Source of the DNA: a virus
Direction: 5' to 3' (one strand)
Virus record (IMG/VR): IMGVR_UViG_3300035670_000905
Coordinates: 1-31,196 of that record
DNA length: 31,196 nucleotides
Below the pieces are notes generated by a model. The model was not told the DNA's origin. It searched no databases and was given only the letters and a program-made list of their open reading frames with translations. The translations under genes and the position numbers were made by a program. Positions 1-31,196 of the stretch are shown in pieces (within the stretch, counting starts at the first letter, position 1; every line of letters begins with the position of its first letter).

Positions 1-207
1 AAATATTTCATTAGCTCTTATCTTATCTTGTGTACTATTTGAATTATGCACCATATCATATAATTCAAGTATTGAATTTTTAAGTTTTTCAGATTGCAGC
101 TTTTCCATTTCGAGGGCTTGTTCAAATATTTCATTTAAGGGTCTTGAAATTGAATTGCTATTTATTCTATTAACTATTTGCTGAATTAACCATTCTACTG
201 CTGTCAT
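1..207 (-). CDS. Small phage protein, MTAVE family (partial)
   Basis: The reading frame runs leftward from an ATG at 207 and leaves the window at base 1, so the C-terminus is missing. It begins MTAVEWLIQQIV and continues through a helical stretch with FEQALEMEK. The start and the ALEMEK stretch match the gene at 403-621, and the two share a 24-base identical block (99-122 and 528-551), so they are paralogues. Small proteins beginning MTAVE are, from memory, common in phages of Bacteroidota; their function is unknown. One base separates it from the stop of the next gene upstream. Confidence 0.75.
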   Translation of the reverse strand, partial: MTAVEWLIQQIVNRINSNSISRPLNEIFEQALEMEKLQSEKLKNSILELYDMVHNSNSTQDKIRANEIF

Positions 208-208
208 A

Positions 209-397
209 TTATTTTCGTTTTTTTCGTTTTAAATGCGGATTTCTAAAAAACCAACTTCTCCACATTAAATTATAATCTATCTCAGGATAATCTTTTTCGT
301 ATTCCATTTCCCAAAATAGAATATAAGATAATGCTGTAACTACTCCAATAAGGTAGATTACAAACAGAATATAAATTGTTGCTAGTATAAGTGACAT
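209..397 (-). CDS. Small single-pass membrane protein
   Basis: A 62-residue protein with one long hydrophobic segment at about residues 3-28 (LILATIYILFVIYLIGVV and onward), then a polar tail rich in aromatic and basic residues that ends KRKKRK. This suggests an N-terminal membrane anchor with a positively charged C-terminus in the cytoplasm. It sits between two MTAVE-family paralogues with almost no spacing, so it is co-transcribed with the small-gene cluster. No family was recognised. A holin-like or host-takeover role is possible but nothing in the sequence proves it. Confidence 0.7.
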   Translation of the reverse strand: MSLILATIYILFVIYLIGVVTALSYILFWEMEYEKDYPEIDYNLMWRSWFFRNPHLKRKKRK

Positions 398-402
398 AAT
401 TT

Positions 403-621
403 TTACTGATTTAAATTTTTTGTTTTGATTGTTTCATAATATTCACCAGGAGTCCAATGTATTCTGAATGAAATATTTTGTTGATTCCCATCATTAAATC
501 CATCTTCCCAAGCCGATATTATCTGTTGCTTTTCCATTTCGAGGGCTTGTTGAATTTCTTTTTTCCAAGCATTTGTATGTTCGCCACAAATTTGCTGAAC
601 TAAAAATTCTACTGCTGTCAT
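403..621 (-). CDS. Small phage protein, MTAVE family
   Basis: A 72-residue protein, MTAVEFLVQQICGEH and onward, with QQALEMEKQQI in the middle and GFNDGNQQ toward the end. A start six codons further upstream (639) is open, but the paralogue at 1-207 starts exactly at MTAVE, and the upstream gene stops two bases before this ATG (TGA-T-ATG), so 621 is preferred. The C-terminal half with HWTPGEYYET is not in the visible part of the paralogue. Function unknown; part of the packed leftward early cluster. Confidence 0.75.
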   Translation of the reverse strand: MTAVEFLVQQICGEHTNAWKKEIQQALEMEKQQIISAWEDGFNDGNQQNISFRIHWTPGEYYETIKTKNLNQ

Positions 622-622
622 A

Positions 623-778
623 TCATTTGTTTTTATCAATTAACAAAATTAAACCTATGCCTAAGCATAAACCGCCAATAAAACAAAATACTAACATAAG
701 ATAAAGTTTTTCAAGTGTTAAGGCCATTGTTAAACCAGCTAATAAGCCAGCACAGGCGCTAATAATTATTTTTTTCAT
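623..778 (-). CDS. Very small two-helix membrane protein
   Basis: A 51-residue frame reading MKKIIISACAGLLAGLTMAL, then TLEKLYLMLVFCFIGGLCLGIGLILLIDKNK. Two hydrophobic segments (about residues 4-20 and 26-47) are separated by a short charged turn, a helical-hairpin topology seen in small holins and other phage membrane peptides. The stop lies one base before the next ATG at 621, and the start overlaps the end of the upstream gene by 20 bases, as expected for translational coupling. It has no recognised family. Holin is a guess based on topology only. Confidence 0.65.
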   Translation of the reverse strand: MKKIIISACAGLLAGLTMALTLEKLYLMLVFCFIGGLCLGIGLILLIDKNK

Positions 779-1088
779 AAAGGTCATCAAGTTGGTTTTG
801 TATCATGTTATCAATATAAGCATCATAGTCTGATTCGTTTTGCTCGTTTAAACATTCTTGCAGCAATTCTTCGACTTCATCATAAGTCATATTAAGCATT
901 ATTGCAAGTTCATCTGTGCTATGTTCAGTATCATCAATTGTAGTGCTTAGAATCTCAAAATATGCATCTGTGTCAGGTTCTAATGGTACGCCGTATTTAT
1001 CGCGTGAACCTCGGCAATATTCGTTATATTCGCCTGTAATAATTAAAATTTTGTCATTTGGCATTAGATAATCTGTTGTCGTTTTCAT
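759..1088 (-). CDS. Acidic small phage protein, unknown function
   Basis: A 109-residue, strongly acidic protein with many Asp, Glu, Asn and Tyr. The N-terminal part (residues 1-48) has a beta-like stretch, NDKILIITGEYNEYCRGSRDKYG. The middle, STDELAIMLNMTYDEVEELL at about residues 57-76, resembles a helix-turn-helix-like or helical pair. No family recognised. The acidic composition could suit a DNA mimic or an inhibitor of a host protein, but that is inference only. It is in the leftward cluster of small genes fed by the promoter at 1567-1596. Confidence 0.7.
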   Translation of the reverse strand: MKTTTDYLMPNDKILIITGEYNEYCRGSRDKYGVPLEPDTDAYFEILSTTIDDTEHSTDELAIMLNMTYDEVEELLQECLNEQNESDYDAYIDNMIQNQLDDLYEKNNY

Positions 1089-1099
1089 AATCTGTCTTT

Positions 1100-1306
1100 T
1101 TAAATATAGTGAAATAATAATTTACCTGTTAAAGTTTGAATCTGTTCAATTTCTTCAAAGGTTATTTCGTATCGTTCGATAATTGAATTTATATCTTGTT
1201 CATCATTATCGGCTAATGCTATAAATAAATTTAAAAGCATTGCAGAAATTTGCTCTGATGTGTACGCTTGAATAATTAAGCGATGGTAGATTTTAAATTT
1301 TTTCAT
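1100..1306 (-). CDS. Small helical phage protein, unknown function
   Basis: A 68-residue protein, MKKFKIYHRLIIQAYTSEQ, followed by two predicted helices (about residues 18-45 and 47-64) rich in Ile, Leu and Glu. No motif recognised. It is separated by 11 bases from the following gene and by about 70 bases from the upstream 48-residue gene; that gap shows nothing I can name. Co-transcribed with the early cluster. Confidence 0.65.
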   Translation of the reverse strand: MKKFKIYHRLIIQAYTSEQISAMLLNLFIALADNDEQDINSIIERYEITFEEIEQIQTLTGKLLFHYI

Positions 1307-1378
1307 GTTGTGAAGTTTTGTGTTGTTAAAATTACAGTTGGTAGGATGCTGTACCCCGTAGATGTGTTTATTTTATAA

Positions 1379-1525
1379 TTAAAATTTAACTCCTCTCATT
1401 TTTAACATTTCTTCAATTGTCTTTCTTCTATCGCTCCATACGTATTGACCGCATTTTTCAATTTCTAATGCTAATAATGATTTTAAATCTTCGTTTGTGT
1501 AAACTTTTTTTACTTGCGCTTTCAT
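1379..1525 (-). CDS. Small basic phage protein, first gene of leftward small-gene cluster
   Basis: A 48-residue frame, MKAQVKKVYTNEDLKSLLAL through EMLKMRGVKF, with a basic N-terminus and an amphipathic helical middle. It is the first gene after the promoter at 1567-1596, about 35 bases downstream of the expected transcript start, and is preceded by an A-rich stretch (ACTTCAAATT) but no GGAGG. No family recognised. Its position makes it likely to be expressed early and strongly. Confidence 0.6.
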   Translation of the reverse strand: MKAQVKKVYTNEDLKSLLALEIEKCGQYVWSDRRKTIEEMLKMRGVKF

Positions 1526-1566
1526 AATTTGAAGTTTTTTTGTTGTGTTATAAATCAATTGTGTTA

Positions 1567-1596
1567 CAAAGATACAAACACTTTTTATATTTCAAA
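1567..1596 (-). promoter_or_regulatory. Bacteroidota-type promoter for small-gene cluster
   Basis: On the minus strand, TTTG (1593-1596), an 18-base spacer and TATCTTTG (1567-1574), close to the Bacteroidota -33 TTTG and -7 TAnnTTTG consensus. It lies in the gap between the replication gene ending at 1615 and the 48-residue gene starting at 1525. A very AT-rich stretch lies just upstream. A TGTAACA word, the one clustered at 12661-12889, follows the -7 box here. Confidence 0.75.
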
Positions 1597-1614
1597 CTAT
1601 TTTTATAAAATTTT

Positions 1615-3348
1615 TTATAAATTTTTTAAATTTATTGAAACACAACGACCAGACATACCAGCTGCAAAACGCGTATTGCTTCGTCTTGATGCCCCTTTTA
1701 GCCTTAATAGTATAGTAGACCATGAAACCTGCCAAGGCGTATTATTTAAAACTTTTTTAACAAAAACAGATGTGTTTAGTATCAACAAGTCATCATTCAT
1801 TACCCGGATACCTAAACGCATTAGCCTTTCATTTGCTTCGGCCTGTGATGGTTTAACACTTGGCTGATAATTATGCGCGTATTCAACTAATTCACCTATT
1901 GTTTTTGTTCCTACATAGTTTTCAGATTCGATTCTAACTTCTTGACTTAATATTTGCTGCAAACATCTTTGTTCATCTGTTAACTCTTCTTTTTCATCTT
2001 GCACATTTCGATGTTCTAAAATTATTGCAGCTTCTTCTAATGCCGTTTCAGGTGTTACGGCTTTATCGTTCCATGTATGCCACCAACCACCCAAAAGCGC
2101 CCCAAATTGGTCACCTGTTGCCCTATCTTCAGTAATTAGTGAAACAGCGTGTGTAAATATCTTAATGCTTTTTTGAATTTCATCTGCAAGGCTAACCATG
2201 CGCGCCTGAAAACGCTGGCCGTAATTTTCAAATATTGTCCTTGTTCGTAGTTTTTCAACTTCGCTAAATGTTTCTTGATTTGGCAACTTTTTTAATTCTA
2301 ATATGCAAAAACGCCGCTTATCTGAATCATTTACTAACTGTGGGTTTATACTCACAAACAAAAAACAACTTCTTACAAAATAATCAATAGCTTTACCATC
2401 TTTGCCGCCTTTAGCTATTGCAGGTGATTTTTCACTACTTGCCGCCCTTGCTAATCCTATAATTTCTTGCATCCGTTGCGCTGCCCTTTCATCGTTACCT
2501 TCGCCTTCATCTATTGTAACTGGTAAAGCATCGCTATTTAGTTTTTGCCTTACTGCTGGTTCGGTTGCAGCTGTACCCTGTACACTTACTGCAATGCTTC
2601 CGATAACTTCATTTATTACGTTTTCTAAAACCCAACTTTTGCCGTTGCCGCGCGGGCCCGTAATCCAAACATGCGGCCGCCATTTTAAGATGCCCGAAAT
2701 AGTAGACAAAGCTAACCAACCCGATAATAGGATATAATCAGCTTTTGTTTGCCAATTAAGTTTTGATAATAATTTTGGTAACATTGCAGCTTCACCATAC
2801 GGCAACGGCTGTTCTATTGGCATTTCAATAGCTTTTCGATATTCATAGGTATATTCAGTTTTTAAAGCGTCTAAAGCGTATTTTTGGCCGCCTGTAATTA
2901 AACTGTTCCCGGTATGAAATATAATGCCTTGTTTTTCTTGCCAAGCACCGCGACCGCGAATATTAACAGTATCGTAAAAACCTAAACTGTTACAAAAACT
3001 GATTAGATAATCAGCTGCTGCCATTGCATCAAAATTGCTATTGTCCCGATTTGGAAATGTTGTAAGCCAAAACTCTAAAGGTGCAATGCTTAATAAATTA
3101 TTTTTATTTAATGACGATGCTTTATATTTTACAATAGACATTGAAGTGCTAAGATAAAAATAATACATCATGCTACCATCGTCGGAACTCCAACCTAAAG
3201 GCCTAAAATAACCGCCAATAAAACCCTTTTTATTTGTTTCGGGTGTTACTGATTGTGCGCGTTCAGCTTTGGGTTTTTTGGTAGTTTTTGACTTGTCAGA
3301 TACAGACTTGTCAGATTTTGACCAATCAATTATTTTATCTTGTTTCAT
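1615..3348 (-). CDS. Phage replication AAA+ ATPase (primase/helicase-like)
   Basis: A 577-residue protein. Residues 1-40 are a Lys/Ser-rich linker. Residues about 41-200 resemble the N-terminal region of a widespread phage replication protein (GYFRPLGW, then NLLSIAPLEFW and NIRGRGAWQ). The ATPase core has Walker A GPRGNGKS (231-238), a Walker B-like LPVTIDEGE (275-283), a sensor-like FVSINP (331-336) and DKRRF (343-347), a candidate arginine finger. It probably acts as the replicative motor that unwinds phage DNA. It overlaps the DnaB N-terminal-domain gene by four bases, and the two may work together. No TOPRIM primase motif is visible. The family assignment is confident; whether it has primase activity is not known. 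Confidence 0.85.
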   Translation of the reverse strand: MKQDKIIDWSKSDKSVSDKSKTTKKPKAERAQSVTPETNKKGFIGGYFRPLGWSSDDGSMMYYFYLSTSMSIVKYKASSLNKNNLLSIAPLEFWLTTFPNRDNSNFDAMAAADYLISFCNSLGFYDTVNIRGRGAWQEKQGIIFHTGNSLITGGQKYALDALKTEYTYEYRKAIEMPIEQPLPYGEAAMLPKLLSKLNWQTKADYILLSGWLALSTISGILKWRPHVWITGPRGNGKSWVLENVINEVIGSIAVSVQGTAATEPAVRQKLNSDALPVTIDEGEGNDERAAQRMQEIIGLARAASSEKSPAIAKGGKDGKAIDYFVRSCFLFVSINPQLVNDSDKRRFCILELKKLPNQETFSEVEKLRTRTIFENYGQRFQARMVSLADEIQKSIKIFTHAVSLITEDRATGDQFGALLGGWWHTWNDKAVTPETALEEAAIILEHRNVQDEKEELTDEQRCLQQILSQEVRIESENYVGTKTIGELVEYAHNYQPSVKPSQAEANERLMRLGIRVMNDDLLILNTSVFVKKVLNNTPWQVSWSTILLRLKGASRRSNTRFAAGMSGRCVSINLKNL

Positions 3349-3956
3349 TGTCTTATGATTTGTTTGCCTACGTTAAACTGTTTAATTTTAGCCATGTGAT
3401 TTTTTACCGTTTCAAAAACGTCTTCGGTATCATTCATGATTGTGTTTATCATTTCAACAGATACTTTTATTAGTTCGCGCTGTATGTGTTTTTGAATTAG
3501 TATTCTCGCATGAACTTCTAAATTAGCTGTTGATGCTACGCGGTTTGTCATTTCGGCTAAATAAGCAGGGCCGCCACATTGATATTTAAGTTTTTCAGCA
3601 ACTGTTATAATATCGCATTTTTCAACGGAACTACAAACATCAAATATTTGTTTGTGATTTTCAAAATAAAAATGCTCAGACTTTAAAAAACTTACTTTGT
3701 CCATTGCATCTGATTCTATAAGAATAGCACCTAAAATAATCTGTTCAAGGTCTTTGCTATGTGGGAAAATAATTGATTTTTCAAATATAGACTGTTCCTT
3801 TTCTTCAAGTGCTAAAATAACATTTTGTAAAGTTAGAAGCTGTTTTTCTTTAATGTTTCGGTAATTTTCGCGCTTAGTATCATCTTTAAACCAAGCATCC
3901 ATTTTAATAGCTTCTTGTTTTAAGTCTTCAAGTAGTCTTTCGGCTTCGTTAGTCAT
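3345..3956 (-). CDS. Stand-alone DnaB N-terminal-domain protein
   Basis: A 203-residue protein. Residues 1-60 are charged and likely coiled. Residues 65-165 read like a DnaB N-terminal domain: SKDLEQIILGAILIESD, then HFYFENHKQIFDVC, GPAYLAEM and VHARILIQKHIQREL. In DnaB helicases this domain forms the trimeric collar that contacts primase. The RecA-like ATPase domain that normally follows is absent; the gene stops and the separate AAA+ ATPase gene begins within four bases. The protein may bridge host primase and the phage ATPase, or load it. The VRR-NUC gene overlaps its start by four bases. Confidence 0.8.
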   Translation of the reverse strand: MTNEAERLLEDLKQEAIKMDAWFKDDTKRENYRNIKEKQLLTLQNVILALEEKEQSIFEKSIIFPHSKDLEQIILGAILIESDAMDKVSFLKSEHFYFENHKQIFDVCSSVEKCDIITVAEKLKYQCGGPAYLAEMTNRVASTANLEVHARILIQKHIQRELIKVSVEMINTIMNDTEDVFETVKNHMAKIKQFNVGKQIIRQ

Positions 3957-4327
3957 AAATCTTCATTTTTAAATTCGTTATCAATATATCTTGTTAATCG
4001 TGCTATGCCGCCAGCATTTCGGACTGCTTGCAAAAATTTAATCTGTTCATTTGTTGCCCTGCCTTTTTCGTTTTTAACTTCAACAGCGGTAAATATAGCA
4101 ATTTTTTGACCTACCATGTCAGGCGTAACAAATATTTCAGTCCATCCAATTAAATCAGAACTACCTACACAAAGCCCGAATGCTATCGGTCGCGGGTCAG
4201 ATAGCATAATCATGCCGTTTAATAATCCGCGCCTACCTTGATATGCTGTGCCTGTATTATTTCGAAATAATATGCCTTGCTTACTGTGTTTAGCTTGCAG
4301 GGCTTTGTATAGGTTTTGTTCTTTCAT
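3953..4327 (-). CDS. VRR-NUC domain nuclease
   Basis: A 124-residue protein that is essentially a single VRR-NUC domain of the PD-(D/E)XK superfamily. Visible features are GSSDLIG (candidate catalytic Asp58), FTAVEVKN (Glu83 and Lys85), then TNEQIKFLQAVRNAGGIA with Gln95. Stand-alone VRR-NUC proteins occur in many phages and cut branched or flap DNA, so a role in resolving replication intermediates is likely. It overlaps the DnaB N-terminal-domain gene by four bases and follows the unknown gene at 4329-4745 by one base, so it is part of the replication operon. Confidence 0.85.
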   Translation of the reverse strand: MKEQNLYKALQAKHSKQGILFRNNTGTAYQGRRGLLNGMIMLSDPRPIAFGLCVGSSDLIGWTEIFVTPDMVGQKIAIFTAVEVKNEKGRATNEQIKFLQAVRNAGGIARLTRYIDNEFKNEDL

Positions 4328-4328
4328 G

Positions 4329-4745
4329 TTATCTATCTACTATTACTATTGAATCGGGATATTGTTTTAGTGCATTTAAATACTTTTCAACAAATGGCAC
4401 AAAGTTTACATACCTGCCCCATCCATTAGGTGAATCAAACTTACTAAAATAATCAGGTCTTAATTTTAGCAAATCTAAACCTTCTTCAATAATTTCTATT
4501 ATGTCACTTGCAAAAATAGTTACAGAATCTTCAAATTCCATTTCTATTTTGTAATCTTCGCTATGTACATAATCTTTGTCTAACTGATAAGGTCGCCAAA
4601 GTGCTTTGTATAAACCAGCTTGTTCAGCCATTTTACAAAGATTATGTGTTATGTTAGCACTATAAAGTTCTTCTTTTTCTTCGTGAAAATTTACCATATC
4701 ATAACTAACATATTTTATTTTATATAAACTTACATTTAAACTCAT
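4329..4745 (-). CDS. Conserved phage protein of unknown function
   Basis: A 138-residue protein starting MSLNVSLYKI. A longer frame opens upstream, but the ATG at 4745 overlaps the TGA of the preceding gene (ATGA), which fixes the start. The segments SANITHNLCKMAEQAGLYKALWRP and NGWGRYVNFVPFVEKYLNAL match, from memory, a phage protein found across many unrelated phages, usually beginning MSLDVYL; its function is not known. The conserved Asn-His, Trp-Arg-Pro and Gly-Trp-Gly groups suggest a small binding or enzymatic fold, but nothing more can be said. Confidence 0.75.
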   Translation of the reverse strand: MSLNVSLYKIKYVSYDMVNFHEEKEELYSANITHNLCKMAEQAGLYKALWRPYQLDKDYVHSEDYKIEMEFEDSVTIFASDIIEIIEEGLDLLKLRPDYFSKFDSPNGWGRYVNFVPFVEKYLNALKQYPDSIVIVDR

Positions 4746-5032
4746 GGTAATCTGTTTTTTGATTTTGGTGAACATCCTAACCAAAATGTATTAAAAAATT
4801 GTTTTCTTTTCCAGCCTTTGACTTTATACTCATCTAATGTTTTTTCGCAAATATCTTTCATTACATCGTCGTCACATTCATAATCTAAATATTTTATGAC
4901 TTTTTGACCAAACTCATTAGTTTCGGCTTCAGCTACTAACTGGTCGAAATTTGCAGGCGGTTCGCTAACAGCATAAACGCGCCTGTAAATTTCTAATAAT
5001 ATTTCGTCATCTGTTAATTTTTTTCGAGGCAT
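4742..5032 (-). CDS. Hypothetical phage protein
   Basis: A 96-residue protein, MPRKKLTDDEILLEIYRRVYA and onward, with helical N- and C-terminal parts and an acidic middle (YLDYECDDD). The C-terminus is basic and aromatic (GWKRKQFFNTFWLG). No family recognised. It overlaps the transglycosylase gene by 19 bases and the following gene by four, so it is tightly embedded in the operon. Confidence 0.65.
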   Translation of the reverse strand: MPRKKLTDDEILLEIYRRVYAVSEPPANFDQLVAEAETNEFGQKVIKYLDYECDDDVMKDICEKTLDEYKVKGWKRKQFFNTFWLGCSPKSKNRLP

Positions 5033-5493
5033 TGTTCAAATTTTTTAAGGTAATTTAATGTGCTTTCATACTGGTAACCATTCGGGCCGCCGTTCCACAT
5101 CCGTGCAAGTTCACGGTAATCAGGATATTTACCGTATTTTTGTGCGTAGGTATGGCAATTGATACCCATAACAGCCCAAAAAACGCGCTCAGCTTTAACT
5201 GAATCAAACATATCTTTATGTTGATAATTCAATAGGTCTTTAAGTCCTGAACCTTTAACGCAAATATCATGAATTTGATACCTACCATAAGCCCTGCCGC
5301 TGTCACCTATTAAGCTGTCGGTATTTTGTGATTCAATTTCGCCAATGGCATTGATAAAATCAGAATCAGTATCACATGTGTCGCGAGTTATGTAAACAGT
5401 TTTTACAATAACTTCGGGTTGCTGTTTTGGCTTACTGCCTGCATAGATAATGGCAGCTATAAGTAAGCTAAATAATATTACATCTTTAAGCAT
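5014..5493 (-). CDS. Membrane-anchored lytic transglycosylase/lysozyme-like protein
   Basis: A 159-residue protein with an N-terminal hydrophobic segment (about residues 5-18, a signal anchor or uncleaved signal peptide) and a lysozyme-fold domain at about 44-155. The lytic-transglycosylase signature is AIGEIESQNTDS with candidate catalytic Glu54, then GRAYGRYQIHD and LARMWNGGPNGY. It should cut peptidoglycan glycan strands from the periplasmic side. It sits inside the replication operon, far from the tail genes and from the endolysin-like gene at 17256-17882, so it may serve lysis or local wall remodelling rather than virion entry. The enzyme class is fairly sure; the role is not. Confidence 0.75.
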   Translation of the reverse strand: MLKDVILFSLLIAAIIYAGSKPKQQPEVIVKTVYITRDTCDTDSDFINAIGEIESQNTDSLIGDSGRAYGRYQIHDICVKGSGLKDLLNYQHKDMFDSVKAERVFWAVMGINCHTYAQKYGKYPDYRELARMWNGGPNGYQYESTLNYLKKFEQCLEKN

Positions 5494-5678
5494 TAGAATA
5501 ATGTTAATTGGTTGTTTATAAATATAATTTCTTTTTCAGGAACTAAGAATTGTTTGTATCCAAAATCAACACTATACCAAGTTATAGTTTTTGTTTTGTT
5601 TTGAAAACCTATGTATCTTATAATTCCTTGTATTATCTGACCATCGTAATCTTTATATAATACTGTTTGTCCTATCAT
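5493..5678 (-). CDS. Small hypothetical protein, SH3-barrel-like
   Basis: A 61-residue protein, MIGQTVLYKDYDGQIIQGII through VPEKEIIFINNQLTLF. The pattern of short strands (GQTVLYKD, GIIRYIGF, TITWYSVDF, FLVPEKEII) suggests a small beta barrel such as those that bind nucleic acid or protein. No family recognised. Its ends overlap or abut both neighbours in the operon. Confidence 0.6.
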   Translation of the reverse strand: MIGQTVLYKDYDGQIIQGIIRYIGFQNKTKTITWYSVDFGYKQFLVPEKEIIFINNQLTLF

Positions 5679-5905
5679 GCTAATTGCTTTTTTTCGACTG
5701 GTATGAAGCCTGTTCCTGTGCCTTCATTACCCATCATTTTTAAAAAATCAATTTCTACTTTAGCTGAATGAATAATTGTGTCTGCAAGTTTAGATATTGC
5801 CTTAGCTTTTGCAGTTTCTTTTTCAACATCGGAATCATCATCCATTAGCTTTTCGATTTGTTCGAATAGCAAGTTTCTAAGGTCTTCAATTTTGTTTCGT
5901 GCCAT
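5675..5905 (-). CDS. Small conserved phage protein next to HNH gene
   Basis: A 76-residue protein, MARNKIEDLRNLLFEQIEKL, then helical KAKAISKLADTIIHSAKVEI and a Gly-Thr-Gly C-terminal motif (GTGTGFIP). Proteins with this layout are, from memory, common in phages and often lie beside the same SANT/HNH-type gene as here. The function is not known. It overlaps the HNH gene by 20 bases. Confidence 0.7.
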   Translation of the reverse strand: MARNKIEDLRNLLFEQIEKLMDDDSDVEKETAKAKAISKLADTIIHSAKVEIDFLKMMGNEGTGTGFIPVEKKQLA

Positions 5906-6506
5906 ACTTTTTGATTGTTTTGTTAAGTTTTGATAATGCTTTTATTGTTTTCTTTAAATCTTCAGGATATCTGTGTATTGTGTTTAATCGCATGTTTTCA
6001 GCACAACTAATTAACATTAAATTATTTATGTCATATTTATTCAATGCTGGATTTTTAACTCTTACTACATATCCTTTTGGTACTTTTCCATGTACAGATT
6101 CCCAAATCAATATTTCTTTTCGAATCCATTGTTTGTCGGCTACTTTAACAAGTAAAAATAAATCTTTGCCATCTATTCTTATATCGCCAACTTGCCTTGT
6201 ATTATGCGGTTTGTTACCTTTTTTAAAACTTGTAACATTTGCACCCATGTAACCTTTTACACCTTTGTTCCACGGCTTATTACCTTTTTGAAAACGTGAT
6301 TTATTACCTAAATTTCTAAATCTTTCAGCTTCAATGGCTTTTAGCTTTTTTAGATGTTCATCAGATTTTTTAAGACCTAAAAGATTTGCCTGTGTATAAA
6401 TAGACCTTTCAGTACGTTGTATAATTTCACACAATTCTTTAATGGTTTTATCTGAATAGTGCTGTTTTAATAGTTCGATTTCGTGCGGCTGCCATTTTGT
6501 TTTCAT
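5886..6506 (-). CDS. HNH endonuclease with N-terminal SANT/HTH-like domain
   Basis: A 206-residue protein. Residues 1-48 look like a Myb/SANT-type DNA-binding unit (KWQPHEIELLKQHYSD and RTERSIYTQANLLGLKKS). Residues 70-100 hold repeated FKKGNKP-type basic segments (RFQKGNKPWNKG and SFKKGNKPHN). The HNH core is LIWESVHGKVPKGYVVRVK with candidate His139, followed by INNLMLIS with a conserved Asn. Such phage proteins are free-standing HNH nucleases that may be mobile or may act in packaging or replication. Its start codon overlaps the methyltransferase stop by one base. Confidence 0.8.
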   Translation of the reverse strand: MKTKWQPHEIELLKQHYSDKTIKELCEIIQRTERSIYTQANLLGLKKSDEHLKKLKAIEAERFRNLGNKSRFQKGNKPWNKGVKGYMGANVTSFKKGNKPHNTRQVGDIRIDGKDLFLLVKVADKQWIRKEILIWESVHGKVPKGYVVRVKNPALNKYDINNLMLISCAENMRLNTIHRYPEDLKKTIKALSKLNKTIKKYGTKQN

Positions 6507-7177
6507 TAGAAAAGTTTTTGTTGTGAAATATGGTTGTTAATTCGTTTAATTGCAGCATCGTAGTATTCTTTGTCAAGTTCGCATGCTGTAAGCTCAAAAC
6601 CATAATCGTGGCAGGCAATGGCTATTGAGCCGCTGCCTAAATGTGTATCTAAAATTTTATCGCCTTGTTTGGCGTACTTGTCTAAAAGCCATTTGTAAAG
6701 TTTTGGCGGTTTTTGTGTAGGATGCAATTTTTCACTTTTATTTAAATAAGCTGAATATCTAAACATTTTATTTGCACCTTTAAATGATGTCCAAGCATAT
6801 TCACAATCTGAAAATGATAAACCTTTAGGAACTTCTTTATCCCAAATTATAAAGTTATTGCATATTCCTAAATCAAAATAATTGCCGCCCCAAATAATTT
6901 GATTTTTTGAAACTCTTTTTAATTCTGTAAAATATTTTTTATTTGGTATTTGATTATCCCAATCCTTTGGTTTCCATTTTCTATTTTTAGCTTTTGATGC
7001 TTTTGGTGTGTTACCTATTCCCATATTCATATTAGCTAAATCAATACCATAAGGCGGGTCGACCAAAGCAAGTGAGTAGTAATTGTCAGGAGTTTGGGAT
7101 AATAGATCCATGCAGTCGCAATTAAAAATTTTTATTTTATCCGTAATTGCGCCCCCTATTAAATTTTTATATTTCAT
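6506..7177 (-). CDS. Phage DNA methyltransferase (DPPY type)
   Basis: A 223-residue SAM-dependent DNA methyltransferase of the N4-cytosine/N6-adenine amino type. The catalytic motif is DPPYGID (residues 40-46), HPTQKP is at 152-157 and the SAM-binding motif is DTHLGSGS (177-184). The order (catalytic motif first) fits the beta class. The open frame extends to 7231, but a start at 7177 gives only 11 bases of overlap with the nuclease gene. Its N-terminal region, TDKIKIFNCDCMDLLSQTPDNYYSLAL, is mirrored by the truncated remnant at 7823-7918. It likely protects phage DNA from restriction, or pairs with the adjacent nuclease. Confidence 0.85.
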   Translation of the reverse strand: MKYKNLIGGAITDKIKIFNCDCMDLLSQTPDNYYSLALVDPPYGIDLANMNMGIGNTPKASKAKNRKWKPKDWDNQIPNKKYFTELKRVSKNQIIWGGNYFDLGICNNFIIWDKEVPKGLSFSDCEYAWTSFKGANKMFRYSAYLNKSEKLHPTQKPPKLYKWLLDKYAKQGDKILDTHLGSGSIAIACHDYGFELTACELDKEYYDAAIKRINNHISQQKLF

Positions 7178-7754
7178 AAAACCAATCTTTATTTTTAATA
7201 AAATCGCTAAAATATCTTGCTTTTGTTTCAAATGGAGTCCAACCTTCTTTTAAATATCGATTGACTGTCGCAACCGCTAATCCTGTAATTCTCGATATTT
7301 CACTTTGATTTTTAATTGTTCGACTGAGCTGTTTTACCATTTCAAAATCTTGCATTCCCTTTTCATCATGGTAAGTTCCGCGCAAAGAATCAACTCGAAT
7401 GTTAATAGTTGTTGGCATTTCTTTGTTTGTTAAATACCCTATTTGCATCGTATCTAAGCAAACTAAAGCAAACAAATCAATTTCTTTTTCTTCATATCTT
7501 GTTTTACCGTTCGCGCCTGCTCTTTTTATGCTAAAGATATAAGCTGGAATTGGATTATCTCTTTGTTGTACAAAACGAGCCTTTTCAGTTGTCTTGACCT
7601 GTACTTTTAAAAGCTTTTCTCCTGTATCTAAAAGCACGTCATAAGGCAAACCTTGTTCACTTGGAAAAGCAATAAATCCTTTTAGAATTAAATCAGCACA
7701 AACTAAATATTCTCCAGCTTTGCCAATTTGCAATTGTTTTGAATCTCGTATCAT
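7167..7754 (-). CDS. PD-(D/E)XK endonuclease with HTH, intron-endonuclease type; probable insertion
   Basis: A 195-residue protein. Residues 9-60 match the PD-(D/E)XK fold of group I intron-associated (I-Ssp6803I-type) endonucleases: IGKAGEYLVCADLILKGF with Glu15, LPYDVLL with Asp39, and KVQVKTT with Gln52 and Lys54. Residues about 149-172 (NQSEISRITGLAVATVNRYL) look like a helix-turn-helix. It has its own promoter at 7778-7807, and just upstream lies a truncated methyltransferase start, so it appears to have entered the operon at the methyltransferase gene. It could be a free-standing homing endonuclease or the restriction half of a pair with the methyltransferase. Confidence 0.8.
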   Translation of the reverse strand: MIRDSKQLQIGKAGEYLVCADLILKGFIAFPSEQGLPYDVLLDTGEKLLKVQVKTTEKARFVQQRDNPIPAYIFSIKRAGANGKTRYEEKEIDLFALVCLDTMQIGYLTNKEMPTTINIRVDSLRGTYHDEKGMQDFEMVKQLSRTIKNQSEISRITGLAVATVNRYLKEGWTPFETKARYFSDFIKNKDWFYEI

Positions 7755-7777
7755 TGTAATTATATTTTTATTTAATA

Positions 7778-7807
7778 CAAAGATAGTTAAATAATTTGAT
7801 ATAACAA
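7778..7807 (-). promoter_or_regulatory. Bacteroidota-type promoter for the inserted endonuclease
   Basis: On the minus strand, TTG (7805-7807), a 19-base spacer and TATCTTTG (7778-7785), followed by the endonuclease ATG at 7754. It is an internal promoter within the leftward operon and lies just downstream of the truncated methyltransferase remnant, as expected if the nuclease arrived with its own expression signal. Confidence 0.7.
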
Positions 7808-7822
7808 TAGCTAAATCAATAT

Positions 7823-7918
7823 TTATTTTATTGCCAAATCAAAATAATTATCAGGATACCGTGCCATTAAATCCATGTTATCCTCGTTTGTTATCTGTAT
7901 TTTATCTGTTAGAATCAT
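7823..7918 (-). pseudogene. Truncated DNA methyltransferase N-terminus (remnant)
   Basis: A 31-codon frame from an ATG at 7918 to a TAA at 7823-7825. The ATG overlaps the helicase stop (ATGA), the normal coupling in this operon. It reads TDKIQITNEDNMDLMARYPD, then NYFDLAIK and a stop. This aligns without gaps to residues 12-39 of the intact methyltransferase (TDKIKIFNCDCMDLLSQTPD, then NYYSLALV), and similarity ends exactly before the DPPY catalytic motif. The plain reading is that an original methyltransferase gene followed the helicase and was cut off when the endonuclease gene and the present methyltransferase came in. It could still be translated as a short peptide. Confidence 0.8.
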
Positions 7919-9426
7919 TTTCTTTTAGTTTTATAAAATTCGTTCCATTTTCTAAGCACAGCAGCTTTTAAATCATCGCGGTTTATAGCATTCAATCCGT
8001 GTTTATTGTTTATATATTCAATACTATTAGTTTCTTTCAAAACCCTACTTTCAAATATAAAATAAACCCATTTGTCTTTATGACCGCGCTGTATTTTTAA
8101 CTGCCATAGGTCTTCTAATGTTCGGCTTTTTGCCTGCTCAGTACGTTTAATTTTCAATAGTTCGTCAAGTGTAGTTTCATCTTTTACGGCAACGCCTGCA
8201 ACCTGTTCAATTTCGTTAACCTTTATAGGCTCAACAAAACCGCAATAAGGACATGCAGCGTGTGTTTTTTCATAAGTTCTAAAGCATTCAGTACAGTCTT
8301 TGTATTCATTATCAATCTGTTCATCGGTATCTTTTCGTTTTCGCTTTTGCATTCCTTCCAATGTCCATTCCCTTGTCATTAGTGGGTGTCCATGTAGTTT
8401 CTGATTACCAACGTGGTCAAGTATTAAACATCTATCTTTGCCTGCCATTGGTCTTAATCCGCGCCCTACAATCTGTAAATATAAACTTAGTGACATTGTG
8501 CGGCGTAACATTCCAACAACGCTAACAGCTGGTATATCCGTACCTTCACTTATAAGGTCGCAAAACGTTAATATCTGAATATCGCGATTCGCGAATTGCG
8601 ATATAATTCTTTTAACCTCGTTTTCATCGAATGTTCCATTTATAGAAACAGCCTTAAAACCTGCTTCACAAAATGCCGCTGCGACGTTATCAGCATGTTT
8701 AATATTTACGCAACTATAAATAGCAGGTTCACCCGGTGCCAATCGTTTGTACTCTTCAACAGCATTTCCTGTAATCGCAGGCTTATCCATTTCTTTAAAT
8801 AAATCATCAGCTTTGTATTCGCCGTTTTTATCCTTTTTAATCTTAGTAAAATCCGCCAATGGTCGAAAATTATAATACTCAGGCATTACTAAATTACCCA
8901 TTTGCACTAATTCAGCTGGTAGCGGCCCTAATACCAAATCACTAAATACATCACCTAAGCCCTGTCCATCGCCGCGCCATGGTGTAGCAGTTACACCCAA
9001 AACATAAACAGAATCCGCGTAAAAATCTAAAATGTCTTTCCATGTACCAGCGTTTGAATGATGCGCTTCATCTATAATCAGTAAATCAGGTTGTGGCACT
9101 TCATTAAGCCTATTTTTTAAACTTTGAACGCTGCACACTTGCGCTGGTAAATAATACTGCTTTGTCCTATTTCCTGCAATAAATCCGTGCCTTAATCCGT
9201 ATCTTTTGCAACGCTCCGAAATCTGATTAACAAGGTTTTTTTTATGAACTAAGAAATAAACTCGCTTACCTTTATTAACTGCTTCAATAGCCATGTATAT
9301 AAACGTTTCAGTTTTGCCGCCGCCTGTGGGTAATACAAACAATACTTTTTTATTCCCCTGTCGGTAACTTTCTCTTATACCTTCGACGCTTTGTAATTGA
9401 TATGGCCGCAGCTGTATTGTGTTCAT
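7915..9426 (-). CDS. SF2 DEAD/DEAH-box helicase with zinc ribbon
   Basis: A 503-residue superfamily 2 helicase of the type related to UvrB and type I restriction motors. N-terminal LRPYQ (Q-motif-like), Walker A PTGGGKT (33-39), DEAH (119-122), TATPWR (146-151), a SEGTDIP motif V region (about 293-299) and QIVGRGLRP motif VI (318-326) are all visible. After the helicase core, four cysteines (378, 381, 392, 395 in CTEC and CPYC) form a likely zinc ribbon. Probably unwinds or remodels DNA during phage replication or recombination. It overlaps the HTH gene by 77 bases; the start is kept because the LRPYQ motif lies immediately after it. Confidence 0.88.
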   Translation of the reverse strand: MNTIQLRPYQLQSVEGIRESYRQGNKKVLFVLPTGGGKTETFIYMAIEAVNKGKRVYFLVHKKNLVNQISERCKRYGLRHGFIAGNRTKQYYLPAQVCSVQSLKNRLNEVPQPDLLIIDEAHHSNAGTWKDILDFYADSVYVLGVTATPWRGDGQGLGDVFSDLVLGPLPAELVQMGNLVMPEYYNFRPLADFTKIKKDKNGEYKADDLFKEMDKPAITGNAVEEYKRLAPGEPAIYSCVNIKHADNVAAAFCEAGFKAVSINGTFDENEVKRIISQFANRDIQILTFCDLISEGTDIPAVSVVGMLRRTMSLSLYLQIVGRGLRPMAGKDRCLILDHVGNQKLHGHPLMTREWTLEGMQKRKRKDTDEQIDNEYKDCTECFRTYEKTHAACPYCGFVEPIKVNEIEQVAGVAVKDETTLDELLKIKRTEQAKSRTLEDLWQLKIQRGHKDKWVYFIFESRVLKETNSIEYINNKHGLNAINRDDLKAAVLRKWNEFYKTKRK

Positions 9427-9598
9427 TTTCTAATTCGTTTAAGGCATCTAAAAGTTTAAAGTACATTGTTAATGTTTGTGGGTCGCCGTTTTTCCAATAT
9501 TCAAACGTTTGCCTACCTACTTCTGCCCGCCTGCAAAGTTCGCTTAGATTTATACCCAAATTATCACAGCGAATGTTAAATTTTTCAAATGTGTTCAT
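9350..9598 (-). CDS. Cro/C1-like HTH regulator, first gene of leftward operon
   Basis: An 82-residue protein with one helix-turn-helix at about residues 14-38 (LGINLSELCRRAEVGRQTFEYWKNGD) and a basic C-terminal tail (ITKRRRYKRK). Size and layout fit a Cro- or C1-type DNA-binding regulator without a protease domain. It is the first leftward gene from the divergent control region at 9600-9678, which carries two copies of TTTGTGCTA beside the facing promoters, so it probably regulates itself and the rightward recombination genes. The unusual 77-base overlap with the helicase keeps the two genes translationally linked. Confidence 0.75.
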   Translation of the reverse strand: MNTFEKFNIRCDNLGINLSELCRRAEVGRQTFEYWKNGDPQTLTMYFKLLDALNELENEHNTAAAISITKRRRYKRKLPTGE

Positions 9599-9619
9599 AA
9601 TTATTTTTGTTTTGTGCTA

Positions 9620-9627
9620 CAAAGTTA
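9620..9627 (-). promoter_or_regulatory. Leftward promoter (-7 box) for replication operon
   Basis: On the minus strand TAACTTTG lies 22 bases upstream of the HTH gene start and fits TAnnTTTG. A clear -33 TTTG at 19 bases is lacking, so the promoter may need activation or may be weak. The operator-like word TTTGTGCTA (9611-9619) covers the expected start point. Confidence 0.5.
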
Positions 9628-9638
9628 AAAACATTTTT

Positions 9639-9646
9639 TATATTTG
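9639..9646 (+). promoter_or_regulatory. Rightward promoter (-7 box) for recombination genes
   Basis: TATATTTG fits the -7 consensus and faces the exonuclease gene that starts at 9679. The nearest TTTG upstream (9611-9614) is too far for an ideal -33 spacing. The second copy of TTTGTGCTA (9643-9651) overlaps the end of this box. Confidence 0.5.
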
Positions 9647-9678
9647 TGCTATTATTTAATAAAAAATTTTAAAAATTT

Positions 9679-10437
9679 ATGACAAACAAAGATTATCATT
9701 CAAAAACGAACTACATATCTAAGTCACTTTTAGACTTAGTACACAAATCACCTGCACACTATATCAGTTATATAGAAGGTGAAAAACAAGAACCAACAGC
9801 TGCAATGATTTTTGGCAGCTTAGTTCATGGTGTTGTATTTGACCAAAACAATTACGCTGTATTGCCCGAAGGATTAGACCGCCGTACAAAAGAAGGTAAA
9901 GCTATTTATGATATGTTCATGCTGGCTAATAAAGGCACTGAGTTAATTGTAACGCAAGAACAATACGAACACGCACTAAATATTAAAAACGCTGTTTATA
10001 GTCACGAAAAGGCTGCACTATTATTACAACAAGGCGAAGCGGAAAAATCAGTATTTGGTAAAATTGAAGACTTTGACGCTAAGTGTCGCGTAGACTTTTT
10101 AAATACTAAGCATAATGTAATAGTTGACCTTAAAACAACAAACAGCGCCGCACCTGATGAGTTTGCAAAATCTGTTTGGAATTATCGCTATCATGTACAG
10201 GCCGCGTTTTATTTAGATTTAACAAAGGCTGAAAGATTTTTTTTCATAGCAGTTGATAAAGAAAAACCGTTTAATGTTGAACTTTACGAACTTGACAATG
10301 AAGCTATCGAAAAAGGTCGTATTGAATACAAAAAAGATATTGAAACTTTAAAAAAATGCTTAGATACCGGTAATTGGCACGGCTATACTGAAGATAAGAA
10401 AATACATATTATTTCATTGCCTAATTGGGCAAAATGA
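9679..10437 (+). CDS. RecE/YqaJ-type PD-(D/E)XK exonuclease
   Basis: A 252-residue protein matching the phage exonuclease family related to the RecE C-terminal domain (DUF3799-like). Visible features are ISKSLLDLVHKSPAHY (residues 13-28), FGSLVHGVVF with His50, RVDF with Asp139, VIVDLKTT with Asp150 and Lys152, and YRYHVQAAFYLD with the YxxQ motif. It should resect double-stranded DNA ends to produce single strands for annealing. The partner annealing protein is at 11660-12193, with a foreign-looking nuclease gene between them. The protein ends LPNWAK, a sequence encoded a second time at 10525-10545. Confidence 0.88.
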   Translation: MTNKDYHSKTNYISKSLLDLVHKSPAHYISYIEGEKQEPTAAMIFGSLVHGVVFDQNNYAVLPEGLDRRTKEGKAIYDMFMLANKGTELIVTQEQYEHALNIKNAVYSHEKAALLLQQGEAEKSVFGKIEDFDAKCRVDFLNTKHNVIVDLKTTNSAAPDEFAKSVWNYRYHVQAAFYLDLTKAERFFFIAVDKEKPFNVELYELDNEAIEKGRIEYKKDIETLKKCLDTGNWHGYTEDKKIHIISLPNWAK

Positions 10438-10455
10438 TTAACTAAACGCTAATAA

Positions 10456-10508
10456 TTAGATAAACTTTAGATAAACTTTAGATAAACTTAGATAAACTTT
10501 AGATATTA
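10456..10508 (+). repeat. Tandem repeat, unit TTTAGATAAAC, about five copies
   Basis: Copies lie at 10456-10465 (one base short), 10466-10476, 10477-10487, 10488-10497 (one base short) and 10498-10508 (diverged end). They fill the space between the exonuclease stop and the duplicated exonuclease tail. No coding function is apparent. They may be slippage products or binding sites. Confidence 0.8.
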
Positions 10509-10524
10509 TAAACTTGCAGTTGTA

Positions 10525-10545
10525 CTGCCTAATTGGGCTAAATAG
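10525..10545 (+). pseudogene. Duplicated 3' end of exonuclease gene (LPNWAK-stop)
   Basis: The bases read CTG CCT AAT TGG GCT AAA TAG, the same six residues and a stop as the end of the exonuclease gene, with third-position and stop-codon differences. The 13-base core TGCCTAATTGGGC is identical at 10418-10430 and 10526-10538. This looks like a left-over tail of an earlier or second exonuclease copy, placed just before the inserted nuclease gene. Confidence 0.65.
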
Positions 10546-10574
10546 TAAATTTATAAAAATAAAATGCTTATTTA

Positions 10575-10606
10575 TTTGAAATTATAAAAACTATTTACTA
10601 TTTTTG
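10575..10606 (+). promoter_or_regulatory. Bacteroidota-type promoter for KilA-N/nuclease gene
   Basis: TTTG (10575-10578), a 20-base spacer and TATTTTTG (10599-10606), 35 bases before the start at 10641. It gives the inserted gene independent expression. The 16 bases from the -7 box onward (10599-10614) recur exactly at 27064-27079. Confidence 0.65.
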
Positions 10607-10640
10607 TAAATATTATTTTATAACAATTAAATTTATTAAA

Positions 10641-11657
10641 ATGCTTACTCATGATTTATTTGGTGTTGAAATTATTGAAAATGAAAAAGGTTTTTTATCT
10701 GTTTCAGGTTTATCGCTTTCATATGACTTGATGAAAAAAAAATATGGATGGAATAATAGAAAAATTGAAGCTATTATGCAAACAGATAATTTTAAAAAAA
10801 TAATATTTGATATTATAAAATTTAATGATACAAATATTGAATTTGGTAATTTTGTAATTTCAGCACATGAATTAGGAATAGTAAAATTATTAAAAAAATT
10901 AGGTTATTGGAAAACAACAGGTGCAAGAAATACTAAATTAACAATGTGTGATAAAAAAATATGGAAATGTATTTATATTCATTTATTCCAAGAATTTACA
11001 GATTTAAACATGCCAAATTGGATAAGAGAAATTGAAATAGATACATATAAGTATAATATTAAAAGATTTGAAAGCAAAGAACAATACTTTATAGATAATT
11101 TTTTAAAAGAGATAAATTTTTTTTTAGATTCAGTTCCAATTAGACAATACAAAATTGATAATTATAGATATGATTTATTTATAGAAATATTTGGAAAACG
11201 TATTTTAATAGAATATAATGAAAAGCAACATTCAACAAATTCACAAATTGAAATAGATTATAAAAAAAGTCTTTTAGCTAATGAATGTGAATACTATTTA
11301 ATATATGTTCCTATAAATAAAGAGTATTGTATTAAAGAATCAATATTTGATATAATAAAAGGGCATGAAACATTAGATGAAAATTTAGAATTACTAAATT
11401 GTAGATTTTTTGAAATGAATGAAAAATTACAAGGCATTTTAACAAATTCTTTTCCACATATAAATTATAAAGTTTTTGTCGAAGCCATTAACAAAAAAGT
11501 TTTTGGAACTCACGTTGCAGGCATGAGAAATTTGGCAACTGCTAATGAACTTAAGAAAATAACTAAGTTAGAACAATTTATTACTAATAGTATTGAAATC
11601 GGTATGATTACTAACGATAATCAGATTATGAATGCAATACAAAAAATCAATATTTAA
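10641..11657 (+). CDS. KilA-N-like and DUF559/Vsr-like nuclease protein, probable mobile insertion
   Basis: A 338-residue protein. Residues about 15-120 resemble a KilA-N domain (KGFLSVSGL, then YWKTTGARNTKL and IWKCIYIHLFQEF). Residues about 165-225 look like a PD-(D/E)XK/Vsr-type nuclease: YRYDLFIEIF with Asp178, ILIEYNEKQHST with Glu191 and His197, DYKKSLLANE, and YYLIYVP. The last 60 residues (from about 278) are in visibly less AT-rich DNA than the rest, suggesting a mosaic gene. It has its own promoter and splits the exonuclease from the annealing protein. Combined DNA-binding and nuclease domains fit a free-standing homing-type endonuclease. No target was identified. Confidence 0.7.
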   Translation: MLTHDLFGVEIIENEKGFLSVSGLSLSYDLMKKKYGWNNRKIEAIMQTDNFKKIIFDIIKFNDTNIEFGNFVISAHELGIVKLLKKLGYWKTTGARNTKLTMCDKKIWKCIYIHLFQEFTDLNMPNWIREIEIDTYKYNIKRFESKEQYFIDNFLKEINFFLDSVPIRQYKIDNYRYDLFIEIFGKRILIEYNEKQHSTNSQIEIDYKKSLLANECEYYLIYVPINKEYCIKESIFDIIKGHETLDENLELLNCRFFEMNEKLQGILTNSFPHINYKVFVEAINKKVFGTHVAGMRNLATANELKKITKLEQFITNSIEIGMITNDNQIMNAIQKINI

Positions 11658-11659
11658 TT

Positions 11660-12193
11660 ATGACACATCTCACAAAACTTCCAACACTAAACGAACTTCT
11701 TACTGATAATGAAGACAGTCTTAAACAAAACGCGCTTACTGTTTTACTCAACCAAGACCCGCCCGCTAAATGGCTTACTGAACATCCAATGATTCGCGGA
11801 TATAAATACATTCCGATTGAAAAAATTGAATTTCTACTAACTAAAATTTATCCGCGTTGGTGGGTTGAAATTCGCAATACTCAGATAGTTGCCAATAGCG
11901 TTGTTGTAACCGTTCGTTTGCATGTTATAAATCCGCTTACAGGTGAAACTGAATGGCAAGACGGAATTGGTGCCGCACCTGTTCAAACTGACAAAGGAGC
12001 AGGCGCAACCGATTGGAATGCTGTAAAAACCGATGGCGTTCAAAAAGCCGCACCCGCCGCCGAAACTTACGCCGTTAAAGATGCTGCTGAAAAGTTTGGT
12101 AAAATATTTGGCCGCGATGTTGCACGTAAAAGCACTATGAATTATACTGATTTGCTTAAAAAATCTGATTTTAATAGCGAATTAGAAAAATAA
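11660..12193 (+). CDS. Rad52-like single-strand annealing protein
   Basis: A 177-residue protein. The central part, YKYIPIEKIEFLLTKIYPRWW, then VRLHVINPLTGE and WQDGIGAAPVQTD, and the end AAPAAETYAVKDAAEKFGKIFGRD, resembles the Rad52/Sak family of phage annealing proteins. It would coat single strands made by the exonuclease and pair homologous sequences, for replication-linked recombination. Its start lies two bases after the KilA-N gene stop. Ends in a Lys/Asp-rich tail. The assignment rests on motif resemblance and on the exonuclease neighbour. Confidence 0.75.
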   Translation: MTHLTKLPTLNELLTDNEDSLKQNALTVLLNQDPPAKWLTEHPMIRGYKYIPIEKIEFLLTKIYPRWWVEIRNTQIVANSVVVTVRLHVINPLTGETEWQDGIGAAPVQTDKGAGATDWNAVKTDGVQKAAPAAETYAVKDAAEKFGKIFGRDVARKSTMNYTDLLKKSDFNSELEK

Positions 12194-12197
12194 ATGT

Positions 12198-12302
12198 TAT
12201 ATTTGCGTATTGTTCTGCAGCCACAATAAGAACATAAAGATATTAAAAACCCTGAATGATATAGGTCGTGGTTGCCCTATTGATTTTGGGGTTTTGTTTT
12301 TT
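12198..12302 (+). ncRNA. Predicted small structured RNA with complementary hairpin loops and terminator
   Basis: A -7 box TATATTTG (12198-12205) is followed by hairpin 1, with stem TGTTCT/AGAACA (12211-12216 and 12229-12234). Hairpin 2 has stem ATAGG/CCTAT (12261-12265 and 12276-12280). The loop of hairpin 1 contains GCAGCCAC (12217-12224) and the loop of hairpin 2 contains GTGGTTGC (12268-12275). These can pair over eight bases with one G-U, a possible kissing interaction. Hairpin 2 is enclosed by AAAACCCT/GGGGTTTT (12246-12253 and 12288-12295) followed by a T-run, which fits an intrinsic terminator. The -33 box is poor, so read-through from upstream is an alternative source of the RNA. Confidence 0.55.
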
Positions 12303-12316
12303 AAAAAAATTATGTT

Positions 12317-12577
12317 ATGTTTGAAGTAAAAGTTAAAAGAAAAAGCGGTGAAATCGTTAAATTTATGGTTGACGATGCTGATTACTTAAGTGTTGTAGAT
12401 TACAAATGGTATTTTAGAGAAAACAGATTTATAAACTATCAAGGTAAATTATTACATCACTTACTTTTTAATCATAAAAATTTTAACAGAAAGTATAGTT
12501 TAGGCTTTAAAGATGGTAATATTTTCAATTATCAAAGGGATAATATAGTTTTTTATCATGGTAAATTTGAAAATTAA
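12317..12577 (+). CDS. Degenerate HNH/AP2-like homing-endonuclease-related protein
   Basis: An 86-residue protein. The layout follows small phage HNH proteins: VDDADYLSVVDYKWYF matches the DDEDYELLSKYKWY-type N-terminus, LLHHLLF the MHRLI segment, and KDGNIFNYQRDNIVF the NGNTLDNRRSNLR segment. The His that normally precedes the NGN motif is replaced (GFKDGN), so nuclease activity is doubtful. It lies between two predicted RNA units and may be a decayed mobile nuclease or a re-used DNA-binding protein. Another ATG five bases upstream is out of frame. Confidence 0.6.
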   Translation: MFEVKVKRKSGEIVKFMVDDADYLSVVDYKWYFRENRFINYQGKLLHHLLFNHKNFNRKYSLGFKDGNIFNYQRDNIVFYHGKFEN

Positions 12578-12596
12578 AAAAATACTATTACATTTG
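12566..12596 (+). promoter_or_regulatory. Near-perfect Bacteroidota-type promoter
   Basis: TTTG (12566-12569), a 19-base spacer and TACATTTG (12589-12596), the best match in the window. Its -33 box overlaps the last codons of the HNH-like gene. Transcription would begin near 12600 and run directly into a stem-loop ending in a T-run. Confidence 0.75.
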
Positions 12597-12599
12597 CCT

Positions 12600-12652
12600 T
12601 GTCAGCGGATAAACCGCTTAACCGCTGTTCTAAAAAGTGCAGCGGTTTTTTA
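12600..12652 (+). ncRNA. Short attenuator-like RNA with alternative hairpins and terminator
   Basis: The terminator is AACCGCTG/CAGCGGTT (12620-12627 and 12640-12647) followed by TTTTTT counted from 12646. An upstream CAGCGG (12603-12608) can pair either with CCGCT (12614-12618), leaving the terminator intact, or with CCGCTG (12622-12627), which would break it. The RNA is therefore either a very short transcript or a switchable leader for the downstream terminase operon. Nothing in the sequence tells which ligand or factor would act. Confidence 0.55.
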
Positions 12653-12660
12653 TTTGATAG

Positions 12661-12889
12661 TGTAACAAGCGTAACACAAATGTAACACACAAAATATTGA
12701 TTTTCATAGCATGTTACGGATGTTTACAATGTTACAGCAGATTTCACACACATACACACATATACACGTGTGTGAATCAATATTTAAAACACGCATATAT
12801 ATGTAATAATTAGTGTAACATTGTTAACAAGTGTAACAATATATAATAATCAATAAGTTATGTGTTACAATCATGTTACAGATGTTACA
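12661..12889 (+). repeat. Cluster of TGTAACA/TGTTACA sites (iteron-like)
   Basis: Eight exact copies in either orientation lie at 12661, 12681, 12730, 12814, 12832, 12863, 12874 and 12883, plus four variants (CGTAACA 12670, TGTTACG 12712, TGTTTACA 12721 and the palindrome TGTTAACA 12822). They fall in two groups separated by about 80 bases. The whole stretch from 12578 to 13042 (465 bases) holds no convincing gene: it contains this cluster, the inverted repeats below and the short direct repeat near the terminase start. Such clusters are typical of replication origins, packaging sites or multi-operator control regions. Confidence 0.75.
12693..12784 (+). repeat. Nested inverted repeats within the site cluster
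   Basis: Outer arms AATATTGATT (12693-12702) and AATCAATATT (12775-12784) are perfect 10-base complements. Inner arms TTCACACAC (12743-12751) and GTGTGTGAA (12768-12776) are perfect nine-base complements and overlap the outer right arm by two bases. The inner right arm includes the palindrome ACACGTGT (12764-12771). The two pairings could compete, or form alternative cruciforms, in supercoiled DNA. Confidence 0.65.
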
Positions 12890-12948
12890 CTTAATAATAT
12901 AAATAATAAATAATAGAAAATAATAAATCAACTTTAATATAGATATAG

Positions 12949-13039
12949 GCTTAAAACGAATTTAAACGGCATTTTAAGACATTTTTATAGTAAAGTGATA
13001 TATAGACTTCAATTTTAAAAAAAAGTTGCTTAAAACGAA
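12949..13039 (+). repeat. Direct repeat GCTTAAAACGAA
   Basis: Identical 12-base copies at 12949-12960 and 13028-13039, 79 bases apart. The second ends three bases before the small terminase ATG (13043). It may be a terminase or regulator binding site; no test is possible from sequence alone. Confidence 0.55.
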
Positions 13040-13042
13040 AAT

Positions 13043-13468
13043 ATGAAAGATACAGGTAGGCCAATGAAATTTAAATCACCTGAAGAATTAGAAAAAAAAA
13101 TAGAATCTTACTTCGATTGGTGTGATTCAAGAACACGCGTTAAACATCTTGTAACTAAAGATGGCGTTCAGGAAGTTATAGAAAGTTTTCCAAGACCTTA
13201 CACGGTTGAAGGCCTTGCAGTTTACTTAGATACTTGCCGCGATACTTTATTGAATTACTCAAACAAAGAACTCTTTTTCGACATTATTAAACGCGCGAAA
13301 CAAAGAATACTTGCGAATAAAGTTGAAGGCGGATTAGATAGAACTTATGATATGGGTGTTGCTAAGTTTATGCTAATCAATAATTACGGCTTTAAGGATA
13401 AACACGAAACGACAGAAGACGACAAAAACATAAACATAAACATTCAGTACCCACCTGAAGCTAAGTAG
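13043..13468 (+). CDS. terS: Small terminase subunit (DNA-packaging gp3-like)
   Basis: A 141-residue protein, MKDTGRPMKFKSPEELEKKI at the N-terminus, then YTVEGLAVYLDTCRDTLLNY as a helix-turn-helix, KEVEGGL-type helices (KRAKQRILANKVEGGLDR) and VAKFMLINNYGFKDK near the end. This matches the phage DNA-packaging gp3 family of small terminases, which recognise the packaging site and hand DNA to the large subunit. The stop TAG shares its last base with the GTG start of the large subunit. The cluster of repeated sites just upstream is a candidate recognition region. Confidence 0.88.
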   Translation: MKDTGRPMKFKSPEELEKKIESYFDWCDSRTRVKHLVTKDGVQEVIESFPRPYTVEGLAVYLDTCRDTLLNYSNKELFFDIIKRAKQRILANKVEGGLDRTYDMGVAKFMLINNYGFKDKHETTEDDKNININIQYPPEAK

Positions 13469-14916
13469 TGCCGCGTACGATTGACATACAGCTATTCAGA
13501 CCTCACACAGGGCAAAAACGTATCTTAGATAATAAGCGAAGGTTTAATTGTATTGTTTGCGCGCGTAGGTTTGGTAAAACTGAATTGATTACATCGGTTG
13601 CATTGCCGCTTATAAGTCCAGCTGTGTTTGAAGGTAAGTTTGTAGGTATTTTTGTCGATGATTTTAAAGATTTTGCGCAAAGTTGGAATAAGATTGTTGA
13701 TACTTATAAGACAGTTGCTGAAGGCGGAATTATTAAGCACAAAGATGAAACTTCAAAAATAATGCAGTTCCTTAACGGCGGCGTTTTAGAAGTTTGGTCA
13801 ATTGGCGATGAAGGCCGAAAAGACAAAGGGCGCGGCCGTAAATATCACCGCGTTATTTATGAAGAAACGCAAAAAATACCTTCTCACATACTTGAATACC
13901 ATTGGAAAACAGTTGCACGCCCTACCTTAACTGACTACAAAGGTGAGGCGTTTTTTATTGGCACGGCTGCGGGTAAAGATAACTACTGGTATGAACTATG
14001 CCGCAATGGCGCAATTGCGGGTAACGTCGAAAAGAACTGTTATGGTGACATTGACCTACCACAAAGCGAAAACGGCAGCGACAGTTGGATAACATTTAGA
14101 ATGGAAACAACTGATAACCCAAACATTGACCCCGATGAGGTAGCCGATGCCAGCCGCGACCTTGACCGATTAACATTTGAGCAGGAATATAAATCTGTAT
14201 TTGTTGACTACTCAGGTGAGGCGTGGGTATATGTACTTAAAGATAAAAGCATACAACAGAAAGTATTTCAGCCTTCAAAGAAATTTAACTGGGAAGCTGA
14301 ACAGCTTTATATTAGCTTTGACTTTAACAAGATACCAATGACAGCGGCGGTAATGAAAAAAACCGTTTTACCTGCTGATATATCTGCAAAGTCACGTTAT
14401 CGTTATGGTGTACACATCATTAAAGAATTTAAGATAGGTAGTGAAGAACGCGGTGAAGCATCTATATATGACACCTGCCAAGCTGTACGCGAATGGGTAT
14501 TTGCTGAAACAGGTAAAAAAATAGGCCGTTGGGAAAATACTGAATTTCCCTGCACTATTCCTTTTTTAGTTACAGGTGATGCGAGCGGTGACCGTTCCGA
14601 TGGTAGGCAGCGCGTATCTAAAACATATTACGAAATAATACAGGAAGAACTGCAATTGCCCGCGCGTTTTTTTGTTGTGCCTAAAGCTAATCCCCTTCAT
14701 GCTGAAAGCTACGTACAAACAAATACTATTATCAGCATGTGTCCAGATTTTCAAATATATGAAGATAAATGCCCTGGCTTACGTATGGACTGTTTGCGTA
14801 TCAAATCCGATAATAGCCGCCGAATCATTAAGGGAAAAGGCGAAGAACGTCAAGCTGACTTACTTGATAATCTTAGGTATTTATTGAATACTTTTTGTAA
14901 AGATATAAAGTTATAA
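13468..14916 (+). CDS. terL: Large terminase subunit (packaging ATPase/nuclease)
   Basis: A 482-residue protein starting at a GTG that overlaps the terS stop. The N-terminal ATPase has an ARRFGKTE Walker A (residues 32-39) and a Walker B-like RVIYEET (128-134), with Glu where Asp is usual. The C-terminal RNase H-fold nuclease has SFDFNK, VTGDASG and ADLLDNLRYLL, which supply the acidic metal ligands. It drives DNA into the prohead and cuts it. It is followed after one base by the metallophosphoesterase gene. Length is normal for the family. Confidence 0.92.
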   Translation: MPRTIDIQLFRPHTGQKRILDNKRRFNCIVCARRFGKTELITSVALPLISPAVFEGKFVGIFVDDFKDFAQSWNKIVDTYKTVAEGGIIKHKDETSKIMQFLNGGVLEVWSIGDEGRKDKGRGRKYHRVIYEETQKIPSHILEYHWKTVARPTLTDYKGEAFFIGTAAGKDNYWYELCRNGAIAGNVEKNCYGDIDLPQSENGSDSWITFRMETTDNPNIDPDEVADASRDLDRLTFEQEYKSVFVDYSGEAWVYVLKDKSIQQKVFQPSKKFNWEAEQLYISFDFNKIPMTAAVMKKTVLPADISAKSRYRYGVHIIKEFKIGSEERGEASIYDTCQAVREWVFAETGKKIGRWENTEFPCTIPFLVTGDASGDRSDGRQRVSKTYYEIIQEELQLPARFFVVPKANPLHAESYVQTNTIISMCPDFQIYEDKCPGLRMDCLRIKSDNSRRIIKGKGEERQADLLDNLRYLLNTFCKDIKL

Positions 14917-14917
14917 C

Positions 14918-15754
14918 ATGATTTACCGCCCCAAAATTAAAGTACATTCTGAATCAGAAATACAACATTGGAAAAAATTAATAAATGCTAAACGGCATCA
15001 AGATAAAAGCCTTCAACGCTGGTTAGTAATATCAGATGTTCACAGGCCGTTTCATAATCAAACACTTTGGAATAAACTATTGCAGCTAATCAATGACATG
15101 GGCACGGCTTTGTATGGAGTTGTTATTGCAGGTGATTATTTAGACCTTTACACACTTGGCAGCTACAATTCTGAATCATTGGCAAATTTATCAGGCCTAA
15201 CATTACAAGATGAATATATTGATGGATTGCAGGGTATTGATGAAATAAACAGCGCGTTTAAAGGTGCAAAGAAATATTTTTTATTTGGCAACCATGAAGA
15301 TAGATACTTTAGGCACATAAAAGAAAAGGATAATGCCAAATATGGCGGCGCGTTAATAAATCCTATTGAAGCGCTATATCTTCATGAACGCGGATGGGTA
15401 ACTAAAACAGATTGGCAAAGTGATTACTTTACTTTGGGCAAACACTTAGATATAGTTCACGGTATTTATACATCAATACACGCGGCAAAAGCGCATTTAG
15501 ATAAAACGCAGCATAGTGTTATGTTTGGCCACACACACCGCGTTCAATGCTTCCATACAGGCAATAAAGCAGCGTTTAACATTGGCGGCTTATATGATAT
15601 TAAAAGCAAAGGTTTTAACTATATGCAAAGATTTCAGCGCCAAATGTGGGCAAATGGTTTCGCTATTGTTAACATAACTGATAACGGTGACTTTTACGTA
15701 GAACAGGTTAACGTTTGGGCTGATAAGTTTTTAGCTAATGGTAAGATGTATTAA
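14918..15754 (+). CDS. Calcineurin-like metallophosphoesterase
   Basis: A 278-residue protein with all the metallophosphoesterase signatures in order: ISDVHRP (DxH), AGDYLDLY (GDxxD), FGNHEDR (GNHE), DIVHGIY (H) and FGHTHR (GHTH). It probably hydrolyses a phosphomonoester or phosphodiester, and could be a nuclease or a nucleotide phosphatase. Its position right after terL, one base away, is common in phages of this type. The precise substrate cannot be read from the sequence. No clear terminator follows before the convergent gene end at 15783. Confidence 0.88.
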   Translation: MIYRPKIKVHSESEIQHWKKLINAKRHQDKSLQRWLVISDVHRPFHNQTLWNKLLQLINDMGTALYGVVIAGDYLDLYTLGSYNSESLANLSGLTLQDEYIDGLQGIDEINSAFKGAKKYFLFGNHEDRYFRHIKEKDNAKYGGALINPIEALYLHERGWVTKTDWQSDYFTLGKHLDIVHGIYTSIHAAKAHLDKTQHSVMFGHTHRVQCFHTGNKAAFNIGGLYDIKSKGFNYMQRFQRQMWANGFAIVNITDNGDFYVEQVNVWADKFLANGKMY

Positions 15755-15782
15755 CGTTTTGTTGACGTCACCGAAATGATAT

Positions 15783-16175
15783 TTATGGCCGCCTAACAAA
15801 CATAGTTGTGTAAGGATGCGAAACCCATCTAATATAATATGAACTTCTACTAATAGGTTTTAAGCCTTTTAAAATTCTATATTGCCAATTAAACCAAGGT
15901 GTATTAATTGAATCATAATAATTTAACCAAAAATAACATTTATGTGTTTTTAGTTCGTTATTAAGTACAGCCGTTAAAGCATAGTATCTATTTTGTGAAA
16001 CGGTTACAGTTTGTACCCGGTTATTATGCCAAAAATTAGCGCGCTTATTCTTTTGGTAAAACTTTCTGACATTTGGAAAGCATTTGTAACTATCATTAAG
16101 AATTAACCCCAATAGGCAGCTATCGGGGTTTGATGATAATATAAGTTCGCGAATATTAGTTTGTAAGTCTTGCAT
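15783..16175 (-). CDS. Hypothetical phage protein
   Basis: A 130-residue protein, MQDLQTNIRELILSSNPDSC and onward, rich in aromatic residues and Asn (YYALTAVLNNELKTH, FWLNYYDS, YYIRWVSHPY). The open frame continues to 16205, but the ATG at 16175 follows an A-rich stretch (GAAAACA) and gives a shorter overlap (20 bases) with the sigma factor gene. No family recognised. It is the last gene of the leftward sigma/lysis operon. Confidence 0.65.
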   Translation of the reverse strand: MQDLQTNIRELILSSNPDSCLLGLILNDSYKCFPNVRKFYQKNKRANFWHNNRVQTVTVSQNRYYALTAVLNNELKTHKCYFWLNYYDSINTPWFNWQYRILKGLKPISRSSYYIRWVSHPYTTMFVRRP

Positions 16176-16929
16176 ATTGTTTTCGCATTTTATTAAGTGC
16201 GCCAATTTCTATTTGCCTGATAGCTTCATTGCTAATTTTATACTTTACGCATAGTGTTTGGCGATTATATTGAAAAAATTCAAAAAATCTAAGCTGTATA
16301 ATATCGCGTTCGCGTTCGCTTAAATTACTCATTAGCTTTTTAACTATTTCTTTATCTGTATTTATAAATAGTTGTTGGTCTGTTTCTAAATCGCCAGCTA
16401 TATCCAAAATATTATCACCATCTTCGTTAGTTTCATCTATTGAAACAAATTTAACAGGATTGCGAATTGATTTAACTGTAAATTCCGAAATGCCTAACAT
16501 GTCGCTAATTTCCTTATCTGTTAGCGTTTCATCTTGAAATTCTTTTCGAAGTCTATTCTGTTGAATTGTGTACGATGTTTTAATAGGGTCGCTAAGCATA
16601 TCAATAAAGTGCATAATTTGCGCGCGCATTTTATTAACAGCGTATGATATAAACCTTACACCGTAATCAGGATTAAAACTTTCAGCAGCTTTGATTAAGC
16701 CAATAAGCGATTCAGAGACTAAATCCATTATATCAACTTTTTTATTATAATGCCTAAAAGCAACTGAGCAGGCAAATAATAGATTATGATTTATTAGCTG
16801 TTCTTTAGTCGCTGTTTTTTCTTGTTCAGATGTTAGCGGTTTATACTTAGATGCTTCTGTTAACAATGTTTGCAAAATGCCGCGCTTATCGCCAATAATG
16901 GCATTTAATTTTACATCTATTCGTTTCAT
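16156..16929 (-). CDS. Phage sigma-70 family RNA polymerase sigma factor
   Basis: A 257-residue protein. Region 2 is at about residues 46-108 (INHNLLFACSVAFRHYNKK, DIMDLVSESLIGLIKAAESF, YGVRFISYAVNKMRAQI). A region 3-like HTH is around 136-155 (LTDKEISDMLGISEFTVKSI), and region 4 is at about 201-252 (LSERERDIIQLRFFEFF, then YKISNEAIRQIEIGALNKMRK). All the parts of a group 3 sigma are present. It likely redirects host RNA polymerase to phage middle or late promoters. It is in one operon with the SPOR-like and endolysin-like genes, with a one-base overlap with the SPOR-like gene. Confidence 0.88.
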   Translation of the reverse strand: MKRIDVKLNAIIGDKRGILQTLLTEASKYKPLTSEQEKTATKEQLINHNLLFACSVAFRHYNKKVDIMDLVSESLIGLIKAAESFNPDYGVRFISYAVNKMRAQIMHFIDMLSDPIKTSYTIQQNRLRKEFQDETLTDKEISDMLGISEFTVKSIRNPVKFVSIDETNEDGDNILDIAGDLETDQQLFINTDKEIVKKLMSNLSERERDIIQLRFFEFFQYNRQTLCVKYKISNEAIRQIEIGALNKMRKQYARLTN

Positions 16930-17243
16930 TATCGCGTAGTATAAAAAGGTTTAGAATGCTGGTTAAAATGTTTGCGGCATCTTACAGTTATAAACGCGTC
17001 TTTGTGTGAACGCTGCCATGTGGTAAGCATATACCATGCTTCTTCATAAGTTTGGTAAGGTATTAGTATCCTGTAATACTGACCTACCTGTTCAACGTGT
17101 GCAGTATCTAACGTACACATGGCCAAATGTTCGGAACGTACTAAATGAATGTTTTTTGTTGACATAATTTGAATGCAGTAAACAGAATCGGTTTGAGCAA
17201 TTGCGCTAACTGCAAAACATAGGATAAAAAATAATGTTTTCAT
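16929..17243 (-). CDS. Secreted SPOR-like protein
   Basis: A 104-residue protein with a typical signal peptide (MKTLFFILCFAVSAIAQ, probable cleavage near residue 16-17). The rest resembles a SPOR domain, which binds denuded peptidoglycan: YCIQIMSTKN, then QVGQYYRILIPYQTYEEAWYML and HKDAFITVRC. It lies between the endolysin-like gene and the sigma factor, suggesting that it acts at the host wall, possibly targeting or regulating lysis. The domain call is by resemblance and is moderate. Confidence 0.65.
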   Translation of the reverse strand: MKTLFFILCFAVSAIAQTDSVYCIQIMSTKNIHLVRSEHLAMCTLDTAHVEQVGQYYRILIPYQTYEEAWYMLTTWQRSHKDAFITVRCRKHFNQHSKPFYTTR

Positions 17244-17255
17244 GATTTGTTATTT

Positions 17256-17882
17256 TTAAAGTTCTATTAAAGTAAAGTTATATAAAGCATTTGATTGAAA
17301 AATTTTAATAGCTTCGAACCAACGAGCATCAGGAACTACTAAACAGCCAGCTGACCAACCATCTACATTAGCTAACCAACCGCCACGATGAAAGTTGATG
17401 CCGTACCAGCCTTTAGTTTTAATTTCTGTGTTTATGTTACGGTCTTTGTTACCATCGCGGTAAATCTCTATTGCGCCTGTTTGCATAAAGTATGGAGCGT
17501 TTAACCATAGACTTTTCCAATTGCCCGAAGTTATAAACTTATGTGAACCTATAACTTGCTGTTCACATGCAATTGCAGTTCCTGTAATGCCGCCAACTGT
17601 CAGCGGATTAAATACGTAATAATCTCCCGAAGTTGTTGAACATGGCATTATCATATCGGCAACGCGGTTATTAAATCTTACTACGTAATCTGCAAACTTA
17701 TTATCTAAGTTTTGGTCAGTACGAATCCAAACAAGGTCAGTTACAGGTTTAACCCAACCGCGAATATTCATTTCAGCATCAATCCATTGTTTGGTAGCTG
17801 TTAATGTTAGAGGCCCTACAATACCATCAATGGCACCTGAATAATAACCGCGGTCTTTAAGTATTTTTTGAAAGTTTTTCAT
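17256..17882 (-). CDS. Endolysin-like protein: peptidoglycan-binding plus L,D-transpeptidase-like domain
   Basis: A 208-residue protein. Residues 1-36 fit a peptidoglycan-binding type 1 repeat (GYYSGAIDGIVGPLTLTATK). The C-terminal part carries GINFHRGGW (His165) and DGWSAGCLVVPD (Ser177, Gly179, Cys180), the His...S-x-G-C pattern of YkuD/L,D-transpeptidase-fold enzymes. Proteins of this kind act on peptide stems or cross-links of peptidoglycan. No signal peptide is seen, so access to the wall would need a holin. It is the second gene from the promoter at 18279-18309, consistent with a lysis role. Confidence 0.7.
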   Translation of the reverse strand: MKNFQKILKDRGYYSGAIDGIVGPLTLTATKQWIDAEMNIRGWVKPVTDLVWIRTDQNLDNKFADYVVRFNNRVADMIMPCSTTSGDYYVFNPLTVGGITGTAIACEQQVIGSHKFITSGNWKSLWLNAPYFMQTGAIEIYRDGNKDRNINTEIKTKGWYGINFHRGGWLANVDGWSAGCLVVPDARWFEAIKIFQSNALYNFTLIEL

Positions 17883-17943
17883 AAGGTTTTATTTTAAAAT
17901 TAAAAGATTTGGTTTTGTAGGTTGACCGAAAACCTTGATTAGG

Positions 17944-18225
17944 TTATTTAACTAATGATAAATAGTATTTAAAATCATAGCTTTTAACGCTAAGAAACAT
18001 AATCATGTCATTTGTAGAAATACCAATTGCAGAACCTAATCTTTCAATTTTAGCAATTGAATCAGTAGGCAATACTGAATAGATAGAACGGTATTGAGGC
18101 CATTCAGCAGCTTCGCAACCTTTAGAAAGGTTTTCTGATACAACATCAGATTTAATACTGTTAATCATTGATTGAATATTTACAATCTGTGATTTCATTT
18201 CTGTGAAAATTGTTCTTAAGTACAT
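17944..18225 (-). CDS. Hypothetical protein, first gene of sigma/lysis operon
   Basis: A 93-residue, mostly helical protein with no recognised family. The N-terminal half (about residues 8-38) looks like an amphipathic helix (MKSQIVNIQSMINSIKSD); the second half holds PTDSIAKIERLGSAIGIST and ends KYYLSLVK. It is the first gene downstream of the leftward promoter, 54 bases from the predicted -7 box. It may be regulatory or a capsid/lysis accessory, but nothing in the sequence decides. Confidence 0.6.
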   Translation of the reverse strand: MYLRTIFTEMKSQIVNIQSMINSIKSDVVSENLSKGCEAAEWPQYRSIYSVLPTDSIAKIERLGSAIGISTNDMIMFLSVKSYDFKYYLSLVK

Positions 18226-18278
18226 GATTTGAAGTTTTTAAAAGTGTTTAAATAATTTCGTTCCCTTATTCGTTGATA

Positions 18279-18309
18279 CAAAATTACAGCTTTCTTTGAT
18301 AACTGCAAA
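18279..18309 (-). promoter_or_regulatory. Leftward promoter for sigma/lysis operon
   Basis: On the minus strand TTTG (18306-18309), a 19-base spacer and TAATTTTG (18279-18286), an excellent consensus match. It drives the unknown gene at 17944, the endolysin-like gene, the SPOR-like gene and the sigma factor. It faces away from the tail-operon promoter at 18354. Confidence 0.8.
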
Positions 18310-18353
18310 CATTTTTATAAAAATTTTATAAAATTCTTTATCTTTTTTTTGGT

Positions 18354-18361
18354 TACCTTTG
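18354..18361 (+). promoter_or_regulatory. Rightward promoter (-7 box) for tail operon
   Basis: TACCTTTG lies 17 bases before the chaperone ATG at 18379. No TTTG is seen at the usual -33 distance; instead an AT-rich stretch with two TTTTATAAAA-like words precedes it. Dependence on the phage sigma factor is possible. Confidence 0.55.
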
Positions 18362-18378
18362 TACAAACACAAAAAACT

Positions 18379-18939
18379 ATGATTTTCAGAAAGCGAAACA
18401 GAGCAGAACAAAACGAAAGTAATTACCAAAAGTGGCTTAAAACCTACATTCCCGAAACAACTAACCAGCGTATAGAATTGACTAGAGTATTTACAGACCG
18501 CGTTGGTAATAACTTTTATATTTTAAAAAACCCTGCAAATTTAACGCGTGAACGTGCGCAAAGAATTGAGGAGTGTATGACTGCCATTGATTACGGTATT
18601 CATAAAAGCGAAATAGTTGAAAAGCTAAACGGCATTCTTACAACTGTTGATGAAATGCCATGGCAAAACATGACACGCGATAAGTTAAAAGAGTTTCACA
18701 CTAAAAGCAAAGACCAACTGAATGATTTATTATACAGGCTTAAAAGTGTAAAGTTAGATGATTTACTTATAGAAGCTGGGACATACTTTTTTTATATTGA
18801 TGGCGAAAACCCTTACATTATAAATTCAGAAACGCAGCAAAGGAAAATAGATGCCATACGTAAAGATGATGAATTGCGCGCTTTTTTTTTGAACAGTATA
18901 GAACAAATATTGAAAGGTTCGAGCGCTATAAAAAGCTAA
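18379..18939 (+). CDS. Tail assembly chaperone, short form (gpG-like)
   Basis: A 186-residue protein starting at the ATG at 18379; an upstream TTG-initiated extension would lie inside the promoter and is rejected. The sequence is helical and charged (MTAIDYGIHKSEIVEKLNGI, then HTKSKDQLNDLLYRLKSVKL). Its position immediately before the tape-measure gene, with a slippery T-run near its end and a long overlapping frame, is the hallmark of the lambda G/GT-type chaperone pair that coats the tape measure during tail assembly. Sequence similarity to a known family is not evident; the call rests on context. Confidence 0.75.
   Translation: MIFRKRNRAEQNESNYQKWLKTYIPETTNQRIELTRVFTDRVGNNFYILKNPANLTRERAQRIEECMTAIDYGIHKSEIVEKLNGILTTVDEMPWQNMTRDKLKEFHTKSKDQLNDLLYRLKSVKLDDLLIEAGTYFFYIDGENPYIINSETQQRKIDAIRKDDELRAFFLNSIEQILKGSSAIKS
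18882..18890 (+). promoter_or_regulatory. Programmed -1 frameshift slippery site (T9)
   Basis: Nine T residues, read in the zero frame as gcT TTT TTT TTg, allow tandem slippage of both tRNAs by one base. After the slip the frame continues TTT GAA CAG. No strong downstream stem was found by eye, so the run itself may be sufficient. Confidence 0.7.
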
Positions 18940-19184
18940 ACTTTGCAAGGCTAAACAAACAAGAACCAAACGCTAAAAAACAGAAACGACCAACAACATA
19001 TCAACAAGCATTACAAAAACTAAAAGAACAAAACAGGGAAAACGATTATATCATAACAAAGGGCGACCCAGTACAAATGGCAAATGTTAGGTTTTGGGTT
19101 ATTCGAGATTATTACGCGGCATTAGAACAAATACTAAAAGATAAAGATAGGGCTGAACAGGCTCAAAAAAATACTAAGAAATAA
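18888..19184 (+). CDS. Frameshift extension of tail assembly chaperone (T-like domain)
   Basis: A 98-codon frame lies in the -1 phase relative to the chaperone gene. It has no ATG until about 19077 and runs open from the T9 run to a TAA that shares one base with the tape-measure ATG (TAATG). It encodes FEQYRTNIERFERYKKL through YYAALEQILKDKDRAEQAQ, a basic, helical domain. Ribosomes slipping back one base at the T-run would make a fusion of about 268 residues (170 from the short form plus 98). The fusion would bind the tape measure, as lambda gpGT does. Confidence 0.75.
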   Translation, partial: FEQYRTNIERFERYKKLNFARLNKQEPNAKKQKRPTTYQQALQKLKEQNRENDYIITKGDPVQMANVRFWVIRDYYAALEQILKDKDRAEQAQKNTKK

Positions 19185-22018
19185 TGGCTGAAATAAAAGA
19201 CGTTTATAGTTTAGAGTTTAACAGCGGTCAGTTTCAAAGCGAGATTGATTCTGCTATTGCACGTATTGAAGAACTTAACGGTGCAATGGCCGAAGGCGCT
19301 GACGTGGCCGATGAACTTGCAGCGGCTCAGGGTTCATTAGTTGATGTATTAGGCACCGAAGCTAAAGGAGTTGAACAGCTAAATCAAAAGCGTAATGTTT
19401 TAGTAAACACGCAAAAGAACCTAAACAAAGAAACGCAATCGGGCATTGCAGTTAGTAAGCAGTTAGATACAACTAATAAACAGCTGGCAGTTAGTACAGG
19501 GCATGCAGCAACACAGCAGCGCGGTTTAGGTGGGCAATTGATACAAGGTGCGCGTAATATAAATTCAATGCGCCGCGCTGGTATGATGTTGGGCAATGTA
19601 TTTAGGATGTTAGGCGGTATAAATCCTTTTGGTTTATTGCTTACTGTATTGCCTACTGTAATTGAATATATTTTTGGTGCAACAAGTGCGCAAAAAGCAT
19701 TCAATGAAGCATCTGAATCAGCTGTTGCGTCATATGCAAAAGAAAAGGTAGCATTAGATGAATTATTTACATCGCTTAATGATGCAAATGTTGTAGGCAA
19801 TGAACGTAGCGCAATAATAGACCAAATAAATCAGCAATATGGAGAATATTTACCTAACTTATTAACTGAAGCATCAACAGCCGAAGAAATTGCAGCCGCT
19901 TATGATTTAGTAAATAACGCATTGATAAGAAAAGCTGTAACTCAAGCTAAAACAAATGCACTTGAAGCCGCTACAGCTAAATTATTACAAGATAGAATTG
20001 CTGCTTTAGCAAGACAAAAAAAGGCACAAGAAGATTTAGATGCGTCAGGAGTGGGTATACTTATGAGAAATAAAGATGGTGAAGAAGTATTTTCAACACC
20101 AACTACAGATGAACAAGTACGCGCAATAAATAATTTTAAAAAAGCAAAAAAGAATTTACAAAATATAGATAAAGAATTTAAAGAAGAAGTTAATAAAATA
20201 AATGAATCAGCAAGAGACCTTGAAATATCATTAGGATTAACTCAAGTAACGCCAAGAACAATAAAACCAAAATCGCAAAAGCCATTAACACAAGTAAACA
20301 GAAATCTTACAGATGAAAAAGCTAAACTATTACAAGAAGAATTAACAAATCTTGAAAATGCTTTAAAGATAGAAATTGGTTTAACTGAAGAAGGTACTGA
20401 AGCGCGTGCAAGGGCAGAATTAAAATATATAGATGTTATTGAAGCATTTAGAATACAAAATCAAAAGGGTTTTGGAGATAGTGAAGCTGAAATTACTTTA
20501 ATGATGCAAGAAAATGCAATTAAACGTAAAAAAATAAACTTAGACTATTTTAATTCTTTAGATGAAAAAGAAAAAGAACGTATTGATAAAATAAAAGAAA
20601 TGATTGATGCTACTGAAGCGCTTTTGAATATTCAAATTCAAGATACTCAAGAAGGTAGTCAAGAACGTATTGATGCTGAAATGCAATATTATGATGTTCT
20701 AAAAGATTTATATACAAGATATGCTAAAGAATTAGGAATGACCGAAAATCAAATAAATGATTTTGTAAAACAAGGTCTTAAAAAAAGGTTTGGTTTATAT
20801 GAAGATTATTATAATAAGCAGTCAACTAATAATCAGAATAATTTAGAACGCGAATTAAATAACCAGCTAACATTATTAGAACAAGAACGTAATGTTTTTT
20901 TAAATGCAGCAATAGGTAACAAAGAAGAACAAGAAAAAATAAATAAAGATTTTGATAAGCGCCGTTTAGAACTTGAAAAAGATACTAATAAAAAAATATT
21001 AGATGCAAAGATAACACTATTAAATCAGCTAAGAGCATTAGCTATTTCAACAGGTGATAATAATTTACTCACAGATATTGATAAACAAATATCTGAAATT
21101 GAACTTAAATTAGTTGAGTTAGGCAAACTTACTGAAGATGGAACTGAAAAACTTAAAGGTTTAACCGATAAGCAAAAAGAAATAATTGACCAAACAGCTA
21201 CATTATTAACCAGCGTATCTGATAATGTATTTAGCGTTTTAAATGCTCAAGTACAAGCCTATACAGAAGGATTAGATAAGGCTATTGATAAAAGCAAATC
21301 GGCATTAGATGAAATACGCGCTAATAGTGAAAACTTTAACGCGCAACAGTTAGAAATAGAAAAGGAACGTTTAGAGCGCTTAGAAGCTGAACGCGCAAAA
21401 GCTGTCGAACGTGAAAAGATATTAGGACAGGTTCAAGTAGCTATTAACGCGGCAATAGCTATTTCTAAGGCAGCAACTCAACCAGGTGCACCATTTGCAA
21501 TTGCAGCTACTCTTGCGGCTTTAATTGCAGGTTTAGCACAGGCACGCGTAGCTGCTGGCAATGCGTTTTTTCATGGTGTTGAATATTTGGAGCGCGGTAA
21601 TAATAGAGCAGGCCGCGACACAATCCCTGCAATGCTTAACGAAGGTGAGCGCGTAATTACAACCGATACCAATAACCGCTATTGGGATGTACTTTCAGCT
21701 GTTCACAATAATAGAATCCCTGCCGATGTGTTAAACAGTTTTGCAAATGCTTACCAATCGGGCGGTCTTAAAGCTGCACTTGGCGCATTTGGTGAAAACG
21801 TTAGTCTTAGTTCAGAACTTGGGAACAAATCTATTTTTGTAAATGTAGCTCAAACATATCAGGGTATGGAAAACAGATTAGAACGTATTGAAGCGGTGCT
21901 AACTGATTTACCTAAATACATGCCGCGCACGGTAGTTTCTGCTAATGCTAACGGCATCTTTAAAATAGTTGAACAAAGACAATCGCGCAAAAACTTTTCA
22001 CGTAATTGGTCAAAATAA
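19184..22018 (+). CDS. Tail tape measure protein
   Basis: A 944-residue protein. The N-terminus is helical with coiled coils (about residues 15-105). A hydrophobic segment follows (GGINPFGLLLTVLPTVIEYIFG, about 144-165), then a long Lys/Glu-rich coiled-coil middle. A second Ala-rich hydrophobic stretch (about 745-800, FAIAATLAALIAGLAQ) precedes a C-terminal domain with YLERGNNRAGRDTIPAMLNEGERVI, a motif seen at the C-terminus of many phage tape measures. At roughly 0.15 nm per residue the tail would be about 140 nm, typical of a siphovirus. It is coupled to the chaperone extension by TAATG. Confidence 0.92.
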   Translation: MAEIKDVYSLEFNSGQFQSEIDSAIARIEELNGAMAEGADVADELAAAQGSLVDVLGTEAKGVEQLNQKRNVLVNTQKNLNKETQSGIAVSKQLDTTNKQLAVSTGHAATQQRGLGGQLIQGARNINSMRRAGMMLGNVFRMLGGINPFGLLLTVLPTVIEYIFGATSAQKAFNEASESAVASYAKEKVALDELFTSLNDANVVGNERSAIIDQINQQYGEYLPNLLTEASTAEEIAAAYDLVNNALIRKAVTQAKTNALEAATAKLLQDRIAALARQKKAQEDLDASGVGILMRNKDGEEVFSTPTTDEQVRAINNFKKAKKNLQNIDKEFKEEVNKINESARDLEISLGLTQVTPRTIKPKSQKPLTQVNRNLTDEKAKLLQEELTNLENALKIEIGLTEEGTEARARAELKYIDVIEAFRIQNQKGFGDSEAEITLMMQENAIKRKKINLDYFNSLDEKEKERIDKIKEMIDATEALLNIQIQDTQEGSQERIDAEMQYYDVLKDLYTRYAKELGMTENQINDFVKQGLKKRFGLYEDYYNKQSTNNQNNLERELNNQLTLLEQERNVFLNAAIGNKEEQEKINKDFDKRRLELEKDTNKKILDAKITLLNQLRALAISTGDNNLLTDIDKQISEIELKLVELGKLTEDGTEKLKGLTDKQKEIIDQTATLLTSVSDNVFSVLNAQVQAYTEGLDKAIDKSKSALDEIRANSENFNAQQLEIEKERLERLEAERAKAVEREKILGQVQVAINAAIAISKAATQPGAPFAIAATLAALIAGLAQARVAAGNAFFHGVEYLERGNNRAGRDTIPAMLNEGERVITTDTNNRYWDVLSAVHNNRIPADVLNSFANAYQSGGLKAALGAFGENVSLSSELGNKSIFVNVAQTYQGMENRLERIEAVLTDLPKYMPRTVVSANANGIFKIVEQRQSRKNFSRNWSK

Positions 22019-22053
22019 CATAGTTTTGTATAAACATTTAAACATTATAAATT

Positions 22054-22179
22054 ATGCCTATTAAAAAATGCTTACCAGGTGATAACAAATGCATTTCAAA
22101 AGTTATTAAACAGTTAGTAGCTGAAGGTTACCCACAGCAGCAAGCGGTAGCAATTGCATTAAACACGGTTAAGAAATGA
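22054..22179 (+). CDS. Small conserved phage protein with CxxxxxxC
   Basis: A 41-residue frame, MPIKKCLPGDNKCISKVIKQ followed by LVAEGYPQQQAVAIALNTVKK. Proteins of this short pattern (two Cys near the N-terminus, then a helical AxxEGYPxxQAVAIA segment) are, from memory, frequent in phages and occur near structural genes. Function unknown. The stop TGA overlaps the next gene's ATG (ATGA), supporting expression. A possible -7 box TAGTTTTG lies at 22021-22028. Confidence 0.7.
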   Translation: MPIKKCLPGDNKCISKVIKQLVAEGYPQQQAVAIALNTVKK

Positions 22180-22517
22180 TAAAGCAGATTGTTATTATAT
22201 CTGTTGCCATTGCCGTTGCAGTTTCTGTTATCTGTTATGTGTTTATTGATAACTCAAATAAATTACATACGCAACTACTTAAAAATGAACAGCGAACCCG
22301 TGACAGTTTGTCACAAATATATGCTAAATTTGTGACAAAATCAGATAGTTTACAAGCGCATATAGACACGATGCAGACTACATTAGACAAACAAATAAAA
22401 CAGTTTAGATATGACTTATTCAGAATTAAGATTATTAAAATACCGACTGTTAATTACGATAATATTTCTGACACTTTGCTCATTAGCCGCCTCATGTCAG
22501 ATTACAAAGGTAGATAA
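22176..22517 (+). CDS. Membrane-anchored coiled-coil protein (spanin-like)
   Basis: A 113-residue protein with an N-terminal hydrophobic segment (about residues 4-24, IVIISVAIAVAVSVICYVF) and then a charged helical region with heptad-like spacing (RTRDSLSQIYAKFVTKSDSLQAHIDTM). This is the layout of an inner-membrane spanin or another type II membrane coiled coil. The next gene begins 107 bases before this one ends, in another frame, as in overlapping spanin pairs. The identity remains tentative because no spanin family match can be shown. Confidence 0.6.
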   Translation: MIKQIVIISVAIAVAVSVICYVFIDNSNKLHTQLLKNEQRTRDSLSQIYAKFVTKSDSLQAHIDTMQTTLDKQIKQFRYDLFRIKIIKIPTVNYDNISDTLLISRLMSDYKGR

Positions 22518-22869
22518 TGGTTTTTTGATTAGCCGCGAATACGCTGAATTTATTGCAGCACGTTTTGATAGTTTAGATGCCTATAAAACAGCTTACGGTG
22601 AATGCGTTAATAGGGCTGTTGATTGTGATAGCTTATTATATAGTGCTGAATCTGTTATTAGTAACTTAAAAGAACAAAATAACATGCAATCTGAAATGTT
22701 AGAACTTAAAAGTCAAATGATTCAAAGTTACGAACGCGGTAATATAGTTTGCATTGATTACGCTAAGCAATTGAAAAAACAAACGCGTCTTAAAAAAGGG
22801 TGGAAAATAACAACTTACGCGTTTATATCTATATCTTTAGGTGCGCTAACATATTCAATACTTAAATGA
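22411..22869 (+). CDS. Candidate unimolecular spanin (lipobox plus C-terminal membrane segment)
   Basis: A 152-residue protein. The N-terminus has basic residues, a hydrophobic core (LLITIIFLTLCSL) and a possible lipobox ending LAASC at Cys29. The middle is a helical periplasmic-type domain (about 45-125). Residues about 128-150 (ITTYAFISISLGALTYSIL) form a C-terminal membrane segment. Lipoprotein signal, periplasmic coil and C-terminal membrane anchor in one chain is the architecture of unimolecular spanins such as T1 gp11, which fuse inner and outer membranes at lysis. The lipobox is not ideal (Ala at -3). It overlaps the next gene by four bases. Confidence 0.55.
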   Translation: MTYSELRLLKYRLLITIIFLTLCSLAASCQITKVDNGFLISREYAEFIAARFDSLDAYKTAYGECVNRAVDCDSLLYSAESVISNLKEQNNMQSEMLELKSQMIQSYERGNIVCIDYAKQLKKQTRLKKGWKITTYAFISISLGALTYSILK

Positions 22870-24563
22870 ACGGATTACTAATTTATTTTGATGGCATTCC
22901 GCAAGATTTAGACAACTTTAACGGTACTGAATCTGCAAGTTTTGTTTTTAGACGTAAAGATGAACAAGGGGATTCTGCTTTTTCCTTTGCCCCTGAATTA
23001 ACTGTTGTAGGTTCAAGTTATGAATATGTCAAACAGCAAATAATAAACGCTGTTAATCCAAATATTGCAGGCATTGAAGTATTGGTTTATGATACGTGTT
23101 GTTTAAATAGCGATGGTTCAAACAGATTATTATTTACAGGTAAGATTGAAGGCGGAACGGTTCGTTGGTGTACGTTCCCTACATGTGAAGCGCAAATAAC
23201 AATAGTAGATAATAGTCAAGATGCGCTGGCAATTAGATGTTTAAAGGAGCATTTTCCGTGGAGTATAAGTAACACAACCGAACCAAATCCGTTTTATACA
23301 TTAGGTTATGATGAATTTAGGTTTGCGCCTTGGATGTATTATTGCAATGACCCAAAGCCAGCTGCAATACAAGAAGCTATAATGATTTTGGGCATATTTA
23401 TTTTTTTAGTTGGTACACCAATTTTATTATTTTTTCAAATAGGTAATATAATAGCGGGTAACGGTCAAAACATTTTTGAAGACCTTACAAACTTAATTGT
23501 AGGATGTGGCCGTAGGCATTTAACGCCTTATTTAGATAGTCAGTTTAAAAACCTTTGTAAACTTTGCAGAATAGGCTATCAATCTTCTTTGTTTGATGTG
23601 GGCGGTTATTATCATGATACGGTTAGATTGGATGCTGCTTATGTACCTGGTGTTAGGGCATTCCCTTGGGAAACATACGGACAAAGTCAATATAATGATA
23701 ATAAACCAAACTTAAACGGCATACAATTTTTAGACGAACTTAAACAGCTTAATATAGATTGGCGTGTTGTTAATGGCATTTTAATCATTGAGCGAAAAGA
23801 TTATTTTGCAGGTGCGCAATGGTTTGATACTGCTAACTTACAACCTAATCAGTTATTATCTGTATGTTATGAATCATTAGGTGAACGACCTGCAAGTTAT
23901 GCTGAATATGAATATAGTTTAGATGGCATTGATAATTCGGGCGATGAAGTTCGTAATAAATGGGTTGACCGAGTTATAGATTGGAACGCCGCAAATAATC
24001 CACAGCAGTCAGGTTTATTTAGCAAAAAATTACTTTACGGCGCTGCACAATTTCGTGATGATTGGGCGGCACCTGATATAAACCCTATTGATAAATCTTT
24101 TTATACTACGTTTTACCCATTGGCGCAAGATGCTGAAAATACAGCTGCAATGTTTATAAGTAAAGGAGTTTTGGCATATCCTAAACTTATAAATTTAAAG
24201 TTAGTTGCAGGCGCTGTAATTTCTAATGTTGATTTGCGTAGAGGTGTAGCAATACCCGATGTTATTTTAATGTCTAACGGCAAAAGGCTATATAATTACA
24301 AATGGCATATTAAAGAAAATCCAATTATAGATTCAAGCGGTCAAAGCTACGATACGGCATATCAAAAACTATTTTATATTGATGACCCACGTTTAACATC
24401 TGTTAAAACTCGAAAAGTTACAATATCAGTAACGGCGGATTGTGATTTATTAGATACTTTAGACGTTGACCGATATGTAACAACTGACCAAGGACAAGTA
24501 CAAATAACAGAAATAACCTACGATACAACAAATAATTCTTTAACTATACAAGGCTTAATTTAA
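22866..24563 (+). CDS. Large tail protein with internal hydrophobic segment
   Basis: A 565-residue protein, likely part of the distal tail or baseplate. The N-terminal half is beta-rich. Residues about 165-200 are strongly hydrophobic (AIMILGIFIFLVGTPILLFF, then QIGNIIAG), unusual inside a tail protein and possibly inserted into the host membrane during DNA entry. Several cysteines are present (for example TCC at 77-79). The C-terminal part resembles a hub-like module (VTISVTADCDLL, then VQITEITYDTTNNSLTIQG). It lies between the spanin-like gene and the 818-residue tail protein, coupled at both ends. No family was recognised. Confidence 0.7.
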   Translation: MNGLLIYFDGIPQDLDNFNGTESASFVFRRKDEQGDSAFSFAPELTVVGSSYEYVKQQIINAVNPNIAGIEVLVYDTCCLNSDGSNRLLFTGKIEGGTVRWCTFPTCEAQITIVDNSQDALAIRCLKEHFPWSISNTTEPNPFYTLGYDEFRFAPWMYYCNDPKPAAIQEAIMILGIFIFLVGTPILLFFQIGNIIAGNGQNIFEDLTNLIVGCGRRHLTPYLDSQFKNLCKLCRIGYQSSLFDVGGYYHDTVRLDAAYVPGVRAFPWETYGQSQYNDNKPNLNGIQFLDELKQLNIDWRVVNGILIIERKDYFAGAQWFDTANLQPNQLLSVCYESLGERPASYAEYEYSLDGIDNSGDEVRNKWVDRVIDWNAANNPQQSGLFSKKLLYGAAQFRDDWAAPDINPIDKSFYTTFYPLAQDAENTAAMFISKGVLAYPKLINLKLVAGAVISNVDLRRGVAIPDVILMSNGKRLYNYKWHIKENPIIDSSGQSYDTAYQKLFYIDDPRLTSVKTRKVTISVTADCDLLDTLDVDRYVTTDQGQVQITEITYDTTNNSLTIQGLI

Positions 24564-27019
24564 TGTCATATACTTACGATACTATACAACTTGACCACAT
24601 AGATAAAAACGGTGTTGTAATTGATAATATTTTAACATTTACGGCATCAACTATACCATTATCACCTTTAAGAAGTTTTGCAATAGGTAACAAAATACGT
24701 TTAACTATTACAATGGTTAGTTCAGGTGGCAATAGTTTTTTAAATAAGTTTGTTAGGTTTAATCCTGCACTATTTACAATTAACAATACTATCAGCGGTT
24801 TTAACTTTGGATATGAAACGCCTAACCCATTAACAACAACACCGCAACAAGCATTTTTAAACTTTTCTGCACCTTATTTGGATAACATTTATTGCGAAAT
24901 GTCAAAGAATGCGCCGCCACATGACACAGCTACAATAGTTTTTGAATTTTATATTACTCAAGATGTTTTAGATTATTTAACTAATACACTAAGCGCGCAA
25001 AACACAAAACGTTTTTTAAGTTCACGCGGTCAGGGTATTGATTTACAAAACTTATATCAATCTGTTTATAGTACTTTAACGCGTTCAATCGGTGTTATTG
25101 CTAATGTATTTGATTATTCAGGTTTTAACGTTAATGTTTTAACGCCAACAGGAAATAGATTTTTAAGAATACCTGTTGCTGCACGTTGGTATAATAGTGA
25201 TATTGATGGTGATACCACAGGCATGCGATATATTAAAGAACTTGAAATAACTTCACCATCACAAATTGCAGCTGGTTTAAATGCTTTAACAGATGCAACG
25301 GCAACAAGTGCGCAAATAAATCAGGCTGCCATTGCAAACGGTATGTTTACGGTTAATGGCAATCAGTTAGCAATAGGTGAAGATAATACAGTTAGAATAT
25401 TATTAAGAGGTGACGCGTTTATAGGTTCGGGCGGTTTAAATCCTGCAATAACAGATGTTAGAATTTTGTTATTTAGAATTGATGCAACAACAAATACAGC
25501 TGATTTTGTAACAGATTTAAATTTAGCTGATGCAATAATACCACAGGCAACAATGGGAAGCACACAATTAGATGGCGCTATATATACACCTTCAGATTGG
25601 TTTGAAAATATACCTTTAGCCGATGATATTGAAGTATATTTTACTATTAACGGTTCGATGCTTACTTTAAACGGCCAATATTACATAGTAGTAAATATTC
25701 ATGATGCTGTTAATGTTGATTATGTAACTTCACATATTTCGCCCCTTTTGGTTGCTACATATACACCGCCTGCAATACCAACTATTACAGGTTATTTAAG
25801 TACATACAATACAGAATATAGCGGTAATGAATTAACCATTGCACCACACCAACGTATTAAAGCACGTTTAAGTATTGATAAATCAAGTTATGTAACGGCG
25901 CTTAATGCTATCGGTTTAGTTGGTAGTTTTGATGCAAGTTTAGCAGGCATTATTTGTAAACTTACAAACGTTACAGGTGTTGTAAATCAAGTTCAAGGTT
26001 ATTTACCAAATGGAATTGTAACTAATGACATGGTAATAGTTATTAATAACGCAACGGATTTAGTTTTAGATTGCATTTTTAGAATAGCTGAAGAATATGC
26101 AGGCACTACTACTGAAATAACGTGGACAATTAGCATGAATCAGGTGACTACAATTCAAGGTACAACTCAATTAACTCAAATAGACTATGTTCAAAAGTTA
26201 GATGTTGATGTTTTTGAAAATGATAGCATGACACCTAATTTATTAAACGTTAGATTTTACGAACTTGAACAATATTTATTAGGTAACAAAATAGAAATCA
26301 TAGATTTGTGTAATGTTGACCAAATAATTGCCGAAGTTGAAAAAGACCCAACGTTTACAGGTTCGATTAACTTAGTTGCTACAATTTACCCTGCAAGTGA
26401 AACAGGCGATACTAATAACGCGGCTATTGAAGAAGAAGAAAGCTGGCAGCCTGTTGTAGTACAAATGCAACAGTTAGTTAGCGGTAAACTTGATAGCGTA
26501 GAAGCGTCTTTTAGTGGTGATGATTATGCGACATTTAGAATAAATACACAACAGCTTACACAAGGCCAACGTTATTGGGTTACTGCAATAGCATTTCAGC
26601 AGGTACCAGATTATTGCCCGATTGGATTGGTTGCGCTAACATCTACATCAACACAAAGAAGTTTAACAGCTATACCTGGTTGGAATATAACAGGAAATCC
26701 AACTGCCGTAATTGCTGAAATAATTGCGCATCCTGATTATGTACCGGGCACAATAAACATAGTTCAAAATAACTTTACTGATTATTTAGGTACACTTGTT
26801 GGTAGTGCAAGTTATGTTGGTAATATTGTAACAGTTATAAAAATAAATATTGCAGTTGGTACAGCATATTATAATTTAGTTATTGATGCACAGTTTGACC
26901 CAGGCACAGGGCCGCATACAATAAGACATACATTAACTATTGCAGTTCCTTTGCCACCTGCTAATGTACCGCCGCTTGTTACTGTTGATAATAATTACAT
27001 TTGTACTGATTTAGGCTAA
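24563..27019 (+). CDS. Large beta-rich tail/baseplate protein, possible receptor-binding
   Basis: An 818-residue protein made mostly of Thr, Asn, Ile and Val-rich strands, with no coiled coil and few Cys. It reads as a string of beta-sandwich-like modules (for example around residues 270-400 and 400-540). Its place after the tape measure and tail-tip-like genes, and its length, suit a baseplate or tail-fibre component that touches the host surface. It starts at the last base of the previous stop. No family is recognised; carbohydrate binding is only a guess. Confidence 0.65.
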   Translation: MSYTYDTIQLDHIDKNGVVIDNILTFTASTIPLSPLRSFAIGNKIRLTITMVSSGGNSFLNKFVRFNPALFTINNTISGFNFGYETPNPLTTTPQQAFLNFSAPYLDNIYCEMSKNAPPHDTATIVFEFYITQDVLDYLTNTLSAQNTKRFLSSRGQGIDLQNLYQSVYSTLTRSIGVIANVFDYSGFNVNVLTPTGNRFLRIPVAARWYNSDIDGDTTGMRYIKELEITSPSQIAAGLNALTDATATSAQINQAAIANGMFTVNGNQLAIGEDNTVRILLRGDAFIGSGGLNPAITDVRILLFRIDATTNTADFVTDLNLADAIIPQATMGSTQLDGAIYTPSDWFENIPLADDIEVYFTINGSMLTLNGQYYIVVNIHDAVNVDYVTSHISPLLVATYTPPAIPTITGYLSTYNTEYSGNELTIAPHQRIKARLSIDKSSYVTALNAIGLVGSFDASLAGIICKLTNVTGVVNQVQGYLPNGIVTNDMVIVINNATDLVLDCIFRIAEEYAGTTTEITWTISMNQVTTIQGTTQLTQIDYVQKLDVDVFENDSMTPNLLNVRFYELEQYLLGNKIEIIDLCNVDQIIAEVEKDPTFTGSINLVATIYPASETGDTNNAAIEEEESWQPVVVQMQQLVSGKLDSVEASFSGDDYATFRINTQQLTQGQRYWVTAIAFQQVPDYCPIGLVALTSTSTQRSLTAIPGWNITGNPTAVIAEIIAHPDYVPGTINIVQNNFTDYLGTLVGSASYVGNIVTVIKINIAVGTAYYNLVIDAQFDPGTGPHTIRHTLTIAVPLPPANVPPLVTVDNNYICTDLG

Positions 27020-27063
27020 TAAAAAAATAAAAAAATTATAAAATATTTATAATAAAATAAAGG

Positions 27064-27071
27064 TATTTTTG
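27064..27071 (+). promoter_or_regulatory. Promoter-like -7 box before cysteine-rich tail gene
   Basis: TATTTTTG sits in the 61-base gap between two tail genes; the ATG follows at 27081. The 16 bases from here (27064-27079) are identical to those at 10599-10614. No -33 TTTG is seen at the right distance. Confidence 0.4.
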
Positions 27072-27080
27072 TAAATATTT

Positions 27081-28025
27081 ATGCTTATACAATATCCAAT
27101 AACATACGTTCCTGAAATTAGTAGGACATACGCATTTAGGCAAGCTGTACCAATTAAATATGCCTGCCCTATATTGCCGCCTAATTTTATGACATCCGAA
27201 ACTGATGCATGGAATTGTAATCTTTGCGGTTCAGATAACATGTTTTATATTCCGTATGTACAAGGCGATATTATACCTTTTCAAACACAATTTGCAGATA
27301 ATTACAATCAGCCTAACAGCGTTTTAAGTTATGGCTTTATAAGTAACTTTGCAAGCGATGGTTATATAAAGGTTTATTTGTACGATTGTTGCGGTGAACT
27401 TATAAGTGAATTTATAGATGAGTTTTCAGAATCTTTTCACGTGTCATTTAGTACGGGAACTGGCAGCATTCAAACATGGTTTGTAAATACGGGTTTATTC
27501 CCTAATGGTTTAGATTGTTTTAGGTTAAAAATTGAATACTACAAAAATCAGTTAGACCCTGAGATAGATTTTACTATTTGGACTGAATATTATAAAGCTG
27601 TTGAAGGTTGCGGTAGTTTGAATGATACATCATTGATTCAATCAACTTATGCTGATTATGATTGTAATGGCAATTATTACAATGCTATTACAAATTATTT
27701 AGGAACTGATAACACACCTTTTTATAATTCGATTCGAATATTTGGAACAGTTGAATTTTTTGGCGATACTGAAAGTGTTACTGAAAATGATAGAAACGTT
27801 GTAATAAGTAAAGATATAACAGAAAATTACGGTATTATTTCGGGCGCGGTGCCGCCGTTTTACATTAAGTTACTTCAACAAGCTGTGAGAGGAAATACAG
27901 TAACTGTAAACGGTACGCAATATCAAAACTTTAGATATGATTCTAAGCCTGATGATAACCGAATGTTTTTGTTAGATTTGTCTTTTGACAAAAAATGTCG
28001 AATAGATAACAAACAATGTAGATGA
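27081..28025 (+). CDS. Cysteine-rich structural protein
   Basis: A 314-residue protein that is beta-rich with clustered cysteines (WNCNLCGSDN near residue 47, YDCCGE near 102, EGCGS near 175, DCNGN near 194). CxxC pairs suggest metal binding or disulphides formed outside the cell. It lies between the big tail protein and the Ig-domain protein, so it is probably a virion component of the tail tip or surface. Ends KKCRIDNKQCR. No family recognised. Confidence 0.65.
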   Translation: MLIQYPITYVPEISRTYAFRQAVPIKYACPILPPNFMTSETDAWNCNLCGSDNMFYIPYVQGDIIPFQTQFADNYNQPNSVLSYGFISNFASDGYIKVYLYDCCGELISEFIDEFSESFHVSFSTGTGSIQTWFVNTGLFPNGLDCFRLKIEYYKNQLDPEIDFTIWTEYYKAVEGCGSLNDTSLIQSTYADYDCNGNYYNAITNYLGTDNTPFYNSIRIFGTVEFFGDTESVTENDRNVVISKDITENYGIISGAVPPFYIKLLQQAVRGNTVTVNGTQYQNFRYDSKPDDNRMFLLDLSFDKKCRIDNKQCR

Positions 28026-28061
28026 GGTCGTAAATTCATTTACAATTAAAAATTAAAAAAA

Positions 28062-28943
28062 ATGACAAATAATTTTCAATTCATTCCGGGTTTTTTAGGC
28101 GCTTTCGGTGTTTGCCCTCCTTGCATCGATGATGAAAACGTGCCTAACTACCTTTGCGACCCTTGCGATTCAACTGTTTATAGTGGTGGTATTGCAGGTT
28201 GGTTTGCTAAAAAATGCTCTTATGAATTTTCTGATATTAGCGATTCGAGCGAGTGGGAAACTGCTATTGCAAACAAAGATGTTTTTGGGCGCGTTAATGG
28301 TAGCCGTATCAGCGGTGGTTTGCCTGCGCCTGAATTTACAACTAAAAAGCGTGGAAGCTGCGGTCAAGAAGAAGTAGTAAAACAATCTCGCGTAGTATCA
28401 CTTACTGATGCTGAAAACGATAATATTTTTACTATTGATGGCTTGTATAATTTCTTAGCTATTCCTGCTAATGCTTCGGGTTATGAGTTCGGTTTTATTA
28501 CTTGCGATGGTCGTTTTTTAGGTTGGTATTCAAATGTAACTGTAAGACCGTTTTATCAGATTGCTGAAACTGATGAAGATGATGCTTATTGGACAATTGA
28601 ATTTAGATACAATGAGCAGCTTGGTACATTTAATCAGCAGCAATTGACATTCTTACTTACACAGTCTTATAATGTTTGTTGGGTTGTAGATATTGCATTG
28701 CAAGGTTTTGCAGGTGCTAATACCGTTGCTGAAGGTGATACTTTGCAGATTATTGCAACTGTAAGCCCTACAAATGCAACTGACGCATCTGTTACTTGGT
28801 CTGTAATTAACGGTACAGGTTCTGCAACTATTGATGTTAATGGTTTATTGACCGCTGTTAGCGCTGGTTCGGTTACTGTTGTAGCTACTGCCAACGATGC
28901 AAGTGGTGTTAGTGAACAAATTGTAATTACAGTTATACCATAG
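28062..28943 (+). CDS. Structural protein with C-terminal Big_2-like Ig domain
   Basis: A 293-residue protein. Residues 1-212 form the main domain, with CPPC and CDPC pairs near the N-terminus (Cys18/21 and 32/35) and aromatic-rich strands. Residues about 218-292 match a bacterial Ig-like group 2 (Big_2) domain: EGDTLQIIATVSPTNATD, VTWSVINGTG, ATIDVNGLLTAVSAG and VTVVATA. Ig modules decorate phage tails and capsids and bind surfaces. The A-rich site before the ATG, the visibly more GC-rich codons than the neighbours, and a terminator just after suggest an abundant virion protein such as a tail tube. Its exact role is inferred. Confidence 0.75.
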   Translation: MTNNFQFIPGFLGAFGVCPPCIDDENVPNYLCDPCDSTVYSGGIAGWFAKKCSYEFSDISDSSEWETAIANKDVFGRVNGSRISGGLPAPEFTTKKRGSCGQEEVVKQSRVVSLTDAENDNIFTIDGLYNFLAIPANASGYEFGFITCDGRFLGWYSNVTVRPFYQIAETDEDDAYWTIEFRYNEQLGTFNQQQLTFLLTQSYNVCWVVDIALQGFAGANTVAEGDTLQIIATVSPTNATDASVTWSVINGTGSATIDVNGLLTAVSAGSVTVVATANDASGVSEQIVITVIP

Positions 28944-28951
28944 TACTTATA

Positions 28952-28977
28952 AGGGCAGTCTGAAATACGGCTGCCCT
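28952..28977 (+). terminator. Stem-loop terminator after Ig-domain gene
   Basis: A perfect seven-base stem, AGGGCAG (28952-28958) and CTGCCCT (28971-28977), with a 12-base loop, followed by ATTT. The T-run is short, so termination may be partial, lowering transcription into the portal gene. Confidence 0.65.
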
Positions 28978-28993
28978 ATTTAAAATCAATAGA

Positions 28994-30724
28994 ATGAACT
29001 TAGAACAGTTTAACGAATTTCTTAATTCTGTAAATGCAACAATACTTAGCCCACCTGTACATCCGTTCAAGGCGGATTGGAAGCGTATTTATGAAAGTAT
29101 TAAGCCACATTTTTACGGAGAAGTGCCGCCAGCGTTGGACACAGCTTTTCCAAATGAAGATGAAGCAATTTTACAGTATAGAAAAAATACGTATCAACCT
29201 AAGACCGAAAGCCCTTTAGTAAAGGCTATTACTGAACTGCATAGGCTGTTAAGTTCTGCAAAGCATTCTGTTAGATTTGAAAATATGGACATGCAACAAT
29301 TTGCCGACAATCAAAAGTTTGGCGAAAGTAACTTGCAGTCTTTTATATTTTCTGTTTTTATTCCTAATCGAGTACTTGACCCTAACGCGGTTTTGTTAAT
29401 TGAACCTAAAGGCGATGGATTAGAAAATGACGCTGTAAGGGTTAATGTTGATATGAAAGTTATTCAGTCTGATAGGATTATTTTCAATGACCCTGAATAC
29501 AGACTACTAATATATAAAGGCATATCAAAAAACAAATATGCTAACTTAGGTATTGAAAATCCGCTTTACTATCATATAGTTACCGATATGTTTTATGCGC
29601 AAGCGAGAAGCTATGGTGACAAAACAATGTTTGAGGTTATTTATGAACACAACAGCGGTATAATGCCGTGGGTTACTTTAGGCGGTCGCGTTGTTCCAAA
29701 ATATGATATTTATGGCAATACGTTTAAAATTTATAAGTCTGATTTTAGCCCTGCAATACCGTATCTTAATGATGCTGCTATTTTTGACAATCAGCATAAA
29801 TCGGTTATGCTTGCGACATGCTTTCCTATTAAATTTGTTGAAGGCGTTGACTGTAATAGTTGTAATGGCGTTGGGCGCGTTGTTGACCCTACAAACTACG
29901 ATAATAGCATAACATGTAAAACGTGTCATGGTCACGGTAAAACCTTAAGCGTTACACCATTGGCAGCTTATAACCTAAATCCTACTACATCTAAGTTTGG
30001 AGATGCTGATAAACAGCAAGTAGAACCAATACGCTATTATTCGCCTGATGTTAGCACTATTCAAGAAACAAATAAAATAGCTGATTCAAGTTTAGCTAAA
30101 GCTGAACAGGTGCTAAACATCAACCGTAGTTTAAAAGCCGCACAATCGGGCGTGGCTAAAGAATTAGACCGCGAACCTGAATATATTGAAGTTGGTAAAA
30201 TATCTGATGATGTTTATGCACGTTATAAGGATGTATTAAAAATTATACAGGCAATTGTATTTTTAGATACTGAAAGTAATATCTTTGTAAATCCTCCGAT
30301 TAGTTTTGACCTTAAAACCGAAACTGAACTAATGGCTGAATTTGCAGCATCACAAAAAGGATTGCCAACAGCTATTAGATACGAAAGTTATATTAGTTAT
30401 ATTGACCGCCGTTATAATTCCGATGCAATAGCTAAACAGATAGCAACCATTTGCGCAATGTATAATAGTGCATATCTTTACACAGTTGAAGAGCGCGTTA
30501 ATCTGTTAGCATCAGGGCAAATAACATCAAACGATGCAATTAGTGCACAATTCGTTTTTGATGCTGTAACAGAGTTGTATTACGATGAAGGCTTTGATAT
30601 TATGTCAAATGATTACACAGCAATTAAAGAAGCTATTGATGAAAAGTTAGCGCCGCGTTTTGATGCTGTTTCAAGTAATGTAATGCCCGAAGTTAATATG
30701 GATGAGTTTAATAATGCTGAATAA
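28994..30724 (+). CDS. Portal protein with inserted zinc-finger-like motif
   Basis: A 576-residue protein with the look of a phage portal: an N-terminal helical region, ALLSS-type core, an RIIFNDPEYRLLIYKG beta segment, and a long C-terminal helix around residues 360-430 (IADSSLAKAEQVLNINRSLKAAQ). It forms the dodecameric channel through which DNA enters the capsid. Unusually it carries CNSCNGVG (287-294) and CKTCHGHG (308-315), two CxxCxGxG motifs like the zinc-binding centre of DnaJ. The stop TAA shares a base with the next ATG. The portal call rests on length, layout and the next gene. Confidence 0.78.
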   Translation: MNLEQFNEFLNSVNATILSPPVHPFKADWKRIYESIKPHFYGEVPPALDTAFPNEDEAILQYRKNTYQPKTESPLVKAITELHRLLSSAKHSVRFENMDMQQFADNQKFGESNLQSFIFSVFIPNRVLDPNAVLLIEPKGDGLENDAVRVNVDMKVIQSDRIIFNDPEYRLLIYKGISKNKYANLGIENPLYYHIVTDMFYAQARSYGDKTMFEVIYEHNSGIMPWVTLGGRVVPKYDIYGNTFKIYKSDFSPAIPYLNDAAIFDNQHKSVMLATCFPIKFVEGVDCNSCNGVGRVVDPTNYDNSITCKTCHGHGKTLSVTPLAAYNLNPTTSKFGDADKQQVEPIRYYSPDVSTIQETNKIADSSLAKAEQVLNINRSLKAAQSGVAKELDREPEYIEVGKISDDVYARYKDVLKIIQAIVFLDTESNIFVNPPISFDLKTETELMAEFAASQKGLPTAIRYESYISYIDRRYNSDAIAKQIATICAMYNSAYLYTVEERVNLLASGQITSNDAISAQFVFDAVTELYYDEGFDIMSNDYTAIKEAIDEKLAPRFDAVSSNVMPEVNMDEFNNAE

Positions 30725-31196
30725 TGGACTTAAATAAACCCGAAAAAATTAACGATAAAGCATTAGAAATTTTACAAAAAAGGTTTAATAAAGTTGAGCC
30801 TAAATTTGTGAAACATGTCGTTGATTGGGTTTATAAGTTTAGAACTACATCAGGTAATTTAGTTAGGTCAAAAGAAAATTTAGCGCGTTTAGGTTCTTTT
30901 AAAACAGCAATAAATAGGTTTTTAGAAAATGCTGGTTATAACCTAATGGTTGCAGGGTTTTTAGAAAACTTTGATGAGATAGGCGCTAATACACAACTTA
31001 TACAATCAGAACTAAACGGCTTAGATATAACAAAAAGTTTTTTGAATCCATTTAAACGCTATGCCGTTAATAATGTTATAGCTGCAATGCAAGGGCAAGG
31101 ATTAAATATAAACTTAATAAATCCTTTAAAGAATGAACTGCTAATTGCAGTAAATCAAGGTAGCAGCCTTACAGATGTTGTAACTTCTATTGCAGG
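30724..31196 (+). CDS. Head morphogenesis/minor capsid protein (partial)
   Basis: The frame opens at 30724 (TAATG overlap with the portal stop) and leaves the window at 31196, so only the first 157 residues are seen. They read MDLNKPEKINDKALEILQKR, then a helical stretch (NLARLGSFKTAINRFLENAGYNLMVAGF). Genes directly after portals usually encode a minor capsid protein that binds the portal and helps start capsid assembly (SPP1 gp7/Mu F-like). The assignment is based mainly on position. Confidence 0.6.
   Translation, partial: MDLNKPEKINDKALEILQKRFNKVEPKFVKHVVDWVYKFRTTSGNLVRSKENLARLGSFKTAINRFLENAGYNLMVAGFLENFDEIGANTQLIQSELNGLDITKSFLNPFKRYAVNNVIAAMQGQGLNINLINPLKNELLIAVNQGSSLTDVVTSIA

Follow-up and report, generated by a model that had tools for sequence, protein, structure and literature searches.

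The window analyzed here, a stretch of 31,196 nucleotides of viral DNA (IMG/VR record IMGVR_UViG_3300035670_000905), very probably contains a homing element that combines a nuclease gene with a substitute 5′ end for the gene that it invades. The inserted element (Table 1) consists of a promoter-like site, a PD-(D/E)XK nuclease gene, and a foreign 39-codon methyltransferase start, which is fused in frame to the resident methyltransferase body at the GAC of its DPPY motif (motif IV). The earlier note on this DNA had proposed that a nuclease invaded a methyltransferase gene at its most conserved site, and this proposal is supported by nuclease-free alleles in the same helicase context. The invasion is not a one-off event, since it is found again in other phages, in at least 17 distinct loci altogether (comparison loci carry the prefix L).

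Structure of the inserted element

On the minus strand, the helicase stop codon overlaps the start of a 31-codon frame (7823-7918) in an ATGA. As the earlier note had described, this frame can be aligned gaplessly with the beginning of the intact methyltransferase (16/29 residues identical); the likeness ends one codon before DPPY. Judged from the sequence comparisons presented below, the frame is the displaced original start of the methyltransferase; the open frame of the remnant continues to a stop at 7823. The nuclease lies between the remnant and the intact methyltransferase, also as described, and its stop overlaps the methyltransferase start (ATG at 7177) by 11 bases. The methyltransferase frame (7177-6506, minus strand, 223 aa) matches Pfam N6_N4_Mtase (PF01555) and overlaps the downstream HNH nuclease gene (6506-5886). 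TAnnTTTG is the Bacteroidota-type promoter consensus, and boxes comparable to that of the window are present in L059, L061, and L091.

The comparison with L059, another element-bearing locus, delimits the insertion. A blastn search yielded one 784-column match with 83% identity (window 7822-7042), and the flanks are unrelated, apart from the methyltransferase pieces on both sides of the element. The element is homologous between the two loci, and its flanks are not.

Table 1. Features of the methyltransferase locus in the window
Feature	Position	Strand	Remarks
Helicase	7915-9426	minus	Left flank of the element; also present in nuclease-free relatives; 91-97% aa identity to L001-L028
Methyltransferase remnant (original first 30 codons of the resident gene)	7829-7918	minus	Start codon overlaps the helicase stop
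Whole inserted element, about 770 bp	7061-7828	minus	From blastn to L059; breakpoint at GAC of DPPY
Relic of another target end (..GATTTAGCTATTGTT)	7803-7828	minus	Between remnant and nuclease
TAnnTTTG box TATCTTTG	7778-7785	minus	Candidate Bacteroidota-type -7 promoter element of the nuclease; putative, no activity data
Nuclease, PD-(D/E)XK, 195 aa, I-Ssp6803I-like	7167-7754	minus	Own start, stop, and reading frame
Replacement methyltransferase N-terminus borne by the element, 39 codons, target re-spelled	7061-7177	minus	25/30 aa to L059, 14/30 to L020
Resident methyltransferase body, DPPY (motif IV) to stop	6506-7060	minus	N6_N4_Mtase family; 488/554 nt and 167/184 aa to nuclease-free L020/L026
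HNH nuclease gene	5886-6506	minus	Right flank, outside the element; also present in nuclease-free relatives (helicase-methyltransferase-HNH in L027, L028, L054)

Nuclease-free alleles and the origin of the two methyltransferase parts

The earlier note had suggested a search for the helicase-methyltransferase junction without the nuclease, and we found it when comparing 58 viral contigs that share the helicase. In L027, L028, and L054, the helicase, an intact methyltransferase, and the HNH gene follow in direct succession, with the same helicase-methyltransferase overlap as in the window and no nuclease; in L002 and L014, the HNH gene comes immediately after the helicase. The remnant matches the N-terminus of the L027 methyltransferase, encoded at the same place, at 24/29 residues and 75/86 nucleotides, and that of L054 at 24/29 residues. 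A 31-codon frame conserved as a separate gene, which would have refuted the proposed invasion, was not found among these helicase relatives. Each remnant match there begins a full methyltransferase, so the short frame is not conserved as an independent gene.

Where does the intact methyltransferase of the window come from? From DPPY onward, its protein is 90-91% identical to the methyltransferases of the nuclease-free L019, L020, L026, and L044, whereas the part before DPPY matches them at only 14/30 residues (47%). The remnant matches their N-termini at 23/29 (79%). The comparison with the element-bearing L059 is reversed, as the start is similar (25/30) and the body is only 65% identical. 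At the DNA level, the switch point is the G of GAC in GACCCGCCTTATGG: the window and L020 share 47/90 nucleotides upstream of GAC and 86/90 downstream (Fisher p 1e-7), while the window and L059 share 73/90 upstream and 15/15 over the motif, after which the likeness is lost (Fisher p 0.06). Since both comparisons switch at GAC, the nuclease brought along no more than the first 39 codons, and the rest of the gene is the resident body. The suggestion that the nuclease brought or rebuilt a complete methyltransferase is therefore correct for the new first ~39 codons, but not for the body from DPPY onward.

The same discordance is found independently in L087 and its nuclease-free relatives L147-L152. 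The bodies of the latter are 76-90% identical to that of L087, and their N-termini share 85-100% identity with the L087 remnant but only 55-60% with the L087 methyltransferase start. This comparison is an independent replicate. Resident methyltransferase N-termini are generally more conserved than bodies. We dropped Mantel tests of distance matrices (20 elements) as evidence for the split, since all of the parts correlate and the N-terminus is not separated from the body. The argument therefore relies on the breakpoints and on the discordant comparisons.

Several relatives (L019, L020, L026, L044, and L027) have further methyltransferase genes upstream of the helicase, and it is to these that the downstream methyltransferase body of the window is closest. 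Methyltransferase bodies seem to shuffle between the two places around the helicase. The helicase itself varies in L037 (2310-4064) and L044 (4435-6190), where some 74 codons are inserted in frame near residue 427 and the C-terminal 76 residues belong to a diverged type (62% versus 93% elsewhere).

The nuclease

The nuclease passes the Pfam family PDDEXK_5 (PF11645) with 41.2 bits, as compared to a gathering cut-off of 26.1, and Glu15, Asp39, Gln52, and Lys54 are invariant among 15 relatives. No NCBIfam model matched it above threshold, and PHROGs assign it to two families whose function is unknown. A search by sequence among solved structures yielded only a weak match to I-Ssp6803I (PDB 2OST; E 0.06), and a fold comparison was therefore used instead. 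For the predicted model (pLDDT 87.5), 2OST is the top match in Foldseek (E 1e-6) and in VIA (Z 15.4, rmsd 2.7, 134 residues aligned), where the next unrelated rows have Z of about 12 or less. As modeled, the nuclease has the PD-(D/E)XK fold of I-Ssp6803I with its catalytic residues; double-strand cleavage of a long specific site is only presumed for it.

The two enzymes share the Pfam family, the fold, and conserved PD...QxK-type active-site residues. I-Ssp6803I is encoded in a group I intron, whereas the phage element has no intron. In addition, the phage family has two subtypes: one of about 195 residues with an added helix-turn-helix region (about residues 129-174), and one of about 155 residues without it. 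The nuclease gene lies outside any self-splicing intron or intein: no Rfam match was found across the region at E up to 1, so no intron was found, and the gene has its own frame between stop codons. Element-bearing and element-free alleles occur at the same site, as the free L027, L028, and L054 and the free relatives of L087 (L147-L152) demonstrate. The dN/dS ratio is 0.06-0.16 against L059, L061, and L091 (overall range 0.03-0.16), and by this measure the nuclease is under purifying selection.

Recurrence across phage loci

We collected the nuclease family from viral contigs, genome contigs, and annotated collections, and ran an HMM of 138 resident methyltransferase N-termini over the six frames of 2.28 Mb. 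The window remnant was detected with an iE of 1e-11. Significant remnants were detected at 16 other distinct loci (iE 4e-12 to 1.4e-5), all beside the same nuclease family, giving 17 distinct phage loci with a remnant (iE < 2e-5) adjoining this nuclease. Nearly all of these remnants end within a few bases of motif IV, and a methyltransferase start ending in DLAIV, or near it, recurs directly upstream of the nuclease. Even in L066, where the nuclease is inverted, it still lies between the remnant and the methyltransferase. The other HMM matches at iE < 2e-5 are intact methyltransferases with variant motif IV. Only two comparable remnants lie elsewhere than beside the PD-(D/E)XK nuclease: that of L223 adjoins an HNH nuclease, and the weaker one of L368 has no nuclease. 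On these statistics, the remnant matches are not due to chance.

About half of the distinct nuclease loci have no clear remnant or only decayed ones; none was seen in L071, L076, L085, L086, and others. A single scan of genome contigs yielded three nuclease loci, among which L091 is a remnant-nuclease locus and L092 has a decayed remnant. L104-L111 have another arrangement, with a PDDEXK_5 nuclease downstream of the 3′ end of a ParB-type methyltransferase gene; in L108, the cut in the methyltransferase falls at motif IV. Most of the contigs come from metagenomes, but assembly artefacts are unlikely because the pattern repeats and one of its bearers, KO-TP1, is an isolated phage.

In a nearest-neighbor test, 9 of the 17 element N-termini were nearest to another element (permutation mean 1.7), indicating that the element starts form lineages, and about half were nearest to a resident. 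All of the remnants (16/16) were nearest to residents, which is weak evidence, as residents dominate the pool.

In L368 (1850-1930), a short methyltransferase-start remnant directly precedes another methyltransferase gene with no nuclease between them, possibly by nuclease loss or direct recombination.

Other targets and a second nuclease family

The target is not restricted to DPPY. L136 and L137 have MT-A70-type methyltransferases with DPPW, and their short remnants end at this motif. The nuclease gene of KO-TP1, an isolated Klebsiella phage, starts with ATGACCGGAAAATA, which is identical to the first 14 nucleotides of the methyltransferase gene in the nuclease-free phage HK639; the KO-TP1 methyltransferase itself starts differently ahead of DPPW. 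E. coli genomes contained nothing closely matching the KO-TP1 junction.

Moreover, L223/L383 and L384 carry an HNH nuclease of 163 aa that has no relationship to the PD-(D/E)XK family; its insertion follows ATGGC(T/A)CGTTATCC. In these loci (L223:1200-2564, L383, and L384), a remnant (..LMARYP) lies upstream and a full methyltransferase with another start lies downstream, and the insertion point is identical in the two different phage contexts (L223/L383 and L384). As the HNH nuclease repeats the pattern, the strategy is not tied to one nuclease family.

The re-spelled junction

Ahead of GAC, 153 distinct resident sequences follow the pattern GATTTGGC(T/A)AT(T/A)GTT, and the element-borne sequences score far lower on this resident junction profile (p 5e-9). 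The core GCNATHGTN stands directly before GAC in 166 of 220 resident methyltransferases but in 0 of 17 element methyltransferases (p 3e-10; 5e-10 with duplicates removed). The accompanying change at the protein level is small, for example from DLAIV to SLALV, DLACV, or DLAIC. We infer, without cleavage data, that the re-spelled junction would block cleavage and give element alleles immunity.

Probable traces of movement, decay, and cure

A second partial copy of the target end, AAATAAATATTGATTTAGCTATTGTT (7828-7803), lies between the remnant and the nuclease in the window. A similar stretch, AAAATAAATATGATTTTGCTATTGTT, precedes the element in L091 (nuclease 78% identical), and in L059 the element starts directly after GATTTGGCTATTGTT, the target end. 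The window relic is probably a piece of an earlier remnant or site of residence that was carried along, although this history is inferred.

The methyltransferase is lost in L065, L091, and L092, and only its 3′ end is left in L070. In L238 and L240, a nuclease-tail relic stands in exact register before an element-type methyltransferase start, with no nuclease (iE 0.005; the position adds much weight), and L238 (1140-1291) and L240 are likely to be cured alleles. An element-type methyltransferase start without a nuclease is also present in L276 (1884-2001).

Proposed homing cycle

Cleavage: We propose that the I-Ssp6803I-like nuclease cuts the nuclease-free methyltransferase gene at or near the boundary between GCNATHGTN and GACCCNCC, in the codons entering the catalytic motif IV.

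Repair: An element-bearing phage present in that cell would then serve as the template for repair of the break, with two homology arms: on the left the old 5′ end, which is kept as the remnant, and on the right the body from DPPY onward. The architecture of the repaired gene, its breakpoints, and the origin of both methyltransferase parts can be read directly: the stranded old start is followed by the nuclease and by the new N-terminal segment in frame with the resident body, and a full-length methyltransferase is still encoded. The function of this hybrid enzyme is inferred.

Resistance and cure: The different spelling of the junction in the new segment is an observation, as is the selection on the nuclease; the resistance of donor and converted alleles to cleavage is presumed from the spelling. 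Later loss of the nuclease would leave a cured, still re-spelled allele, and L238 is a likely case.

On balance, we are inclined to regard this natural cleave-and-rescue homing with a re-spelled 5′ end, reached at least twice (PD-(D/E)XK and HNH) in phage methyltransferases, as an undescribed class of prokaryotic mobile element, a view that we hold with some reserve.

Alternative explanations

Could the same history have unfolded without homing? Ordinary phage recombination at the conserved motif could have put together a nuclease-linked methyltransferase start, which selection on the methyltransferase or nuclease function then fixed, without any double-strand break. Motif IV is the most conserved stretch and thus a natural recombination point, and the L368 remnant lacks any nuclease. 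However, the remnants are tied to nucleases, the junction is spelled systematically differently in the element alleles, and the nuclease is under strong purifying selection; we therefore consider this explanation unlikely. A tandem duplication of the methyltransferase with truncation of the first copy, beside which the nuclease is a coincidental or later neighbor, could be suspected from L027 and L028, which carry two methyltransferase genes, one on each side of the helicase. It is very improbable, because the truncation point is equal within a few bases in most of the 17 unrelated loci, the nuclease lies between the remnant and the methyltransferase each time, the breakpoint of the intact methyltransferase falls at the same codons, and the unrelated HNH nuclease shows the same pattern, while a remnant without any nuclease was seen only once (L368).

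The earlier note also considered a captured restriction-modification-like pair, in which the methyltransferase would protect the site of the nuclease and the pair would have settled beside an old methyltransferase fragment. Both protein classes are known from restriction-modification systems, and the two genes adjoin and overlap in many loci, but they are not inherited as a matched pair. Nucleases that are 97% identical over residues 1-131 (window and L059) accompany bodies of only 65% identity, and those of L076 and L087 (89%) accompany bodies of 59%. The bodies derive from nuclease-free residents and exchange independently of the nuclease, the nuclease occurs without a methyltransferase in L065, L091, and L092, and the best fold match is a homing enzyme rather than a restriction enzyme. 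The pair is thus very improbable and lacks support. Finally, the membership of a group I intron endonuclease in the nuclease family raises the idea that RNA or protein splicing (by a group I intron or an intein) joins the remnant, as the true 5′ exon, to the other parts. This is hardly conceivable: Rfam gave no match at E up to 1 in 5600-9500, stops follow the remnant, the nuclease has its own start and stop, and the methyltransferase has a complete alternative N-terminus, which splicing would duplicate.

Relation to known mobile elements

For the homing element with a substitute 5′ end, the nearest described mechanism is that of the fungal mitochondrial mobile ORFs (mORFs), known in atp6, atp9, cox2, and nad3 from Glomus sp. 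and Allomyces macrogynus (PMC3630166). A fungal mORF consists of an endonuclease and a foreign C-terminus, and the native C-terminus is left displaced (PMC3630166). Both systems thus combine an endonuclease gene with a foreign substitute for one gene end, leave the native end as a displaced remnant, and create an in-frame hybrid gene, and the fungal substitute likewise differs more in DNA than in protein (PMC3630166). The fungal elements, however, replace the C-terminus, use LAGLIDADG or GIY-YIG enzymes, and reside in mitochondria (PMC3630166), whereas the phage element replaces the N-terminus, uses PD-(D/E)XK (and in one case HNH) enzymes, resides in phage hosts, and targets the methyltransferase motif IV. 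The phage element is the mirror image of a fungal mORF; it resembles that group in its working but does not belong to it.

The T4-like free-standing homing endonucleases (seg, mob) share the phage setting, the nuclease gene outside any intron or intein, and the presence/absence alleles (PMC2988022). They cut hundreds to thousands of bases from their own genes (PMC2988022) and bring no replacement for part of the cut gene, unlike the present element, whose insertion interrupts the coding sequence itself where the cut is presumed to occur. The ShiLan insertion in an actinobacteriophage methylase is an HNH frame that lies internally in the methylase frame and is translated as part of it, without a rebuilt N-terminus or a displaced remnant (PMC11855218). 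We found no phage element with a rebuilt N-terminus in the literature, although the search covered only open-licence papers and does not prove that none exists.

By carrying a second, differently spelled version of the end that it severs, a nuclease gene would be able to inhabit the most conserved stretch of another gene with neither an intron nor an intein, as a natural counterpart of engineered gene drives with a recoded rescue copy. The stages of the homing cycle (empty, occupied, methyltransferase lost, and nuclease lost) are visible in the sequences, and KO-TP1, with the nuclease-free partner sequence of HK639, offers a ready assay system. We predict that a short orphan frame beside a phage nuclease is not a gene but a homology arm or a scar.

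Further nuclease-like genes in the window

The HNH gene on the right flank, directly after the helicase in L002 and L014 and missing in L001 and L003, may be another mobile nuclease. A 338-aa frame (10641-11657) has a nuclease-like stretch (LFIEIFGKRILIEYNEKQH) and a weak likeness to the phage regulator family phrog_2657, and an 86-aa frame (12317-12577) is HNH-like; both may be further selfish nucleases.
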